Source of the DNA: Streptomyces sp. S465
GTDB lineage: Bacteria; Actinomycetota; Actinomycetes; Streptomycetales; Streptomycetaceae
Length of the DNA stretch: 64,000 nt
Reading direction: 5' to 3'
Assembly (NCBI RefSeq): GCF_026898115.1
Contig: NZ_CP114036.1
Location: 4,954,001-5,018,000 of the forward strand
This document shows positions 1-64,000 of this stretch, piece after piece. Position 1 is the stretch's first letter; each line of letters begins with the position of its first letter. Under the pieces are notes generated by a model. That model was not told the origin of the DNA. It searched no databases and worked only from the letters and a program-made list of their open reading frames with translations. A program made the position numbers and the translations under genes.

Positions 1-1
1 G

Positions 2-2446
2 CTGCACAGCCGCAATCCGACCAAGGTGCTCCAGCCCAGGGCCGAGGCGGCCCGGAAGCGGTCCGGGCTCGACTTCGTCGTGGTGGTGAACCCCAAGGGC
101 ATCCGGCTCACCCACCCCAATCCGCATCGCATCGGCAAGCAGTTCATCGGCACCATCGGCCCCTCGCTGCGGGGACACACCATCACCGAGAGCCGCCCCG
201 GGACCCTCGGCCCGGCGATGCAGGCGGTCGCCCCGATCTTCGACAGCCGGCACAAGGTCGTCGGCGTGGTGGGTGCCGGTTTCACCATCCGCAGGGTGAG
301 CGGGCTCGCCGAACGTCAGCTGCCGCTGCTCGTCGGCGCCCTCTCCGCCTCCCTGGCCCTGGCCACCGGCGGCACCGCGCTGGTGGGCAGGCGGCTGCGG
401 CGCCAGACCCGCGGCCTGGACCCGGTCGAGCTGACCCGGATGTACGAACACCATGACGCGGTGCTGCACTCGGTACGCGAGGGCGTGCTGATCATCAGCG
501 ATGACGGCCGGCTGGTGCTCGCCAACGACGAGGCGTCCCGGCTGCTCGGTCTGCCCGAGCGGCCGGAGGGCCGGAAGGTCGCCGAGCTGGGCCTGGAGCC
601 GCATGTCACCGACGTCCTGACCGCCGGCCGCGATGTCACCGACGAGGTGCTGGTGGCCGGCGACCGGCTGCTGGCCATCAACAACCGGCTGACCGACCGC
701 GACGGCGGGCCGCCCGGCAGCGTCGCCACCCTGCGCGACTCCACCGAACTGCGCGCCCTCTCCGGCCGTGCCGAAGTGGCGCAGAAGCGGCTCAAGCTGC
801 TGTACGACGCGAGCGTGGGGATCGGCACCACGCTCGATGTGGGCCGGACCGCCGAGGAGCTGGCACAGGTGGCGGTGGACCGCTTCGCCGACTTCGTCAC
901 CGTCGACCTGGCGGAGCCCGTCCTGCGCGGCGAGGAGCCGCTGGCGCTCGGCGGTACTGACATGTGCCGGACGGCGGTCCACGGCATCCGGCCGGACCAC
1001 CCCTTCTATCCGGTCGGCCGACGGTTCTCGTTCGTCCCCGCCTCGCCCCAGGCTGCGGGACTGAACAGGGGCGAGCCGGCGGTGGAGACCGATCTGGCCG
1101 AGGCCACCGGCTGGCAGGCCCAGGACCCGCAGCAGACCGCCAAGGTCATCGCATACGGCGTGCGGTCGCTGGTGACCGTGCCGCTGCGGGCCCGGGGCGT
1201 GCTGCTGGGCGTGGTCAACTTCTGGCGGACGGCGCGGCGCGACCCCTTCGAAGCGGAAGAGGTGTCCCTCGCCGAGGAGCTGGCCTCGCACGCCGCGGTC
1301 TGCATCGACAACGCCCGCCGCTACACCCGCGAGCACACCATGGCGGTGACGCTCCAGCACAGTCTGCTGCCCCGCGCCCTGCCCGCCCAGAGCGCCCTCG
1401 ATGTGGCCTTCCGGTATCTGCCGGCCGAGTCCGGCGTCGGGGGCGACTGGTTCGATGTGATCCCGTTGCCGGGGGCGCGGGTGGCGCTGGTGGTGGGCGA
1501 CGTCGTCGGGCACGGTCTGCACGCGGCGGCGACGATGGGACGGCTGCGCACGGCGGTGCACAACTTCTCCACCCTGGACCTGGCGCCCGATGAGATCCTC
1601 TCCCACCTGGACGATCTGGTGGCCCGTATCGACCAGGACGAGCGCCCCGGGCAGCCGGGCGGTGACGGCGGTGAGGGGATCACCGGGGCCACCTGTCTGT
1701 ACGGGATCTACGACCCGGTCACCCGGTGCTGCACCATGGCGCGGGCCGGTCATCCGCCGCCCGCGCTGGTCCGGCCGGACGGCTCGGTGGAGTTCCTCGA
1801 GCTGCCCGCCGGACCGCCGCTGGGCCTGGGCGGGCTGCCGTTCGAGACCGCCGAGGCGAAGCTGGCCGAGGGCAGCCATCTCGTCCTCTACACCGACGGG
1901 CTCGTCGAGGACCGCCGCCGGGAGATCGACACCGGTCTGGAGCTGCTGCGCGAGGCTCTGTCCCATCCCGGCCGGACGCCCGAGCAGATCTGCACTGAGG
2001 TGCTGGACGCGATGCTGCCCAGCGATCCGAGTGATGACATCGCCCTGATCGCCGCCCGTACCCGGGTCCTGGGCGCCGACCGCGTGGCCTCCTGGGACGT
2101 GCCGTACGATCCGGCCGCCGTGGCCGGGGTGCGCGCCGAGGTCATGCGGCGGCTGGCGGAGTGGGGGCTGGCGGAGGTCGCGTTCACCGCCGAGCTGGTG
2201 CTCAGCGAGCTGATCACCAACGCCATCCGCCATGCCACCGGCCCGATCCGGGTGCAGCTGATCCGCGAACGCGCCCTGATCTGCGAGGTCTCCGACACCA
2301 GCAGCACCTCCCCGCATCTGCGGTACGCGGCGACGACGGACGAGGGCGGCCGGGGGCTCTTCCTGGTCGCCCGGTTCGCCGAGCGCTGGGGCACCCGCTA
2401 CACCTCGGGCGGCAAGGTCATCTGGGCCGAGCTGGCCATTCCGTGA
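2..2446 (+). CDS. SpoIIE-type PP2C phosphatase with PAS, GAF and anti-sigma-type ATPase domains (5' truncated by window)
   Basis: The reading frame is open from the first codon at position 2, so the true start lies outside the window. Visible in order: the end of an extracellular sensor (Cache-like) segment; a membrane helix around 320-390; a PAS domain (about 450-770); a GAF domain (about 810-1310); a SpoIIE/PP2C phosphatase (about 1400-2060) with metal-binding motifs GGDWFD, VGDVVGHG, LYTDGL and SDDIAL; and a GHKL ATPase (about 2120-2440) with SELITNAI and GRGLFLV. Family knowledge: such proteins dephosphorylate STAS anti-anti-sigma factors, and the ATPase resembles RsbW-type kinases, so this is probably a multi-input switch for stress sigma factors. 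No STAS partner is adjacent. A close paralog lies at 56744-60004. It is followed, after 234 bp, by a conservon. Confidence 0.93.
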   Translation: MHSRNPTKVLQPRAEAARKRSGLDFVVVVNPKGIRLTHPNPHRIGKQFIGTIGPSLRGHTITESRPGTLGPAMQAVAPIFDSRHKVVGVVGAGFTIRRVSGLAERQLPLLVGALSASLALATGGTALVGRRLRRQTRGLDPVELTRMYEHHDAVLHSVREGVLIISDDGRLVLANDEASRLLGLPERPEGRKVAELGLEPHVTDVLTAGRDVTDEVLVAGDRLLAINNRLTDRDGGPPGSVATLRDSTELRALSGRAEVAQKRLKLLYDASVGIGTTLDVGRTAEELAQVAVDRFADFVTVDLAEPVLRGEEPLALGGTDMCRTAVHGIRPDHPFYPVGRRFSFVPASPQAAGLNRGEPAVETDLAEATGWQAQDPQQTAKVIAYGVRSLVTVPLRARGVLLGVVNFWRTARRDPFEAEEVSLAEELASHAAVCIDNARRYTREHTMAVTLQHSLLPRALPAQSALDVAFRYLPAESGVGGDWFDVIPLPGARVALVVGDVVGHGLHAAATMGRLRTAVHNFSTLDLAPDEILSHLDDLVARIDQDERPGQPGGDGGEGITGATCLYGIYDPVTRCCTMARAGHPPPALVRPDGSVEFLELPAGPPLGLGGLPFETAEAKLAEGSHLVLYTDGLVEDRRREIDTGLELLREALSHPGRTPEQICTEVLDAMLPSDPSDDIALIAARTRVLGADRVASWDVPYDPAAVAGVRAEVMRRLAEWGLAEVAFTAELVLSELITNAIRHATGPIRVQLIRERALICEVSDTSSTSPHLRYAATTDEGGRGLFLVARFAERWGTRYTSGGKVIWAELAIP

Positions 2447-2680
2447 CGCCTGGGTCCACGGCCCGTCAGGGCGCGGCGTGGCGGGAAGATGAGCGTCGGC
2501 CGTGGCAGATACGTCCGGAACGCGGCGCTTTCGGCCAACTCGATTTGACGGTCCGTCATGATCCATGTGCTGAGAGGGGCCGGTCAAAATCACGTGACTC
2601 TACTAACATGTGGCGCCCACGGCTTGATGTCCGCGTGGTCCAGCCACAAACCCTCAACGCGCCCCATGAGGACCTGATAG
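2447..2680 (+). promoter_or_regulatory. Upstream region of the conservon, with palindromes
   Basis: This 234-bp gap between the phosphatase and cvnA holds two palindromes. TGACGG-T-CCGTCA (2546-2558) overlaps a TTGACG hexamer at 2545-2550. TCACGTGA lies at 2590-2597. A -10-like TAACAT sits at 2604-2609, but no well-spaced -35 pairs with it. The conservon promoter is probably here; exact elements are not certain. Confidence 0.35.
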
Positions 2681-4264
2681 ATGTCAGCACATATATCCAG
2701 CCATCCGCACAAAGGGCCCTCGGTGACGTGGCGGGCCCTGACCGTCCCTGTGCTGGCAGCCGTCGCCGCCGGTGCCGCGGGGCTGTGGGTGACCACCGCC
2801 GTGCCGTCCGCTCAGCGCGTCTTCGTCGCCGTCTTCTGCGGGGCCGCCGCCGTCCTGCTCGGTGTGGCGCTCGCGGTGGCCACCTACCGTTCGCGGACCA
2901 TCGGCCGGCTCCAGGAGCGTGTCACGGCGCTGGAGACGGCGGCCACCGCGCGGGAGATCGAGGCGGTCCGGATCGCCGAGGAAACGATTCCTTCCGCGGT
3001 TCGGCAGCTGCGTGCGGGTGGCTCGGTGGACACCGTGGTGCGCCGCCTGCCGCGGCCCACCAGCAGGGCCCATCAGCAGCTGCTGCGGACGCTGCTGCGC
3101 GAGATCGGCGACGGTGAGCGGATGCGCGCCTCGGCGATGGCCGCGTGCGCCAACGCCGCGGGCCGGGTCCAGGCGCTGGCCACCAGCATGCTGGCCGATC
3201 TGCGGGAGATGGAGAACCGGCACGACGAGAGCGTGCTCGGCGATCTGCTGAAGCTGGACCACACCACCGCCCAGGCGGGCCGCATCGCCGACAGCATCGC
3301 GGTGCTCACCGGTGCGCGCTCCGGGCGCCGCTGGACCAGGCCGATCGTCATGGAGTCCGTGCTGCGCGGCGCGGTCGGCCGGATCAGCGCCTACCAGCGG
3401 GTACGGGTCCACTCGGCCAGCAGCGCCGCGGTGGCCGGTTACGCGGCCGAGGGTGTCATGCACGCCCTCGCCGAGCTGATGGACAACGCCGCCAGCTTCT
3501 CGCCTCCCACCGAGGAGGTGCATGTGTACGTCGAGGAGACGCACGCGGGCGTCGTGGTGACCATCGAGGACGGCGGGCTGGTGATGGGCCCGGCCGCCCT
3601 GGATCGCGCGCAGAAGGCCGTCTCCTCCGAGACCCTGGACCTGATGAGCCTGTCCGGCACCCGGCTGGGCCTGGCGGTCGTCGGCTGTCTGGCCCGCAAG
3701 CACGGGCTCACCGTCTCCTTCCGGCCGTCCGCGCGGGGCGGCACCGGTGTCGTGGTCCTGATCCCGCAGCAGCTGATCACCCACGTCAACCAGGACGCCG
3801 TCGTCCTCGGCGCGCCGGGCTCCATCCGCTCCGGCATCCCCCGGCAGGCGTCCGCCCCGTCCGCCCCGTCTGGTTCAGCCGCCGCCGCGACCGCGATCGC
3901 GCCCGCCCCCGCCCCGTCCTCCGCTCCGCTGCCGCCCGCCACCGGACCCTCGTCCGCGCCGGAGCCCGCCGCGGAGCCCTCGCCGGCCGTCAACGGACTG
4001 CCCAAGCGGCGCCGTGGCGAGACGCTGGCCGCGGCCACCCGGGCCGCCGCCGGCGCCGCCGAGGGGGAACCCAAGGCGAAGACCAGCCGTCCCCGACCCG
4101 AGGACGCCGGAGCCCGCTTCGGCGCCTTCCGCCAGGCGGCCCGCGGTGGCTCCGCCGCTGGTGCCCCGCGTGATACCGAGCCCGCGTCCGCGGAGCCCGC
4201 CGAGGCCACCCAGTCCGCCGAGTCCGCCGAGTCCGTCGAGCCCGCCGAGAACGACAAGCCGTGA
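2681..4264 (+). CDS. cvnA: Conservon sensor-like ATP-binding protein CvnA
   Basis: 527 aa. Two N-terminal membrane helices (about residues 17-40 and 48-68) precede a coiled region and a GHKL ATPase with the N-box ELMDNAASFSPP and a glycine box near SGTRLGLAVVG. The last 150 residues are Ala/Pro/Glu-rich and disordered. CvnA proteins are histidine-kinase-like membrane sensors that form a complex with CvnB, CvnC and the GTPase CvnD. The canonical phosphorylated His is not obvious, as is usual for the family. The stop codon overlaps the GTG of the next gene, so the four genes are translationally coupled. The ATG at 2681 is the first in frame that keeps both helices. Confidence 0.93.
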   Translation: MSAHISSHPHKGPSVTWRALTVPVLAAVAAGAAGLWVTTAVPSAQRVFVAVFCGAAAVLLGVALAVATYRSRTIGRLQERVTALETAATAREIEAVRIAEETIPSAVRQLRAGGSVDTVVRRLPRPTSRAHQQLLRTLLREIGDGERMRASAMAACANAAGRVQALATSMLADLREMENRHDESVLGDLLKLDHTTAQAGRIADSIAVLTGARSGRRWTRPIVMESVLRGAVGRISAYQRVRVHSASSAAVAGYAAEGVMHALAELMDNAASFSPPTEEVHVYVEETHAGVVVTIEDGGLVMGPAALDRAQKAVSSETLDLMSLSGTRLGLAVVGCLARKHGLTVSFRPSARGGTGVVVLIPQQLITHVNQDAVVLGAPGSIRSGIPRQASAPSAPSGSAAAATAIAPAPAPSSAPLPPATGPSSAPEPAAEPSPAVNGLPKRRRGETLAAATRAAAGAAEGEPKAKTSRPRPEDAGARFGAFRQAARGGSAAGAPRDTEPASAEPAEATQSAESAESVEPAENDKP

Positions 4265-4704
4265 CGATAGGAACGCCGATGAACACCACCGACCGCAGCT
4301 TGGACTGGCTGTTGGAGAACCTGCTGGAGAAGACCCCGGGGTCACGCCACGCCCTGGTGCTGTCGCGGGACGGGCTCAAGCTGTGCCTCTCCTCCGGGTT
4401 GTCCGTGGACCAGGCCGATCAGCTGGCGGCCATCGCGTCGGGCATCCAGAGCCTCGCCCATGGCGCGTCCATCGAGTTCGGCGACGGCAGCGGCGGCGTA
4501 CGGCAGTCGATGACGGAGTTCCACGGGGGGATTCTGTTCATCGTCGAGGCCGGCGAAGGCGCCCACCTCGCCGTGGTGGCCCATGACGACGCCGATGTCG
4601 GCATCATCGGCCACAACATGAACGAGATGGTCGAGCAGATCGGCGACCACCTGCGGGCCGCCCCGCGGGTGGCCACGGACGGCAGCGGCGGGACGACGGC
4701 ATGA
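4261..4704 (+). CDS. cvnB: Conservon roadblock/LC7 protein CvnB
   Basis: 147 aa from the GTG that overlaps the cvnA stop (GTGA). An ATG at 4279 (MNTTDRSLDWLL) is an equally good start giving 141 aa. It is a single roadblock/LC7 fold; DWLLENLLEKTPG and HALVLSRDGL are typical of CvnB. These proteins act as GTPase regulators for the MglA-like GTPase CvnD (established for the family). The 3' end overlaps cvnC by ATGA. Confidence 0.93.
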   Translation: MTIGTPMNTTDRSLDWLLENLLEKTPGSRHALVLSRDGLKLCLSSGLSVDQADQLAAIASGIQSLAHGASIEFGDGSGGVRQSMTEFHGGILFIVEAGEGAHLAVVAHDDADVGIIGHNMNEMVEQIGDHLRAAPRVATDGSGGTTA

Positions 4705-5060
4705 TCCGAGGGCCGCTGGACAAGGAGGGACCGGACCGGCTGTACACCGTCACCGGCGGCCGCAGTCGCGCGGACGAGAGCCGGTTCGACATGGTCACGC
4801 TGATCGTCAGCGAGAGCGACCCCACTCCCGGGATGCAGTCCGAGCACGTCAAGATCCTGCGGATGTGCCGTCGCCCCTTGTCGGTCGTGGAGATCTCCTC
4901 GTATCTGGAACTGCCCGTCAGCGTGGTCAAGATCCTGCTGTGCGATCTGCTGGACACCGGCCGGATCACCGCGCGCCATCCGCAGCCGGCCCGCCCCGGC
5001 GGGCGGTTGCCTGGGCCCGAAACCCTGAAGAAGGTGCTCGTTGCACTCCAGAATCTCTGA
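4701..5060 (+). CDS. cvnC: Conservon DUF742 protein CvnC
   Basis: 119 aa. It has the DUF742 winged-helix-like pattern: RLYTVTGGR near the N-terminus, then HVKILRMCRRPLSVVEIS and SVVKILLCDLLDTG. It starts at the ATG overlapping the cvnB stop, and its end overlaps cvnD by 20 bp. The role is a structural or regulatory subunit of the conservon complex; the biochemical activity of the family is not well defined. Confidence 0.93.
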   Translation: MIRGPLDKEGPDRLYTVTGGRSRADESRFDMVTLIVSESDPTPGMQSEHVKILRMCRRPLSVVEISSYLELPVSVVKILLCDLLDTGRITARHPQPARPGGRLPGPETLKKVLVALQNL

Positions 5061-5667
5061 CAGCACCGCCAGCGCCGCTCTCCCCGGCAGCACCGGACAC
5101 GCCCCGCTGCGGGAGAGCGCGAGCAACGGCCTCAAGATCGTGATCGTCGGCGGGTTCGGTGTCGGCAAGACGACGATGGTGAAATCCGTCAGCGAGATCC
5201 GCCCCCTCAGCACCGAGGAGACGATGACGCAGGCGGGCGTCGGCATCGACGACGCCTCGTTCGTCCAGGACAAGACCACCACCACGGTGGCCTTCGACTT
5301 CGGCCGGATCAGCCTGGACGAGCAGATGGTGCTGTATCTGTTCGGCGCCCCGGGGCAGGAGCGGTTCTGGTTCCTGTGGGACCGGCTCTTCTCCGGAACC
5401 CTGGGGGCGGTCGTCCTGGTGGACACCAACCGGCTGGCCGACTCCTGGTACGCGCTGGACCGGCTGGAACACCACGGCACACCGTTCATCGTGGCCCGCA
5501 ACAACTTCACCGAGCCGCAGCACTCGCTGGAGGACGTGCGGGAGGCGCTCGACCTCTCCCCCGATGTGCCGATGATCGACTGTGACGCCCGCAAGCGCGA
5601 CTCCAGCAAGGCCGTACTGGTCGCGCTCGCCCGTCACCTCTACTCCCTGTCCACCGGCGCCGCCTGA
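5041..5667 (+). CDS. cvnD: Conservon GTP-binding protein CvnD
   Basis: 208 aa from a TTG start inside the end of cvnC; an internal start would remove only the disordered first ~25 residues. P-loop GGFGVGKTT at 37-45, switch segment around TEETMTQAGVGIDD, and G3-like GAPGQERFWF. The usual NKxD is replaced by RNNF, as in the MglA-like conservon class. It is the small GTPase output of the CvnABCD complex. Several Streptomyces conservons are followed by P450 genes; here a TetR gene comes between. Confidence 0.94.
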   Translation: MHSRISDSTASAALPGSTGHAPLRESASNGLKIVIVGGFGVGKTTMVKSVSEIRPLSTEETMTQAGVGIDDASFVQDKTTTTVAFDFGRISLDEQMVLYLFGAPGQERFWFLWDRLFSGTLGAVVLVDTNRLADSWYALDRLEHHGTPFIVARNNFTEPQHSLEDVREALDLSPDVPMIDCDARKRDSSKAVLVALARHLYSLSTGAA

Positions 5668-5727
5668 GCGCCGCCGGCCCTCCGCCCCCGACCGGCCCGC
5701 CCGAACCCGTCCGGCCGCCCGCCCCCG

Positions 5728-5743
5728 CGCCCCCGAGGGGGCG
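5728..5743. terminator. Short GC hairpin after the conservon
   Basis: CGCCCCC and GGGGGCG arms meet almost without a loop, so the top pairs would open. No T-tract follows. A weak terminator for cvnABCD at best. Confidence 0.3.
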
Positions 5744-5877
5744 GTGCCCGGCGCGACGATCCTGCCCTGTCGCCCTGGCGGCAGGCCATCGCCGTGGGTG
5801 ATGGCGCATCGACGGGTTCTGGCCACATTCCCTCATGTTTCACCGAAGCTTGAGGAGGAGTCGGAGAGGAGCCGGAG

Positions 5878-6495
5878 ATGACCGAGGGGTTCAAGCGCCG
5901 CACGCCGAGCCGGTGGGGCGAGGGCGGTGCGCTGAAGGAAGAGATCCTCGTGGCCGCCGCGCGGATGCTGATGGAGTCCGGCCGGGAGGGGGACCTGTCG
6001 CTGCGCGCGGTGGCGCGGGAGGTCGGGATCTCCGCGCCCAGCGTCTATCTGCACTTCAAGGATCGGGCGGAGCTGGTGGCCACCGTCACGCGGCGGGCCT
6101 ACGAAAGGCTGGTGGCCCAGCTGCGCGAGGCCGGGGACCGCGGGGGTGAGGGCGGCCCGCGGGAGGCGCTGCGGGCGATGGCCCGGCGGTACGGCCACTT
6201 CGCGCTGGACAACCCCAAGCTGTACCGGCTGATGTTCGGCATCGAGCGGATCGAGGGCTCCCGCGATGAGCTGGCCGGCCATCCGCTGTGGACGGTGCAG
6301 GAGGTGTGGGTCGAGGCGGTGTCCGCCTGCCGGGACGACCGTACCGGGGCGGCGGATGACGAGCGGGTGGCCAAGCTGCTGTGGTTCTCCCTGCACGGGG
6401 TCGTGGCCATGGCCGTGTCGATGCCGTTCGCGGCCAGCCGGCAGGGGATGGAGGAGATGGCGGACGACCTGCTCGACCTGGCGTTGACCAAATAG
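5878..6495 (+). CDS. TetR/AcrR-family transcriptional regulator
   Basis: 205 aa. The N-terminal helix-turn-helix (about residues 18-65) has the TetR pattern: LSLRAVAREVGISAPSVYLH followed by FKDRAELV. The C-terminal ligand domain carries the LYRLMFG and WFSLHGVVAMAVSMPF segments common in TetR_C proteins. The ATG has GGAG at about 9 nt. It lies 97 bp upstream of the P450 gene on the same strand and is a good candidate to bind the palindrome at 6541-6555. Confidence 0.88.
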   Translation: MTEGFKRRTPSRWGEGGALKEEILVAAARMLMESGREGDLSLRAVAREVGISAPSVYLHFKDRAELVATVTRRAYERLVAQLREAGDRGGEGGPREALRAMARRYGHFALDNPKLYRLMFGIERIEGSRDELAGHPLWTVQEVWVEAVSACRDDRTGAADDERVAKLLWFSLHGVVAMAVSMPFAASRQGMEEMADDLLDLALTK

Positions 6496-6540
6496 CGGCG
6501 GTGCGGCTGGTCACTCTTGGTCATTTGGTTGCCCTGGGCT

Positions 6541-6555
6541 CCTAACGCTGTTAGG
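6541..6555. promoter_or_regulatory. Operator-like palindrome upstream of the P450 gene
   Basis: CCTAAC-GCT-GTTAGG is a perfect 6-bp inverted repeat with a 3-bp spacer, 38 bp before the P450 start and just after the TetR gene. Its size and position fit a TetR-family operator. The half-site CCTAA recurs in the larger palindrome at 8144-8171. Confidence 0.55.
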
Positions 6556-6592
6556 AAAGTCCGTGACGCGCTCCCTCTCCACGGAGGCACAT

Positions 6593-7822
6593 ATGACCGA
6601 GACACTGGCGGACACGGCGGCCGGGCCGCTGGAACACCCGATGCCCAGGGCGGCCGGGTGCCCTTTCGACCCGCCGCCGGCCCTGCAGGCCCTCCAGGCG
6701 GACCGCCCGATCTCCCGGGTGCGGATCTGGGACGGCACCAGTCCGTGGCTGATCACCCGCCACGACCATCTGCGGACCCTGCTCGGCGACCCGCGCGTCA
6801 GCGCGGACCCCACCCGGCCCGGCTATCCGCACCGCACCGCCGGGATGAAGGCGAGCGACCAGGCCCGCCAGACGTTCCTCACCATGGACGACCCGGAACA
6901 CGCCCGGCTGCGCCGGATGGTGACGGCGCCCTTCGCGGTGAAGAAGGTGGAGGCCCTGCGGCCGTCGGTGCAGAAGATCGTCGATGACCTGATCGACGGG
7001 ATGCTCGCCGGGCCGAAGCCGGTCGACCTGGTCGAGGCGTTCGCACTGCCGGTCCCCAGCCTGGTCATCTGCGAGCTGCTCGGCGTGCCCTACGAGGACC
7101 ACGACCTCTTCCAGCGCAACACCAAGGTCGTCGTCCGCCGCACCTCGACCTCGGAGGAGGTGCTCGCGGCCCAGCGGGAGCTCGCCGACTACCTGGACGA
7201 CCTGCTGACCGTCAAGCGCGCCCGGCCCGCGGACGACCTGCTCTCCGTGCTCGCCACGGAACGGGTGGCCACGGGCGAGATGACGCAGCGGCATGCCGCG
7301 GAGACCGGTGTCCTGCTGCTCGCCGCGGGCCACGAGACCACCGCGAACATGATCGCGCTCGGCACCCTCGCGCTGCTCCGCAACCCGGACCAACTCGCCC
7401 TGCTCCGCGACGCCGAGGACCCCAAGACGGTCGCCGGGGCCGTGGAGGAGCTGCTGCGCTACCTGAACATCACCCACTCCGGGCGCCGCCGGGTGGCGCT
7501 TGAGGACATCGAGGTCGGCGGCGAGGTCATCCGCGCGGGCGACGGCATCATCTTCGCCAACGACATCGCCAACCGGGACCCGGAAGCCTTCCCCGAGCCC
7601 GACCGGCTCGACATCACCCGCGACGCCCGCCGCCACGTCGCCTTCGGCTACGGCGTGCACCAGTGCCTCGGCCAGCCGCTGGCCCGCCTCGAACTCCAGG
7701 TCGTCTACAGCACCCTGTACTCCCGCATCCCCACCCTGGCCCTGGCCACCGGGTTCGACGAGGTGGAGTTCAAGCACGACGGCATCGTCTACGGCGTCTA
7801 CGAACTCCCCGTCACCTGGTAG
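6593..7822 (+). CDS. Cytochrome P450 (CYP105-like)
   Basis: 409 aa, the usual length for soluble bacterial P450s. The I-helix motif AGHETT is at 245-250, the K-helix ELLR at 286-289, and the heme loop FGYGVHQCLG has its Cys ligand near residue 358. The start was chosen at 6593 because GGAGG lies 5 nt upstream; an upstream in-frame codon at 6563 has no such site. Overall it resembles CYP105 monooxygenases, which hydroxylate xenobiotics or natural products; the substrate cannot be told. A 3Fe-4S ferredoxin follows 28 bp downstream and is the likely electron donor. No ferredoxin reductase is in the window. Confidence 0.95.
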   Translation: MTETLADTAAGPLEHPMPRAAGCPFDPPPALQALQADRPISRVRIWDGTSPWLITRHDHLRTLLGDPRVSADPTRPGYPHRTAGMKASDQARQTFLTMDDPEHARLRRMVTAPFAVKKVEALRPSVQKIVDDLIDGMLAGPKPVDLVEAFALPVPSLVICELLGVPYEDHDLFQRNTKVVVRRTSTSEEVLAAQRELADYLDDLLTVKRARPADDLLSVLATERVATGEMTQRHAAETGVLLLAAGHETTANMIALGTLALLRNPDQLALLRDAEDPKTVAGAVEELLRYLNITHSGRRRVALEDIEVGGEVIRAGDGIIFANDIANRDPEAFPEPDRLDITRDARRHVAFGYGVHQCLGQPLARLELQVVYSTLYSRIPTLALATGFDEVEFKHDGIVYGVYELPVTW

Positions 7823-7850
7823 CAGCACCCCCGAGCAAGAGGAGAACCCC

Positions 7851-8045
7851 ATGCGCGTGGAAGTCGACCAGCCCAAGTGCGTCGCGTCCGGACAGTGCGT
7901 CCTGATCGCTCCCGAGGTCTTCGACCAGGACGACGACGGCATCGTCGAGTTGCTGACCGACCGTCCCGAGCCCGGCCAGTACGACGGCGTCAAGGAGTCG
8001 GCGGTGGTGTGCCCGGCCGCGGCGATCCGGCTGGCGGAGGACTGA
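7851..8045 (+). CDS. 3Fe-4S ferredoxin paired with the P450
   Basis: 64 aa. Three cluster cysteines: C10 and C16 in KCVASGQC, and the C of VVCPAAAI near residue 54. The position of the usual fourth Cys is not a cysteine, which indicates a 3Fe-4S cluster as in Streptomyces P450 ferredoxins. AGAGGAG precedes the ATG by 6 nt. It is co-transcribed with the P450. Confidence 0.93.
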   Translation: MRVEVDQPKCVASGQCVLIAPEVFDQDDDGIVELLTDRPEPGQYDGVKESAVVCPAAAIRLAED

Positions 8046-8095
8046 CGGCCCACTCGCCGCCGACTCGCCGCAACGCTCGTCCAGGGGAGCGTGCT

Positions 8096-8125
8096 GGACC
8101 TTCCTTCCCCTCGTGAGGAAGGTCC
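8096..8125 (+). terminator. Hairpin terminator after the P450-ferredoxin operon
   Basis: GGACCTTCCT and AGGAAGGTCC form perfect 10-bp arms around a 10-nt loop, 50 bp past the ferredoxin stop. No T-run follows, as is common in Streptomyces. Confidence 0.6.
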
Positions 8126-8143
8126 GGCAAACTCTGCCCTTCC

Positions 8144-8171
8144 ACCTAATGCGCTTTCACGCGCATTAGGT
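8144..8171. promoter_or_regulatory. 28-bp palindrome upstream of the second TetR gene
   Basis: ACCTAATGCGC-N6-GCGCATTAGGT, perfect 11-bp arms. It sits 120 bp before the TetR gene at 8293. A second pair, GGTAAC (8169-8174) and GTTACC (8214-8219), flanks the same region. Most likely an operator; it could also serve as a second terminator for the P450 operon. Confidence 0.55.
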
Positions 8172-8292
8172 AACGGGTGTCACAGTAGCGAGGGGGTGTA
8201 CGCGTCGCAATGGGTTACCGGGCGTAGGGTGACGGGGTGTTCGTGAAGATCTGGTGCTCACCAGAGCGGAGGGGACGTAGGGTCGGCGCGTC

Positions 8293-8904
8293 ATGACAGA
8301 GCGACCACCGCATGGGTCGGCCCGCCCCGGAGGGCGTACGGCCCGGACCCGGGCCGCCGTGCTGGCGGCCGCGTACGAGGAGCTCGACCGCGACGCGTAC
8401 GCCGCCCTCACCCTCGACCGGCTGGCGCGCCGGTCCGGGGTGCACGTGTCCACCATCCGGCGGCGCTGGCGCACGGTGGAGGGGGTCGTTGTCGACCTGC
8501 TGGCCGAGCGCAGCTCCACGCTGCCCACCCCGGACACCGGCGACTTCCGGCAGGACCTGGCAGAACTCGCCATGGCCATCGGGGACTTCAACAACGCGCT
8601 GCGCAACCGCAACGTCATCCAGGGGCTGCTCGTGGCCGCCGCGCACGACCCCCAGGTCGAGGAGATCGTCCGGGGCGCGTTCGTGGGGCGGATCGAGCAG
8701 GTGACCCGGATCGTGCGCCGGGCGATCGAGCGGGGGCAGATCCCGGAGCACACCGAGCCACGCGAGGTCATCGCCGCGCTCGCGGCGCCCATCTACTACC
8801 GGGTGCTCATCCTGCGCGGGTTCATCGACGAGCGGCTGGTGCGCACGGCCGTCGAGGTGACGTACCAGGCGGCCCGGTCGGGGACGTTCGTCCGTGAGGG
8901 ATGA
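8293..8904 (+). CDS. TetR/AcrR-family transcriptional regulator
   Basis: 203 aa. HTH region LTLDRLARRSGVHVSTIRRR (about residues 38-58) follows the RTRAAVLAAAYEEL helix. The C-terminal half has PIYYRVLILRG, typical of TetR_C_11-like ligand domains. It converges on the DUF305 gene and likely autoregulates through the palindromes upstream. A similar regulator is encoded at 20725-21318. Confidence 0.87.
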   Translation: MTERPPHGSARPGGRTARTRAAVLAAAYEELDRDAYAALTLDRLARRSGVHVSTIRRRWRTVEGVVVDLLAERSSTLPTPDTGDFRQDLAELAMAIGDFNNALRNRNVIQGLLVAAAHDPQVEEIVRGAFVGRIEQVTRIVRRAIERGQIPEHTEPREVIAALAAPIYYRVLILRGFIDERLVRTAVEVTYQAARSGTFVREG

Positions 8905-8925
8905 GCGGGTCTTCCCGGTTTCCGG

Positions 8926-8961
8926 CGATGGGCGCCCCTGCCGGGTGAGGGACGCCCATCG
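8926..8961. terminator. Bidirectional hairpin between convergent genes
   Basis: CGATGGGCG and CGCCCATCG form 9-bp arms with an 18-nt loop that can pair further internally (GGGCG/CGCCC). It lies in the 65-bp gap between the convergent TetR and DUF305 genes. Confidence 0.5.
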
Positions 8962-8969
8962 TCGCGGTG

Positions 8970-9704
8970 TCAGAAGGACGCGCCGCGTGCCGTGAGCATG
9001 TCGGCCATCAGCTGGATCTCCGACTGCTGGCCCTGGACCATCGTCTCGGCCAGATGTTTCTCGGTCGGGTCCTTGACCAGCTCGACCGCGCCCTTCGCCA
9101 TCCCGATGCCGCCCTTGTGATGGGCGGTCATCAGCTTCAGGTAGAGCACCTCGGCCGCCTTGCCCTTGGCCTTGCGCAACGCGTCCAGCTGGGTGTTGGT
9201 GGCCATGCCCGGCATGAGCGAACCGTCGTGCGGCGTGTACGTGGAGCCGCCGTCCATGCCCTCCATCGAGCCGTGGTCCATGCCGTCCATGCCCTCCATG
9301 TGGTCCGTCGACGCGTTCTTCATCCACGTCATCGGCGGGTCGTCGGACGTCTTGTCCAGCCCCCACATGTCCAGCCAGCCCTGCAACATCCCCGCCTGGG
9401 TGGCCTGCGTGCTGGCGATGTCGAACGCCAGCCGCCGCACCTCCTCGTCGCTGGTGCGGTCGCGCACGATGAACGACATCTCCACCGCCTGCTGATGGTG
9501 GATGGACATGTCGCGGGCGAAACCGGCCTCGGCGGAGGTGTCCTTCGGCGTACCCGTGCCGGCCGTGCCCTCCGAGCGGTCGCTCATCAGCCACACCACC
9601 GCCACCGCCACCAGCGTCAGCACGGCGAGGGCGGCGGCGATCCCGGCCACCAGCGGCTGTCGTGACGCGCGGCCGACGGCGGCTCCGTCGGTCACATCGG
9701 TCAC
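8970..9704 (-). CDS. DUF305 protein with a Met/His-rich segment, membrane-anchored
   Basis: 244 aa from the GTG at 9704, which overlaps the upstream stop (GTGA). A single N-terminal membrane helix (about 16-38, LVAGIAAALAVLTLVAVAVVW) anchors an extracytoplasmic DUF305 domain with the typical paired histidines, SIHHQQAVEM and MTAHHKGGIGMAKGAVEL. Between them lies a Met/His/Asp-rich insert (HMEGMDGMDHGSMEGMDGG) that looks like a copper-type soft-metal site. DUF305 proteins include the cyanobacterial copper-binding CopM; copper is an inference here. Translationally coupled to the DUF3105 gene. Confidence 0.9.
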   Translation of the reverse strand: MTDVTDGAAVGRASRQPLVAGIAAALAVLTLVAVAVVWLMSDRSEGTAGTGTPKDTSAEAGFARDMSIHHQQAVEMSFIVRDRTSDEEVRRLAFDIASTQATQAGMLQGWLDMWGLDKTSDDPPMTWMKNASTDHMEGMDGMDHGSMEGMDGGSTYTPHDGSLMPGMATNTQLDALRKAKGKAAEVLYLKLMTAHHKGGIGMAKGAVELVKDPTEKHLAETMVQGQQSEIQLMADMLTARGASF

Positions 9705-10369
9705 GAAGACTTCCCGTTGGTGCAGTAGGCGCCTGGCTCCGGGGTCTGCTTGCCCTGGACGAACTTCTTGAAGAACGCGGCCACCCTCGGGTCCGACGCC
9801 TCCTGGATGTCCAGCTGGTTGCCCCAGGCGTTGAGGACGATCGGCGCGTCCTGGTCCTGGTAGGGGCTCATCATCGAGTACGGCGTCTTCTCCACCCGCT
9901 CCTTGAGCGTGGCGATGTCCTCCTTCGACGCCTTGTCGGTGTAGGTCACCCACACCGCGCCGTGCTCCAGCGAGTGCACGGCGTTCTCCTTGGTCAGCGG
10001 CTTGGTGTAGACGTCGCCGTTGCAGTTCTGCCAGACCTGGTTGTGGTTTCCGCCGACCGGCGGCGACATCGCGTAGTCGACCGTGCCCTCGACATGCGTC
10101 CGGCCCAGGTTCTGCCAGGTCCGCATGGACTTGAACTCACCGGTCTTGACGACCGACGAGGTGACCTTGGCCTCCTTCTCGTCCTTCTTGTCGCCCTCGT
10201 CGATGAGGAAGTAGCCGCCGACGGCCAGTCCGGCGACGATCACCACACAGGAGGTGATGGTGATGATCCGGTAGCGGCGCTCGCGCGCCTTCTCCGCGCG
10301 GCGCAACTCCTCTATCTTCGCGCGGCGGTCGGCCGCGCCGGCCTTCGTCTTCGATCCCTTGGAGCCCAT
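9701..10369 (-). CDS. DUF3105 membrane-anchored protein
   Basis: 222 aa from the ATG at 10369 (AAGGA about 7 nt upstream). Lys/Arg-rich cytoplasmic head, one membrane helix (about 35-56, IITITSCVVIVAGLAVGGYF), then an extracytoplasmic DUF3105 domain with VDYAMSPPVGGNH and HSLEHGAVWVTY, rich in His and Asp. Function in the family is undefined, but DUF3105 and DUF305 genes often sit together in actinomycetes, and here they overlap by 4 bp. The conserved His residues suggest metal binding. Confidence 0.9.
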   Translation of the reverse strand: MGSKGSKTKAGAADRRAKIEELRRAEKARERRYRIITITSCVVIVAGLAVGGYFLIDEGDKKDEKEAKVTSSVVKTGEFKSMRTWQNLGRTHVEGTVDYAMSPPVGGNHNQVWQNCNGDVYTKPLTKENAVHSLEHGAVWVTYTDKASKEDIATLKERVEKTPYSMMSPYQDQDAPIVLNAWGNQLDIQEASDPRVAAFFKKFVQGKQTPEPGAYCTNGKSS

Positions 10370-10437
10370 GGCTGTCCTTGTCCTCGCAGTTCTCTCGGTT
10401 CTCGCGGTTCTCCTGACTCGCGGTGAGCGGCGTCGGC

Positions 10438-10938
10438 CTAGGTCCGAAGCACTTGGAGCTGATGGAGGCCGAGGGCTCGGACAAGGTGATCGGGCGGCGC
10501 CCGGACGGAGTCCGGGTCCCGAGGGGTGCCGGGCGGCGGAACCTCGGCGAGGGAGGGCGGGGGCACGGGCGTGGGCACCAGGGCCTGGACCACCGCCCGG
10601 GGGCCCGCGACGCAGTTGTCGCTTCCGGTGCCGGTGCCGGTGCGGGAGACGTCGGCCGGGCAGCGGTGCGGTGCCGTAGCCGTGAGCGGGTCCTGGGCCG
10701 GAAGCGGCGGACGCGCCCCGGCGCCGGCCACGCGGGTACCCGCCGGGCGGTTGCCGGCCAGGCGGTCCGGACACCTCGTCGACAGGGTGCTGTGGTCACC
10801 GGCGGCGGGATGGACGCACGAGGGCGCCACCCATATCGCCGCGGCGAGCAGCAGTACGGCACGCCAGAAGGCGGAAGGTACGGTGCCGCGCACCGGAACC
10901 CTTCGTATGTGGCCCGCTCCGTCCCGCCCTCTGCCCAT
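10438..10938 (-). CDS. Hypothetical secreted Pro-rich protein
   Basis: 166 aa, not recognised. An Arg-rich start followed by a hydrophobic stretch (about 22-38, FWRAVLLLAAAIWVAPS) and then a Cys/His/Pro-containing region (SCVHPAAGDHS) look like a signal anchor and an exported tail. It lies 68 bp upstream of the DUF3105 gene on the same strand, so it may be the first gene of a three-gene envelope operon. Codon bias is acceptable but not decisive, since the complementary strand is also open. Confidence 0.5.
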   Translation of the reverse strand: MGRGRDGAGHIRRVPVRGTVPSAFWRAVLLLAAAIWVAPSCVHPAAGDHSTLSTRCPDRLAGNRPAGTRVAGAGARPPLPAQDPLTATAPHRCPADVSRTGTGTGSDNCVAGPRAVVQALVPTPVPPPSLAEVPPPGTPRDPDSVRAPPDHLVRALGLHQLQVLRT

Positions 10939-11066
10939 CGCGCCAGATCGTAACCACTGTGCCTGCCGCGACTGAATGGGTACATGACGAAACGCGGCAA
11001 ACGCCTGGTGGGCGGCGGACGTTTCAACAGCTCAGGAGAGCGGGCACAGTAGACGCGGCGGACGTC

Positions 11067-12170
11067 TCAGTAGACGCCCTCGATCACGACCTCGTCGTCG
11101 AACATCGCCACCGGCCCCACATCGGCCACCGAGTCCCCGACCGCGCCCTCGGGCGGCGGGATGCGGATCGCCAGATCGCGTTCGAGGTTGTTGGGCAGCA
11201 GACAGGACTTGCTGACGTGGTTCATCACCACCTGGCCGCGCTCGCCGTACGGCACCGGCTCCCCGCTCACCGGGTCCACCACCGAGAAGGTGACGAACGG
11301 GGTGCGCGGATCGAAGACACACGGCTCGTCCGGGCCCAGCCCGAGCCGCTCCGTGGCGCCGCCGAGGATCATGGTGTTGCCGTAGGTGCCGTAGAGCTCA
11401 CAGTCGGGGAAGACTTCGGTGCGCAGCAGATCGCGGGTGTCGGCGTCCATATGCGCACCGCCCCACATGATGCCCTTGACCTTCCGCCCGATCAGCTCGA
11501 TGAGGTCGTCGTGCCGGGCCAGCCGCTCCAGCAGCGGCGGAGTGGTCATCAGCACACCGATGTCCTGGGTGCGCAGGACGTACGCCGCTTGCTCCACCAG
11601 ATGGCTCACATACGCGTCGGTCTCCTCGGTCTTCCCGGCGGAGATCAGCTTCTTCACCCACCGCGGGTCCATGTCGACGCGGAACATCAGTCCACCGTGC
11701 CGGGCGGCCGCGCCCGCGACCATCTCACCGACCATGTGCGGGCCGCTGGGGGCGATGGCGAGCCAGTCCACCCCGCGCGGGATGCCGAGCCCGTCCAGGT
11801 CGGCGCTCAGCCCGTACGTGAGGCGGTCCAGCCAGTCGCGCAGACACACGATCCGCTTGGGCGCGCCGGTGGTGCCGCCGCTTTCGAAGACACCGAGGAT
11901 CCGGGCGTCCGCGCCGTAGCCCTGGGGGATGAGGTCCCGCACCGGCACCTCGCGCAGTTCCCCGGTGACATTGGGGAAGAGCGCCAGATCGGCGACGCCC
12001 TTGACGTCCCGCCGCGGATCGAAGTCCAGCGACGCGGCCCGCCGCAGCCAGAAGGGGGAGCCGGTGTCCGGGCCGAAGTGCCACTCCATGGCGGCGCGTA
12101 GGTACTCGTCGGGGTCGGGGCGCTCGTCGAAGGGGACGTCGAGCACCGAAAGGGAGGCAGTGGTCGGCAC
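11067..12170 (-). CDS. Acyl-adenylating enzyme, EhpF-like (AMP-dependent synthetase fold)
   Basis: 367 aa from a GTG at 12170 with GAGGAG 7 nt upstream. The AMP-binding P-loop is present as SGGTTGAPKR, followed by KGIMWGGAHMDADT and YGTYGNTMILGG. It is shorter than classical acyl-CoA ligases, lacking most of the small C-terminal lobe. It resembles the phenazine-type enzyme EhpF, which activates griseoluteic acid. The gene immediately upstream is an aldehyde dehydrogenase, so the pair could convert a carboxylic acid to an aldehyde through an acyl-adenylate. No phenazine core genes are in the window. Substrate unknown. Confidence 0.8.
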   Translation of the reverse strand: MPTTASLSVLDVPFDERPDPDEYLRAAMEWHFGPDTGSPFWLRRAASLDFDPRRDVKGVADLALFPNVTGELREVPVRDLIPQGYGADARILGVFESGGTTGAPKRIVCLRDWLDRLTYGLSADLDGLGIPRGVDWLAIAPSGPHMVGEMVAGAAARHGGLMFRVDMDPRWVKKLISAGKTEETDAYVSHLVEQAAYVLRTQDIGVLMTTPPLLERLARHDDLIELIGRKVKGIMWGGAHMDADTRDLLRTEVFPDCELYGTYGNTMILGGATERLGLGPDEPCVFDPRTPFVTFSVVDPVSGEPVPYGERGQVVMNHVSKSCLLPNNLERDLAIRIPPPEGAVGDSVADVGPVAMFDDEVVIEGVY

Positions 12171-12238
12171 GGAATGCTCCTCGCGGGTGGCGGCGGGCGG
12201 ACGGCGGGGCGGCGCGGACAGTGGGTGGCAGGGGCCGG

Positions 12239-13633
12239 TCAGCCGCGGATGACGGCCTTCGTGCGCATCAGGAACTCGCCGAGATACGCGTCGTGCGGAA
12301 TGCCCGGGGCGATCCAGTGGGTGGGATGGTCCCCGATGTAGAGGTTCTTGATCGACGGGTCGGCGAGCAGCGCGTCCAGCAGCGCCTCGTCCCCGGTGAT
12401 CGCCGTGACGACCAGGCTGTCCCGGAGCGCGGCGACACCCGCCGTACGCGTCCAGGGGGCCACCCAGACGCAGGGGAACGACAGCTCCACACCCAGCCGT
12501 GTGTCCCGCGGGTCGTCGAGCTGGAAGACGGCGGGGCGCAAGGCGGCGCTGCCGTCGCCGAGGTCGTCCACCACCCCGTCGCCGCCCAGCCAGGCCCGCG
12601 CGCCCGCGGCCTTGGTGCGCAGATGGCGCTCGAAGCCGCGCGCGACCTCGAGCGGGTGGACCGGCAGCACCGCCTTCTCGTCGTGCGGCGGCAGGCTGGG
12701 CAGGTCGGCGAGCCGTTCCGCCAGCGCCTCCGCGACCGGCGCCGGATCGCCCTCGACGAGGACGGCGGTGGCGTTGACACACGCGGTGCCGCCGTGGCGG
12801 GCGACGGAGTCGACGACGACATCGAGGTGGTCGCGCCAGTCCCGGTCGGCGGTGATCAGGATCTTGGAGCGGCCCGGTCCGTTGGGCAGTACGGCCGGAT
12901 CGGCGGCGTAGCGGTCGATGACCTCCTGTCCGCCGTAGACCATGCTCAGATCCGCACCCCGCAGAATCTCGCCCGCCGCGTCGTGGTCGGTGGGCAGCAG
13001 CACCACGTGGTCCGGGCCGAAACCCGCCTCCCGCAGGGCGCTGACCAGCCGGTACGGGGTGAGTGGCTCACGGCGGGAGGGGCGTACGGCCACCCGGTAG
13101 CCCAGCGCCAGCGCCTCCAGCCACAGGGCGTGCACGGCGGGGTGGTTCCCGGCGGCGTGCACGGCGAAGACATCGCCGCGCCGGATCCACACCGCGCTGC
13201 CGGTCCGGGCGTACGGATCGCGCCAGTCGCCCACCGCCCCCACCGGACGGGCCGCCTGCACACTGCGGAACGCCTCGGTGGCGCTGAGCCGTATCGCCTC
13301 CACCGCGATCCGCACATTGGCGAGCGGGGTGCCCGACATCCGGCACACCGCGCTCTCGTATCCGGCGGCCGTCATCCCGGCGACGGTGCCGGTGGCGAAC
13401 AACTCCCCCGCCCGCTTCAGCGCGGCCAGCCGCTCCTCCAGCGGCGGCGTCCCGGCGGCGCGCAGCGCGGCCAGCGCCCGGGTGACGAACAGCCGCGGCA
13501 CCAGGGAGAGTTCGGCCATGGGCGCGCCGGTGACATCGCTGACGGTGAGGCGGTGCCGGGAGCGGTAGGGCCCCTTGGGCCCCAGCGCGTCGAGCGTGTC
13601 CAGGGCGTCGAGGGCGGTGGCGGGCTGGGACAC
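12239..13633 (-). CDS. Aldehyde dehydrogenase/acyl reductase family protein, EhpG-like
   Basis: 464 aa from a GTG at 13633 with AAGGAG 6 nt upstream; longer in-frame starts have no ribosome site. The Rossmann-type substrate domain carries DVFAVHAAGNHPAVH, and the catalytic-Cys region is HGGTACVNATAV. The protein resembles ALDH-superfamily reductases acting on activated acids (LuxC or EhpG-like) more than oxidative ALDHs. It precedes the adenylating enzyme by 68 bp in the same operon. Inferred role: NAD(P)H-dependent reduction of an acyl-adenylate or acyl ester. Confidence 0.8.
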   Translation of the reverse strand: MSQPATALDALDTLDALGPKGPYRSRHRLTVSDVTGAPMAELSLVPRLFVTRALAALRAAGTPPLEERLAALKRAGELFATGTVAGMTAAGYESAVCRMSGTPLANVRIAVEAIRLSATEAFRSVQAARPVGAVGDWRDPYARTGSAVWIRRGDVFAVHAAGNHPAVHALWLEALALGYRVAVRPSRREPLTPYRLVSALREAGFGPDHVVLLPTDHDAAGEILRGADLSMVYGGQEVIDRYAADPAVLPNGPGRSKILITADRDWRDHLDVVVDSVARHGGTACVNATAVLVEGDPAPVAEALAERLADLPSLPPHDEKAVLPVHPLEVARGFERHLRTKAAGARAWLGGDGVVDDLGDGSAALRPAVFQLDDPRDTRLGVELSFPCVWVAPWTRTAGVAALRDSLVVTAITGDEALLDALLADPSIKNLYIGDHPTHWIAPGIPHDAYLGEFLMRTKAVIRG

Positions 13634-13744
13634 GCTGGCTCCTTGACGACGTTGCGCTGCTGAGGGGTGGCACAGGAAGGGATGGCAGGGAGGCATGACA
13701 GAGAGAGATGACGAGGAGGGATGACGGGGGATGAACCCGCCTCA

Positions 13745-13773
13745 ATCCCACGGCGTGGACGGGGAGGTGTCAA
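13745..13773 (-). promoter_or_regulatory. Candidate promoter for the EhpG/EhpF-like operon
   Basis: On the minus strand, TTGACA (13768-13773) is followed 17 bp later by TGGGAT (13745-13750). Transcription would begin about 105 nt before the GTG at 13633; the leader is purine-rich. The -35 is a perfect sigma-70 hexamer, the -10 is partial. Confidence 0.5.
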
Positions 13774-13854
13774 TTGGCCCAAAGGCCATGCCGGACCTCG
13801 TTCGCCGTACGAGAGGGCCCCTCGCCCGTCGGACGAGGGTGACCGGGGCGCCCG

Positions 13855-14199
13855 TCAGACGAGGCCGACCGGGGCGATCAGACCGGCGGTGGGGCCGGCC
13901 GGTACGGGACTGGCCTCGGCGCTGGCCAGGTCGCCGCTCTCCACGACCCCCGAGCCACTGATGTCCACATGGACCCGCAGTCCGTAAGTGGCGCCCGGGT
14001 CGAGCTCACCGGGGACGGTGACGCTGAACGGGACATGGCCCCCCGGGCTCAGCGGCACGTCGGTCAGCACCTGCGCCGCCACGATCGACTCGGGCGTATC
14101 GGAGCGGGACACATTGCGCACCTCCACCACCACCCGCGCCGCGCGCCCGGCGGGGGCGTCGGGGGGCAGGGTCACGATGCCGCTCAGGACACTGCTCAT
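13855..14199 (-). CDS. YbaY/YscW-like beta-sandwich protein
   Basis: 114 aa. SGIVTLPPDAPAGRAARVVV near the start and GHVPFSVTVPGELDPGATY plus YGLRVHVDISGSG are characteristic of the YbaY lipoprotein domain, but there is no signal peptide or lipobox, so this version is predicted cytoplasmic. The ATG overlaps the stop of the sigma-like gene upstream (ATGA), implying coupled synthesis. Function unknown. Confidence 0.85.
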   Translation of the reverse strand: MSSVLSGIVTLPPDAPAGRAARVVVEVRNVSRSDTPESIVAAQVLTDVPLSPGGHVPFSVTVPGELDPGATYGLRVHVDISGSGVVESGDLASAEASPVPAGPTAGLIAPVGLV

Positions 14200-15293
14200 T
14201 CCGCCATGGATTCCCCTCGGGCCGGTGGTCCTGTTCCGCCGTTCGGGTGGGAGTCCGTTGGTACGCCGTTCGGGCCGGGGGGAGTGGTGTCGTCAGCCCG
14301 CGCAGGGGCGGCCCCGGCTGTGCCGCGTCTGCCGTCGGCGCCGTTGGCTCGTCTGCGCCGCCGTGCACCGATCCTGTCCCGGACCCGCTCCCGTAATCGC
14401 TCCCGCAGAGGTGCCCGGACCGGATGCGCGGAGGGCGCGGTGGGCGCTGCGGCGTGGGTGGCGGCCGGGGTACGGTCGGCGGCCACGCGGCGCCGCTCGA
14501 GGTAGAGATGGGCGCCCCAGCCGATGACCCCGCTCGCCAGCGAGCCGGGCAGCCCGCCGCCGTCCACGTACATGCAGGCGGCGGCGTCCCGGCAGGGCCC
14601 GCAGCGGGCCAGGTGCTGCCACAGGTCGGCGGGTGAGGGGGTGTCGGGCGAGCGGGTGGCGGCGTCCAGCAGCTTGGCGTAGCTGCGGCACTCCTCGTCG
14701 GTCAGGGTGTCCACATGGGCGCGCTGACAGCGCGCGCGGAAGGACTCGCGGACCCGGGTGATCTCCTCGGGGGCGTACTCCGGGTCGTAGCCCAGCTGAC
14801 GGGCCACCGTCTCGGTGGACCGCCCCTCCACCTCGACCAGCCACAGCAGCTCCCCGTCCGCCTCCGGCAGGTCCCGCAGACCGCGCAGGGCGAGCGGCTG
14901 CTCGCGGGGCGCGGCGGCGAAGCGCGCGGCACGGTCGGACGTCAGCCAGGTCCGCAGATCCGGGGTGAGCCGGTCTCCGTGGCGGTGGGCGTGCCAGTCG
15001 GCGGCGGTCTTCCGTACGGAGGTCAGGAAGAGCGGAAGCCACGGGAGGCGCTTGCCGAAGCCTCGGCTGCGGCGGTTGCGGGTCTCCCGGATGCCCCGCC
15101 GGAACGCCTCGGTGGCGAGCCGCATACCGGCTTCGGGGCTGGTGGTGCACAGTTCCGCGTAGTCGGCGACCGCGTCCCAGTAGGCGCCCAGCAGGGCCGT
15201 CGCGGAGGCGGTGCCATCGGCTTCCTCGGCGGGCGCTTCGGCGGGGCCGGGGCGCCTCGGGGAGCCGTCCCTGGGAGACGCGTGGTCGGGCAT
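14196..15293 (-). CDS. Sigma-factor-like protein fused to a zinc-finger anti-sigma-type segment
   Basis: 365 aa from the ATG at 15293 (GGGAGG about 9 nt upstream). Residues about 30-120 resemble a degenerate sigma region 2 (LLGAYWDAVADYAELC, LPWLPLFLTSVRKTAADW). About 140-185 resemble region 4 (LALRGLRDLPEADGELLWLV, then STETVARQLGYD). About 215-255 contain a ZAS-like HLARCGPCRDAAACM zinc motif. The C-terminal 110 residues are basic and disordered. Fusion of sigma-like and zinc-finger parts is seen in some Streptomyces proteins of unknown role. It diverges from the molybdate regulator and is coupled to the YbaY-like gene. Confidence 0.75.
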   Translation of the reverse strand: MPDHASPRDGSPRRPGPAEAPAEEADGTASATALLGAYWDAVADYAELCTTSPEAGMRLATEAFRRGIRETRNRRSRGFGKRLPWLPLFLTSVRKTAADWHAHRHGDRLTPDLRTWLTSDRAARFAAAPREQPLALRGLRDLPEADGELLWLVEVEGRSTETVARQLGYDPEYAPEEITRVRESFRARCQRAHVDTLTDEECRSYAKLLDAATRSPDTPSPADLWQHLARCGPCRDAAACMYVDGGGLPGSLASGVIGWGAHLYLERRRVAADRTPAATHAAAPTAPSAHPVRAPLRERLRERVRDRIGARRRRRANGADGRRGTAGAAPARADDTTPPGPNGVPTDSHPNGGTGPPARGESMAE

Positions 15294-15704
15294 GGAGGCG
15301 GTTCCTCCCTCACGAGCAGCGGCACGCACACGAACAGCGGTGCCCCCGCCGGGGGCAACCCTTCCACCACGGATCGCGGGGGAGGGCGGCCAACAGGGCG
15401 TCCCCGCCTCGGAGTTGGGGATTCCCCTTGCGGGGCGCGCCGAGCTTTTCACGCGGGCGAGCCGGCTGACAAGGGACGTCGGGGAGTCCCGGCCCGGGTT
15501 TGTGACCCACCTGATAACCCCCGCCCGAACGGTTCGCGACGTGAACTCCTGTGCGTTCGCGGGGACGTCAGGTGGGGCCGGGTGGCCGGTGGCTCGGAAC
15601 CCTCGTGCCGGTCACGCAGATGCCAGCCTCCATGCCCTCATCGTTGGACGAATACCAGCATCCACCCCTGTACCACCTCGCAGACGCGGCGCTACCATCG
15701 GCGG
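15294..15704. other. 411-bp divergent intergenic region
   Basis: No gene is supported. It separates the sigma-like gene (minus) from the molybdate regulator (plus). A short palindrome CGAAC-G-GTTCG lies near 15528. Right-hand end: TACCAT at 15693-15698, only 6 nt before the ATG at 15705, with no ribosome site, so a leaderless transcript is possible. No convincing -35 was found. Confidence 0.5.
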
Positions 15705-16094
15705 ATGCATACGTACCGGATCGGCGAGGCCGCGGCCCTGATGGGGGTCAGCGTCGACACTCTGCGGCGTTGGGTCGACAGCGGACGGCTGACCGCCGAA
15801 CGGGACGAGCAGGGGCGCCGGATCATCCCTGGCCCGGCGCTCGCCGCGTTCGCCCGTGAGGTCAGCAGCGGCGCGGAGCGCGACCACCCGGGCTCATCGG
15901 CCCGCAACCGCTTCTCGGGCATCGTCACCGAGGTGATCCTGGGCGATGTGTCCGCGCAGGTGGAGATCCAGGCGGGGCCGTTCCGCGTGGTGTCCATGAT
16001 CAGCCGCGAGTCGGCGGAGGAGCTGAAGCTGGAGCCCGGCGTTCCGGCCGTCGCCGTGATCAAGTCGACCAACGTGGTCGTGGAAACGCCGTGA
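15705..16094 (+). CDS. MerR-like HTH plus molybdate-binding (Mop/TOBE) regulator
   Basis: 129 aa. HTH at about 1-45 (YRIGEAAALMGVSVDTLRRW), then a single Mop/TOBE domain (RNRFSGIVTEVILGDVSAQV ... VPAVAVIKSTNVVV). This arrangement is known from actinobacterial molybdenum-pterin binding regulators. It lies 61 bp upstream of modA on the same strand and probably senses molybdate or tungstate to control modABC. The ATG was chosen because the HTH begins directly after it. Confidence 0.88.
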   Translation: MHTYRIGEAAALMGVSVDTLRRWVDSGRLTAERDEQGRRIIPGPALAAFAREVSSGAERDHPGSSARNRFSGIVTEVILGDVSAQVEIQAGPFRVVSMISRESAEELKLEPGVPAVAVIKSTNVVVETP

Positions 16095-16155
16095 ACGCGC
16101 GCGCCGGGAACGGCAGCGGCAGAGCGGCAGTGGCAGAGAGGGAGAGACAGACCCC

Positions 16156-17076
16156 ATGACGACCCCGACCCGTTCCGTATCCGACCCTCAGCACGACCGC
16201 CGGCACGACCCCCAGCCCGGACCCCAGCGCGGGCCCCGGCCGGAACCCCGCCCCCGGCTCCGGCCCCGCCCCCGCTCTCGCCAGGCGCTGTGCGCGGTGG
16301 GCGGTTTCGCGCTCGCCGCCGTGGCGCTCACCGCCTGCTCCTCCGGAGACTCCGACGGCTCCTCCGCGAAGTCCGGCTCCGGCTCCTCCTCGGAGAAGCT
16401 GTCCGGCACCGTGACCGTGTTCGCGGCGGCCTCGCTGAAGGAGAGCTTCACCTCGCTGGGCAAGACCTTCGAGAAGGAGCACCCCGGCACCAAGGTCTCC
16501 TTCAACTTCGGCGGCAGCGACTCCCTCGCGGCCAGCATCACCTCCGGTGCGCCCGCCGACGTCTTCGCCTCCGCCAGCCCGAAGACCATGAAGACCGTCA
16601 CCGACGCCAAGGCCGCCAAGGGCACCCCGGCCACCTTCGTCCGCAACCAGCTCGAGATCGCGACCCTCCCGGGCAACCCGAAGAAGATCGCGACGCTGAA
16701 GGACCTCACCGGCTCCGGGCTGAAGGTCGCGCTGTGCGCCAAGGAGGTGCCCTGCGGGGCGGCGGCGCAGAAGGCGCTGGACGGGGCCGGACTGAAGCTC
16801 ACCCCGGTCTCGTACGAGCAGGACGTCAAGGGCGCCCTGACCAAGGTGGAGCTGAAGGAGGTGGACGCCTCCGTCGTCTACAAGACCGATGTGAACGCGG
16901 CGGGCGGCAAGGTCGAGGGTGTGGAGTTCCCCGAGTCGAAGCAGGCCATCAACGACTATCCGATCGCCCTGCTGAAGAACGCCCCGAACGCCGAGGCGGC
17001 CACCGCCTTCATCGATCTGGTGAAGTCCGCGCAGGGCCAGAAGGTGCTCGGTCAGGCCGGTTTCCTCAAGCCGTGA
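16156..17076 (+). CDS. modA: Molybdate ABC transporter substrate-binding lipoprotein ModA
   Basis: 306 aa. An unusually long Arg/Pro-rich N-region (about 45 residues) precedes a hydrophobic stretch and the lipobox LTAC, followed by a Ser/Gly linker. Mature domain: VTVFAAASLKESFTSLGK and FGGSDSLAASITSGAPADVF, the oxyanion-binding signatures of ModA, and VVYKTDV near the C-terminus. It captures molybdate outside the membrane for ModBC. An internal start may be used, given the long N-terminus. Its stop overlaps the modB GTG. Confidence 0.93.
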   Translation: MTTPTRSVSDPQHDRRHDPQPGPQRGPRPEPRPRLRPRPRSRQALCAVGGFALAAVALTACSSGDSDGSSAKSGSGSSSEKLSGTVTVFAAASLKESFTSLGKTFEKEHPGTKVSFNFGGSDSLAASITSGAPADVFASASPKTMKTVTDAKAAKGTPATFVRNQLEIATLPGNPKKIATLKDLTGSGLKVALCAKEVPCGAAAQKALDGAGLKLTPVSYEQDVKGALTKVELKEVDASVVYKTDVNAAGGKVEGVEFPESKQAINDYPIALLKNAPNAEAATAFIDLVKSAQGQKVLGQAGFLKP

Positions 17077-17936
17077 CCGAGCTGGAATCCGCAGCCGGCC
17101 CCACGGAGGTCCTGGAGGACACGCCGCGACGGCCCCGCACACCCCGCACCCGCCTCCGGGCGGGGGTGCCGCTGCCGCTGCTGCTGCCCGCCCTCGGCGG
17201 CCTGGTCTTCCTGGTGCTTCCGCTGGTGGCGCTGCTGGTCCGCGCGCCCTGGCGGAGCCTGCCCGACCAGCTGACCGGGGTCGCGGTGTGGCAGGCGCTG
17301 CGGCTTTCGCTGATCACCGCGACCGCCGCCACCGCCGTGGCCCTGGTGCTGGGCGTACCGCTGGCGTGGCTGCTGGCCCGCACCCGGTTCCCCGGCCGCC
17401 GGCTGGTGCGCGCCCTGGTGACCCTGCCGCTGGTGCTGCCGCCGGTGGTGGGCGGCGTGGCGCTGCTGCTCGCGCTGGGCCGCAACGGGATCGTCGGCCG
17501 CTGGCTGGACTCCGCGTTCGGGATCACCCTGCCGTTCACCACCGCGGGGGTGGTCGTCGCGGAGGCGTTCGTGGCGATGCCGTTCCTCGTGATCAGCGTC
17601 GAGGGCACGCTACGGGCCGCCGATCCGCGGTACGAGGAGGCCGCCACCACCCTCGGCGCCTCGCGTTTCACCGCGTTCCGGCGCGTCACCCTGCCGATGG
17701 TGGCGCCGGGCGTGGCCGCGGGCGCGGTGCTGGCCTGGGCGCGGGCGCTGGGCGAGTTCGGCGCCACCATCACCTTCGCGGGCAACTTCCCGGGCCGTAC
17801 GCAGACGATGCCGCTGTCGGTCTATCTCGCGCTCCAGAGCGACCCGGCCGCCGCCATCGCGCTCAGCCTCGTGCTGCTCGCCGTCTCCATCGCGGTCCTG
17901 GCCGGGCTGCGCGACCGCTGGATGGCCGCCTCATGA
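17073..17936 (+). CDS. modB: Molybdate ABC transporter permease ModB
   Basis: 287 aa from the GTG overlapping the modA stop. Six predicted membrane helices and the EAA loop EEAATTLGASRFTAFRRVTL, followed by ALGEFGATITFAGN, the ModB-typical segment. A 30-residue polar extension precedes the first helix. It is the membrane channel of ModABC. The stop overlaps the modC ATG. Confidence 0.94.
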   Translation: MTELESAAGPTEVLEDTPRRPRTPRTRLRAGVPLPLLLPALGGLVFLVLPLVALLVRAPWRSLPDQLTGVAVWQALRLSLITATAATAVALVLGVPLAWLLARTRFPGRRLVRALVTLPLVLPPVVGGVALLLALGRNGIVGRWLDSAFGITLPFTTAGVVVAEAFVAMPFLVISVEGTLRAADPRYEEAATTLGASRFTAFRRVTLPMVAPGVAAGAVLAWARALGEFGATITFAGNFPGRTQTMPLSVYLALQSDPAAAIALSLVLLAVSIAVLAGLRDRWMAAS

Positions 17937-19105
17937 CCACGGACACCTCCCCCGAGCCCACCGAGCCCACCGAGCCCACCGAGCCCACCGAGCCCACCGA
18001 GCCCCCCGAGGATGCCGCGCCGCACACCGACGGCCGCGACGGCCGCGACCGCGACGGCCTCGACGCCCGTCTCGTCGTCGACCGCGGCACCTTCCGGCTC
18101 GACCTGCGGCTGTCCGCCGCGCCCGGCGAGGTGCTCGCCCTGCTCGGGCCCAACGGCGCGGGCAAGACCACCGCGCTGCGCGCCCTGGCCGGGCTCACCC
18201 CGCTCACCGCGGGGGCGCTGCGGCTGGACGGCACGGCCCTGGAGGAGCCGGAGCGCCGGCTGCGGGTCCCGCCCGAGGACCGCCCGGTCGGCGTCGTCTT
18301 CCAGGACTATCTGCTCTTCCCGCACCTCTCCGCGCTCGACAACGTGGCCTTCGGCCCGCGCTGCCAGGGGGTCCCGAAGGCGGCGGCCCGCGCCCAGGCG
18401 GCCGACTGGCTGGACCGGATGGGCCTGGCCGACCGGGCGGGCGCCAAACCCCGCGCGTTGTCGGGCGGACAGGCCCAGCGCGTCGCCCTCGCCCGCGCCC
18501 TGGCCACCCGGCCCCGGCTGCTGCTGCTGGACGAACCGCTGGCCGCGCTGGACGCCCGCACCCGCCTCGAGGTGCGTGCCGGGCTCCGCCGCCATCTGGC
18601 CGACTTCCCGGCGGTGGCCGTCCTGGTCACCCACGATCCGCTGGACGCGATGGTGCTCGCCGACCGGCTCGTGGTCGTCGAGGAGGGCCGTATCGTCCAG
18701 GAGGGCGCCCCGGCGGACATCTCCCGCCGCCCCCGCACCGACTACATCGCCAGCCTCGTCGGACTCAACCTCTACCAGGGCCGCGCCGACGGCCACACGG
18801 TACGGCTCGACGGCGGCGCCACCATCACCATCACCGAGGACCTCACCGGCCCGGTCTTCGTCGCCTTCCCGCCCGCCGCGGTCACCCTCCACCCCGACCG
18901 CCCCGACTCCAGCGCGCGCAACCTCTGGCGGCTGGAGGTGGCCGGCATGGAGTCGCACGGTGACCAGATCCGCGTCGACCTCACCGGTGAACTCCCCCTG
19001 CTGGCCGACCTGACCACCGCCGCGGTGGCCGAACTCGCCCTGCACCCGGGCCGCACCGTCTGGGCCACCCTCAAGGCGACCCAGACCCACGCGTATCCGG
19101 CCTGA
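17933..19105 (+). CDS. modC: Molybdate ABC transporter ATPase ModC
   Basis: 390 aa. An N-terminal Thr-Glu-Pro repeat tract (about residues 5-23) is followed by Walker A GPNGAGKTT, signature LSGGQAQRVALARALA, Walker B LLLLDEPLAALDA, and a C-terminal TOBE domain (about 290-385). It powers molybdate uptake. Coupled to modB by ATGA. The TEP tract is encoded by five perfect 9-bp repeats and may vary between strains. Confidence 0.95.
   Translation: MTTDTSPEPTEPTEPTEPTEPTEPPEDAAPHTDGRDGRDRDGLDARLVVDRGTFRLDLRLSAAPGEVLALLGPNGAGKTTALRALAGLTPLTAGALRLDGTALEEPERRLRVPPEDRPVGVVFQDYLLFPHLSALDNVAFGPRCQGVPKAAARAQAADWLDRMGLADRAGAKPRALSGGQAQRVALARALATRPRLLLLDEPLAALDARTRLEVRAGLRRHLADFPAVAVLVTHDPLDAMVLADRLVVVEEGRIVQEGAPADISRRPRTDYIASLVGLNLYQGRADGHTVRLDGGATITITEDLTGPVFVAFPPAAVTLHPDRPDSSARNLWRLEVAGMESHGDQIRVDLTGELPLLADLTTAAVAELALHPGRTVWATLKATQTHAYPA
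17952..18005 (+). repeat. 9-bp tandem repeat in the modC 5' coding region
   Basis: Five perfect copies of CCGAGCCCA plus one variant. In frame, encoding the Thr-Glu-Pro tract; a change in copy number would keep the frame. Confidence 0.9.
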
Positions 19106-19190
19106 GCCCGGACGCCGGCCCATCGGGCACGGGATCGTCGGGCGGACGCGGTCCGCGCTGCACACGACGGCCTTTCGTCCCCTCACGGAG

Positions 19191-19232
19191 CCGCGGGCCC
19201 GGTCGGCGCGGGGGTGCCGACCGGGCCCGCGG
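19191..19232. terminator. Strong bidirectional terminator between modC and the DUF308 gene
   Basis: Perfect 17-bp arms: CCGCGGGCCCGGTCGGC (19191-19207) pairs with 19216-19232 around an 8-nt loop. It serves the convergent modC and the membrane-protein gene ending at 19248. Confidence 0.8.
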
Positions 19233-19247
19233 TGCTCGGGGCCGGGG

Positions 19248-19856
19248 TCATACCTCCTTGCCGGCCCGGTTCAGGCGGAGGGCGGAGACGAGGAAGAAGA
19301 CGCCGCCGAGGAAGGCGTAGCCGGCGAGACTGCCCAGGGAGGCGTCGTCCTTGCCGGCCTGCGCGAAGAATGATGCTCCGGCGAGGGTGGAGATGGCGCC
19401 GCTGGCGATCATCGGCCACTGGCCGCCCAGATGGCGCCGGACGGCGCCGACGACGAGCTGGATGATGCCCGCGGTGATGGCCCAGACGCCCCAGACGCGC
19501 AGGACGGCCGGGATACCGGAGGTGGCGGCGATGACCAGGCCGATGCCGGTGAGTGTGCTGAGCGCGATGTTCGCGTACAGGCCCTGGACCGGGCCGTCGT
19601 TCGCCTGGGCGGACCTGACGTCGACGACCGCGCACGCCACGTCGAACAGGGGGTAGATCACCAGCAGCGTCGCGCTCAGCGGCCCCAGTGTGTCGGCGGT
19701 CGCGAACAGCAGGGCGGCCCACACGGCGGCGAACGCGAAGCGCACGAGGTACAGCTTGCGCAGGGCCGCGGGAACGCTGGTGGGGGTGGTGCCGACGAGG
19801 GTGTCCAAGGGGGTGCCTTTCGGTGGCGGCGTAGTGGTGTGCGACGGCTGAGTCAT
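19248..19856 (-). CDS. DUF308/HdeD-like membrane protein
   Basis: 202 aa from the ATG at 19856 (MTQPSHTTTPPP). Six predicted helices, e.g. LYLVRFAFAAVWAALLFATA, LSATLLVIYPLFDVACAVV and LAGYAFLGGVFFLVSALRL, after a 40-residue polar head. The pattern fits the DUF308 (HdeD-like) group. Function unknown. It diverges from a TetR gene, and the 178-bp gap holds an 11-bp inverted repeat, so it is a likely target of that regulator. Confidence 0.85.
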   Translation of the reverse strand: MTQPSHTTTPPPKGTPLDTLVGTTPTSVPAALRKLYLVRFAFAAVWAALLFATADTLGPLSATLLVIYPLFDVACAVVDVRSAQANDGPVQGLYANIALSTLTGIGLVIAATSGIPAVLRVWGVWAITAGIIQLVVGAVRRHLGGQWPMIASGAISTLAGASFFAQAGKDDASLGSLAGYAFLGGVFFLVSALRLNRAGKEV

Positions 19857-19939
19857 CGGGTGCCTGCGTCCGCTTCTCCGATCAGGCGGGTGACCGTGCG
19901 ACGGAGGGCCATGAGGCGCCATGAGGCACCGCCAATCGT

Positions 19940-20012
19940 GAGGGAGAACGATCTGTCTCATCGGATCCAACGGGATCGGTGCGGCCGCTGTCAAGACCGA
20001 ACGTTCTCCCTC
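19940..20012. promoter_or_regulatory. Inverted half-sites between the DUF308 and TetR genes
   Basis: GAGGGAGAACG (19940-19950) and CGTTCTCCCTC (20002-20012) are perfect 11-bp inverted copies, 51 bp apart. The second is about 20 bp before the TetR start and may overlap its -35 region; GATAGT at 20021-20026 is a possible -10. They look like a split operator. Confidence 0.45.
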
Positions 20013-20034
20013 GACGGCTTGATAGTGTGAGCAC

Positions 20035-20631
20035 ATGAGCCCCAGCCCAGGAAGCCGCAGCACATCCGAAGCGCGATCGCGGCTGCTCAGTACGGCGATC
20101 AGGATTTTCTACGCGGAGGGCATCCACTCCGTCGGCATCGACCGGATCATCGCGGAGGCGCGGGTGCCCCGGGCCACGCTGTACCGGCACTTCTCGGGCA
20201 AGGAAGAACTCGTCCTCGCGTACCTCGACCAGGCCGACCAGGGCATCCGGGCGCAGGTCGAGGCCGCCCAGGCGGGCGAGGGGTCGGCGGCCGACAAGGT
20301 CCGGGCCGTCAGCCGGTCCATCGCCGAAGGCATCCGGTCACCCGGCTTCCGCGGCTGCGCCTTCCTCAACGCGGTGGCCGAATACCCCGACCCCGCCCAC
20401 CCGATCCACCAAGCCGTCCTGGCCCACCGGCAATGGTTCCTGGACGCCATCACGGACCTGCTGGCGCAAACCGACGACGCGCCCGCCGACACGGCCGGCC
20501 GGCACCTCGTCATGCTCCGGGACGGCGCCATGGCGGCCGGCTGCCTCTTCGACCCGGAACTGGTCACCGAGACCTTCCTGCACGGCGTCGAGGGCATCCT
20601 GCGGGCGCGCGCCGCCTCATGGAGGCCGTAG
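20035..20631 (+). CDS. TetR/AcrR-family regulator of the divergent membrane-protein gene
   Basis: 198 aa. HTH: HSVGIDRIIAEARVPRATLY followed by RHFSGKEELVLAYL. The C-terminal domain has GFRGCAFLNAVAEYPDP, typical of the TetR_C_16/YcdC-like group that often controls small electrophile- or drug-response membrane genes. Likely represses itself and the DUF308 gene. Confidence 0.9.
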   Translation: MSPSPGSRSTSEARSRLLSTAIRIFYAEGIHSVGIDRIIAEARVPRATLYRHFSGKEELVLAYLDQADQGIRAQVEAAQAGEGSAADKVRAVSRSIAEGIRSPGFRGCAFLNAVAEYPDPAHPIHQAVLAHRQWFLDAITDLLAQTDDAPADTAGRHLVMLRDGAMAAGCLFDPELVTETFLHGVEGILRARAASWRP

Positions 20632-20724
20632 CCAGGAGCCGGATCGGGTTCCCTCGACGCGGCCGCTCCCGGTGTGACGCCCCAGCCCCTTCCCGGTGGA
20701 CGGACCCGGACCGCCGCGGCGGGC

Positions 20725-21318
20725 TCAGGCGTGGTGTGCCGGAGTGGCGGCGGACCCGGCGTCCCACAACTCGGTGACCAGGGACCTCGCGTAGTCCTCG
20801 TCCGTCCCCGGGATCGAGAACACCACCCGGAAGTAGAGGGGGGCGACCACGCGGTCCAGCACCCGCTCCAGTGAGGGCGTCCGCTCGCCCCGCCGGGCCG
20901 CGGCCTCCAAGGGGGCCTGGAAGCGGGCGCTGACCCGCTCCAGGCACTCGCGCAGCCCGGCCCGGCGGGCGTCCACGTCCGGCGCCACTTCGGCGCGGAA
21001 GAACGCCACGCCTCCGGGCCGGGACAGATCGGTGAGCGTCCACACCGCCACCTGCTCGAGATCCTTCCGCAGATCGCCGAGCAGCTCCGGCGTCTCCTCG
21101 TCCTGACGCCGGGCGGCCACGTCCGCCAGGAGGGCGGAGGTGGTCCCCCAACGGCGGTAGACCGAACTGGGGTTGACGCCGGCGCGGCGCGCCACCGCGG
21201 GGATGGTCACCTTGTCGGCGCCGACTTCGTGCACCAGCTCGACCGTCGCCCGGTGCACGGCGGCGCGTACGCGGGCGCTCCGGCCGCCGGGGCGGCTGTC
21301 TTTGCTTTTGTCGGTCAT
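20725..21318 (-). CDS. TetR/AcrR-family regulator of the divergent SnoaL-like gene
   Basis: 197 aa. HTH VTIPAVARRAGVNPSSVYRR with the following WGTTSALLADV. The C-terminal part (PLYFRVVFSIPG) resembles that of the regulator at 8293. The 97-bp divergent gap to the SnoaL-like gene contains two identical-architecture operators, so autorepression and control of the neighbour are likely. Confidence 0.9.
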   Translation of the reverse strand: MTDKSKDSRPGGRSARVRAAVHRATVELVHEVGADKVTIPAVARRAGVNPSSVYRRWGTTSALLADVAARRQDEETPELLGDLRKDLEQVAVWTLTDLSRPGGVAFFRAEVAPDVDARRAGLRECLERVSARFQAPLEAAARRGERTPSLERVLDRVVAPLYFRVVFSIPGTDEDYARSLVTELWDAGSAATPAHHA

Positions 21319-21328
21319 CCTCCCATCT

Positions 21329-21350
21329 TAAAGCAATGAGTTGCGCTTTA
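21329..21350. promoter_or_regulatory. TetR operator copy 1
   Basis: TAAAGC-N10-GCTTTA, 11 bp before the TetR start on its side of the divergent gap. Same arms and spacing as the copy at 21373-21394. Confidence 0.65.
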
Positions 21351-21372
21351 GTGTGTGGTCTGTCTAGGCTGC

Positions 21373-21394
21373 TAAAGCAGAGATCGACGCTTTA
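21373..21394. promoter_or_regulatory. TetR operator copy 2
   Basis: TAAAGC-N10-GCTTTA, centred 44 bp (about four helical turns) from copy 1 and 22 bp before the SnoaL-like ATG, where it would block transcription. Confidence 0.65.
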
Positions 21395-21415
21395 AGCACT
21401 TCCCATGGAGGACCC

Positions 21416-21802
21416 ATGTCCCAGTACGAGGCCGCCCACCAGCTCGGCGAGCAGTTCCACGCCTTCCTCGCCGCCGGTGACTGGGACGGCATCCGGACCC
21501 TGCTCACCGACGACGCCACCTGGACGCTCCCCGGTGACAACACCATCTCCGGTACGGCGGAGGGCGCCGACGCGGTCGTGGCGCGGGCGAAGAAGATCGC
21601 CTCCTACGGTCTGAACTTCGAGCTGCTGCACATCCTGGTCAGCCGCGAGAACATGGCCCTGTCCCTGCACAACACCGCCCGCCGGGGCGAGGTCCGGCTG
21701 GACGAGTACCTGTCCACCGTCTGCCGCCTGCGCGACGGCAGGATCGCGAGCATCGAGACCTACCTGTCCGACGTCCCCGGCATGAACGCGTTCTTCGTCT
21801 GA
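21416..21802 (+). CDS. SnoaL-like/NTF2-fold protein
   Basis: 128 aa, a single NTF2-like cone fold: HAFLAAGDWDGIRTLLTDDA at the start, SRENMALSLHNTA in the middle and VCRLRDGRIASIETYLSD near the end. Such proteins are often isomerases/cyclases or small-ligand binders; the polyketide-cyclase role of SnoaL cannot be assumed. GGAGG lies 4 nt before the ATG. Regulated by the divergent TetR through the twin operators. Confidence 0.9.
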   Translation: MSQYEAAHQLGEQFHAFLAAGDWDGIRTLLTDDATWTLPGDNTISGTAEGADAVVARAKKIASYGLNFELLHILVSRENMALSLHNTARRGEVRLDEYLSTVCRLRDGRIASIETYLSDVPGMNAFFV

Positions 21803-21853
21803 GCCTGTTCCGCACGCTCTGGCCCGGCGCCACGTTCGGTGACGGGCCGCCGG

Positions 21854-21910
21854 GGTGTCCTGGGTGCCCTTGAGTGTCCTGGGTGTCCTGGGGTGCCCTG
21901 GGTGTCCTGG
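21854..21910. repeat. CCTGG-type short tandem repeat, array 1
   Basis: About six imperfect copies of a 9-bp unit GTGTCCTGG/GTGCCCTGG in the gap between the convergent SnoaL-like and DinB genes. Related arrays occur at 23582, 31680 and 43812. Confidence 0.75.
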
Positions 21911-21920
21911 CGCCGGTCCG

Positions 21921-22460
21921 TCATTCCCCGGCGCGCAGCGGGGACGCGGCGCGCAGCAGCCGCAGCTGGCCGATCTCCGAGACGTTCTTCATGAGTTCCG
22001 CGTTCACCCACGCCACCGTGTGAGCGACGGTCCGCTCGGGGTCGCGCTCCCACGGGAATGTCGCGGCGCGGTCGAGATCGGCGTCGGTGAGGTGATCCAG
22101 CCCGCTCAGCCAGTCGTCCCGAAGGCCACGCAGCCAAACGATCGCCGCGTCTCCCGGCCCAGGCCATGCCATGTCCGCCCGCTCACGGGGCGTGCGGCCA
22201 CATACGTGATCAGTGGTTACGCCCAGCCACCATCCCAGGTGCCAACTCACCCAGCCGATCGTGGGAACGGGCACCGGATCCGGCTCCGTATCCGCCCAGT
22301 CCGGGACCCAGCCGCCCCGGGCGTCCCGGCGAACGGTCCAGCACTCGGCGGCCGGCTCCCACAGGAAGTCCTCAGGCGCCAGACGCTCCAGGTGGTACTC
22401 GAACAACGACCAGGTCAAGCCGAACTGCCAGCGCAGCAGATCGCATCGGGGAGAATCCAC
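21921..22460 (-). CDS. DinB-family protein
   Basis: 179 aa from the GTG at 22460; the frame stays open upstream but loses family character. DinB four-helix features: LLRWQFGLTWSLFEYHLERL at the start, TIGWVSWHLGWWLGV with the metal-type His in the middle, and ERTVAHTVAWVNAELMKNVS at the end. DinB/YfiT proteins bind a divalent metal through three His; several actinobacterial members are bacillithiol/mycothiol-dependent transferases. The reaction is unknown. Confidence 0.85.
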   Translation of the reverse strand: MDSPRCDLLRWQFGLTWSLFEYHLERLAPEDFLWEPAAECWTVRRDARGGWVPDWADTEPDPVPVPTIGWVSWHLGWWLGVTTDHVCGRTPRERADMAWPGPGDAAIVWLRGLRDDWLSGLDHLTDADLDRAATFPWERDPERTVAHTVAWVNAELMKNVSEIGQLRLLRAASPLRAGE

Positions 22461-22575
22461 CGGGCGACCCTGGCACGGAGGGTGAAGCCTCCGCAAAGCA
22501 ATATCCCAGCCCCGACACACCGCCCGTCCCGCGCGCCGTCTGCTGCGCTGTTCCGCCTCGGCCGCCGCCTGGCTG

Positions 22576-23277
22576 CTACGCGGAGGCGTCCTTGGAGCCG
22601 CTGCCCTCGGTGTCGGTATCGGTGTCGGCGTCGGTGTCAGCCTTGGTGTCGCTGGGGGCGTCCCCCTCAGCCTTGCCCTTGGCCTCGGCCTTGCCCTCGG
22701 CCTTGTCCCCGGGCCTGTCCTCGGCCTCGTCCTCGCTGGAGTCCTCGAAATACTCATCGAGCACCGCGTCGAGCTCCGCCGTCCATTCCTTGAGGAGCTT
22801 CCGGGCCGGTGCCTCGACATCGGCCGTGTACCAACGCCGGTTGGTCGTATAGACCGTGATCCCGAACCGCTTCCCGAACCGCGGGGTGTCGACCTCCACC
22901 GCGCCGATCTCGTCCCACTCGAACTCGGCCTTCTCGCCGTCGAGTTCGAACGCGACGCCACGGCGTCCGGCCCGGATCGCACCGCGCCGGTCGGACACCT
23001 CGAAGGCGACCCCGCCGTCCTCCTCCTCACCGTCGTCGTCCGCTTCCCCGTCGGACGACGCGAGAGCGGACGTGACGTCGGCCTCGGTGCCGGAGGGCGC
23101 CTCGGCGCCGGACTCCTCCTCGGCGTCGACGCCCTCTTCCCGGTCGGCCTCCTCCTCGGCGGCGACTTCGTCCTGCGGCCGCTCGGCTGCCTTGTCCGGG
23201 GCGTCCTCCTCCACATCGGCAGGGCGCGGGGGCGTCAGGCCGGGGACAAACCCCGGGTCCGTCCCGGCTGTGTGCAT
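22576..23277 (-). CDS. Acidic protein with a PH-like middle domain (function unknown)
   Basis: 233 aa from the ATG at 23277; GTGs at 23310 and 23424 are possible and none has a clear ribosome site. The first ~95 residues are Glu/Asp-rich and disordered. Residues about 105-190 form a compact domain (RRGVAFELDGEKAEFEWDEI, then FGITVYTTNRRWYTADVEAP) like PH-type signalling folds. The tail is a low-complexity Lys/Ala/Glu/Asp stretch ending in a Thr-Asp repeat. Not recognised beyond this. Confidence 0.7.
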   Translation of the reverse strand: MHTAGTDPGFVPGLTPPRPADVEEDAPDKAAERPQDEVAAEEEADREEGVDAEEESGAEAPSGTEADVTSALASSDGEADDDGEEEDGGVAFEVSDRRGAIRAGRRGVAFELDGEKAEFEWDEIGAVEVDTPRFGKRFGITVYTTNRRWYTADVEAPARKLLKEWTAELDAVLDEYFEDSSEDEAEDRPGDKAEGKAEAKGKAEGDAPSDTKADTDADTDTDTEGSGSKDASA

Positions 23278-23581
23278 GGGCGGGATGATCGGTCCAGTGC
23301 TCTGCTCCACGGCCGGAAGTATTGCCGATAAACCTGTGCCGACGACAGGCAACCCCGCCCCCCAATCCAGCCGCCCGGCAAAGCCGCAGGTGACGCGCGA
23401 GGGATCGCCGGTGATCCCCACCACCCCGCCCCTTTTACCGTCCCTTTACCATGGATGTGGGGACACTGCTTCCCCGGACACCCGGAAAGCCGAGCGATGA
23501 AGGAGCACCAGACCCGCAATGGGTGAACCTCCCAGTACCACCCGTGCCAGACCCCGCGCGCCTCTCACCAGGGCGCTCCTG

Positions 23582-23644
23582 CCCAGGGCAACCAGGAACA
23601 CCAGGAACACCTGGGAAACCAGGAACACCAGGGCAACCAGGGAG
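23582..23644. repeat. CCAGG-type short tandem repeat, array 2
   Basis: Seven imperfect copies of a 9-bp unit ACCAGGAAC/ACCAGGGCA, ending 15 bp before the GTG of the CNNM-type gene, so it lies in that gene's leader or promoter. Confidence 0.8.
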
Positions 23645-23658
23645 ACGGGGATGGCACG

Positions 23659-25008
23659 GTGACCGAGATCCTGCTGCTTCTGCTCGCCCTGGCCCTCACG
23701 CTCGCGTGTGCGGTGTTCGTGGCCGCCGAGTTCTCCCTCACCACCGTCGAACGCGGTGACCTGGAGCGGGCCGCCGAGGCCGGTGAGCGCGGGGCCGACA
23801 GCGCGCTCGCGGCGGTGCGCCGGCTGACGGTCCAGCTCTCCGGGGCCCAACTGGGCATCACCGTCTCCTCGTTGGTGATCGGCATGCTCGCCGAACCCTC
23901 GCTGGCCGCCCTGCTCGAACACCCGCTCACGGCGACCGGCCTGCCCGCGGGCGCGGCGTCGACGTCCGCGGTGGTGCTGGGCGTGGCCGTCTCCACGGTG
24001 GTGCTGATGGTCGCCGGGGAGCTGGTGCCCAAGAACTGGGCGATCTCCCGTCCCGTGCACGTGGCCAAGGCGGTCGCCGCCCCGCAGCGCGCCTTCACCG
24101 CCGCCTTCGCCCCGCTGATCCACCACCTCAACAACACCGCGAACCGCCTGGTCCGCCGTCTCGGCCTGGAGCCCGCCGAGGAGCTGGCCTCCGCCCGTAC
24201 CCCGGACGAACTGGTCGCGCTGGCCCGCCACTCGGCCGCCGAGGGCGCGCTGGCACAGGACTCGGCCGAGTTGTTCGTCCGTACGCTCCACCTGAGCGAG
24301 CTGACCGCGGAGAACGTGATGACCCCGCGCGTGGACGTCCAGGCGCTGGAGGCCCACGCCACCGCCGCCGACGCGGCCAACCTCACCCTGGCCACCGGCC
24401 GGTCCCGCTTCCCCGTCTACCGCGACACCCTGGACGAGGTGGTCGGCACCGTGCACATCCGCGACGTCCTCGCCCTGACCGCCGCCCACCGCGCCACCAC
24501 CCCGGTCACCGACCTGGCCACGCCCCCGCTCCTGGTCCCCGACAGCCTCCCGGTGGACCGGCTGCTGGACCGGCTGCGCGGTGCGCACACCATGGCCGTC
24601 GTCATCGACGAGTACGGGGGCACCGCCGGTGTCGCCACCCTGGAGGATGTCGTGGAGGAGGTCGTCGGCGACGTCCGCGACGAACACGACCCCGACGAGA
24701 CCCCCGGCCTGGTGCCCCTCGGCCCCGGCACCTGGGAGGCGGACGGCGGCGTACGGCTGGACGAGCTGACCGGCATCGGCCTGACCGCTCCCGAGGGCCC
24801 GTACGAAACCGTCGCGGGCCTCCTGGCCACCGCCCTGGAACGCATCCCGGCGGCCGGGGACGCCATCGAGGCCGACGGCTGGCAGCTCACGGTCCTGAAG
24901 GTGGACCACCACCGCGCCGACCGCGTACGGATCACGGCTCCGGCGGCGGCTCCCTCAACCGGCACCCAGACCCCTGCCGAGAACGACGCCACCCAGGACG
25001 CCCGATGA
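23659..25008 (+). CDS. CNNM/CorC-type (hemolysin C family) membrane protein
   Basis: 449 aa from a GTG. Four-helix DUF21 (CNNM) domain about 1-190 with VAAEFSLTTVERGDLERAA and GELVPKNWAISRP; a CBS pair about 205-330 (MTPRVDVQALEAHA, VVIDEYGGTAGVATLEDVVE); and a CorC_HlyC domain about 350-430. Family members are linked to Mg2+/Co2+ transport or sodium-magnesium exchange. The gene overlaps the next by ATGA, giving a two-paralog operon. Confidence 0.92.
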   Translation: MTEILLLLLALALTLACAVFVAAEFSLTTVERGDLERAAEAGERGADSALAAVRRLTVQLSGAQLGITVSSLVIGMLAEPSLAALLEHPLTATGLPAGAASTSAVVLGVAVSTVVLMVAGELVPKNWAISRPVHVAKAVAAPQRAFTAAFAPLIHHLNNTANRLVRRLGLEPAEELASARTPDELVALARHSAAEGALAQDSAELFVRTLHLSELTAENVMTPRVDVQALEAHATAADAANLTLATGRSRFPVYRDTLDEVVGTVHIRDVLALTAAHRATTPVTDLATPPLLVPDSLPVDRLLDRLRGAHTMAVVIDEYGGTAGVATLEDVVEEVVGDVRDEHDPDETPGLVPLGPGTWEADGGVRLDELTGIGLTAPEGPYETVAGLLATALERIPAAGDAIEADGWQLTVLKVDHHRADRVRITAPAAAPSTGTQTPAENDATQDAR

Positions 25009-26021
25009 CCCTCCTCCAACTCGCCGTCGGCGCCCTCACCCTGCTGACCAACGCCTTCTTCGTCGGCGCCGAATTCGCCCTGATCTCCGTGCGCCGCAGC
25101 CAGATCGAACCGCGCGCGCAGGCGGGCGAGAAGCGGGCGCGCGGTGTGCTGTGGGCGCTGGAGCACCTGTCCGCGCAGTTGGCCACGGCCCAGCTCGGCA
25201 TCACCATCTCCTCCCTCGTCCTCGGCGCGGTCGCCGAACCGGCCATCGCCCATCTGCTGGAGCCGGGCTTCGCCACCGTCCACGTCCCGGCCGCCCTGGT
25301 GCACCCGATCGCGTTCGTCCTCGCCCTCACGGCGGCCACGTATCTCCACATGCTCATCGGCGAGATGGTCCCCAAGAACATCGCCCTCGCCGCCCCCGAG
25401 CGCACCGCGCTCCTCCTCGGCCCGCCGCTGGTGGCCCTCACCCGCCTCCTGCGCCCCGTCGTCTTCGGCGTCAACGCCTTCGCCAACGCCGTGCTGCGGC
25501 TGCTGAAGGTCGAACCCAAGGACGAGGTCGAGTCGGTCTTCACCGACGCCGAACTCATCCGGCTGGTACGGGACTCCAGCGACGCCGGGCTGCTCGACAA
25601 GTCCGGCAGCGACCGGCTGCGCGACGCCCTGGAACTGGGCACCCGGCGGGTCGGCGACATCCTGGTCCCCCTCGACGAGATGGTCACCGTGGACCACCGC
25701 GTCACCCCCGACCAGCTCGAACGCACCGCGGCCGGCTCCGGCTACTCCCGCCTCCCGGTCACCGGCCCCGACGGCGCCGTCCTGGGCTACCTCCACATCA
25801 AGGACACCCTCGGCGCCACCGACCGGCACCGCCCGTTCCCCCGCACCGCCGTGCACACCATCCCCCGTGTCCGCGCCGACACCCCCCTGGACGACACCCT
25901 CACCACCATGCGCGCCACCGGTACCCACCTGGCCGCCGTGACGGCCGACACCGGCACGGTCCTCGGCTTCGTCACGATGACGGACGTCCTGGAAGAGCTC
26001 GTGGGCCCGGTCACGGAATGA
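25005..26021 (+). CDS. CNNM/CBS membrane protein lacking the CorC domain
   Basis: 338 aa. Same architecture start: VGAEFALISVRRSQIEPRA and GEMVPKNIALAAPER in the DUF21 domain (1-190), then a CBS pair (about 210-335) ending in GFVTMTDVLEELVGPVTE. The C-terminal CorC_HlyC domain of the upstream paralog is absent; the protein stops just after the CBS pair. Probably works as a hetero-partner of the longer protein. Confidence 0.92.
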   Translation: MTLLQLAVGALTLLTNAFFVGAEFALISVRRSQIEPRAQAGEKRARGVLWALEHLSAQLATAQLGITISSLVLGAVAEPAIAHLLEPGFATVHVPAALVHPIAFVLALTAATYLHMLIGEMVPKNIALAAPERTALLLGPPLVALTRLLRPVVFGVNAFANAVLRLLKVEPKDEVESVFTDAELIRLVRDSSDAGLLDKSGSDRLRDALELGTRRVGDILVPLDEMVTVDHRVTPDQLERTAAGSGYSRLPVTGPDGAVLGYLHIKDTLGATDRHRPFPRTAVHTIPRVRADTPLDDTLTTMRATGTHLAAVTADTGTVLGFVTMTDVLEELVGPVTE

Positions 26022-26093
26022 AGGCCGACGGCATGAGCGGCGACGGCTTGAACGGCGACCGCGTGAACGGCGAGAGCATGAACGCCCACGGCC

Positions 26094-28382
26094 TCACGGG
26101 GCGCCGCGGTCCGGGCGTACGGAGAACGCGGTGTCCCCGGCCGTCGCCACGATCGCGTCCTTGACCAGCATCACCTTCGGTTCGGTCCCCTGCGCCGACG
26201 TCCCGGGGTTGTCCAGCGCGGCCGTGTGCCACGCCTCCGTGCCGTCGTCCGCGTTCAGCGCCAGCAGGCGGCCGAAGCGGTTGGAGAAGTACAGCCGCCC
26301 GTACCGCCGGGACAACACCGGCGCGGACAGGCTCTCCGTGTCCGTCGCCCGCCGCCACAGCTCCCGGCCGCTGTCCGCCGACACCGCGGTGACCGTGCCG
26401 CTGGCCCGGACGAAGTAGACGACCCCGTTCAGCAGGGTGGGCGTGCCGCGCACCGCACGCCGCAGCGCGATCCGCGTCGTCTCGCCGGTGCCCGGATCGA
26501 CCCGGACCAGGGCCGTGTACGGGCGCTCGTACCCCGAGTCGTACACGTCCTTCGCGGTCTCCGGCACCAGGAACAGCGGTGTGCCCTGGACGGTGCCGAG
26601 GGTCAGCGTCTTCCGCGGCAGGGTGGTGTGTGCGCGCTGGGTGCCGTCGGAGGGGTCGAGCCGCAGCAGGTCGTACGGGCCCTCGGCGGCCAGGCCATGG
26701 GCGTTCAGGGGCGAGCACATGACGTACGGCGCGTCGGCCGGCACCGTCGGCTCGCAGAACTTCCCGTAGCGCCCCGGCGACTGCCACAGCCGCGTACCGG
26801 ACGTCCCGTAGGCGATGATCTGCCCGCCATCCGGCGACACCGTCAGCACCCCGCCGCGGAACAGGCGTACCGACGCCGAGCCGCTGACCCTGCGCTCCCA
26901 CCGCCGGCGCTTGGTGCCGGCGTCCAAGGCCACCACCCACCGCGAACCGTCCATCGACACGCGGTAGGCGTAGACGGTCCCGTCCCGCACCCCGATCGGC
27001 CGTGCCGACTGGGGACGGGTGCCCCACCGCCACTGGACGCGACCGGTGGCGGCGTCGACCTTGGCCACCGTGAAACCGTGCCCGGCGCAGTACAGGGCCC
27101 GGCCGCCGTCCGAAACGCATCCGGATTCGTTGTAGTCGAGGGGCGGCCCCTCGGTCCCGACCCGCAGATTCGTCCGCCACGGCCGCCAGTCCGCGGGGAG
27201 TGACGCGGTCGGCAGGGAGGAGGCGGTGGACGCGTCGCCCGACGACTTCGTCGTGATGTCCGGGGCGAAGACCGCCGCCGCCACCATCAGCCCGGTGACG
27301 GTCAGGGCCACACCGGCGGTGGTGACGACGAGCCGCCGCCGGGCTCCCCGCCCCGGCAGGGTCCGCTTCGGGGCGACGTCGGGTGCGGGGGAGGCGGCAG
27401 GGCGTTCATCGGCAGCCGCTCCGGGAGCGCCGGTTGCGCGGGGGCCCGTGGCCGTTCCGGCGTCCGTGGCGGATGCGCCCGTGCCCGTGCCCGTACCCGT
27501 TGCGGCGCCCTTGGCCGTTCCGGCGTCCGGCTCCGCCACGCCGTGGCCGTCGCTCACCGGCTCCGCCGCCGGGAAATCGGGCAGCGCGCGCAGCATGCGG
27601 TGCAGCTCGTCCAGATCCGGCCGGGCGTCCGGCTCCTTGGCCAGACAGCGTTCGGCGATGTCCCGCAGCGGTTCCGGGACCCCCTCCAGCGTCGGATGCT
27701 CGTACATCACCTGGTAGCCCGACAGATAAGGGCTGTCGGACTCGAACGGACTGCTCCCCCTCGCCGCGTACACCAGCAGCGACCCCAGCGAGAACACGTC
27801 CGATGCCGCCGTGACGCCACGCGGACTGCGCAGTTGCTCCGGCGACATGAAGGGCGGGGTGCCGAGCACGCGCCCGATGGTGACGGTGAGCGTCTGGCTG
27901 TCGACGGCGCGGGAGATGCCGAAGTCGATGACGCGCGGCCCGTCCTCGGCCATCAGGATGTTGGCCGGCTTCAGGTCCCGGTGCACCACTCCGGCCCGGT
28001 GGATGTCGCGCAGCGCCTCGGCCAGTCCGAGCCCGAGCGTCCGCAGCTCCCGCCCGTTCAAGGGGCCGTTCTTCCGTACGACCTCGGACAGCGTGCGGCC
28101 CGGCACGTACAGCGTGGCCATCCACGGGCGGTCGGCCTCCGGATCGGCGTCCACCACGGGGGCGGTGAACGCCCCGCTCACCCGGCGCGCCGCCGCGACC
28201 TCCTGGCGGAAGCGGGTCCGGAACTCCTCGTCCTGCGCGTACTGCTCGTGGACCAGCTTGAGCGCGACCTGCCGCCCCGAGGCCGAACGCCCCAGATAGA
28301 CGACGCCCATGCCGCCCGCCCCGAGCCGGTCGACCAGGGCGTAGCCGCCTATGGATTCCGGATCTCCGCTGGCCAGCGGCAT
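26094..28382 (-). CDS. Ser/Thr protein kinase with extracellular PQQ-type beta-propeller
   Basis: 762 aa from the ATG at 28382 (purine-rich GGGAGAGGGG upstream). Pkn2-like kinase about 1-270: LGAGGMGVVY, ALKLV, HRDLKPANI, DFGIS, GTPPFMSPEQ. An Ala/Gly/Thr linker and one membrane helix (about 340-365, VVTTAGVALTVTGLMVAAAVF) precede a C-terminal PQQ-like propeller (about 390-760) with repeated DAGTKRRRWER, DSGRELWRR and DDGTEAWH blades. Probably senses an extracellular ligand. It converges on the CNNM operon; a short imperfect repeat fills the 72-bp gap. Confidence 0.93.
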   Translation of the reverse strand: MPLASGDPESIGGYALVDRLGAGGMGVVYLGRSASGRQVALKLVHEQYAQDEEFRTRFRQEVAAARRVSGAFTAPVVDADPEADRPWMATLYVPGRTLSEVVRKNGPLNGRELRTLGLGLAEALRDIHRAGVVHRDLKPANILMAEDGPRVIDFGISRAVDSQTLTVTIGRVLGTPPFMSPEQLRSPRGVTAASDVFSLGSLLVYAARGSSPFESDSPYLSGYQVMYEHPTLEGVPEPLRDIAERCLAKEPDARPDLDELHRMLRALPDFPAAEPVSDGHGVAEPDAGTAKGAATGTGTGTGASATDAGTATGPRATGAPGAAADERPAASPAPDVAPKRTLPGRGARRRLVVTTAGVALTVTGLMVAAAVFAPDITTKSSGDASTASSLPTASLPADWRPWRTNLRVGTEGPPLDYNESGCVSDGGRALYCAGHGFTVAKVDAATGRVQWRWGTRPQSARPIGVRDGTVYAYRVSMDGSRWVVALDAGTKRRRWERRVSGSASVRLFRGGVLTVSPDGGQIIAYGTSGTRLWQSPGRYGKFCEPTVPADAPYVMCSPLNAHGLAAEGPYDLLRLDPSDGTQRAHTTLPRKTLTLGTVQGTPLFLVPETAKDVYDSGYERPYTALVRVDPGTGETTRIALRRAVRGTPTLLNGVVYFVRASGTVTAVSADSGRELWRRATDTESLSAPVLSRRYGRLYFSNRFGRLLALNADDGTEAWHTAALDNPGTSAQGTEPKVMLVKDAIVATAGDTAFSVRPDRGAP

Positions 28383-28635
28383 TGCCGATCCCCTCTCCCA
28401 CGCCGTTGCCGCGTCTGGAACGGCCGTACCGGAGCCTAGATTAGGTCGGCGGGGGAGCCGGCGGACCATGCGGCCCGCGCCGTGGCGGAACGGTGACGTA
28501 TGCCGTGGCGTTAGTGCCGTGTTAGCGGAACGGTGCCGGGGCGGCAGTATCACGCCAGCGGATCACGGCAGGCTCATAGCCGTACCGAGAGTCCGGTGAG
28601 CACACCGGCCGACCGCCGACCGAGGGAATCCCGCC

Positions 28636-29400
28636 ATGCACGTCACCGCTTACCGCCGCGGGCGCACCGTCCGTACGATCGCCGCCTCGATGCTGGCCGT
28701 CGCCGCGCTGAGCCTGACCGCGGCGTGCGGCGGGGACGGGGGCTCCGGCACCGCGGGCAGCGCGGGCAAGGCGGAAACGTCGGCGTCGGCCAAGGCCGCG
28801 TCCTCGGGCGGCCAGGACGCGGGCACCGAGCGGGGCACGGACACCAAGGACGGCCGGAGCACCGAGCAGGGCACGGACCTGGGCGCCAACAAGGGCACTG
28901 GCGGGGCCGGGGGCGAGGAGGACACCACGGGCGTCAAGGACGCCGAGACGCGGGACCAGAACCCCACCGGTGGCTCTCGGACCGACCCGATCGGCGACTG
29001 CGACATCACCAAGACGCCCCTCTCCCTCCAGGAGGTCAAGAGCCCCGTCAACCACCTGCTGCTCAAGGCGACCAACGGGGCCGGTGCGGCCTGCAAGCTC
29101 GTCGGCTACCCCAGCCTGAAGTTCGGCGCCGACGCGCAGGCCGCCACCCCGGCGTACGAGGACAGCAAGCCGCAGTCGGTCGTCGTCCTCGCCCCGGGCG
29201 AGAGCGCGTACGCGGGCCTCACCACCTCCGCGGCGGACGGCTCGGGCGCGGAGGGCGGCAAGGCCGACTCGCTCGATGTGTTCATCGACGGGAACGAGAA
29301 CCCCACCAACGTCGAACTGCCCGGCGGCTCGGTCTTCGTCGACAGCGACGCTCAGGTCACGTACTGGCAGGCGGATGTGCAGGACGCCCTGTCCTGGTGA
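28636..29400 (+). CDS. DUF4232 lipoprotein
   Basis: 254 aa. Signal peptide with lipobox LTAAC (Cys about 31), a long Gly/Thr/Asp/Glu linker (32-115), then DUF4232 (about 118-250) with CDITKTPLSLQEVKS, AACKLVGYPSLKF and VVVLAPGESAYAGL. DUF4232 is an Ig-like extracellular fold of unknown function. A second DUF4232 lipoprotein is at 47051. Confidence 0.9.
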   Translation: MHVTAYRRGRTVRTIAASMLAVAALSLTAACGGDGGSGTAGSAGKAETSASAKAASSGGQDAGTERGTDTKDGRSTEQGTDLGANKGTGGAGGEEDTTGVKDAETRDQNPTGGSRTDPIGDCDITKTPLSLQEVKSPVNHLLLKATNGAGAACKLVGYPSLKFGADAQAATPAYEDSKPQSVVVLAPGESAYAGLTTSAADGSGAEGGKADSLDVFIDGNENPTNVELPGGSVFVDSDAQVTYWQADVQDALSW

Positions 29401-29538
29401 GGCGTCCCTGTATATGAACACTGTCTTGCATACGGGACAGCCCCCCTGGAGGATGAAGCGGCGCCGCCGACGCGGCGCACAGTGGCGCACACCAGCGCGC
29501 ACCCGCACACAGAGCACAGGCACAGGGGTGGGGAACGG

Positions 29539-30297
29539 ATGGGGATCGGCTCCGCGGCGCTGCTGGTGTCGGCCGGAGTGGCCTCCGGGCTCGCCGGTTC
29601 GATCGCCGGGCTGGCCTCGTTGTTCAGCTATCCGGCGCTGCTCGCGGTCGGCCTGTCGCCGGTGGCGGCCAATGTGACCAACACGGTGGCGCTGTTCTCC
29701 AACACCGTCGGCACCGCGGCCGGGTCCCGCGCCGAGCTCCGCGGTCAGCGCGACCGGCTCCTCCGGCTGGGCGTCATCGCGGCGCTGGGCGGCGCGGTCG
29801 GGGCCGCCCTGCTGCTGGGAACCCCGTCCTCGGCCTTCGAAGCCGTCGTACCGTGGCTGATCGCCCTCGGCTCGGTGCTGATCCTGGTCCGCGATCCGCT
29901 CCGCCGGCTCATGGCCTCCCGCTCACACCCCGTCACCGACACCGCCCGGCCCACCGTCCCGCTGGCCTGCGCGGTCCTGCTGGTCGGCCTGTACGGCGGC
30001 TACTTCGGCGCGGCCTCGGGCGTCCTGATGCTGGCGGTGCTCTCGCTGTCCGCCGCCGAACCCCTCCCGGTCACCAACGCCGTCAAGAACATCGCCACCG
30101 GCGCGGCCAATCTGACGGCATCGGTCGCCTATGTCGTCGTCGCGCCGGTGAACTGGGCCGCCGCCGTCTCCCTCGGCCTCGGCGCCCTCCTCGGCAGCCG
30201 GCTCGGCCCCCTGATCGTCCGCCGCCTGCCCGAAACCCCGCTGCGGATCGCCATCGCCCTCGGCGGCTTCGGCCTGGCCATCTCCCTCTGGCTCTAG
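29539..30297 (+). CDS. TauE/SafE-family permease
   Basis: 252 aa from the ATG at 29539 (GGGG upstream). About eight hydrophobic helices in two similar halves: GIGSAALLVSAGVASGLAGS, LSPVAANVTNTVALFSNTVG, and in the second half GLYGGYFGAASGVLMLAVL and LPVTNAVKNIATGAANL. The duplicated motif is diagnostic of TauE/SafE sulfite or organosulfonate exporters. Substrate unknown. A 41-bp gap leads to the VWA gene. Confidence 0.92.
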   Translation: MGIGSAALLVSAGVASGLAGSIAGLASLFSYPALLAVGLSPVAANVTNTVALFSNTVGTAAGSRAELRGQRDRLLRLGVIAALGGAVGAALLLGTPSSAFEAVVPWLIALGSVLILVRDPLRRLMASRSHPVTDTARPTVPLACAVLLVGLYGGYFGAASGVLMLAVLSLSAAEPLPVTNAVKNIATGAANLTASVAYVVVAPVNWAAAVSLGLGALLGSRLGPLIVRRLPETPLRIAIALGGFGLAISLWL

Positions 30298-30337
30298 ATG
30301 TGCTCCGGCCCGCTCGGTTGGAGGACAATCACTGCGC

Positions 30338-31120
30338 ATGGCCATCGACTACCGCAAGCGCCCCGCGACCCCTCGGATCGACTACCGCAAGCCGGCCAAG
30401 GCGCCCGCCCCCGCGATCAGCCTGGAGAAGGTCAGCACCACGGCTCCCGCGCTGGTCAGCCTCTACAAGACGGCCGCCGTCTCCTTGGCCAAGCACCAGG
30501 TCGGCGGGCAACGAGCCGCCGTGTACCTGGTCCTGGACCGCTCCGGGAGTATGCGCCGGTACTACCGTGACGGCACCGTGCAGCACCTGGCCGAGCAGAC
30601 TCTCGCCCTCGCCGCCCACTTCGACGACGACGGGGTGGTGCCGGTCGTCTTCTTCTCCACCGACATCGACGGAACCGCCGAGCTCGGCCTCGACGCCTAC
30701 CGGGACCGGATCGGCCCCTTGCACGACTCGATGGGACACATGGGCCGCACCAACTACCACGTGGCCATGCAGGCCGTCATCGACCACTACGCGTCCTGCG
30801 GCTCGCAGGACCCGGCGTTCGTGGTCTTCCAGACCGACGGTTCCCCCACCTCCAAGGCGGCTGCGGAACATGTGCTGTGCACGGCCGCGAAGTTGCCCAT
30901 CTTCTGGCAGTTCGTCGGGTTCGGCGACGATGAGTTCCGCTTTCTGCGCAGGCTCGACGACCTGCCGGTGCCGGACCGACGCCTGATCGACAACGCCGGG
31001 TTCTTCGCCGCCGGGCGGTCACCGAAGACCCTGTCCGACGCGGACCTCTACGACCAGCTGCTCCACGAATTCCCCCAGTGGCTGACCGCCGCTCGCGCCG
31101 CGGGCATCGTGAAGAGCTGA
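30338..31120 (+). CDS. VWA-domain protein (TerF/TerY-like)
   Basis: 260 aa. The N-terminal 50 residues contain a duplicated IDYRKRPATPRIDYRKPAK motif. A vWA domain follows (about 62-235) with MIDAS DRSGSM, then VVPVVFFSTDIDG and FQTDGSPTS. This resembles tellurite-resistance-associated cytosolic VWA proteins that bind metals and act in stress assemblies. No ter partners are in the window. GGAGG lies about 12 nt before the ATG. Confidence 0.9.
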   Translation: MAIDYRKRPATPRIDYRKPAKAPAPAISLEKVSTTAPALVSLYKTAAVSLAKHQVGGQRAAVYLVLDRSGSMRRYYRDGTVQHLAEQTLALAAHFDDDGVVPVVFFSTDIDGTAELGLDAYRDRIGPLHDSMGHMGRTNYHVAMQAVIDHYASCGSQDPAFVVFQTDGSPTSKAAAEHVLCTAAKLPIFWQFVGFGDDEFRFLRRLDDLPVPDRRLIDNAGFFAAGRSPKTLSDADLYDQLLHEFPQWLTAARAAGIVKS

Positions 31121-31238
31121 GCCCGGGACATTACCTGCCACGTCATCGCGCTGAGCCGCCACCTCGGACAGCATGGTGATCGCTTCGCTGTGCTGCCCGT
31201 AAGCGCGAGGCTTCCTGCTTCCGATCGGAGGGATCACC

Positions 31239-31679
31239 ATGTCCTTGGCCGCACCCGCGACGACCCGCACCTTGGTGGCGGAGCTGCTGCGCCGCATCGG
31301 TGAGGGCGACCCCGAGCGCATCGCCGAGCGGTACGCGGAGCGCGTCGCCTGGAAGCTGGACTGGCCGAAGGCCGAGCACGGCCGCGCCGCCACCCCGTGG
31401 ATCCGCCACCGGTCCACCCGCGCGGACGTGGCCGCCCACTTCCGGGAGCTGGCCCGCCACCATGTGCCCGAGCAGGCGGCCACCGAGGTCGAGCGCGTCC
31501 TGGTCGACGGCGACGACGCGGTCGTGCTGGGCGAGATCCGCCAGACCGCCCGGTCCACCGGACGCGCCTATCGTGCGCGGTTCGCCCTGCACCTGACGTT
31601 CGCGAACGGTCTCGTCACCCGGCACCACGTGTACGAGGACAGCCTCGCCGTCGCCCAGGCATGCGCCCCGGAGGCATGA
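31239..31679 (+). CDS. SnoaL/NTF2-like protein
   Basis: 146 aa. A single NTF2-like fold: VAELLRRIGEGDPERIAERY, the central VDGDDAVVLGEIRQTARSTG and the terminal LTFANGLVTRHHVYEDSLAV. GGAGGGATCACC precedes the ATG. Probably a small-ligand-binding or isomerase-type protein; no specific substrate. Convergent with the NUDIX gene. Confidence 0.87.
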   Translation: MSLAAPATTRTLVAELLRRIGEGDPERIAERYAERVAWKLDWPKAEHGRAATPWIRHRSTRADVAAHFRELARHHVPEQAATEVERVLVDGDDAVVLGEIRQTARSTGRAYRARFALHLTFANGLVTRHHVYEDSLAVAQACAPEA

Positions 31680-31746
31680 CCCGGGACCACCCAGGGCCAC
31701 CTGGGACCACCTGGGACCATCCAGGCCCCGGGATCACCCGGGACCA
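31680..31746. repeat. CCTGG/CCAGG short tandem repeat, array 3
   Basis: Imperfect 9-11 bp units around GGGACCACCT and CCAGG fill the 80-bp gap between two convergent genes. It is related to the arrays at 21854 and 23582. Confidence 0.7.
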
Positions 31747-31759
31747 GGACTGCCGAGGG

Positions 31760-32320
31760 TCAGCGCACGAGCAGGGGCTCCACCCGGGACAGGGTGTCCA
31801 GGATGTTGGCCTCGGTGATCGCCATCCGCGCCTCGTCGGGCGTCAGCCAGCGCAGCGGCGCGTCCGGGTTCTCCGGCCGTACCGCCTCGGGGACGCTGGT
31901 GGCCAGCACGAAACGGATGTCGGCGTGTTCATGCGCCGGCTCCCGGCTGTTCGCGGGGACCGGCACGATCACCAGGTGCCGTACCTCCGCGTCCGGCCAC
32001 GGCGCCAGGTCGGGCAGCCCCGTCTCCTCCCGCCCCTCCCGCAGGGCGATGGCCAGCGGATCGTGCTCTCCCGGGTCGGCATGTCCGCCGACCAGCAGCC
32101 ACGCCTGATGACGCTGGTGCCAACGCAACAGCACACGGCCGCTGTCGGGGTGCACGATCAGTGCGGAGGCGGTGATGTGGAGGGGGCTCGACCGGTGCCA
32201 GGGGGTACCGGGCTCACCCTCCATGAGGGCGCGCACCCGCTTCACAGCGACGCATTCCGCGGTGGTCTTCGGCCGGTAGCCCGTAAGGACATTGACGGCT
32301 GCATGATCGGCTGTGGCCAT
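31760..32320 (-). CDS. NUDIX hydrolase
   Basis: 186 aa from the ATG at 32320. The Nudix box fits the G-x5-E-x7-RE-x2-EE-x-G consensus exactly at about residues 79-101, with REGREETG visible. Preceding VLLRWHQRHQAWLLVGG is typical of ADP-ribose/NTP pyrophosphatase-like members. The substrate is not predictable. Confidence 0.92.
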   Translation of the reverse strand: MATADHAAVNVLTGYRPKTTAECVAVKRVRALMEGEPGTPWHRSSPLHITASALIVHPDSGRVLLRWHQRHQAWLLVGGHADPGEHDPLAIALREGREETGLPDLAPWPDAEVRHLVIVPVPANSREPAHEHADIRFVLATSVPEAVRPENPDAPLRWLTPDEARMAITEANILDTLSRVEPLLVR

Positions 32321-32374
32321 GCGCCGGATCCTAACGACGCGGCCGCCACCGCGGCGCGGGGTTTTCGGCAACGG

Positions 32375-32401
32375 CAAGGCCCAGGTCGGTGACCTGGGCC
32401 T
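32375..32401. terminator. Hairpin related to the tRNA-Gly terminator
   Basis: AGGCCCAGGTC and GACCTGGGCCT arms with a 3-nt loop. It differs by one base from the tRNA-Gly terminator at 51744-51770. There is no tRNA next to this copy. It may end transcription of the small gene at 32450-32602. Confidence 0.5.
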
Positions 32402-32449
32402 GATGCTCGTGGCGGATCAGCGATCCTGGTCCGCTGGGGCGGACGCCCG

Positions 32450-32602
32450 TCAGGTAGCGGGTGCGGCGGCTTGGGTGCCGCCTCCGGCGCCAGAATTCCC
32501 TGACGGGATGTACAAGGTCGGCATGCAGGCGAAGGCGACGAAAGCGCCTACAAGAAACGTTCCTGCCACGAGCAAGCCGATACGGCGCTTAATGCTGTGC
32601 AC
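32450..32602 (-). CDS. Small predicted membrane or secreted peptide
   Basis: 50 aa from a GTG at 32602 with GAGG 5 nt upstream. Basic start (HSIKRR), a hydrophobic helix (GLLVAGTFLVGAFVAFACM, with a possible lipobox-like Cys) and a Gly/Ala/Ser tail. Not recognised. It lies between the NUDIX gene and the 3' end of the SARP gene, in DNA of lower GC than its surroundings. Confidence 0.45.
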   Translation of the reverse strand: MHSIKRRIGLLVAGTFLVGAFVAFACMPTLYIPSGNSGAGGGTQAAAPAT

Positions 32603-32752
32603 TGGTCCTCGCGAATGTGCTGGTGGTGGCGCAAGTGAAGATCGAACAGCGCTGAGGCTAGCGTTCTTGATGACCACAGGCAAACGCGAAATCGATAGAC
32701 AGATGTGCGAGTCACTTGATGTGTACAGGCCGCCAAGCGATTCGATAATAAG

Positions 32753-35700
32753 TTACTCGGCGGTCGCTTGGCCTGTGCCTTCTCGATCGATTCTGCTCAG
32801 GAGTATGTGCAGTCTGCTCGTTTCCTGTTCGTCCCATGCACATAGCGCGGAGAGTGCTCTCCTCAGCAGGTCCCTGGCAGCCGCCGTATCCCCCGTCGCC
32901 AGTCGTACCTCGGCGAGGATCGCTTCCGCCCTCGCCTTCTCGTCGAGGGCGTTGACCCTCGCCGCGGTCGCTACGGCCGCCGCCAAGTGCTCGGCCGCGT
33001 CATCGAGCCGGCCACCGGCGAGTTCGGCCTTTCCGAGGCCGCGGAGCGCACGCGTGATCTCCTGGGTCGTTCCGATGTCGCGGGCGATGTCGAGCGCCTT
33101 CAGATGGTTCTCCACGGATGCCTCGACGGAGTGCTCCTTCAAGTGCGCTTCCCCGAGCCCGTTGTATGCTGTCGCCTGACTCTTTCTATCGCCCAGCAGG
33201 CGAAAGTCCACCAAGGCCTGCTGGTGCAATGCCAGGGCGCGGCTGCTTTCGCCGGTTTCGGCGAGATTCGCGGCCAAGTTGGTGCGCACCATCGCCTGGG
33301 CGTAGAGATTTCCCGTGGACTCGGTCAGGGGGAGCAATTCCTCGAAGGTCTTCCGGGCTTGTGCGTAGTCTCCTTTGCGCGCATACAGGTCGCCCAAATT
33401 GTTGAGCGTCCTGATAAGGCCCGACTGGTCACCTGCGGACCGGAAACCGGATATCGCGTTCTGGAAGTGGTCGCGCGCGCGATCCAGTTCTCCGAGAGCG
33501 AGCAGGGAGATGGCAATGTTGTTGCGGCACTTGGCCTGGTCCCAGACGCTCCCCGTCGTCATCGCGATCGCGAGCGCTTTCCGGTGCAGTGCCACGGCCG
33601 TCTCGTTCTCGCCCAGGTGCCAGCGCAGCACTCCCAGAATCCGATAGCCCTCCGCCTCCGCCTCGTGATGGCCCGTGGCCCGTGCGATCTCCAGAGCCCG
33701 TTCGCCCGCCTCCACGGCTTGTGCGTAGCGGCCCGTATTGGCGTGGTTGGAGCTGAGGCAGAGCAGCGCGTGGCTCAGAGCCTGTTGGTCGCCGGTGCGT
33801 GCCCAGTGTCCGGCGGCGTGCTCGAGGATGTCGGCGGCGTCCCGCCAGTGACACTCGGCGTCCAGGAAACCGGCCAGGGCGTGGGCGAGAAGGGCCGCGG
33901 AGCGCGGGGAGCCGTGCATGCGGGCGTGGCGCTCGGCGGCCAGGAGGTTGCCGCGTTCGGCGGTGAACCAGGCGCGGGCCTCGTCGGCGTTCCGAGGGGC
34001 GGAGGGGGCCGGGGGCCGGTCGGTGTCGTCTCCGGGGAGGCGGATCCTGCGCGGATACGCCAGGCGATTGGCCTGCTCCGCGCCCAGCAGGTAGAAGGCG
34101 ACGAGTCGCTCCAGGGCCGCTGCGCGCTCCTGCTCGCTGTCTTCCGCAAGGGAGAGCATCCGGGCGTATTCGCCCAAAAGGTCGTGGTAGCGGTAGCGTT
34201 CCGGGGTCGGTTCCCGAAGGAGATGGCACTCCAATAATGACTCGATCAGACGTTCGGTGTCCTTCGGGGGAAGATCGAGCAGCGCGGCGGCCGACTCAGC
34301 GGTGAAGTCGGGCCCCGGGTGCAGTCCCAGGCGGCGGAACGTCGTGCGTTGCGCGGTGTCGAGGGCCCGATAGCTCAGGGCGAAGGCGCGCACCATCTCC
34401 CCGTCGGCGTTGCGGATCTCCCCCAGGGGACCGGGGCCGCGCGCCAGCCGCTCGCCCAGGGTGGTCAGGCTCCAGGAGGGGCGGGACCGGAACCGATTGG
34501 CCACGAGTTCGATGGCGAGCGGTAAATGCCCGCACAGCCGCACGATGCGGGTGGTCTCCGTGATGTCCTGGGTCCGTGCCGCACCCGCGAAACTACGGAA
34601 GAGGCTGATCGCGTCATCGGTCGGCAGGACGTCCAGGGGAAGCGGAACCGCATGGGGGAGCCCGGTCAGATGGCGGCGGCTGGTGACGATGGTCAGGGAC
34701 GGCGAGTTGCCGGGCAGGAGCGGTGACACCTGATCGGGGCCGGCCGCGTCGTCCAGCACGATCACGGCTCGGCGGTCGGCGATGGTGGTCCGCCACTGGG
34801 CGATCAACTCGTCCCTCCGGACGGGTATGGTGCCGGCGGGCGCGCCGAACATCCGCAGGAGCGTCGCGAGGGCCGCGCTCGGATCCAGCGGTTCCTGGGC
34901 CGGTGAGTGGCCCCTCAGATCGAGGAACACCTGCCCGTCCGGGTACCTGGGCGCGAGCGTACGGGCCGTGTGGACGGCGACCGCCGTCTTACCGACACCC
35001 GCCATGCCGCTGACCGTCTCCAGCGTCAGGACCGGCCCCTCGTGCGACTCGGCGCTGATGGCGGCCATCAGGACGTCGAGCTCGGAGCGCCTGCCGACGA
35101 GCGGGGGCTGGTACGGCAGGTTCCGTGGCGGAGGGGGCTGGGCGGCGGGGTGGGGCCCGGGAGGGGGCGCGGAAGACGCTCCCTCTCCGGTGGCCGCCTC
35201 CTCTCCGGTGGCCGCCTCCTCTCCGGTGGCCGCCTCCTCTCCGGCGGCCGCCCGCTCTCCCGTGGTCGCCCCGTCAGCGGCCCGATCCTTGCCAGCGGCC
35301 CGATCCCCGTCAGCAGCGCGATCCCTGCCGGCAGCGCGATCCCCGGCGGTTCCGACGAGTCCGGCCACCGGTGCCCTGTCGAGGACACCGCGGTGTATCC
35401 GGTCCAGTTCGGCGCCCGGGTGCGAGCCGAACTCCGACATCAGCAGCCGCCGGGCTTGCTGGTACACCCGCAGCGCGTCGGTGTACCTCCCGCTGCCGTA
35501 GTACGCCAGCATCAGCAGTCCCGCCAGCGTCTCGTCCTCGGGGCGGTGGCGGACCAGGGCCGACAGCTCACCGACCGAGTCCGCGAAACGGCCGAGCCGG
35601 TGCAGGGCGGCGATGCGGGAGACGGTGGCGTGGAGACGACGCTCGGCGAGCGTCTCGCGCACGGTCCCGGCCCAGGTGCCGGGAAGTCCGGCGAGGGCCT

Positions 35701-36115
35701 CCCCTTGCCAGAGGCGCTCGGCGCGGGTGAGAAGGTCCACGATGCTCTCGTCGTCGCCGTCTGTCGTCACCGCTCCCGCCAGATCGGTCAGGTGCTGGAA
35801 GCGGTTCAGGTCGATCGACTCGGGGTCGGCCTCCAGCGCATAGGTGTGGGCCCGGCTGGTGATGCGCGGGGCGCCCGGACCCGTACCGGCGAGGCGCAGG
35901 TGTTTCCGTACCCGCGAGATGTACGTGTGCGTGTTCTCCCGGGCGCGCGGTGGGGCCTTGCCGTCCCAGAGCCGGTCCGTGAGCGTGTCCATGGAGACGG
36001 GGCGGCCCGCCTCCAGCGCCAGAGCGGCGAGGACGGCCCGTTCTTTGTCCGATCCGAGCGTCAGCCGCCGGTCTGCCAGCCGAAGCTCCACCGGCCCCAG
36101 TAAGTGGATGTCCAC
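32753..36115 (-). CDS. AfsR-like SARP regulator (winged helix, BTAD, NB-ARC, TPR)
   Basis: 1120 aa from a GTG at 36115 with GGGAGGG about 7 nt upstream; the longer ATG at 36154 has no ribosome site. OmpR-type DNA-binding domain about 1-90 (IHLLGPVELRLADRRLTLGS), BTAD about 98-243, a repetitive Ala/Asp/Arg/Glu linker (about 245-330), NB-ARC with P-loop MAGVGKTAVAVHT and VIVLDDAAG, then about ten TPR repeats to the end. Family role: pathway-specific activators of antibiotic clusters (AfsR, RedD type). Three TTA codons (36101-36103 = codon 5, 34523-34525, 34235-34237) imply dependence on the bldA tRNA. Diverges from an NB-ARC/TPR protein. Confidence 0.93.
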   Translation of the reverse strand: MDIHLLGPVELRLADRRLTLGSDKERAVLAALALEAGRPVSMDTLTDRLWDGKAPPRARENTHTYISRVRKHLRLAGTGPGAPRITSRAHTYALEADPESIDLNRFQHLTDLAGAVTTDGDDESIVDLLTRAERLWQGEALAGLPGTWAGTVRETLAERRLHATVSRIAALHRLGRFADSVGELSALVRHRPEDETLAGLLMLAYYGSGRYTDALRVYQQARRLLMSEFGSHPGAELDRIHRGVLDRAPVAGLVGTAGDRAAGRDRAADGDRAAGKDRAADGATTGERAAAGEEAATGEEAATGEEAATGEGASSAPPPGPHPAAQPPPPRNLPYQPPLVGRRSELDVLMAAISAESHEGPVLTLETVSGMAGVGKTAVAVHTARTLAPRYPDGQVFLDLRGHSPAQEPLDPSAALATLLRMFGAPAGTIPVRRDELIAQWRTTIADRRAVIVLDDAAGPDQVSPLLPGNSPSLTIVTSRRHLTGLPHAVPLPLDVLPTDDAISLFRSFAGAARTQDITETTRIVRLCGHLPLAIELVANRFRSRPSWSLTTLGERLARGPGPLGEIRNADGEMVRAFALSYRALDTAQRTTFRRLGLHPGPDFTAESAAALLDLPPKDTERLIESLLECHLLREPTPERYRYHDLLGEYARMLSLAEDSEQERAAALERLVAFYLLGAEQANRLAYPRRIRLPGDDTDRPPAPSAPRNADEARAWFTAERGNLLAAERHARMHGSPRSAALLAHALAGFLDAECHWRDAADILEHAAGHWARTGDQQALSHALLCLSSNHANTGRYAQAVEAGERALEIARATGHHEAEAEGYRILGVLRWHLGENETAVALHRKALAIAMTTGSVWDQAKCRNNIAISLLALGELDRARDHFQNAISGFRSAGDQSGLIRTLNNLGDLYARKGDYAQARKTFEELLPLTESTGNLYAQAMVRTNLAANLAETGESSRALALHQQALVDFRLLGDRKSQATAYNGLGEAHLKEHSVEASVENHLKALDIARDIGTTQEITRALRGLGKAELAGGRLDDAAEHLAAAVATAARVNALDEKARAEAILAEVRLATGDTAAARDLLRRALSALCAWDEQETSRLHILLSRIDREGTGQATAE
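35183..35254 (-). repeat. 18-bp tandem repeat in the SARP linker
   Basis: Three near-perfect and one degenerate copy of CTCTCCGGTGGCCGCCTC, in frame, encoding Glu-Glu-Ala-Ala-Thr-Gly. It is followed by a second set of similar-length units (about 35262-35345) encoding Ala-Asp/Gly-Asp/Lys-Arg. Confidence 0.85.
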
Positions 36116-36307
36116 CAGCGCCCTCCCGCTGGTCGGTCCCTTCTCAGCGAGCATGGCACGGGGCGGTGGAGAGTCGCTATACGCCGCGTCCGACGCACTG
36201 GCCGAATCACGTCCTCGGGTCTTTCCGGGTGCATCGCCGGAGCCCGGTTCAGGGTAGGACCGGACTGATCCACTCAAGCGGCGACCGACTGACCGGGGGG
36301 CGGACGG

Positions 36308-38431
36308 ATGGGCCAGGCACCGGAGGACGCCCATAACAACACGGTCGGCGGCCAGGCCCGGATTCATGGCGCAGCCGTGCAGGCGCGCGATGTGCACGGC
36401 GGCATCCATGTACACACCGAGGCGGCCACCGCGATGCCACCGCCCCGGCAGCTCCTGCCGGTGCCCGCCCACTTCACCGGCCGTCGCCAGGATCTCGCGG
36501 CGTTGGACGCGCTGTTCACCGGACGGGAGCGGGACCGGCCGTCCCGCACCCTGATCGTGGTCAGCGGCCCGGCCGGCGTCGGCAAGACGACGTTGGCGGG
36601 CAAGTGGCTGCACTCGCTCGCGTCCGAGTTCCCCGACGGGCAGCTCTACGCCGACCTGCGGGGGCACTCGGCCGGCGGCCCGGCGAGCCCCGGCGAGATT
36701 CTGAGCCAGTTCCTGCGGGCGCTCGGTGCCGGTTCGGTACCCGCCGATATGGCCGAAAAGGCATCGTTGTGGCGGTCTTGGACCGCTGAGGCCCGGATCG
36801 CGGTGATGTTGGACAACGCGTTCACGGCCGCGCAGGTCCGTCCGCTGCTGCACGCGGGCCCGGGTGGCCTCACGGTGGTGACCAGCCGCCGCAGGCTGAC
36901 CGGCCTCCGCATGGACGGAGCGGCGATGCACCACCTGGACGCGCTGGCACCGGCCGCCGGGGCCGAGCTGCTCAGCCGTGCGATCGGTGACGACCGCGTC
37001 GCGAAGGAGCCCCACGCCGCGCGCCAGGTCGTCGCGCTGTGCGCGGGACTGCCGCTCGCCGTCTGCGTCGCCTCCGCGCGCCTGGCGTCCAGGCCACGAC
37101 AGTCCGTCAAGACGCTGGCGGACGCTCTGACCCGGGACACGGAGCGTCTGACCGCGCTGGAAGTGGAGGGGGAGGCCACGGTGCGGAACGCGCTGGACGC
37201 GTCGTACACGGTATTGAGCGAGGGCGCCGCCCTCCTCTACCGCAGACTCGGACCACTGCCCTTGCGGACCTTCGACGCGCGAGTCGCCGCCGCGGCCTGC
37301 GCCGAATCCCTGACGTGGGCCGAAGCCCGGCTGGACGAGCTCGTCGAGGCCAGCCTGATGGAGGACATCGGTCCGGACACCTGCCGGTTCCACGACCTGG
37401 TCCAGATCCACGCCCGGGGCGCGGCCGCCGCGGAGGACAGCCCCGAGGCCCGTGAGGAGGCCCTGCGGCGGGTCTGCGACTGGTATCTGGAGACCGCCAC
37501 CGAAGCCGAGAAACGGCTCACGCCCGCACAGTTCGTCCTCCCCAGGGATGTGGTCCACCCGTCCGGGCTGCCCGTGCCGTTCACCGACGACCCGAGCGCG
37601 CTCGACTGGCTCGATGCCCACCGGACGAACCTGATGGCGGTGGTCCGTGCCGCCGCCGCCCGCGCATGGCACGCCATGGCCTGGCAGTTGGTGGACGCCA
37701 TGTGGCCGCTCTTCCTCCGGCTGCGCTACTACGACCTGTGGATCGAGGCCCATGAGCTCGGCCTGGAGGCGGCGCGCGAAGACGGGAACACCGAGGCCGA
37801 GCGCCAGATGCTCAATTCCGGTGCCATCGGGCTGAGCGCCGCCGACCGCGTCGACGAGGCGGCCGAGTGGTACGCGCGGTCCCTCCGGGCGGCGCGCGAG
37901 GCGGGCGATGTACGGGACGAGGGGCAGGCGCTCCTGGGCCTGGGGACCTGCCACCGCACGGCCGGGCGGACGGCCCAGGCCGTCCCGTACCTCCATCAGG
38001 CCATCGACCTGTGGGACTCGTGCGGATATCCGCGCGGTGTGGCCCTCACCAGGATCGTCCTCGGCGAGATCGCACTCGCCCAGGACGATCCCGGCCTGGC
38101 CGTCGAGTACTTCACACAGGCTCGGGCCGGCCTCCTGGCCGTACGGGACCCCCATGACGCCGCCCGCGCCCTGGTCTTCCTGGGCCGTGCCCGTGCGCGC
38201 GCCGGCGAGCACACGGCGGGGGTGGCGGCGATGGAGGAGGCGCTCGCGGTGTTCACCTCCTCCGGCGCCGCTCACTGGCGGGCCCGTGCCCTCGAAATGC
38301 TCTCGGACAGCGCGCGGGAACGCGGGGACGACGCGGCGGCACGCGACTTCCGCGCTCGGGCGCTCGCGCTGTTCGAGGTCACCAGCCCCTCCGACGCACG
38401 GCGGCTCAGGGACGCGCCGGCCGGAACCTGA
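36308..38431 (+). CDS. NB-ARC/TPR (NLR-like) ATPase with possible amyloid-signalling N-terminus
   Basis: 707 aa. Residues about 10-36 (NNTVGGQARIH, AVQARDVHGGIHVH) match the short Gly/Val/Gln pattern found before many Streptomyces NB-ARC proteins, which has been likened to RHIM-type amyloid signalling motifs. NB-ARC: Walker A GPAGVGKTT at 87-95, Walker B-like IAVMLDNA, VTSRRRLTGL, CAGLPLAVCVASARLA. A winged-helix segment and TPR repeats fill about 440-690. Unlike the divergent SARP, it has no DNA-binding domain. Probably a STAND signal-transduction ATPase. No effector with the same motif was found nearby. Its 3' end overlaps the convergent gene by 26 bp. Confidence 0.85.
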   Translation: MGQAPEDAHNNTVGGQARIHGAAVQARDVHGGIHVHTEAATAMPPPRQLLPVPAHFTGRRQDLAALDALFTGRERDRPSRTLIVVSGPAGVGKTTLAGKWLHSLASEFPDGQLYADLRGHSAGGPASPGEILSQFLRALGAGSVPADMAEKASLWRSWTAEARIAVMLDNAFTAAQVRPLLHAGPGGLTVVTSRRRLTGLRMDGAAMHHLDALAPAAGAELLSRAIGDDRVAKEPHAARQVVALCAGLPLAVCVASARLASRPRQSVKTLADALTRDTERLTALEVEGEATVRNALDASYTVLSEGAALLYRRLGPLPLRTFDARVAAAACAESLTWAEARLDELVEASLMEDIGPDTCRFHDLVQIHARGAAAAEDSPEAREEALRRVCDWYLETATEAEKRLTPAQFVLPRDVVHPSGLPVPFTDDPSALDWLDAHRTNLMAVVRAAAARAWHAMAWQLVDAMWPLFLRLRYYDLWIEAHELGLEAAREDGNTEAERQMLNSGAIGLSAADRVDEAAEWYARSLRAAREAGDVRDEGQALLGLGTCHRTAGRTAQAVPYLHQAIDLWDSCGYPRGVALTRIVLGEIALAQDDPGLAVEYFTQARAGLLAVRDPHDAARALVFLGRARARAGEHTAGVAAMEEALAVFTSSGAAHWRARALEMLSDSARERGDDAAARDFRARALALFEVTSPSDARRLRDAPAGT

Positions 38432-39266
38432 CCCACGGGCGCGCGGCCGGACCCTTCAGGGACGCCGGTTCCGCGAGCGCTTCCGCCTCCAGCGCCGTCG
38501 GTCCCTTCAGCGCCGTCGGTCCCTCCAGCGCCGCCGGGCCCTTCAGCGCTTCCGGGCCCTTCAGCGCTTCCGGGCCCTTCAGTGCTGCTGGTTCCGCCAG
38601 TGCGTCCGGGCCCTTCAGCGCTGCTGGTTCCGCCAGTGCGTCCGGGCCCTTCAGCGCTGTTGATTCCGCCAGCGTGTCCGGACCCATCAGCGCGTCCGGG
38701 CTCTTCAGCGCCGCCGGTCCCTCCAGTGCGTCCGGGCTCTTCAGCGACGCCGGGCCCTCCAGCGCCTCCGGCCCATCCAGTCCCTCCAGCCCATCCAGCA
38801 GCCCGCTCAGCGGGAGCCCCGCCACCAGCCAGGCGTGCAGGCAGGACACGAAAAGCCATTGCTCCGCAGGCACCCCGCACGGCAGAACGACGACGCCCGG
38901 CTCCGTACCGGCGGCCGCCGCCCAGCCGCCCTCGGCCAGTGGCACGGCGGCCAGCCGGCAGCCTGGTCGGGACGACCTGACGTCCGCCAGCCATCGCACC
39001 GCCTCGGCGGCCGGACGCGGGCGGCTTCCGCGCAGGACGTCGGCGCAGTCCAGCCAGCGGGTGCCGGGGCGGGCGTCGGCGTCCACCGTCAGATGCTCGT
39101 CGAGGACGGGCGCCCGCGGGGCGGCCGCGCGTCCGGGGCGGGCCAGCAGGACGCCTCCGCCGGTCGCCCGGCCCGTCCCCAGGCACAGGGACGGAGCCGG
39201 TGTGGGCTCCGGCGGGGCCTCCTCCCGCCACTCCACGGTGACGAAACACCAGGCCGGGCAGGTCAT
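38406..39266 (-). CDS. Hexapeptide-repeat protein of unknown function
   Basis: 286 aa from the ATG at 39266. The first ~150 residues form a probable globular part with a CPAWC motif at 3-7. The remainder is about 20 copies of a six-residue unit of the type A-L-K-G-P-D, with variants ALAEPA, ALEGPT and SLKSPD, ending in a basic tail. Not recognised. The start overlaps the glycosyltransferase-like gene by ATGA, so it is the second gene of an operon, and its 3' end overlaps the NLR gene on the other strand. Confidence 0.7.
   Translation of the reverse strand: MTCPAWCFVTVEWREEAPPEPTPAPSLCLGTGRATGGGVLLARPGRAAAPRAPVLDEHLTVDADARPGTRWLDCADVLRGSRPRPAAEAVRWLADVRSSRPGCRLAAVPLAEGGWAAAAGTEPGVVVLPCGVPAEQWLFVSCLHAWLVAGLPLSGLLDGLEGLDGPEALEGPASLKSPDALEGPAALKSPDALMGPDTLAESTALKGPDALAEPAALKGPDALAEPAALKGPEALKGPEALKGPAALEGPTALKGPTALEAEALAEPASLKGPAARPWVRFRPARP
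38455..38790 (-). repeat. 18-bp tandem repeats coding the hexapeptides
   Basis: About 18-20 imperfect 18-bp units, consensus GGCCCTTCAGCGCTTCCG on the plus strand. Higher-order 36-bp pairs are visible near 38576-38650, indicating recent expansion. Always in frame. Confidence 0.9.
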
Positions 39267-40531
39267 GCCGACGCCTCGCCACGGTCGGACGCGCCACGTC
39301 CGGACGCGCATGCCCACGGCGACGGATCGGACGTCCACGTCCGCAGCGACGGCGGATCCGGCAGCGGCAGCGCCCGCGGCTCGTGGGCGGGCTGGCCCAG
39401 CCCCATCAGGCGGTACATCAGCCGCCGCATGTTGCGGTGGAAACGGCCGGGCTCGGAGGTGATGCGCGCGGCGATCGCGGCGTACTCCTCCGGGCGGTAT
39501 TCCGCGGCGGCGTAGGCGAGTTGCTCGGGGAGCGGATGGGCCGGCGACAGCGCGGGCGCGGTGACGGCGAGCGTGGCGGCCGGAGAGTCCGGGTTGATCT
39601 CCGGCTCCGGCGACCCGGTGAGCAGGATCGGCACTCCGGTGAGTGTTCCGTAGAGGGTGACCGAGCCGTGGTCGCCGACGATGTAGTCGGCGGCGATCAG
39701 CATGGTGCGCCAGTCCGCCTCCGGCGGCACCACGCTGACCCCCAGCTGACCGCACCACGCCAACCACGCCTTGACCTGCCACGGTCCATGGCCCGACCAC
39801 ACGTTGGGGTGGACGAGGACGGCCGTACGGTAACGGCCGGACGGCAGCTCCCCGATCATGCGGGGCAGCATCGTCTCGAACCGGCCGAAGAACGAGTGCG
39901 GCCCCCAGGTCGAGACGGCGAGCACCAGCCGTTCCCCGTCCGCGAGGCCCAGCGCACGGCGGTACGCGGCGCGCCGCGACAGGCTCGCGGCGATCCGGTC
40001 GTGCGCGGGGTCGCCCACCACATGCGCCAGCTGGAGCGCCTCGGGGCAGTGACGGCCCAGCTCCCGCAGATCGGCGTGGTGCGGCACCACCACGGCGGCC
40101 GGCGGCTTGCCGCCGGGCATGAGGTCGCGCCTGCGCAGCCCCGCCACGCCCGCGTCCGGCGCTCCGGGCAGGCGTTTGAGGTAGTTGGCGCCGTGCGGCA
40201 TGGTGATCAGCGGTGCCCGCACCTGCTCCACCCCACGCGGCCCGGCCGCCACGGCGAGGTCGAAGGTCATGCGGGTGGCCTCCGCCCAGGGCAGCACGGG
40301 GCTGCCCAACTCCTGGAGGAAACGCGGCACTTCGTCCCCGAAGACATGGGGCGGTGCGGTGAACGCCACCTGGAGCCGGAAGTCGGCTGCCAGGAGCGAC
40401 AGGACATCGAGAAGTCGCTTCGCGTAGGTGATGGTGTGGACGACGGCCAGCACTTTCTTGCGCCCCACCAGTGTGAGCCACTGACGGGGCTCGTCCAGCG
40501 GAGCCTCTGTGATCGTGTTCAACGCCGACAT
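39263..40531 (-). CDS. GT-B/TagF-like glycosyltransferase or glycerophosphotransferase-like protein
   Basis: 422 aa. The pattern of CDP-glycerol glycerophosphotransferase-like proteins: LITMPHGANYLKR, QLAHVVGDPAHDRIAAS, TAVLVHPNVWSGHGPWQ and AADYIVGDHGSVTLYGTLTG. No signal peptide. Actinomycete homologues are common and uncharacterised. It may transfer a polyol phosphate or sugar to an envelope acceptor. First gene of an operon with the hexapeptide-repeat protein, so the repeat protein could be its acceptor or partner (inference). Confidence 0.72.
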   Translation of the reverse strand: MSALNTITEAPLDEPRQWLTLVGRKKVLAVVHTITYAKRLLDVLSLLAADFRLQVAFTAPPHVFGDEVPRFLQELGSPVLPWAEATRMTFDLAVAAGPRGVEQVRAPLITMPHGANYLKRLPGAPDAGVAGLRRRDLMPGGKPPAAVVVPHHADLRELGRHCPEALQLAHVVGDPAHDRIAASLSRRAAYRRALGLADGERLVLAVSTWGPHSFFGRFETMLPRMIGELPSGRYRTAVLVHPNVWSGHGPWQVKAWLAWCGQLGVSVVPPEADWRTMLIAADYIVGDHGSVTLYGTLTGVPILLTGSPEPEINPDSPAATLAVTAPALSPAHPLPEQLAYAAAEYRPEEYAAIAARITSEPGRFHRNMRRLMYRLMGLGQPAHEPRALPLPDPPSLRTWTSDPSPWACASGRGASDRGEASA

Positions 40532-40703
40532 GGCGCCCCCCGGTTCGATCTCATGCGGATTCCGGATGATTTCCGATGTGGACTTGTCTGGGTCTCGCGT
40601 CGGTCCTCTGCCCGGCCCGGCGGACAGAAGGCTTGCCGGACCCTTGCGGAAACCTTGCGCGGGGGGGGGTCTGTGTGCGGGGGGCGCCCGGCCCGCGCGG
40701 CAA

Positions 40704-40732
40704 GAAGCCCCGGGCTGTCGGCCCGGGGCTTC
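40704..40732 (-). terminator. Rho-independent-type terminator of the xylanase gene
   Basis: AAGCCCCGGGC and GCCCGGGGCTT (40705-40715, 40721-40731) with a 5-nt loop, extended by a G/C pair. On the minus strand the hairpin is followed by TTCTTG. It lies 31 bp past the xylanase stop. Confidence 0.8.
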
Positions 40733-40762
40733 AATGGCGGTGGGACGGGAGGGGCGGGATGT

Positions 40763-41458
40763 TCATCCACTCACTGTGAGGCTGGAGTTCCCACTGCTCT
40801 GGTATCCCTCGGTGGCGAGGATCATGTAGTACACGAAACTGCCCAGGTTCATTCCGGAGCGGGCCCAAGCGTCGAAGTGATTGCCCGTGGTGATGGTTCC
40901 GCCCGTTTTCTTCGACTGCCGGACACTCCAGTACTGGTTGAACGTTCGCGTGCCTTCGACCGAGGGGGCGTTGTAGCGCGTGGTCTGGTAGATGTCGTAC
41001 GTACCGCCGTCACTGCTGACCGCGCCCTTGTACGTGCCGGTGGGCCGGTATGTGCCCCAGTTGTCGACGATGTAGTACTCCACCAGTGGATTTGAGGTCC
41101 ACCCATAGAGGGCGAGATATCCGTTGCCGGACGGGTTGAAGCTGCCCGAGTACTGCACGCTCCTGCGGCCGCCGTTGCTCCAGCCCTTGCCGCAGACGAA
41201 GTTCCCGCAGTTGGTCCACGAGGTCCGGTAGCTGCCACCGGACGCCAGGGTCATGGAGACCGATCCACCGCCGTCGGTCCAGAACGAGTAGTAGAAGCCG
41301 TTGTTGGTGCCGGTCTGATTCGTGGTGATCGTGGTGTCGGCGTTGGCGGCTCCGATGCCGGGCAGCGTCATCCCGGCGGTGACCAGCGTCAAGGCGCCGG
41401 CCCGGCCGAGTAAGCCTCGGCGGCTGATCGGGTGTGCGGGGGTGTTGTCCCGGTGCAT
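40763..41458 (-). CDS. GH11 endo-1,4-beta-xylanase, Tat-secreted
   Basis: 231 aa from the ATG at 41458 (GAGGAGGA 7 nt upstream). Tat signal [10 protein letters not shown] and cleavage about residue 40 (ANA|DTT). The mature protein is a single GH11 jelly roll: [35 protein letters not shown]. Catalytic Glu127 in [11 protein letters not shown] and Glu217 in ATEGYQSSG. It cleaves internal beta-1,4 bonds of xylan outside the cell. No carbohydrate-binding module follows, so it is the short form. Codon 16 is TTA (41411-41413), so translation should depend on bldA. Confidence 0.96.
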
Positions 41459-41491
41459 GCTTCCTCCTCGTGAAGGACCGGTGATGCCGAC

Positions 41492-41520
41492 AGTGTTGGA
41501 CCGCCCCTGTGGAGTGTCAA
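41492..41520 (-). promoter_or_regulatory. Xylanase promoter
   Basis: On the minus strand, TTGACA (41515-41520), 17-bp spacer, AACACT (41492-41497). Spacing is ideal for a sigma-70-type promoter; the leader would be about 27 nt and contains the strong ribosome site. Confidence 0.65.
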
Positions 41521-41523
41521 CGG

Positions 41524-41544
41524 TTTCCGCAAGGATTACGGAAA
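41524..41544. promoter_or_regulatory. Inverted repeat next to the xylanase -35
   Basis: TTTCCG-N9-CGGAAA, four bases upstream of the -35 hexamer. Streptomyces xylanase genes are often controlled through GAAA/TTTC-type inverted repeats close to the promoter, so this is a candidate regulator site (activator or repressor unknown). Confidence 0.5.
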
Positions 41545-41717
41545 GTCTGTCGTGGTCACTGATCACTTGAGGATGAATAACCGCTGTTCATGCGCCTTTC
41601 TTGCTGATCGAATTCGGCGCTGATCGCTGAAATCCCGACTACGAAGATCAATCTTCAATCCGTCGCAGCGAAAGTTTTCGGAGCACTTCCGGACCGTTCG
41701 GGCGTCGCGGTGGGCGG

Positions 41718-43793
41718 TTACAGACAGTCCCGGGGCAGCGTCTCGTTCCAGCTGCGGGAGAACACCCGCCGGTCGCCCTCGTAGCCGTCCAGCGTGGCGT
41801 CGATGAAGAACTCGGTCTCGCTGGACCGCAGCACCGTGCTCGTCACCACCCGCGTCTCCCAGTCGTCGCGGTGGAAGCGCATGGTCCAGGTGGACTCGCC
41901 GCCCACCGAGGTGAAGTCGTCCGCGACGGCGGTGTAGCGCTCGTAGGCCCGGCGGCCGACGTCCAGCCCGATGTCCTCGAAGCGCTGGGTGCCCGCGTCC
42001 TTGACGATCTCCAGCTCGGACCGGTAGCCGACCAGGTCGCGCTTGACGTCCCAGCGTTCCTCGGGAGGCGTGAGCCGGGTGGTGGCGATGGGGGCCGCGC
42101 CCTCGGGTTCGCCGAACGGACGCTGGGGCCCGTCCTCGCCCGACGGCGCCCGGCGCAGCGGCAGGGTGAGGGTGCTGGCGCCCTCGTACACGCTCAGCAG
42201 GACCGGCCTGGGCGGGGGCCAGGCGAGCGGCCAGTACGACGTGGACAGCGACAGCCGGATGCGGTGGCCGGGCGGGAACGCCTGCGCCACGCCGTTGAGG
42301 TGCACGCGGGCGCGGTAGCGCCGGCCGGGCTCCAGGGGTTCGGGGGTGCCGATGGACTCGCGGTGGGTGAGGTTGAGCAGCCCGTAGGTGACGCGGGTGG
42401 CGCGGCCGTCCGGAGCCACGTCGGACAGCCGGGCGGCGACCATGGCCACCGGTTCGCTGACCGACAGTTCCAGTTCGACGGAGGGGGAACCGAGGATCTC
42501 CACCCGCTCGGTGAGCGGTTCGGTGTCGAACACCAGTGAGCCGCCGTCCTCCTCCCGCTGGTCGTACGGCAGGTCCGGAGGCGCGTTGTAGGAGGCCCAC
42601 TTGCCGGCGAACTGGCCCACGGACAGCGGGGACTGAACGGTCAGCGCCGTGCCGTCCGGGTCCTGTTGCCGTTCCTGTTGCTGTTTCTGTTCCCGTTCCC
42701 GTTCGTCAGGTGTGGCACCGGCGGCTCCGATGCGGTGGCGCGTGAGCGGGTGCGCGACCGGCTCGACGTTCGGGGAGGGCCACTGGGGCTCGTCCACCCA
42801 GCGGCCGGGCCGTTCCTCGTAGGCGGTGGAGGGCGGCACGCTGTCCTGCATCCAGGTCCGCAACATGGGCCCGTCCATGACGCCGTTGTCCACGCCCTTC
42901 AGCCAGTGGTCCCACCAGCGCACCACCTCCTGGAGATAGCCGATGGCGGGGCCGGGCTCGCCCAGGTGCGGGTACTTGTGCGACCAGGGGCCGATCAGGC
43001 CCTTGCGCGGCACGTCCAGATGGCTGAGCAGCCGGGTCACGGCGTTGGAATAGCCGTCCGCCCAGCCGCTGGAGGCCAGCACCGGGCACCGTACGGCCTG
43101 GTAGTCCTCGCACACCGAGGCGTGCCGCCAGTAGTCGTCGCGGCGCTGGTGGCGCAGCCACTCCAGCACCCAGGGGCGGGCGTTCTCCAGCCGTTCCCGC
43201 CACATCTCGCGCCAGCGCTCACCGACCACCGCCGGGTCCGGCGGGCAGGTGGCGTACGCGAACATCGTGCCCGCCTCGGCGAGGTTGTCCGACAGCAGCG
43301 CACCGCCCATGTAGTGCATGTCATCGGCGTACCGGTCGTCGGTGAACGAGGCGATCACGATGGCCCGCAGGGACGGCGGCCGCCGGGCCGCCACCTGGAG
43401 GGCGGCGAAGGCGCCCCAGGAGATGCCCATCATGCCGGTGGTGCCGTCACACCACGGCTGCTCGGCGAGCCACGCCAGGATCTCCTCGGCGTCGCTCTGC
43501 TCCCCCTCCAGGTATTCGTCCGTCAGCACGCCCTCCGACTCGCCGGTACCGCGCAGATCGACGCGGACGCAGGCGTAGCCGTGGCCGGCGATGTACGGGT
43601 GGTGGATGGAGTCGCGTACGGCGGTCAGATCGCGTTTGCGGTACGGGATGTACTCCAGCACCGCCGGCACCGGCTCCTCGTCCGAGGACGTGGGACGCCA
43701 GATGCGGGCCGACAGGCGAACGCCGTCGGACATGGTGATCGTGACGTTTTCCTCTTCCTTCGTCGCACATGGCAGATTGCTCACGAGGCGCAT
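41718..43793 (-). CDS. CocE/NonD-type serine hydrolase (X-Pro dipeptidyl-peptidase family)
   Basis: 691 aa from the ATG at 43793 (AAGGAG 12 nt upstream, slightly long). Alpha/beta hydrolase about 15-330: VRVDLRGTGESEG, nucleophile elbow GISWGAF (Ser125), and the His region GPWSHKYPH. A Gln/Glu/Arg-rich inserted linker (EREREQKQQQERQQ) near 395 precedes the C-terminal jelly-roll domain (XPP-C). It cleaves acyl or peptide ester/amide bonds; substrate unknown. No signal peptide. It is the second gene after an ATP-grasp enzyme, and its leader contains an 8-bp repeat array. Confidence 0.9.
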   Translation of the reverse strand: MRLVSNLPCATKEEENVTITMSDGVRLSARIWRPTSSDEEPVPAVLEYIPYRKRDLTAVRDSIHHPYIAGHGYACVRVDLRGTGESEGVLTDEYLEGEQSDAEEILAWLAEQPWCDGTTGMMGISWGAFAALQVAARRPPSLRAIVIASFTDDRYADDMHYMGGALLSDNLAEAGTMFAYATCPPDPAVVGERWREMWRERLENARPWVLEWLRHQRRDDYWRHASVCEDYQAVRCPVLASSGWADGYSNAVTRLLSHLDVPRKGLIGPWSHKYPHLGEPGPAIGYLQEVVRWWDHWLKGVDNGVMDGPMLRTWMQDSVPPSTAYEERPGRWVDEPQWPSPNVEPVAHPLTRHRIGAAGATPDEREREQKQQQERQQDPDGTALTVQSPLSVGQFAGKWASYNAPPDLPYDQREEDGGSLVFDTEPLTERVEILGSPSVELELSVSEPVAMVAARLSDVAPDGRATRVTYGLLNLTHRESIGTPEPLEPGRRYRARVHLNGVAQAFPPGHRIRLSLSTSYWPLAWPPPRPVLLSVYEGASTLTLPLRRAPSGEDGPQRPFGEPEGAAPIATTRLTPPEERWDVKRDLVGYRSELEIVKDAGTQRFEDIGLDVGRRAYERYTAVADDFTSVGGESTWTMRFHRDDWETRVVTSTVLRSSETEFFIDATLDGYEGDRRVFSRSWNETLPRDCL

Positions 43794-43811
43794 AGGGCCG
43801 ACATGCTCCTT

Positions 43812-43923
43812 CCTGGCGTCCTGGCGTCCTGGCGTCCTGGCGTCCTGGCGTCCTGGCGTCCTGGCGTCCTGGCGTCCTGGCGTCCTGGCGTCCTGGCGTC
43901 CTGGCGTCCTGGCGTCCTGGCGA
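43812..43923 (-). repeat. 8-bp tandem repeat (~14 copies) in the hydrolase leader
   Basis: Thirteen perfect copies of CCTGGCGT (plus strand) and one ending in A. The array abuts the ribosome-binding site of the CocE-type gene and fills half of the 206-bp gap after the ATP-grasp stop. No other array in the window is as pure. Confidence 0.97.
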
Positions 43924-43999
43924 CTTTTCTTGCGAGACGGGTGGCACGGGTGCCCCCGGACGCCACTGGCACACCACCCGCGCCCGGGGCGACCGAGGC

Positions 44000-45319
44000 T
44001 CAGCCGACCTGCCTCTCCGTCTCCTCCAGGCCGCCGTCGGGGGCGGTGGCGTCGAAGAGGCGGTTCAGGGCGGCGACACAGCGGTCGTACTTCTCGCGCA
44101 GGTCCGCCTCGCTGTCCCCGCCGGTGAAGATGTGGGCCAGTTCGAAGCTGTAGCTGTCCTGCTGCGCCATCTGCGACAGCCGCTGTCCCTCCTCGGGCAC
44201 CACCTCGATCCGTACGCCCGGGATCTCCCGCTCGATGCGCTCGATCTCCTCCTCGACGGGGGTGTCGTGGACCACTCCGTCGGCGAACCACCGGTAGTAC
44301 CACTTGGCGGCCATGTCGTAGGGGCCGGCGCGGTGCGGCAGGGCCGGGTCCTCGCCGAAAGCCAGGCTGAGCATGCAGTGGTGGTTGGGCACCCCGTCCA
44401 CGTAGGCGAAGAGTTCGGCGTGCGACTGGGAGTGCCGGGGGTTGATCTCCAGCAGATTGATCTCGTCCGTGCCCGGGTCGTAGAAGTACTCGATGCTGAA
44501 CGTCGCCCCGTCCATGCCGATCTGCCGCATGACCCGCCGGGAGACGTCGTGCAGCCGCCGGATCACCGGCTCGGGCAGCGTGGAGGGGTACTGGTGGCGC
44601 AGAAAGCACGGGCTGTCGGGGTAGTCGATGGAGTCCAGCACGCCGTAGACGGTGACCTCGCCGTGGTGGACGTATCCCTCCACGGCGACCTGCACTCCGC
44701 TCAGCGCCTCCTCCGCGAGACACACCTGCCCGCCCACGCCCTCCATCTCGGGCGGGAGGTCCAGCCGTTCGAGGATGGCGTCGAACGGCCTGCCCACGCG
44801 GCCGATACCGTTGCGGATCTCGGCGACCGCCGCCCGGAACTCCTCCTCGTCCTTGACGGAGAAGGCCAGCTCCGAGGAGTACGCCAGGGCCGGCTTGAGC
44901 CACATCGGAAACCGGACGCCCTCCGGCGGCCGCGGGTCCCGCGCCTCCAGATCGACCCGGCCGAACCGCGGATGCTCATCGATCACCTTCCGCTGCTCCA
45001 GCCGACTCCAGTACTTGTGCTCGCACTTGACCACCGACTCCAGGCTCGTGCTGCGCGTGCCGTAGCGCTCGCTCAGAATCGGCACGAGCGTGCTCACCGG
45101 GAAGTCCCAGTAGCCGACGATGGCGTCGACGCTGCCCTCGAAGGCATCCAGAACACCCTCCGCCTTCGCGATGAGATCCGCCACGGAGACCTCGCCGCCC
45201 TGTAGATCCTCGACCGTGAGCAGGCGATGGAACCGGTACCGGTGGGCACCGGGGCCGCTCTCCAGGATGGGCACATTGGCCTCGTCCAGACCGATCACAA
45301 AGATGTTCTGCTCGTCCAC
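44000..45319 (-). CDS. ATP-grasp ligase
   Basis: 439 aa from a GTG with GGGAGGGA upstream. The N-terminal region (1-100) starts NIFVIGLDEANVPILES. The ATP-grasp core has MWLKPALAYSSELAFSV (ATP-binding Lys), VAVEGYVHHGEVTVYGVLDS and the metal site FSIEYFYDPGTDEINLLEIN followed by PRHSQSH. Related to carboxylate-amine ligases of the biotin carboxylase/D-Ala ligase superfamily, many of which make amide bonds in unusual dipeptides or cofactors. Paired with a CocE-type hydrolase; the substrate is unknown. A sigma-B-type promoter match lies 39-62 bp upstream. Confidence 0.87.
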   Translation of the reverse strand: MDEQNIFVIGLDEANVPILESGPGAHRYRFHRLLTVEDLQGGEVSVADLIAKAEGVLDAFEGSVDAIVGYWDFPVSTLVPILSERYGTRSTSLESVVKCEHKYWSRLEQRKVIDEHPRFGRVDLEARDPRPPEGVRFPMWLKPALAYSSELAFSVKDEEEFRAAVAEIRNGIGRVGRPFDAILERLDLPPEMEGVGGQVCLAEEALSGVQVAVEGYVHHGEVTVYGVLDSIDYPDSPCFLRHQYPSTLPEPVIRRLHDVSRRVMRQIGMDGATFSIEYFYDPGTDEINLLEINPRHSQSHAELFAYVDGVPNHHCMLSLAFGEDPALPHRAGPYDMAAKWYYRWFADGVVHDTPVEEEIERIEREIPGVRIEVVPEEGQRLSQMAQQDSYSFELAHIFTGGDSEADLREKYDRCVAALNRLFDATAPDGGLEETERQVG

Positions 45320-45357
45320 GGAGTCCCTCCCTGCGCTGACACTTTCCGGCGCTCTGG

Positions 45358-45381
45358 GTACCCCTCAGCGGGCCGTCAATC
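45358..45381 (-). promoter_or_regulatory. Sigma-B-type promoter match for the ATP-grasp operon
   Basis: On the minus strand GATT-N14-GGGTAC (45378-45381 and 45358-45363), matching the Streptomyces sigma-B consensus GNNT-N14-16-GGGTAC/T. GGAT with a 15-bp spacer also fits. The -10 lies about 39 bp before the GTG. Confidence 0.55.
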
Positions 45382-45432
45382 CCCGGTGCGACCTCGAGTT
45401 CAAACTGTTCAAACCGCTTGGGGCGGTGCCCT

Positions 45433-45456
45433 GTTTAAGTCCGGGATCTCGGGTAC
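45433..45456 (+). promoter_or_regulatory. Sigma-B-type promoter match for the KGG-repeat gene
   Basis: GTTT (45433-45436), 14-bp spacer, GGGTAC (45451-45456): an exact match to GNNT-N14-16-GGGTAC. It is 48 bp before the ATG of a stress-type protein. Confidence 0.65.
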
Positions 45457-45504
45457 CCGCTGCCCCGGACAGCATGAAACTCCGCGAATGAGGAGGAATC
45501 AGTG

Positions 45505-45870
45505 ATGGCTGACAATCCCGGCAACTTCGCCAACGACCCGCAGCGCGCTTCGGAGGCCGGCCAGCGGGGTGGCCACGAGAGTGGTGGCAACTTCGCGAAT
45601 GACCGGCAGCGGGCTTCGGAGGCCGGTCAGCGGGGCGGTCACGAGAGTGGTGGCAACTTCGCGAATGACCCGCAGCGGGCTTCGGAGGCCGGCCAGCGGG
45701 GCGGTCACGAGAGTGGTGGCAACTTCGCGAACGACCCGCAGCGGGCTTCGGAAGCTGGCCAGAAGGGCGGCCACGAAAGCGGTGGCAACTTCGCCAACGA
45801 CCCGCAGCGCGCCTCGGAGGCCGGCCAGAAGGGCGGCCGTGAGAGCGGACGCGGCCAGGGCGGTGGCTGA
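45505..45870 (+). CDS. KGG-repeat (stress-induced) hydrophilic protein
   Basis: 121 aa from the ATG at 45505 with AGGAGG 8 nt upstream (a GTG at 45502 is also open). It is made almost wholly of five 22-residue repeats beginning GNFANDPQRASEAGQRGG, then HESG; the last two have K for R. This is the KGG/GsiB/ConGG motif of highly hydrophilic stress proteins, thought to protect against desiccation or osmotic stress. The promoter match fits general-stress control. Confidence 0.94.
   Translation: MADNPGNFANDPQRASEAGQRGGHESGGNFANDRQRASEAGQRGGHESGGNFANDPQRASEAGQRGGHESGGNFANDPQRASEAGQKGGHESGGNFANDPQRASEAGQKGGRESGRGQGGG
45520..45846 (+). repeat. 66-bp tandem repeats in the KGG gene
   Basis: Five 66-bp units, the middle three nearly identical at the DNA level. 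In frame; copy number is likely to vary among strains. Confidence 0.9.
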
Positions 45871-45928
45871 ACCAGCCGTTGCTGGGCGCAGTGGGCAGGA
45901 GCCATAACCCCTGCCCACTCGCTCCGGG

Positions 45929-45970
45929 AGACCGGTGGGCCGGACGCCACGGCGAACGGCCCACCGGTCT
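45929..45970 (+). terminator. Terminator after the KGG gene
   Basis: AGACCGGTGGGCC and GGCCCACCGGTCT form 13-bp arms with a 16-nt loop, followed by TTCTCTC. It may also serve the convergent ANTAR gene. Confidence 0.7.
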
Positions 45971-46063
45971 TTCTCTCGCCCACCGATCCTTCTCTCAGGC
46001 GGAGGCCAGTCTCAAGTGGAGGCGTCTCAGACGGAGACCGTCTCGGATGGAGACCGTCTACGA

Positions 46064-46456
46064 CTACGCCGAACCGGAACGGTGGCGGCGGAACGCGGCC
46101 GCCATGGCCTTCTCCACCTCCGGCGCCAGGCGGCGGCGCTCGGTCGTGGCCACGAGCTGGGTCGCGACGTCACGCAGCTTGGTGTTGGTGTGCTGTGAGG
46201 TTTCCACCAGCACCTCCCACGCCGTCTCGGCCGGGCACGGCACCATGGCCATCACCATGCCCCGGGCCTGGTCGATCACAGGGCGGCTCGCCATCGCCTC
46301 CCTGAGCTGAGCGGTTTCCTCAGCCAGCTGAGCGACCTCGGCCGCCAGCCGCGTCTCACGCCTCGACGCGTCGCGCCCCCTCCGTCTCTTCCCCCTGTGC
46401 GCGGTGGCCGGGCCGACCGCGCCGACGGTGCGGGCATGACCAGGGACGGTGCTCAT
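46064..46456 (-). CDS. ANTAR-domain protein
   Basis: 130 aa from the ATG at 46456 (AGGAG 9 nt upstream). A basic N-terminus (HRGKRRRGRDASRRE), a coiled-coil (LAAEVAQLAEETAQLREAM), then the ANTAR fold with SRPVIDQARGMVMAMVPCPA and AWEVLVETSQHTNTKLRDVA. ANTAR domains bind paired hexaloop RNA hairpins to prevent transcription termination. There is no GAF or receiver domain, so the signal input is unknown. Confidence 0.9.
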   Translation of the reverse strand: MSTVPGHARTVGAVGPATAHRGKRRRGRDASRRETRLAAEVAQLAEETAQLREAMASRPVIDQARGMVMAMVPCPAETAWEVLVETSQHTNTKLRDVATQLVATTERRRLAPEVEKAMAAAFRRHRSGSA

Positions 46457-47050
46457 CAGCTCGTACTCCTGCCTGTGGTGACCCCTTCCAGGGCTTCATG
46501 GGCAACGCCACCAACGCCACCAACGCACTTTCGAGCACGTAGGGCGTATGTAGATGCAAAAGCGGCACCGGAGGCTGTTTCGCCAACCTGCCGGTGCCTA
46601 CGCGAGCGACGTCGCATGCGCGCATCGAGCAGGTTGCCACTGACGCCATCGGTTAAACCACTCCCGAGTCCCGCGTCAGCGGCCGTCCAAGAGGTGACGA
46701 CGGCAGGCCCGTCACGAGCCTCCCAACAGCATTGGGGAAGCGAGCCTCCTGCATACCCGTCAGGCAAAGAGGAAAGACGCGCGGTACGACGCTGAGTAAC
46801 TCACCTACGCACGCCAACAGTTGGAACCACCCGTGCCGCCCCGGCCCTGAGCGCGGCCCAGCGGCGATGCCCCCGGTGCACCCACCTGTAGCTCCCCCTT
46901 CCCCCCGATTCACTCAATTCGCGAGGTCAGGGCGCTGCCAGCCCATTAGAGACGCGTTAGTAGGGTGGCAGCAGATCGTCAGCGCGGCCGGACAGTCTTG
47001 TTGTCACGGCCCCAGGACGGGGACAAACGCCCACGACAACAGGGGAACAC
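46457..47050. other. 594-bp intergenic region
   Basis: No supported gene; small open frames lack ribosome sites and family signals. It separates the divergent ANTAR and DUF4232 genes. GC is lower than average in 46500-46700. No clear promoter hexamer pair was seen. Confidence 0.5.
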
Positions 47051-47692
47051 ATGTCACGTCGCATCACACTCCGTCACCTGCGCAAGGTCGCCGCCGGCGC
47101 GGTGGTCGCCGTCGCCGCGTTCGGGCTGACCGCGTGCCAGGACAACGCGGACGCCGGCGAGGGCACGAGTTCCTCCGCCTCGGCCAGCGCCTCGGACTCG
47201 GGATCCTCCGACTCGGGCACCTCGGGCACCTCGGGTTCCTCGGACTCGGATTCCGCCGGCTCCTCGGACTCCAGCGGCGGCAGCGACACCTCCGGCGGTT
47301 CGGGCTCCTGCAAGACCTCCCAGCTCGCGTTCAGCAGCTCCCATGGGATGGGCGAGGGCGATCTGATCGTCAACCTCAAGAACACCGGCTCCGCCGCCTG
47401 CACCCTCCAGGGCTTCCCCGGCGTCGACCTCAAGAGCAAGAACGGCACCGTCAGCGCCACCCGCAGCACCCTCGACGCGCCGAAGGTCAGCGTGGCGCCC
47501 AACGAGGAGACCCGCTTCACCCTCCACTACCCGCCGAACGACTCCGGCGGCAGTGGCGAGACCTTCACCACCCTCGTGGTCACCCCGCCCAACGAGACCC
47601 ACTCCACGTCCCTGTCCGTCAGCATCAACGTCCCCGTCACCGACGAGACCACGTCCTCCATCAAGGTCGACCCCGTCGGCACCGGCAAGTAG
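47051..47692 (+). CDS. DUF4232 lipoprotein with Ser-rich linker
   Basis: 213 aa. Basic N-terminus and lipobox LTAC (Cys about 29), then a Ser/Asp/Gly linker (35-85) and DUF4232 (about 86-210): CKTSQLAFSSSHGMGEGDLI, ACTLQGFPGVDLKSKNG, VAPNEETRFTLHY. Anchored to the outer face of the membrane; function unknown. Paralogous in fold to the protein at 28636. Confidence 0.9.
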   Translation: MSRRITLRHLRKVAAGAVVAVAAFGLTACQDNADAGEGTSSSASASASDSGSSDSGTSGTSGSSDSDSAGSSDSSGGSDTSGGSGSCKTSQLAFSSSHGMGEGDLIVNLKNTGSAACTLQGFPGVDLKSKNGTVSATRSTLDAPKVSVAPNEETRFTLHYPPNDSGGSGETFTTLVVTPPNETHSTSLSVSINVPVTDETTSSIKVDPVGTGK

Positions 47693-47750
47693 GCACGCGC
47701 GGCGCGCTGACGTGATGACGCGCTGACGCAGAGAAGGCATCGCACCGCAG

Positions 47751-47780
47751 CGGCGCTTCCGGAACCATCCGGAAGCGCCG
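47751..47780 (+). terminator. Terminator after the DUF4232 gene
   Basis: CGGCGCTTCCGG and CCGGAAGCGCCG, perfect 12-bp arms, 6-nt loop, 58 bp past the stop. Confidence 0.75.
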
Positions 47781-47956
47781 CGGGCGTTTGCCGGAGTCGC
47801 CGCGGGGAGGTTCGATCACACGTTTGATTTCTCGCCTTACGGCGTGCGCCGGCACCGATGTCGGCCGACCCTGGACGCAGGGCCTGCCGAGCAGCGTCCG
47901 CTCACACTCCTGGCCCAGCGCATGAGCTGGGACCGCATTGGAAGGTGAACGTCGCC

Positions 47957-48682
47957 ATGAAGACACCCCCGATCGTCTCGCCGCAAGAGTGGGAGGCCGC
48001 GCGCGAGCGGCTGCTGGTGGAGGAGAAGCGGCTGACCCGCGCCCGCGACGCACTGGCCGCCAAACGCCGGCGGATGCCATGGGTGGCGGTGGAGAAGGCG
48101 TACGAGTTCGACGGGCCCGAGGGCAAGGCGAGTCTGCTCGACCTGTTCGCGGGCCGTCGCCAGCTGATCGTCTACCGCGCCTTCTTCGAGCCCGCCGTAT
48201 TCGGCTGGCCCGACCACGCGTGCCGCGGTTGTTCCATGGTCGCCGACCACGTGGGCGACCTCGCTCACCTGCACGCCCGCGACACCACCCTCGTCTTCGC
48301 CTCGCGCGCGCCGCAGCCGGAGATCGAGCGGGTGAAGGCCCGGATGGGCTGGACCATGCCCTGGTACACGATCACCGACGACTTCGACGCCGACTTCGAC
48401 GTGGACGAATGGCACGGCACGAACGCGTTCATCCGCGACGGCGACAGGGTGTTCCGCACCTATTTCATCAACGCCCGCGGCGACGAGGCGCTGGGGAACA
48501 CCTGGAGCTACCTCGACATGACCGCGCTCGGGCGGCAGGAGACCTGGGAGGACTCGCCCGAGGGCTATCCCCAGACGGCACCGTACGAATGGTGGAACTG
48601 GCACGACGCGTACGGCGACCCCGAGCCGGCGCCCGAGTGGCTGGCCCAAACCCGCCGAGGCCCCCGCCACCAGCCCGACTGA
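47957..48682 (+). CDS. DUF899 family thioredoxin-fold protein
   Basis: 241 aa from the ATG at 47957; GTG at 47945 is possible. Typical DUF899 opening (SPQEWEAARERLLVEEKRLT, RDALAAKRRRMPWVAVEKAY), the CRGCSMVADHVGDLAHLHAR redox-type motif, and the C-terminal TWSYLDMTALGRQE. These proteins have a thioredoxin-like fold and are of unknown biochemical role. It converges on the beta-lactamase-fold gene. Confidence 0.92.
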   Translation: MKTPPIVSPQEWEAARERLLVEEKRLTRARDALAAKRRRMPWVAVEKAYEFDGPEGKASLLDLFAGRRQLIVYRAFFEPAVFGWPDHACRGCSMVADHVGDLAHLHARDTTLVFASRAPQPEIERVKARMGWTMPWYTITDDFDADFDVDEWHGTNAFIRDGDRVFRTYFINARGDEALGNTWSYLDMTALGRQETWEDSPEGYPQTAPYEWWNWHDAYGDPEPAPEWLAQTRRGPRHQPD

Positions 48683-48802
48683 ACCCGTCCGACACCCGGG
48701 CCGGAGCGGGTGGGCGCCGCCACGCACATCACCTGCACACGCACACGCACACGCTTCAGGCGACCAGCCCGGCGGCACCGCTTCCTTTCTTCTTCCGGCT
48801 CC

Positions 48803-50017
48803 TCACCTACCGCTGGTGGCGCAGAGCTCCCGGTCGACGAGGGCGTTCTTGGCCTTCTCGGTGGACTGATCGGGCGCGGAGTCGCCGGTCGTCGCCACCA
48901 CGACGACCCGGCGGCCGTCGGCGCTGATGCCGTCCCGGGTGGAGAATCCGGGGATGTCCCCGCCGTGGGTGTAGTAGGACCCGCCGCAGGACAGCGGGAC
49001 CTCCTGGAGCCCGAGCCCATAGCGCGCACCGGGCCACACCGCGTCCAGCCCCTCGGCCCGCACGGTGGTCTTCATCTCGGCCAGCTGGGCCGGGCGCAGC
49101 AGCCGGCCGCCCAGGAGTGCCGAGTAGAAGCGGGACAGGTCGGCGGTGGTACTGATCATGGCTCCGGCCGAGCCGGCCGCCGTGGGGTTGAGGGCGGTGA
49201 CGTCCATCGTCGTACCGGTGCCGTAGAAGCTCGAGTAACCGTGCAGGTGAGTGCCGGCGATCCACGACTCGGTGTCCGGGGCGGAGGTCTGCCGCAGGCC
49301 GAGCGGGTGGATGATCCGCCGGGTCACCTCCTGCTGCCAGCTGCGTCCGGTCGCCTTCTCGATGATCATTCCGGCCAGGACGTAATTGGTGTTGGAGTAT
49401 CCCCAGCCGGCGCCGGGCGCGAAGTTCGGCTTGTGCCGCATGGCGATCGCCACGAGCTGCTCGGGGGTCCAGGTGGTGTACCGGTCGGCCTGGAAGCCGT
49501 CCGCGGTGGTCATCTCCGGGAAGTCCGCGGTGAAGTCGTAGAGTCCGCTGGTGTGTTGCAGCAGCTGCCGCACGGTGATGTCGTGGCCGTCGTTGCCGTT
49601 GCCGGACACCGCTCCCGGCAGCCAGTGGTCCACGGTGTCGTCCAGCGAGATCCGGCCCTCGCCGACGAGCTGGAGTATCACCGTGGAGACGAACGTCTTG
49701 GTGGCGCTGCCGATCCGGAAACGGTCCCCGGCCCGCGCGGGCTGCCGCGTGGCGGTGTCGGCCACCCCGGCGGTGGCCGAGTGCTGACCGCGGGGCCCGG
49801 TCGACCGGGCGACCACGCCGACCGAGCCGGTTCCGAGGATCGCGTCCACATCCTTCTGCAACGCGGCCCGGCCCGAGGCGGACGCCGCACCGGGGGATGC
49901 GGCCGAAGCCGCGGGCACCGCGACGGCGAGACCGGCCAACCCGGTCACGAGCGCCGTCGCCACGAGGCGGGAGGCGATCCGGGTCTTCGTGCGGGACGAA
50001 CGCTGAGCCGATGTCAT
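48803..50017 (-). CDS. Secreted serine beta-lactamase/D-Ala-D-Ala carboxypeptidase family hydrolase
   Basis: 404 aa from the ATG at 50017 (AAGGAG about 9 nt upstream). Signal peptide to about residue 40 (ending ASAAS). Class C-type motifs: SxxK in GSATKTF, YSN in GYSNTNYVLAG, and HGG in YYTHGGDIPG. Its size matches R61-type DD-peptidases and esterases of Streptomyces. It acts on peptidoglycan peptides or esters outside the cell; beta-lactam hydrolysis is not implied. Confidence 0.92.
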   Translation of the reverse strand: MTSAQRSSRTKTRIASRLVATALVTGLAGLAVAVPAASAASPGAASASGRAALQKDVDAILGTGSVGVVARSTGPRGQHSATAGVADTATRQPARAGDRFRIGSATKTFVSTVILQLVGEGRISLDDTVDHWLPGAVSGNGNDGHDITVRQLLQHTSGLYDFTADFPEMTTADGFQADRYTTWTPEQLVAIAMRHKPNFAPGAGWGYSNTNYVLAGMIIEKATGRSWQQEVTRRIIHPLGLRQTSAPDTESWIAGTHLHGYSSFYGTGTTMDVTALNPTAAGSAGAMISTTADLSRFYSALLGGRLLRPAQLAEMKTTVRAEGLDAVWPGARYGLGLQEVPLSCGGSYYTHGGDIPGFSTRDGISADGRRVVVVATTGDSAPDQSTEKAKNALVDRELCATSGR

Positions 50018-50615
50018 CAGGGGACGCTCCTTGCGGTGAGTACTGGTGGCGCGATGGACAGTGAACGCTGTTGAGCGCCGGTGCTCGCTGCACGAGGAAG
50101 AAGCGCCGCCACCCGGACATGGCGGCCACCCGCCAAGCCCGATTGCTCTCAACAACGAGAACGTTATCAGGTATGAGATCGGTAAGCCATCGCATCGGAC
50201 GGCAGGCATCGGACGTCATGCGCCGGGGGTCAGGCATGGGGGTGGGGGGCAGACGTCGGGTCGGCGGAAGCCCGAGGCAGTGCCGGGACCGGGCCGCGCG
50301 CGGCGGGCGTGAGCGAGTCGACCCGGGAAGCCGTGATGGCCGGGGGCGTTGGGGAAGACGACCGAGCGGAGTTGTCGACCCGTGCTGGGCCGGTGCGCCC
50401 ACCCGGGCGGAGAGACGAGGGATTCCGGCGCGGACCTGGCACGGCGGTAACTCCGGTCACTCGTACACGACTGCCGCGCTCAGCGCACGAGCGAAGAGTT
50501 TCCAGTCACCGTCCGCCGGCGGCTCGTGACCGAAGCCTCGTGGCTCGGTGCTGCTGGTGACGGCCCGGGTGCGTAACAAGCGTGGCCGATTGACCATCGT
50601 GCTGGCGATGACCGT
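50018..50615. other. 598-bp intergenic region
   Basis: No supported gene. It holds the upstream region of the hydrolase and the downstream side of the nucleotidyltransferase pseudogene. A lower-GC patch at 50145-50215 contains AACGAGAACGTT and probably includes the hydrolase promoter. Confidence 0.45.
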
Positions 50616-51256
50616 TCAGAGCAGTTGCTGCTGCCAGTCCGCGAGGGTGTCGCGAATCGCCGCGGCTTCCTCAGGGGTGACGTCGTAGGCGGCGAACTGC
50701 TTGTCGGTATACCGCTGGATACGACCGAGGGAATCGGCGAACATGCGACGGTCGAAGCCGGCGTCGTTCTGGGCGGCAAGTTCCATGAGCTGTTCGCGGG
50801 TGTAGCCGACCTTCAACAGCCCCGCGACGTCGATGGCGTCGCGGACCTCGGCTCGGGTGAACAGTGCGCTGGTCTTGCCTGCGGCGACGTCGTCGCGGTG
50901 GAGTACCGGGCCGAGGTCGGATTCGACTGGTGCGCGATGGAGGAACTCGGCGACAAGCTCCACCTTGCTCTGTGTGCCCGAGGCTGGGTCAGTGACGTTC
51001 AACCTGGTGTATGTGGATGTCAGATGGACCTGCTCGACGGTATACCCGGCGCTTCGTAGGCAGCAGTAATCCGCTCCGCGGCCTGGCTCATCTCGTGGCT
51101 CGCCCTCTCGAAGGGTGCGAAGAGGTCCACGTCGTCGCTGACTCGGTTGACGATGTGGTGAGCCTGGACGGCGTAGCCGCCCGCGAGTGCGTATCCGTAG
51201 TCCTTGGCGAGCGCGTCCAGCCCGATGCGGATCAGCTCGCGGTGCAGCTCATCCAC
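50616..51256 (-). pseudogene. AbiEii/MenT-like nucleotidyltransferase toxin, frameshifted
   Basis: Two halves of one protein lie in different frames. The N-terminal half (51020-51256, GTG start) has the nucleotidyltransferase signature AGGYAVQAHHIVNRVSDDVD. The C-terminal half (50616 to about 51050) continues with TDPASGTQSKVELVAEF, RAEVRDAIDVAGLLKVG and FADSLGRIQRYTDKQFAAY. Joining them needs one extra base near 51053-51061 (GAAGCGCCGGGTATACC), as if a G was lost. Restored length would be about 213 aa, in the range of MenT-type toxins. Either a real inactivating mutation or a sequencing error. The partner gene lies directly upstream. Confidence 0.75.
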
Positions 51257-51585
51257 TAGGCAGCGGCTGTCGTCGTGCCGGACTCGCGGAGTTCAGGGAA
51301 GCGCGCTTCCCAAGCGGCCCTGACCGGGAGGGGCAGGAACAGGTCGTGCCATACCTGGCGCAGCGATGTCGCGTGCAGGTATGCATTGAGGTCGTCGCGC
51401 GTCTGGGCCTCGCGGATGACGCGCTCGTACATCAGCCGGAAGTCCGCCTCGTCGGCCAGGTCGTAGATGTAGTGCGGTCCCCAGTCGATGTGGCGCGGCA
51501 GCGTGACGCCATCGGTGGTGGGCCCGGCCAGCTCGGCGAGCGACTCCGGCAGTACGTACGGCTTCGCCGCTGCATACCTGCTCAT
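51256..51585 (-). CDS. Small protein coupled to the AbiEii-like gene (possible antitoxin)
   Basis: 109 aa from the ATG at 51585. No HTH is evident. Visible: YVLPESLAELAGPTTDGVTL, IDWGPHYIYDLADEADFRLM and LPLPVRAAWEARFPELRE. It overlaps the nucleotidyltransferase start by one base, the usual arrangement of an antitoxin followed by its toxin. It is not the AbiEi winged-helix type. The antitoxin role is inferred from position only. Confidence 0.7.
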   Translation of the reverse strand: MSRYAAAKPYVLPESLAELAGPTTDGVTLPRHIDWGPHYIYDLADEADFRLMYERVIREAQTRDDLNAYLHATSLRQVWHDLFLPLPVRAAWEARFPELRESGTTTAAA

Positions 51586-51743
51586 GGCTCCAGCATGCCT
51601 GATGGTGCCTGCCAGCGGCGCTGGTATGGCAAACGAGTGCACTACAGAGTTGAACGTCGGCTGCGAGGAGACTGGCCGGCCTCCCCCGCACCTGATCGGG
51701 CGCGCAACGGGCACGGGAGGCGTAGAGAGGTTCAGACAACAAA

Positions 51744-51770
51744 CAAGGCCCAGGTCGCTGACCTGGGCCT
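51744..51770 (-). terminator. tRNA-Gly terminator
   Basis: AGGCCCAGGTC/GACCTGGGCCT hairpin with a 3-nt loop. On the minus strand it follows the tRNA and is itself followed by TTGTTTGTTG, a T-rich tail. Confidence 0.8.
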
Positions 51771-51776
51771 TCGCTA

Positions 51777-51850
51777 TGGAGCGGGTGACGGGAATCGAAC
51801 CCGCGCTCTGAGCTTGGGAAGCTCATGTTCTACCATTAAACTACACCCGC
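51777..51850 (-). tRNA. tRNA-Gly (CCC)
   Basis: Acceptor stem GCGGGTG/CACCCGC, D-arm with GTTTAATGGTAGAAC, anticodon stem TGAGC/GCTCA with loop TTCCCAA (anticodon CCC), and T-arm GGGTTCGATTCCC. The 3' end reads TCCA, so the discriminator and CCA are encoded. Length 74 nt. Confidence 0.96.
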
Positions 51851-52157
51851 GAGGGGCGCCCTGATCTCTGGCGCCGTATCGTCGGACACTTTACCCCATC
51901 GCTGACCCCCGGCGCATTCGTCGTGGGGTCTTTGTGTTGTGCGGGGTGGGATGGGGGTGGAGTCGGGGGTGGTTTGGGGTGGTTTCTGGGTGGTTTTTGG
52001 TGGGGCGGGTGGGGGAGAAGCGGCTGTTGGGGTGCGGGAGTTGGGCGTACGGTGGGGGTGCGGTGAGAGGCCGGAGTGCCGCGTGGAGTGGGGTGTGGTT
52101 GATCCCCTAATGTGGCTTTTGTCGTCCACGTCGTCCACGTTCTTGGGGAAGGGACTC
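51851..52157. other. G/T-rich intergenic tract
   Basis: No gene in the first 300 bp. From about 51942 to 52060 the plus strand is almost free of A and C and has many GGGG runs separated by TGG or TTT, a pattern able to form G-quadruplexes. TTGATCCCCTAATGT near 52100 could be part of a promoter for the next gene. Confidence 0.6.
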
Positions 52158-52322
52158 ATGGAGCGCACCGTCGTCCGCTGTGCTGAAGGGCACGTGTTCA
52201 GCACTGCCTCGTTCCCGATGCAGCACCTCACCGTCGACCGTATCGGCCCCGGCCGGCTGCTGCGGTGCCCGCGTTGTGCCCGGCTCCGGCACGCGGTGCC
52301 GGTGGCCGCCGAGAAGCGGTGA
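52158..52322 (+). CDS. Small zinc-ribbon-like protein
   Basis: 54 aa from the ATG at 52158 (GGGGAAGGG upstream). Two metal-ligand pairs: RCAEGHVF near the start and RCPRCARLRH near the end. Short conserved proteins of this kind are found in Streptomyces; function unknown. It precedes dcd by 92 bp on the same strand. Confidence 0.65.
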   Translation: MERTVVRCAEGHVFSTASFPMQHLTVDRIGPGRLLRCPRCARLRHAVPVAAEKR

Positions 52323-52402
52323 GCGGTAGCCGATGAAGTCGCAGGGTGCGGGCCCGGTCCGGTGGGACCGGGCCTGTGCCGTGGGGGCGGGTCCGGTGTG
52401 CG

Positions 52403-52408
52403 TATCCT
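52403..52408 (+). promoter_or_regulatory. -10 element giving a probable leaderless dcd transcript
   Basis: TATCCT lies 7 nt before the GTG of dcd, and there is no ribosome-binding sequence in between. Transcription starting at or next to the GTG would give a leaderless mRNA. The -35 region is poor. Confidence 0.4.
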
Positions 52409-52414
52409 CGTTGG

Positions 52415-52990
52415 GTGCTTCTCTCAGACAAGGACATCCGGGCCGAGATCGACGCCGGACGGGTGCGGATTGATCCGTACGATTCGGCGATGGTGCAGCC
52501 GTCGAGCATCGACGTGCGGCTGGACCGGTTCTTCCGGGTGTTCGAGAACCACCGCTACCCGCATATCGACCCGGCGGTGGAGCAGCCCGATCTGACGCGG
52601 CTGGTGGAGCCCGAGGGCGAGGACGCGTTCATCCTGCACCCCGGGGAGTTCGTGCTGGCCTCGACGTACGAGGTCGTGTCGCTGCCGGACGACATCGCCT
52701 CGCGGCTCGAGGGGAAGTCGAGTCTGGGGCGGCTGGGGCTGCTGACGCACTCCACGGCGGGATTCATCGACCCGGGGTTCTCCGGGCATGTCACGCTCGA
52801 GCTGTCGAATGTCGCGACGCTGCCGATCAAGCTGTGGCCGGGGATGAAGATCGGGCAGCTGTGCATGTTCCGGCTGACCTCGCCCGCCGAGCATCCTTAC
52901 GGCTCCGCCCGTTACGGGTCCCGATACCAGGGGCAGCGCGGGCCGACGCCCTCGCGGTCGTTCCAGAACTTCCACCGGACGAAGGTGTGA
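52415..52990 (+). CDS. dcd: dCTP deaminase
   Basis: 191 aa, the usual length, from the GTG at 52415 ([20 protein letters not shown]). Motifs [40 protein letters not shown] and [10 protein letters not shown] are diagnostic. It deaminates dCTP to dUTP for dTMP synthesis. The stop overlaps the GTG of the phosphoribosyltransferase gene. Confidence 0.97.
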
Positions 52991-53493
52991 GCGGCGTGGC
53001 TGAGCAGCGCGAGAACCTTACGTACGAGCGGTTCGGGGCCGCGGTCCGCGAGCTGGCGCAGAAGATCGCCGACGATGGGTACGAGCCCGACATCGTGCTC
53101 TCCATAGCCCGCGGTGGGGTCTTCGTCGCCGGCGGGCTGGCGTACGCGCTGGACTGCAAGAACATCCACTTGGTGAACGTCGAGTTCTACACGGGCGTGG
53201 GGACCACCCTCGACATGCCCGTGATGCTCGCGCCCGTGCCCAACGCGATCGACTTCTCCGACAAGAAGGTGCTGATCGCCGATGACGTGGCGGACACCGG
53301 CAAGACGCTGAAGCTCGTCCGTGACTTCTGCCTCGGGACGGTCGCCGAGGTGCGCAGCGCGGTGATCTACGAGAAGCCGCAGTCGCTGGTGAAGTGCGAG
53401 TACGTCTGGCAGCGCACCGATCGGTGGATCAACTTCCCGTGGAGTGTCGAACAGCCCGTCGTGCGCAGGGAGGGGCAGGTGCGGGACGCTTGA
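52987..53493 (+). CDS. Purine-type phosphoribosyltransferase
   Basis: 168 aa from the GTG overlapping the dcd stop; GTG at 52996 is also possible. PRPP-binding motif [15 protein letters not shown] and the type I PRTase opening [19 protein letters not shown]. Close to hypoxanthine/xanthine-guanine phosphoribosyltransferases; the exact base is not clear. Coupled to dcd, so nucleotide salvage fits. Confidence 0.93.
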
Positions 53494-53505
53494 GGCGGCT
53501 TGGTC

Positions 53506-53561
53506 GATGCCGCGCTTGAGACGCCGCGCTTGAGATGCCGCGTTTGAGGTGGTGCGTTGGA
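53506..53561. repeat. 14-bp tandem repeat after the phosphoribosyltransferase gene
   Basis: Four units of GATGCCGCGCTTGA with increasing divergence. They resemble the last codons and stop of the gene (GACGCTTGA), as if its 3' end had been copied. Confidence 0.8.
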
Positions 53562-53564
53562 GAT

Positions 53565-53586
53565 GGGGCCCGCTGGTGCGGGCCCC
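53565..53586. terminator. Bidirectional terminator between convergent genes
   Basis: GGGGCCCGC-TGGT-GCGGGCCCC, 9-bp arms and a 4-nt loop, between the phosphoribosyltransferase and Yip1 genes. Confidence 0.75.
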
Positions 53587-53616
53587 TTGGTCGTTCGGCC
53601 TGCGGTGGTGGTGGCC

Positions 53617-54582
53617 TTACAGCGTGCCCAGCTTCAGCAGGCTCAGCAGTGCGATCAGCTGGATCGCCGAGGCGCCCAGCGCCTTCGGCCACGGCAGGTC
53701 GTGCGACTTGCTCACCATCGAGGTGAAGAGCGCGCCCGCCGCCAGCCAGGTCGCCCAGCCCAGCACCTTCACCAGCGAGCTGTCCCCGCCCAGGAAGAGC
53801 GCGAACACCAGCCGCGGCGTGTCCGAGATCGACATGATCAGCATCGACAGGCCGATGGTCGGTGCCCAGGTGCCGTTGCCGCCCAGCTGGCGGGCGAGGG
53901 TGTGGGTGACGGCGCCCAGGATCAGCCCGCTGATCAGCACGGCGACGCCCGCGGTGAGGACCCACGGGATGCTGTTGGACATGGGGGCGTTGAGGACGTC
54001 CTCACGGGCGTCGTCGAAGCCGAAGACCGCCAGCAGACCGTAGATGAAGGTCACGATCAGCGCCGGGCCCCACACCGCGTAGTCCCGCATCGCCCAGAAG
54101 GTGTCCGACGGGCGCAGCACGATGCCGCTCAGCAGCTGCTTCCAGGGCAGCCGGGGGCCGGCGGGCGGGGCGGTGGAGGAGCCGGTGCGGTAGGTCTGCC
54201 CGGCGTAGCCGCCGTCGTACGAACCGGGGTCCTGGCCGTACGGGTCGTACGCGTCGGGCGCCTCGCCGATGCTGAACTGCTGCGTATGGCCCGCGTTGTT
54301 GTCGGCGTACGCGCCGCCCTGTCCGTACGGTCTCTGCCCCTGGCCGTAGCCTCCCGGGCCGGGGCCGGGACCCTGCCCGGCCCCGGGCCCGGGGCCGTAG
54401 TGCGGGTCCTGGCCGCCGAAGTACTCCGGCTCTCCCTGTGAGGCGGGCTGCTGCCACTGCGGCTGCGGCTGACCGCCGTACGGCTCGTGCTGCCCGTACG
54501 GCGGCTGCGGCGGTCGCTGCTGCTGCCCCTGTTGCGCGGAGTGGGAGTCCCGTCCGCGTCCGATCCTGAATCCAGCCACCAT
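53617..54582 (-). CDS. Yip1-family membrane protein with Gln/Gly/Pro-rich head
   Basis: 321 aa from the ATG at 54582 (GTG at 54579 is adjacent). The first ~140 residues are disordered, rich in Gln, Gly, Pro and Tyr. A Yip1 domain follows with five helices (LLSGIVLRPSDTFWAMRDY, WGPALIVTFIYGLLAVFGF, ALGASAIQLIALLSLLKLG). Integral membrane protein of unknown function in bacteria. Confidence 0.9.
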   Translation of the reverse strand: MVAGFRIGRGRDSHSAQQGQQQRPPQPPYGQHEPYGGQPQPQWQQPASQGEPEYFGGQDPHYGPGPGAGQGPGPGPGGYGQGQRPYGQGGAYADNNAGHTQQFSIGEAPDAYDPYGQDPGSYDGGYAGQTYRTGSSTAPPAGPRLPWKQLLSGIVLRPSDTFWAMRDYAVWGPALIVTFIYGLLAVFGFDDAREDVLNAPMSNSIPWVLTAGVAVLISGLILGAVTHTLARQLGGNGTWAPTIGLSMLIMSISDTPRLVFALFLGGDSSLVKVLGWATWLAAGALFTSMVSKSHDLPWPKALGASAIQLIALLSLLKLGTL

Positions 54583-54739
54583 GTGAACGTACCCGGTCGT
54601 AGCGGGCCGGGTGCGGGAGCTGCGTGGCGGGGCCAGGCATTGCGGCCGAGCTGTGACATCCCCTAGGGGGTTCCGGTCGGGTTTTCCCCCGGTGGTTGGT
54701 GGGGGTGGCCGGTGTCTCGCCTCTCTCCGCCGCCGCCTC

Positions 54740-56350
54740 CTAGTCCGCGTCCGTGTCCGTGTCCGCGTCTGTGTCCGTGTCCGGGTGCGCGTTCGCGTCC
54801 GTCGCGAAGGGCTTGCTGCTGAAGGCCGTCTTGTCCGCGGTGCCGTCCGTGATCCACCACCGTTCGGGGCGTTCGCCGTACCGCGAGAAGGCCAGACCAC
54901 GGCCCCAGGCCAGTACGATCTCGTCCTTACCGTCATGATCGAAGTCCGCGACGCCGTAGAGCCGGGCCGCCCGCTCGTCCTTACGGACCGCCTTGCCGTC
55001 CACGACGGCGGGTGTCGTGCGGGTCAGCAGGTGGCGCTCGGCGACGCGGATCGGGCCGCCGTGGGAGCCCTGCCGGAGGGTGAGCAGCTCGACGCCGCCC
55101 CGGCCGAGCGAGACGGCCAGCTCATCGGTGCCGTTCCCGTCGGTGTCGGCGGCGGCCAGTGCGCCCGACATTCCGGGGATCTTGAGGGGACGCGGAGGGG
55201 AACCCGCCGTCTCCGCCGCCTCCTTGGGGTAGACGCTCACCGTCTTGCCGATGTCCGGCCGCTCCGTCTCACCGCCCGGTTCGTCGTCGCGGGTGCCGCT
55301 GTCGCCGACCGCGACGTCGCGGCGGCCGTCGCCGTCGAAGTCGCCGAAGGTGATCGAGTTGCCCTCGCGCAGCGTGCGGGCCTTATGGCTGAGACCGTGG
55401 GAGCCGGCGACGAGGAGGGCGGAGCCGGACTGTTCGTTGGAGTTGAGCGCGTGCACCACCAGATCGGTGGCGCGGTGGCCGTCGATGGTGTCGGCGATGA
55501 GATCGCCGATCTCTCCGTGGCCGTCCAGTGGACTCGGGTACGGAACGGCCCTGGCGGCCTTGCCCGCCCGGTTGAACGGTCCGTACAGCACCAGTAGCGA
55601 GCGGCGGTCCGCGCGGATCAGGGCGAGGTCGTGGTGGCCGTCGCCGTTGAAGTCGCCGACGGTCGGGCGCTGGGCGTCCACCCCGTCGTCCGGGCCGGTC
55701 AGCTCGACACGGGCGGCGGCGCGGCCCCGGCGGGGGCCGCCGGGGCCGCCCCAGGAGACGTAGGGGACGGTCCGGACGGTGGCCTGGGTGCGCTCGGTCT
55801 CGCGTGCGCCGAGCGCCTCGCCCGCCGTGGTGGTCACATCGGCGTAGCCGTCGCCGTCGAGGTCGGCCGTGGCCACCTCGGTCGCGCCCGCGACGGTGAC
55901 GTCCTGGGACGGCAGGCCGAGGTCCCGGTGGCGGAGCACGGTGCGGGTGGCGGGATCCAGACCGTGCGACGAGCCGTGGACGAAGGCGATCCGGCTGGGC
56001 AGACCGCCCTTGCCGGACGGGACGGGGAGGCGCAGATCGGGATAGCCGTCGCCGTTGACGTCATCCGGCAGCCGGCTGCCCTTGCCGTGGGGGACGGGCG
56101 CGGTCGCGGTGGGGGTGATGACGGACCCGGCGGAGGGGGAGTCGGTGCGCCCGCCGCGTTCCGCCCGCGCGCCGTCGTCGGGGCCGCAGCCGGCGAGCAG
56201 CAGCGCCAGGCCGGCCGTACCGGCGGTGACGAGGAACGACGTGGGGAGACGGGAGGCGGGGAAGCGGGCGGTGCGGGTGCCGCGGAGGGAGCGGTGTCGG
56301 GGGCCCGGGACGCGGCCGGGTGGTGCGATGGGGGGAGGTGCGGGCGTCAT
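54740..56350 (-). CDS. FG-GAP/VCBS-repeat lipoprotein
   Basis: 536 aa. Arg-rich N-region, lipobox LLAGC (Cys about 55), and then about seven FG-GAP blades with Ca2+-binding loops (DVNGDGYPD, DLDGDGYAD, DFNGDGHHD, DFDGDGRRD, DTDGNGTDE, DFDHDGKDE), as in integrin-type beta-propellers. The C-terminus ends in a Thr-Asp repeat coded by short GTCCGT repeats. Surface-anchored, function unknown. Confidence 0.9.
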   Translation of the reverse strand: MTPAPPPIAPPGRVPGPRHRSLRGTRTARFPASRLPTSFLVTAGTAGLALLLAGCGPDDGARAERGGRTDSPSAGSVITPTATAPVPHGKGSRLPDDVNGDGYPDLRLPVPSGKGGLPSRIAFVHGSSHGLDPATRTVLRHRDLGLPSQDVTVAGATEVATADLDGDGYADVTTTAGEALGARETERTQATVRTVPYVSWGGPGGPRRGRAAARVELTGPDDGVDAQRPTVGDFNGDGHHDLALIRADRRSLLVLYGPFNRAGKAARAVPYPSPLDGHGEIGDLIADTIDGHRATDLVVHALNSNEQSGSALLVAGSHGLSHKARTLREGNSITFGDFDGDGRRDVAVGDSGTRDDEPGGETERPDIGKTVSVYPKEAAETAGSPPRPLKIPGMSGALAAADTDGNGTDELAVSLGRGGVELLTLRQGSHGGPIRVAERHLLTRTTPAVVDGKAVRKDERAARLYGVADFDHDGKDEIVLAWGRGLAFSRYGERPERWWITDGTADKTAFSSKPFATDANAHPDTDTDADTDTDAD

Positions 56351-56743
56351 CGGCCCACCTCAACCCATCACCGGCGGCTGAGGCCATGGGGCCAGGCACT
56401 TCGTTACGAGGGTGATGCCTGGACGAGGGTGATGTCCGGCGCCGCGCTCCCGCCGGTGGTCGTTCCGGATGACGCCTCGGGTGATACGGGACTGATCAGT
56501 CCGCTTGGCTGTAAAGATGACCTTTGGAGCACAAGGGCCGTCCAGGACATTTACTGGCGAGTCGTTGGGCATGATCCTGTAGGGGATACGCAACGTCGTT
56601 GTGAGAAGGGATACTTCACGGCCAGTATCGGTAATCGTTCGAAGCGGACAAGCGGGGGCAGCCATGTGCTTAACGCACGGTGTGAGGGTGACGGGTGAGG
56701 CGGCGAAACCGGTGGAAGAGGGTGCGGGCGGGGCGTAGTCGCG
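56351..56743. other. 393-bp divergent intergenic region
   Basis: No supported gene. It separates the FG-GAP gene and the second SpoIIE gene. Relatively low GC at 56500-56640. No strong hexamer pair could be defined. The ATGs at 56744, 56822 and 56867 all lack a clear ribosome site, so part of this region's downstream side may also be untranslated leader. Confidence 0.45.
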
Positions 56744-59700
56744 ATGTCGGACGGGAGTGGCCGGCCGGCGGCGGCGGATGCCGCTCGCTCGCCGCTGAAC
56801 AAGGGTGCTAGAAATAACGACATGGCCGGACTTTTCGGTCGACCTTGGGTTCCGCCGGCCCGCACGATGACCGATGGGCGCCCAGGCGGTCGGCGTGAGG
56901 GGCCCCGCTCGGCGTGGGAACGACGCGGGCGGCGCGTACAGCAGGACGAGCGAGACCAGCGAGATCAGCTGGACCCACGAGACCGGCTGGACCCGCGAGA
57001 TCAACCCGATCAAGGTGGGCAAGCCGATCAGCTCGGCCCACCCGATCAGTTCGGTCCAGCTGGTCTGCCTGATCAGTCCGGCCCGTGGGACCCGCATGAG
57101 CGGTCCTCCACGCACACCGGCCGGACCGGCTACACCCACGGCCCCGGCCCCGCCCACGACTCCGGCTACGCCCACCGCCCCGCCCACGGCCGTGGTGGCT
57201 ACGGGCGGGGCTGGCGCCGCCGGGGCCGCCAGGGGCGGCGGGGCCAGGCGCGCTGGGTGCGCACCGTGGCCGGCCAGGTCTTCGTCCTCCAGGTCGGGGT
57301 GGTGCTGCTGTTGGTCGTCGCCGCTGTGGCGGCGCTCGTCCTCCAGTCCCGCTACGACAGCGAGCGGGAGGCCCGTAACCGCTCCATGGCCGTCGCCGAG
57401 AGCTTCGCGAACGCGCCCGGCATGGTGAGCGCGATGCGCGGCCCCCAGCCGACCGCCGCGCTCCAGCCACTCGCCGAGCGGGCCCGCGAGGGTTCCGGGG
57501 TCGACTTCGTCGTGGCCATGTCGCCGCGGGGGATCCGCTACACCCACCCCAACCCCGACCGGATCGGCAAGCACTTCATGGGCACCATCCGCCCGGCGGC
57601 GGAGGGCCGGACGTTCACCGAGACGTTCACCGGCACGCTCGGCCTGTCGGTGCGGGCCGTGGTGCCCGTCAAGGACGGCCAGGGGAAGGTCGTCGGCCTG
57701 GTCGCGGCCGGTGTCACGATCAAGAAGGTGAGCGGTGCGGCCGACCGTCAGCTGCCGCTGTTGTTCGGCGCCGCCGCGCTCGCGCTCGCGCTCGCGACGG
57801 CGGGTACGGCGCTGGTCAGCAGGCGGCTGCGGCGCCAGACCCACGGGCTGGACCCGGCCGAGATGACGCGGATGTACGAGCACCATGACGCGGTGCTGCA
57901 CTCGGTGCGCGAGGGCGTGCTGATCGTCGGCGGCGACGGCCGGCTGGTGCTCGCCAACGACGAGGCGCGCCGGCTCTTCGACCTGCCGCCGGACGCCGAG
58001 GGGCGGCTGGTGTCCGAGCTGGGCTTCGATCCGCACACCGCCGCGCTGCTGGCGTCCGGGCGCCCCGCCACCGACGAGGTCCACACGGCGGGCGAGCGGC
58101 TGCTGTCGGTCAGCCACCGCCCCACCGACCGCGACGGCGGGCCGCCCGGCAGCGTCGCCACGCTGCGCGACACCACCGAGCTGCGGGCGCTGTCCGGCAA
58201 GGTCGACCTCGCCCGCAACCGGCTCAAGCTGCTGTACGACGCGGGTGTCTCCATCGGCACCACCCTGGACGTGGTGCGCACCGCCCAGGAGCTGGCGGAG
58301 TACGCGGTGGCCCGGTTCGCCGACTACGTCTCGGTGGACCTCGCGGACTCGGTGCTGCGCGGCGGGGAGCCCCCGGACGGCGTGGCGGGTCCGGATGGCG
58401 TGGCCGGCCCCGGTGCCCCCGGCGCGGGCCCGCCGGGCGCCGTGCCGACCGCCGACGGCCGCCGCACCGTGCTGCGCCGTACGGCCCTCAGCGGTATCCG
58501 CGACGACGGCCCGCTCTACCCCCTCGGCATGCTGATCGAGTTCGGCCCGAGCGCGCCTCAGGCCCGGGGTTTCCGCAGTGGGGCGGTGACGGTCGAGCCG
58601 GTCCTGAGCGACTTCGGCGGCTGGCAGGAGCAGGACCCCGAGCACGCCCGGCGGATCGTCGACTACGGCATCCACTCGATGATCACGGTCCCGCTGCGGG
58701 CTCGTGGCGTCGTGCTGGGCGTGGCCAGTTTCATGCGGGCGGAGAAGCCGGAGCCCTTCGAGGAGGACGACATCTCCCTGGCCGAGGAGCTGGTCACCCG
58801 CGCCGCCGTCAGCATCGACAACGCCCGCCGCTACACCCGCGAGCACACCATGGCGGTGACGCTCCAGCGCAGCCTGCTGCCCCGGGTGCTGCCCGAGCAG
58901 AACGCGCTGGATGTGGCGTACCGCTATCTGCCGGCCGAGTCCGGCGTCGGGGGCGACTGGTTCGATGTGATCCCGTTGCCGGGGGCGCGGGTGGCGCTGG
59001 TGGTGGGCGACGTCGTCGGGCACGGTCTGCACGCGGCGGCGACGATGGGACGGCTGCGCACGGCGGTGCACAACTTCTCGACCCTCGATCTCCCGCCGGA
59101 CGAGATCCTCTCCCACCTCGACGATCTGATCGCCCGCATCGACCAGGACGAGAGCCCCGGCGGACTCGACGGCGACGGCGGCGGCGTCGGTGAGGGGATC
59201 ACCGGGGCCACCTGTCTGTACGCGATCTACGACCCCGTCACCCGGTGCTGCACCATGGCGCGGGCCGGTCATCCGCCACCCGCGCTGGTCCGGCCGGACG
59301 GCACCGTGGAGTTCCTCGAGCTGCCCGCCGGACCGCCGCTGGGCCTGGGCGGGCTGCCGTTCGAGACGGCGGAGCTGGAGCTGCCCGAGGGCAGCCAGGT
59401 GGTGCTCTACACGGACGGGCTGATCGAGAAGCGCGACCGGGACATCGAGACCGGTCTGGAGCTGCTGCGCGATGCCCTGTCCCACCCCGGGTCCCACCCC
59501 GGCCGGACGCCCGAGGACGCCTGTACGGCGGTGCTGGACGCGCTGCTGCCCGACCGCCCGAGTGACGACATCGCGCTGATCGTGGCCCGTACGAGGGTGC
59601 TGGAGCCCGGTCTGACCGCCGACTGGGAGGTGCCGTCCGATCCGAAGCAGGTCGCCGGGGTGCGCGCCGCGGTGGCCCGGAAGCTGGCGGAGTGGGATCT

Positions 59701-60004
59701 GGGCGATGTCGCGTTCACGACCGAGCTCATCCTCAGCGAGCTGATCACCAACGCCATCCGCTACGCGACCGGCCCGATCCGGGTCCGGCTGCTCTGCGAC
59801 CGCAGCCTGATCTGCGAGGTCTTCGACACCAGCAGCACCTCCCCGCATCTGCGGTACGCGGGGACGACGGACGAGGGCGGCCGGGGGCTCTTCCTGGTCT
59901 CGCAGTTCGCCGACCGCTGGGGCACCCGCTACACCTCGGACGGCAAGGTGATCTGGACTGAGCAGGCGCTGCCGCTGACGAGGAACGGCAAGCCGCGGAC
60001 GTGA
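56744..60004 (+). CDS. SpoIIE-type PP2C phosphatase with Cache, PAS, GAF and anti-sigma-type ATPase domains
   Basis: 1086 aa from the first ATG; starts at 56822 or 56867 are possible. A 170-residue disordered cytoplasmic head with a DQ/DP-rich repeat (about 69-115) precedes a membrane helix (178-200), an extracellular single-Cache sensor (about 205-335, THPNPDRIGKHFMGT), a second helix (337-360), PAS, GAF (with a Gly/Ala/Pro insertion near 545-570), PP2C/SpoIIE (GGDWFD, VGDVVGHG, LYTDGL, SDDIAL) and a GHKL ATPase (SELITNAI, GRGLFLV). Predicted to dephosphorylate STAS antagonists on an external signal. It is the full-length paralog of the truncated gene at position 2. Confidence 0.93.
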   Translation: MSDGSGRPAAADAARSPLNKGARNNDMAGLFGRPWVPPARTMTDGRPGGRREGPRSAWERRGRRVQQDERDQRDQLDPRDRLDPRDQPDQGGQADQLGPPDQFGPAGLPDQSGPWDPHERSSTHTGRTGYTHGPGPAHDSGYAHRPAHGRGGYGRGWRRRGRQGRRGQARWVRTVAGQVFVLQVGVVLLLVVAAVAALVLQSRYDSEREARNRSMAVAESFANAPGMVSAMRGPQPTAALQPLAERAREGSGVDFVVAMSPRGIRYTHPNPDRIGKHFMGTIRPAAEGRTFTETFTGTLGLSVRAVVPVKDGQGKVVGLVAAGVTIKKVSGAADRQLPLLFGAAALALALATAGTALVSRRLRRQTHGLDPAEMTRMYEHHDAVLHSVREGVLIVGGDGRLVLANDEARRLFDLPPDAEGRLVSELGFDPHTAALLASGRPATDEVHTAGERLLSVSHRPTDRDGGPPGSVATLRDTTELRALSGKVDLARNRLKLLYDAGVSIGTTLDVVRTAQELAEYAVARFADYVSVDLADSVLRGGEPPDGVAGPDGVAGPGAPGAGPPGAVPTADGRRTVLRRTALSGIRDDGPLYPLGMLIEFGPSAPQARGFRSGAVTVEPVLSDFGGWQEQDPEHARRIVDYGIHSMITVPLRARGVVLGVASFMRAEKPEPFEEDDISLAEELVTRAAVSIDNARRYTREHTMAVTLQRSLLPRVLPEQNALDVAYRYLPAESGVGGDWFDVIPLPGARVALVVGDVVGHGLHAAATMGRLRTAVHNFSTLDLPPDEILSHLDDLIARIDQDESPGGLDGDGGGVGEGITGATCLYAIYDPVTRCCTMARAGHPPPALVRPDGTVEFLELPAGPPLGLGGLPFETAELELPEGSQVVLYTDGLIEKRDRDIETGLELLRDALSHPGSHPGRTPEDACTAVLDALLPDRPSDDIALIVARTRVLEPGLTADWEVPSDPKQVAGVRAAVARKLAEWDLGDVAFTTELILSELITNAIRYATGPIRVRLLCDRSLICEVFDTSSTSPHLRYAGTTDEGGRGLFLVSQFADRWGTRYTSDGKVIWTEQALPLTRNGKPRT

Positions 60005-60066
60005 GGGACGGCCTGCGGGAGAGCGGGCCGTCGACAAGCGTGCGGTTCCGGGCCGCCGACAAGCGT

Positions 60067-60101
60067 GAAGCCCGCCCACGGACGTCCCGTGGGCGGGCTT
60101 C
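60067..60101. terminator. Strong bidirectional terminator
   Basis: GAAGCCCGCCCACGG and CCGTGGGCGGGCTTC, perfect 15-bp arms with a 5-nt loop, between the convergent SpoIIE and EtfD-like genes. Confidence 0.85.
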
Positions 60102-60134
60102 GGCGTGTGGCGCGTGGCGCGCCGCGTCAGGCGA

Positions 60135-62423
60135 CTACTTCACCGGGGCCGGCTCCGGCTCCTCGGCGGTCTGGCCGCCGTCCTCCGGTTCGGCCGGGGT
60201 CTTCACCGAGTCGAGGAGCAGCTGTGCCACGTCCACGACCTGGAGCTCTTCCTTCGCCTTCCCGTCGTTCTTCTTGCCGTTGACGGAGTCGGTGAGCATG
60301 ACCAGGCAGAACGGGCAGGCGGTGGAGACGATGTCCGGGTTGAGGGAGAGGGCCTCGTCGACGCGCTCGTCGTTGATGCGCTTGCCGATCCGCTCCTCCA
60401 TCCACATCCGGGCGCCGCCCGCGCCGCAGCAGAAGCCGCGCTCCTTGTGGCGGTGCATCTCCTCGTTCCGCAGTCCCGGCACCTTGGCGATGATCTCGCG
60501 CGGGGGTGTGTAGACCTTGTTGTGGCGGCCCAGGTAGCAGGGGTCGTGGTAGGTGATCAGGCCCTCGACCGGGGTGACCGGGATCAGCTTGCCCTCGTCG
60601 ATGAGGTGCTGGAGCAGCTGGGTGTGGTGGATGACCTCGTACTCGCCGCCCAGCTGCGGGTACTCGTTGGCGATCGTGTTGAAGCAGTGCGGGCAGGTCG
60701 CGACGATCTTCTTCTTGGCCTTCTCGACGACGACGCCCTCGTCAGCATCCTCACCGAAGGCCATGTTCAGCATCTCGACGTTCTGCTGGCCGAGCTGCTG
60801 GAAGAGGAACTCGTTGCCCAGGCGGCGGGCGGAGTCACCGGTGCACGCCTCGTCGCCGCCCATGATCGCGAACTTGACGCCGGCGATGTGCAGCAGCTCC
60901 GCGAAGGCCTTGGTGGTCTTCTTGGCCCGGTCCTCCAGGGCGCCCGCGCAGCCGACCCAGTACAGGTAGTCGACCTCGGTGAGGTCCTCGATGTCCTTGC
61001 CGACGACCGGCACCTCGAAGTCGACTTCCTTGGTCCATGCCAGCCGCTGCTTCTTGGCCAGGCCCCAGGGGTTGCCCTTCTTCTCCAGGTTCTTCAGCAT
61101 CGTGCCCGCTTCCGAGGGGAAGCTGGACTCGATCATCACCTGGTAGCGGCGCATGTCCACGATGTGGTCGACGTGCTCGATGTCCACCGGGCACTGCTCC
61201 ACGCAGGCGCCGCAGGTGGTGCAGGACCACAGCACGTCCGGGTCGATGACGCCGCCCGCGGCGAAGCCGCTGTCAGACGCGGCCTCGAGGGTGCCGATCA
61301 GCGGCCGCTCGGCCTCGGCCAGCGCCGCCGCGGGCACCTGGGCCAGCTGCTCCTCGCTCGCCTTCTCCTCGCCCTCCATCGTCTTGCCGCCGCCGGCCAG
61401 CAGGTAGGGGGCCTTGGCGTGGCTGTGGTCGCGCAGCGCCATGATCAGCAGCTTCGGGGAGAGCGGCTTGCCGGTGTTCCAGGCGGGGCACTGCGACTGG
61501 CAGCGGCCGCATTCGGTGCAGGTGGAGAAGTCGAGGATGCCCTTCCAGGAGAAGTGCTCGATCTGCGAGACGCCGAACTGGTCGTCCTCGCCCGGGTCCT
61601 CGAAGTCGATCGGCTTGCCGTCGCTCACCATCGGCTGGAGGGCGCCGAGCGCGACCTCGCCGTCCGCGTTGCGCTTGAACCAGATGTTGGGGAAGGCGAG
61701 GAAGCGGTGCCAGGCGATGCTCATGTCGAGGTTGGTGCTGACCGTGATCATCCAGATCATGGTCGTGCCGAGCTTGACCATCGCGAACAGGTAGGTCAGG
61801 TTCTGCACGGTGTCGACGCCGAGCCCGCTGAAGAGCTGGACCAGCGGGTACGAGGCGAAGTACGCGGGCTCGTAGGAGTCGACGTGGTGCAGCGCGCCCT
61901 CCGTGCCGCGCAGCGCCATGATCGCGATGCCGATGATGAGGATGACGTACTCGACGAAGTACGCCTGCCAGGCGGTGGAGCCCGCGAACCGCGACTTGCG
62001 GCCGGCCCGGCTGGGCAGGTTCAGCAGCCGGATCACCATCAGCGTCAGGATGCCGAGGGTGGTCATCGTGCCGATGAACTCGATGTACAGCTCGTAGGGG
62101 AGGAAGCCGCCGAGGATGGGCAGCGTCCAGTCGGCCTGGAAGAGCTGGCCGTAGGCGTTGATGATGGTCGGTGGCAGGGTCAGGAAGCCGATCGCCACGA
62201 ACCAGTGGGCGACGCCGATGACGCCCCACTTGTTCATGCGGGTGTGCGCGAGGAATTCCCGCACCAGGGTCACGCTGCGCTGCCAGGGGTTGTCGGTCCT
62301 GGCCCCCGCCGGGACCGGCGCGCCCAGTTTGAAGAAGCGCACGAACTGCGCGACGGCCCGGCCGAGCAGGGCAACGCCGACCGCGGTGAGGACCAGCGAC
62401 ACGATGATCGCGGCGAGTTGCAT
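60135..62423 (-). CDS. Membrane Fe-S oxidoreductase, EtfD-like (HdrD/GlpC-type CCG domains)
   Basis: 762 aa from the ATG at 62423 (GAGGAG upstream). About six N-terminal helices (1-250, NarI-like), then two 4Fe-4S motifs (CTECGRCQSQCP and CTTCGACVEQCP) and two CCG-type cysteine domains (WVGCAG ... CPHCFN, and CYLGRHN ... GFCCGAGG). The layout matches actinobacterial EtfD (Rv0338c in M. tuberculosis), which passes electrons from electron-transfer flavoprotein to menaquinone during fatty acid oxidation. No etfAB genes are in the window. A 14-bp palindrome upstream may link it to fatty-acid regulation. Confidence 0.9.
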   Translation of the reverse strand: MQLAAIIVSLVLTAVGVALLGRAVAQFVRFFKLGAPVPAGARTDNPWQRSVTLVREFLAHTRMNKWGVIGVAHWFVAIGFLTLPPTIINAYGQLFQADWTLPILGGFLPYELYIEFIGTMTTLGILTLMVIRLLNLPSRAGRKSRFAGSTAWQAYFVEYVILIIGIAIMALRGTEGALHHVDSYEPAYFASYPLVQLFSGLGVDTVQNLTYLFAMVKLGTTMIWMITVSTNLDMSIAWHRFLAFPNIWFKRNADGEVALGALQPMVSDGKPIDFEDPGEDDQFGVSQIEHFSWKGILDFSTCTECGRCQSQCPAWNTGKPLSPKLLIMALRDHSHAKAPYLLAGGGKTMEGEEKASEEQLAQVPAAALAEAERPLIGTLEAASDSGFAAGGVIDPDVLWSCTTCGACVEQCPVDIEHVDHIVDMRRYQVMIESSFPSEAGTMLKNLEKKGNPWGLAKKQRLAWTKEVDFEVPVVGKDIEDLTEVDYLYWVGCAGALEDRAKKTTKAFAELLHIAGVKFAIMGGDEACTGDSARRLGNEFLFQQLGQQNVEMLNMAFGEDADEGVVVEKAKKKIVATCPHCFNTIANEYPQLGGEYEVIHHTQLLQHLIDEGKLIPVTPVEGLITYHDPCYLGRHNKVYTPPREIIAKVPGLRNEEMHRHKERGFCCGAGGARMWMEERIGKRINDERVDEALSLNPDIVSTACPFCLVMLTDSVNGKKNDGKAKEELQVVDVAQLLLDSVKTPAEPEDGGQTAEEPEPAPVK

Positions 62424-62467
62424 AGGGGGCTCCTCGAACCTGCGAGCTGGATTGCTGAGCAGAACTA

Positions 62468-62481
62468 TTACTAAGCAGTAA
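62468..62481. promoter_or_regulatory. Palindrome upstream of the EtfD-like gene
   Basis: TTACT-AAGC-AGTAA lies 45 bp before the ATG in a local AT-rich patch. It is likely to overlap the promoter and to be a TetR-type operator. Confidence 0.5.
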
Positions 62482-62613
62482 CTTAATGTGGCTTGACCGA
62501 GATTACCCGCCCGGACGGTCACCCATGTAGTCGACGAGCCGGTGATCTGTGTCGCTCACATGGCCCCTCCTCCACCTCTTCCACCTCCTCTTGGGTATAA
62601 GTCTCATATAAAA

Positions 62614-62634
62614 GTTGAGCCGCTGCGACTCAGG
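62614..62634. promoter_or_regulatory. HspR (HAIR) site 1 upstream of dnaK
   Basis: TTGAGC-N7-ACTCAG core fits the HAIR consensus CTTGAGT-N7-ACTCAAG with a few changes. A TATAAA hexamer lies just upstream at 62607-62612. Confidence 0.65.
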
Positions 62635-62665
62635 TCTGTTGACAGCGGCGAGCCGGTCATGCACC

Positions 62666-62686
62666 CTTGAGCCTGTTCCACTCAAT
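62666..62686. promoter_or_regulatory. HspR (HAIR) site 2 upstream of dnaK
   Basis: CTTGAG(C)-N7-ACTCAA(T): 12 of 14 consensus positions. It is 22 bp before the ATG. HspR with DnaK as co-repressor binds such sites in Streptomyces (established). Confidence 0.8.
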
Positions 62687-62693
62687 GCTGTAG

Positions 62694-64000
<1,307 letters not shown>

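Follow-up and report, generated by a model that had tools for sequence, protein, structure and literature searches.

The 8-bp array that lies between an ATP-grasp gene and a CocE-type hydrolase gene in the window (the whole stretch of 64,000 nucleotides analysed here, from Streptomyces sp. S465) is best explained as a slippage-born VNTR in a tolerant intercistronic spacer, representing at most a weak graded modulator; we give this reading a probability of about 0.7. At this site the window's genome (G000) harbors 14 copies of the unit and a second genome, marked as the same species (G360), harbors six.

According to TRF, the array consists of 14.0 perfect copies with period 8 (100% matches, 0% indels) and is thus a tandem array of one unit, as a VNTR should be. 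On the gene (-) strand the unit is CGCCAGGA, repeated 14 times; on the + strand it reads TCCTGGCG. An initial annotation of the sequence had described 13 perfect units plus a near-perfect one, which is the array in another phase (13 CCTGGCGT and one CCTGGCGA at 43812-43923), and had the repeat touching the AAGGAG of the hydrolase gene; indeed, the lowest base of the array, 43811, doubles as the first A of the AAGGAG on the minus strand (43811-43806). The latter sits 12 nt before the hydrolase ATG, and the array lies 17 nt upstream of the same codon, in the spacer between the two same-strand genes. When 100 random 64-kb sequences were drawn from a first-order Markov model with the dinucleotide make-up of the window, period-8 arrays reached 2.6 copies at most, which excludes a chance origin. 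Moreover, a three-copy probe had its sole match in the 9.66-Mb genome at this array, which is not the distribution of a genome-wide regulatory repeat of the TAACTGA type. The sequence CCTGG, the Dcm/EcoRII motif and thus a possible methylation site, was also seen.

The gene setting proposed beforehand was recovered by domain searches (PF13535 for the ATP-grasp protein; PF02129/PF08530 and TIGR00976 for the hydrolase), the hydrolase query for the Pfam and TIGR searches beginning at 43784, three codons inside the start (Table 1). As also proposed, the array is not part of the coding sequence, falling outside the hydrolase ORF, just upstream of the Shine-Dalgarno (SD) sequence. A scan of positions 43600-45550 that was specific to sigma-70-like promoters retrieved none (0.2 expected), and the same interval yielded no terminator-like sites either (0.4 expected). 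The divergent upstream gene (45502-45870) codes for a KGG-repeat (stress-induced) protein (PF10685) and contains 66-bp repeats that are 90% alike, in about 4.9 copies.

Table 1. Features of the hydrolase locus, in positions of the window.
Feature	Position	Strand	Basis or remark
CocE/NonD (peptidase S15) hydrolase gene, 691 aa, start ATGCGC	41718..43793	-	PF02129, PF08530, TIGR00976
Intercistronic spacer, 206 nt, containing the array	43794..43999	-	Longest of 27 measured (13 to 206 nt)
Shine-Dalgarno AAGGAG preceding the hydrolase ATG, sharing its first A with the end of the array	43806..43811	-	Sequence
8-bp array, 14 perfect units	43811..43922	-	TRF; 6 copies at the equivalent site of G360
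Spacer part upstream of the array, with a predicted GC-rich hairpin of its own	43923..43999	-	MFE -35.6 kcal/mol
ATP-grasp gene, 439 aa, upstream of the hydrolase gene and in the same direction	44000..45319	-	PF13535

Counting the repeat in a second genome revealed that the copy number is not constant. The species sample comprises two genomes, G000 and G360, and their arrays at the same site differ by exactly eight units (-64 bp in G360), that is, by a whole-unit difference within the species. Apart from the array, the two spacers differ by one base, and all 20 units across the two alleles are identical. The mean identity of the two genomes is 98.2% (708 of 799 1-kb fragments), which makes the change in array length a recent one. 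A tract of this length had been called prone to slippage, and its length does change between the two genomes. The hydrolase is intact in both, with 691 aa in G000 and 682 aa in G360, the two proteins being distinguished by a gap of nine residues together with a few substitutions. The copy numbers were read from assemblies only and tandem repeats are often mis-assembled, so an artefact of assembly has to be considered; however, both genomes are near-complete and have the array, the locus sits far inside contigs of chromosome size (9.6 and 10.0 Mb), and at 112 bp the array is shorter than common read lengths. We therefore regard an artefactual copy number as highly improbable.

We then compared the array with others in the two genomes, by surveying 1.2 Mb around the locus in each of them for pure arrays (period 5-40, at least three copies, at least 24 bp). 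All 37 arrays of G000 were placed in G360, and 32 of them differ in length, a share that is inflated by ascertainment, the arrays having been picked as long in one genome; 21 of these differ by whole units, and the remaining 11 may include nearby indels. Starting from G360, 31 out of 33 arrays were placed in G000, with 28 differing in length (23 by whole units). At unselected 40-bp sites, 905 of which were placed out of 1000, the length differs in 55, and even with the ascertainment the excess of the arrays over these sites is still large. Pure arrays are, thus, generally hypervariable in this genome. One point that weighs against the VNTR reading is that the array is a length outlier, since it has the top copy number among the 37, only two of which reach seven copies. 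The other one with at least seven copies is a pure 6-bp array of TGGCAG (L197, C1 5462349 of G000) with 9.7 copies, which is 21 bp shorter in G360. A pure 16-bp array of GGCAGGCCGTCTCGTG with 5.7 copies (L144, C1 4603051 of G000) is 64 bp shorter in G360.

As regards the unit itself, its tandem occurrence was checked in 199 genomes together with that of a backwards control unit, for which no role is expected: the real one was found in one genome (its own, G360 being outside this sample) and the control in two. Since the control is at least as common, convergent slippage is enough to explain the unit elsewhere, and we rejected the idea that the unit is special and spreads through some mechanism. 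In the genome G091, the backwards control gave six overlapping matches, a pattern compatible with eight pure tandem copies of the reversed unit. Among the genomes of 84,980 species, the unit was retrieved at 3.5 copies or more from 14 loci, in runs of 3 to 11 copies, and none of these 14 is titled Streptomyces, although this set may lack entries close to the window's genome. One of them, in a Saccharopolyspora rhizosphaerae contig (L041, run from 6323), carries 11 pure CGCCAGGA copies at an unrelated place. In a Planctomycetota MAG, TTTTA precedes both a 3-copy run of the unit (L042, at about 1876) and another short run close to it, and TTTTA plus three copies recur on another contig of this MAG (L045); these may perhaps belong to a dispersed repeat family.

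The relatives of the locus were searched for in a genus sample of 392 genomes, 83 of which possess an ATP-grasp homologue at E <= 1e-60. The spacer was read in 70 of these 83 (30 + 40 loci), placing the hydrolase start by tblastn. The hydrolase lies downstream of the spacer in all 70 loci, and one of AGGA, GGAG and GAGG occurs at most 25 nt from its start in 69 of them. Pure arrays of period 4-20, with at least 2.9 copies and at least 18 bp, lying at most 220 nt upstream, were present in three out of 70 loci (G000, G360, and G030); outside G000 and G360, no CGCCAGGA array was found among the loci read. The third locus (L018), from another species of the genus, harbors an independent 8-bp array, CAGCCGCC, with 4.8 copies in the equivalent spacer. 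This may indicate a recurrent role, which would speak against the VNTR reading, or no more than a tolerant site. The nearest other species read (G384, G055, G096, G372, and G045, with 85-92% identity at the protein level) are devoid of the array and retain CCAGGGAAGGAGC at the array/SD junction. Next to the SD, the sequence in the nearest other species is ...CCAGGGAAGGAG or ...CGCCAGGGAAGGAG, so that the last unit, taken together with the SD, resembles the older sequence. The length of the spacer, measured in the 27 loci out of 30 matching the start motif, ranges from 13 to 206 nt.

In principle, the following scenario can be depicted for the VNTR. The unit probably derived from the SD-adjacent sequence, and replication slippage would have created the array and altered its length, possibly helped by hairpins in the repeat strands. 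As DNA, the + strand of the array is predicted to fold unusually well (z of -4.8, no shuffle out of 200 as good) and the - strand less so (z of -1.7, 10 out of 200), and such folding may aid slippage. Units would be gained and lost upstream of the SD, leaving the SD, its distance from the ATG, and the frame intact; as a change at that place cannot modify the frame or the SD-ATG spacing, it would be tolerated. The spacer length, in turn, seems to be little constrained. Slippage as the agent, the near-neutrality of the change, and the SD-adjacent origin are what we infer. The exact abutment of the array on the SD is a further point against the VNTR reading.

A different role had been assigned to the repeat in the initial annotation, according to which the copy number could tune access to the ribosome-binding site (RBS) through mRNA folding. 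An unstructured array RNA was ruled out, since the RNA is predicted to fold. The predicted energy is about -45.4 to -45.7 kcal/mol for 14 units (z -3.6, as good in 1 of 200 dinucleotide shuffles) and about -16.2 to -16.4 kcal/mol for six (z -1.5, as good in 19 of 200), the free energy of the array scaling with the copy number by roughly 3.7 kcal/mol per unit. That the predicted 14-unit fold of the mRNA strand beats 199 of the 200 shuffles is another point against the VNTR reading. Nevertheless, the predicted access is nearly flat: the unpaired probability is 0.49 at six copies and 0.53 at 14 for the SD, and 0.30 and 0.40, respectively, for the start codon, and from eight copies upwards only a slight odd/even alternation appears. 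With 200 nt of extra upstream sequence, SD and start access were equal at six and 14 copies (0.33 and 0.35), and with a short leader they were 0.41 vs. 0.40 and 0.15 vs. 0.14 (6 vs. 14 copies). The array folds on its own, and for this reason access to the SD and the start hardly depends on the copy number. Across 60 permuted units, SD access changed on average by 0.02 (maximum 0.24) between six and 14 copies; the change being small there too, flat access is not special to the real unit. These data do not support the proposed mechanism within the folding model, and a tuning of RBS access by folding was rejected for the 6- and 14-copy alleles.

A softer version would be a graded tuning, in which the copy number shifts the hydrolase mRNA level or its translation by degree, either through the intercistronic distance, through a growing hairpin that shields the transcript from nucleases or exposes it to them, or through weak docking of ribosomes at the AGGA of each unit. 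Since hairpin strength scales with the copy number, a route through mRNA stability is possible; the predicted free energy moves steadily from -16.4 kcal/mol (six units) to -45.7 kcal/mol (14 units), the longer fold being the one with a z of -3.6. In addition, each unit would form a weak duplex with the anti-SD (-4.0 kcal/mol, vs. -12.1 for the real SD), presuming the anti-SD letters we used to be correct. On the other hand, SD and start access are predicted to be nearly equal in the two alleles, the 6-unit fold is not unusual, and the array is not conserved beyond the species. Even with its precedents in M. tuberculosis fpg1 (PMC2734929) and M. catarrhalis uspA2 (PMC7302503), as far as the available text of these papers goes, graded tuning appears rather unlikely. 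Less likely still is its more specific form, in which the self-folding array would represent a length-adjustable intercistronic hairpin that determines the lifetime of the hydrolase portion of the transcript, or of the upstream ligase portion. If this were true, the hairpin would provide a graded, heritable, and reversible tuning of protein ratios in an operon, with the frame and the RBS untouched.

The array might also act as a coding sequence, being translated as DARTPGRQ repeats from an upstream start and fused in frame to the hydrolase at some copy numbers. The unit is stop-free in every frame and, in the 14-copy allele, the open hydrolase frame extends 1182 nt upstream. Yet with 14 copies there is no in-frame start codon in the spacer, and with six copies there are three in-frame GTGs, none of which follows an AGGAG-like site (14 nt inspected for each); the ATGCGC start and the SD are kept in relatives without the array. 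No plausible start was found, and a frame-dependent N-terminal extension is scarcely credible.

The main proposal of the initial annotation was a dedicated contingency locus, in which fast and reversible slippage would switch the state of the hydrolase within a clone and separate its output from that of the ligase. A pure tract of 14 copies that varies from strain to strain is what such a locus would look like. Nevertheless, the array is outside the coding frame, the SD-to-ATG distance is constant, no folding switch is predicted, and in the interval scanned there is no sigma-70-like promoter for the array to respace; a unit change alters neither the frame nor, limited to this promoter type, the promoter spacing. 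Furthermore, the nearest other species do without the array, and variation is shared by most pure arrays of the region. The closest published layout, the 8-bp tract of M. catarrhalis gor, showed no within-strain variation in fragment analysis, according to the available part of the text (PMC7302503). An ON/OFF contingency is, thus, not supported, and we consider it very unlikely. More generally, a repeat that varies in length, as 32 of the 37 pure arrays do, is not to be taken for a contingency switch on that ground alone.

The array has uses of its own. It is a clean polymorphic repeat, useful as a strain marker, and the chromosome around it carries many hypervariable pure arrays. The natural 6- and 14-unit alleles with near-identical flanks constitute a ready test of expression tuning by intercistronic repeat length in an actinomycete, an effect claimed for M. 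tuberculosis fpg1. Arrays of this kind had been called rarely reported in Streptomyces. A literature search over titles and abstract starts, in a collection short of most subscription journals, retrieved neither a phase-variable or expression-tuning array nor a variable leader repeat in this genus, which is weak evidence of absence; the 8-bp arrays as such are not unique to the locus, as G030 and the backwards unit (2 out of 199 genomes) indicate.

Four published systems, known to us from the available parts of the respective papers, resemble the array to different extents. The TAACTGA heptamers of Beggiatoaceae and Cyanobacteria are likewise short direct repeats just upstream of starts, with unit-step indels between related strains (PMC4679880). 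However, 169 sets of them are spread over one genome, which suggests a trans-acting binder, whereas the unit studied here occurs in tandem at one place of its genome, as judged with the three-copy probe. The gor tract of M. catarrhalis shares with our array the 8-bp unit, the position a few tens of bp upstream, and the wide range of copies between strains: its unit GACTGTTT lies 25 bp upstream and has from 2 to 17 copies (6, 17, 4, 2, and 3 in the strains reported). Unlike the array, the gor unit is AT-rich, belongs to an unrelated organism and, in the available text, is not described as abutting an SD between genes in the same direction (PMC7302503).

The other two systems involve measured expression. 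The AGAT tract of M. catarrhalis uspA2 is similarly short, pure, non-coding, and strain-variable, and lies in the leader of its gene, as ours may do (PMC7302503, PMC4679880), and the number of AGAT units goes with the uspA2 mRNA level (PMC7302503); it differs in its 4-bp unit, in lying 132 bp upstream, in having a measured transcript effect, and in preceding the gene of a surface protein under host selection (PMC7302503, PMC4679880). The rnc-fpg1 spacer of M. tuberculosis is, like ours, an actinobacterial same-strand spacer expanded by repeats in one lineage and polymorphic in length between isolates; it is a few bases long in most other lineages, and its repeats end at the start codon. Longer intergenic repeats correspond there to higher fpg1 mRNA, with a modest rise with length. 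It is unlike the pure octamer in its 37-bp and other units and in that its expression was measured (PMC2734929). By analogy with fpg1 and uspA2, a weak graded modulation by the array is possible.
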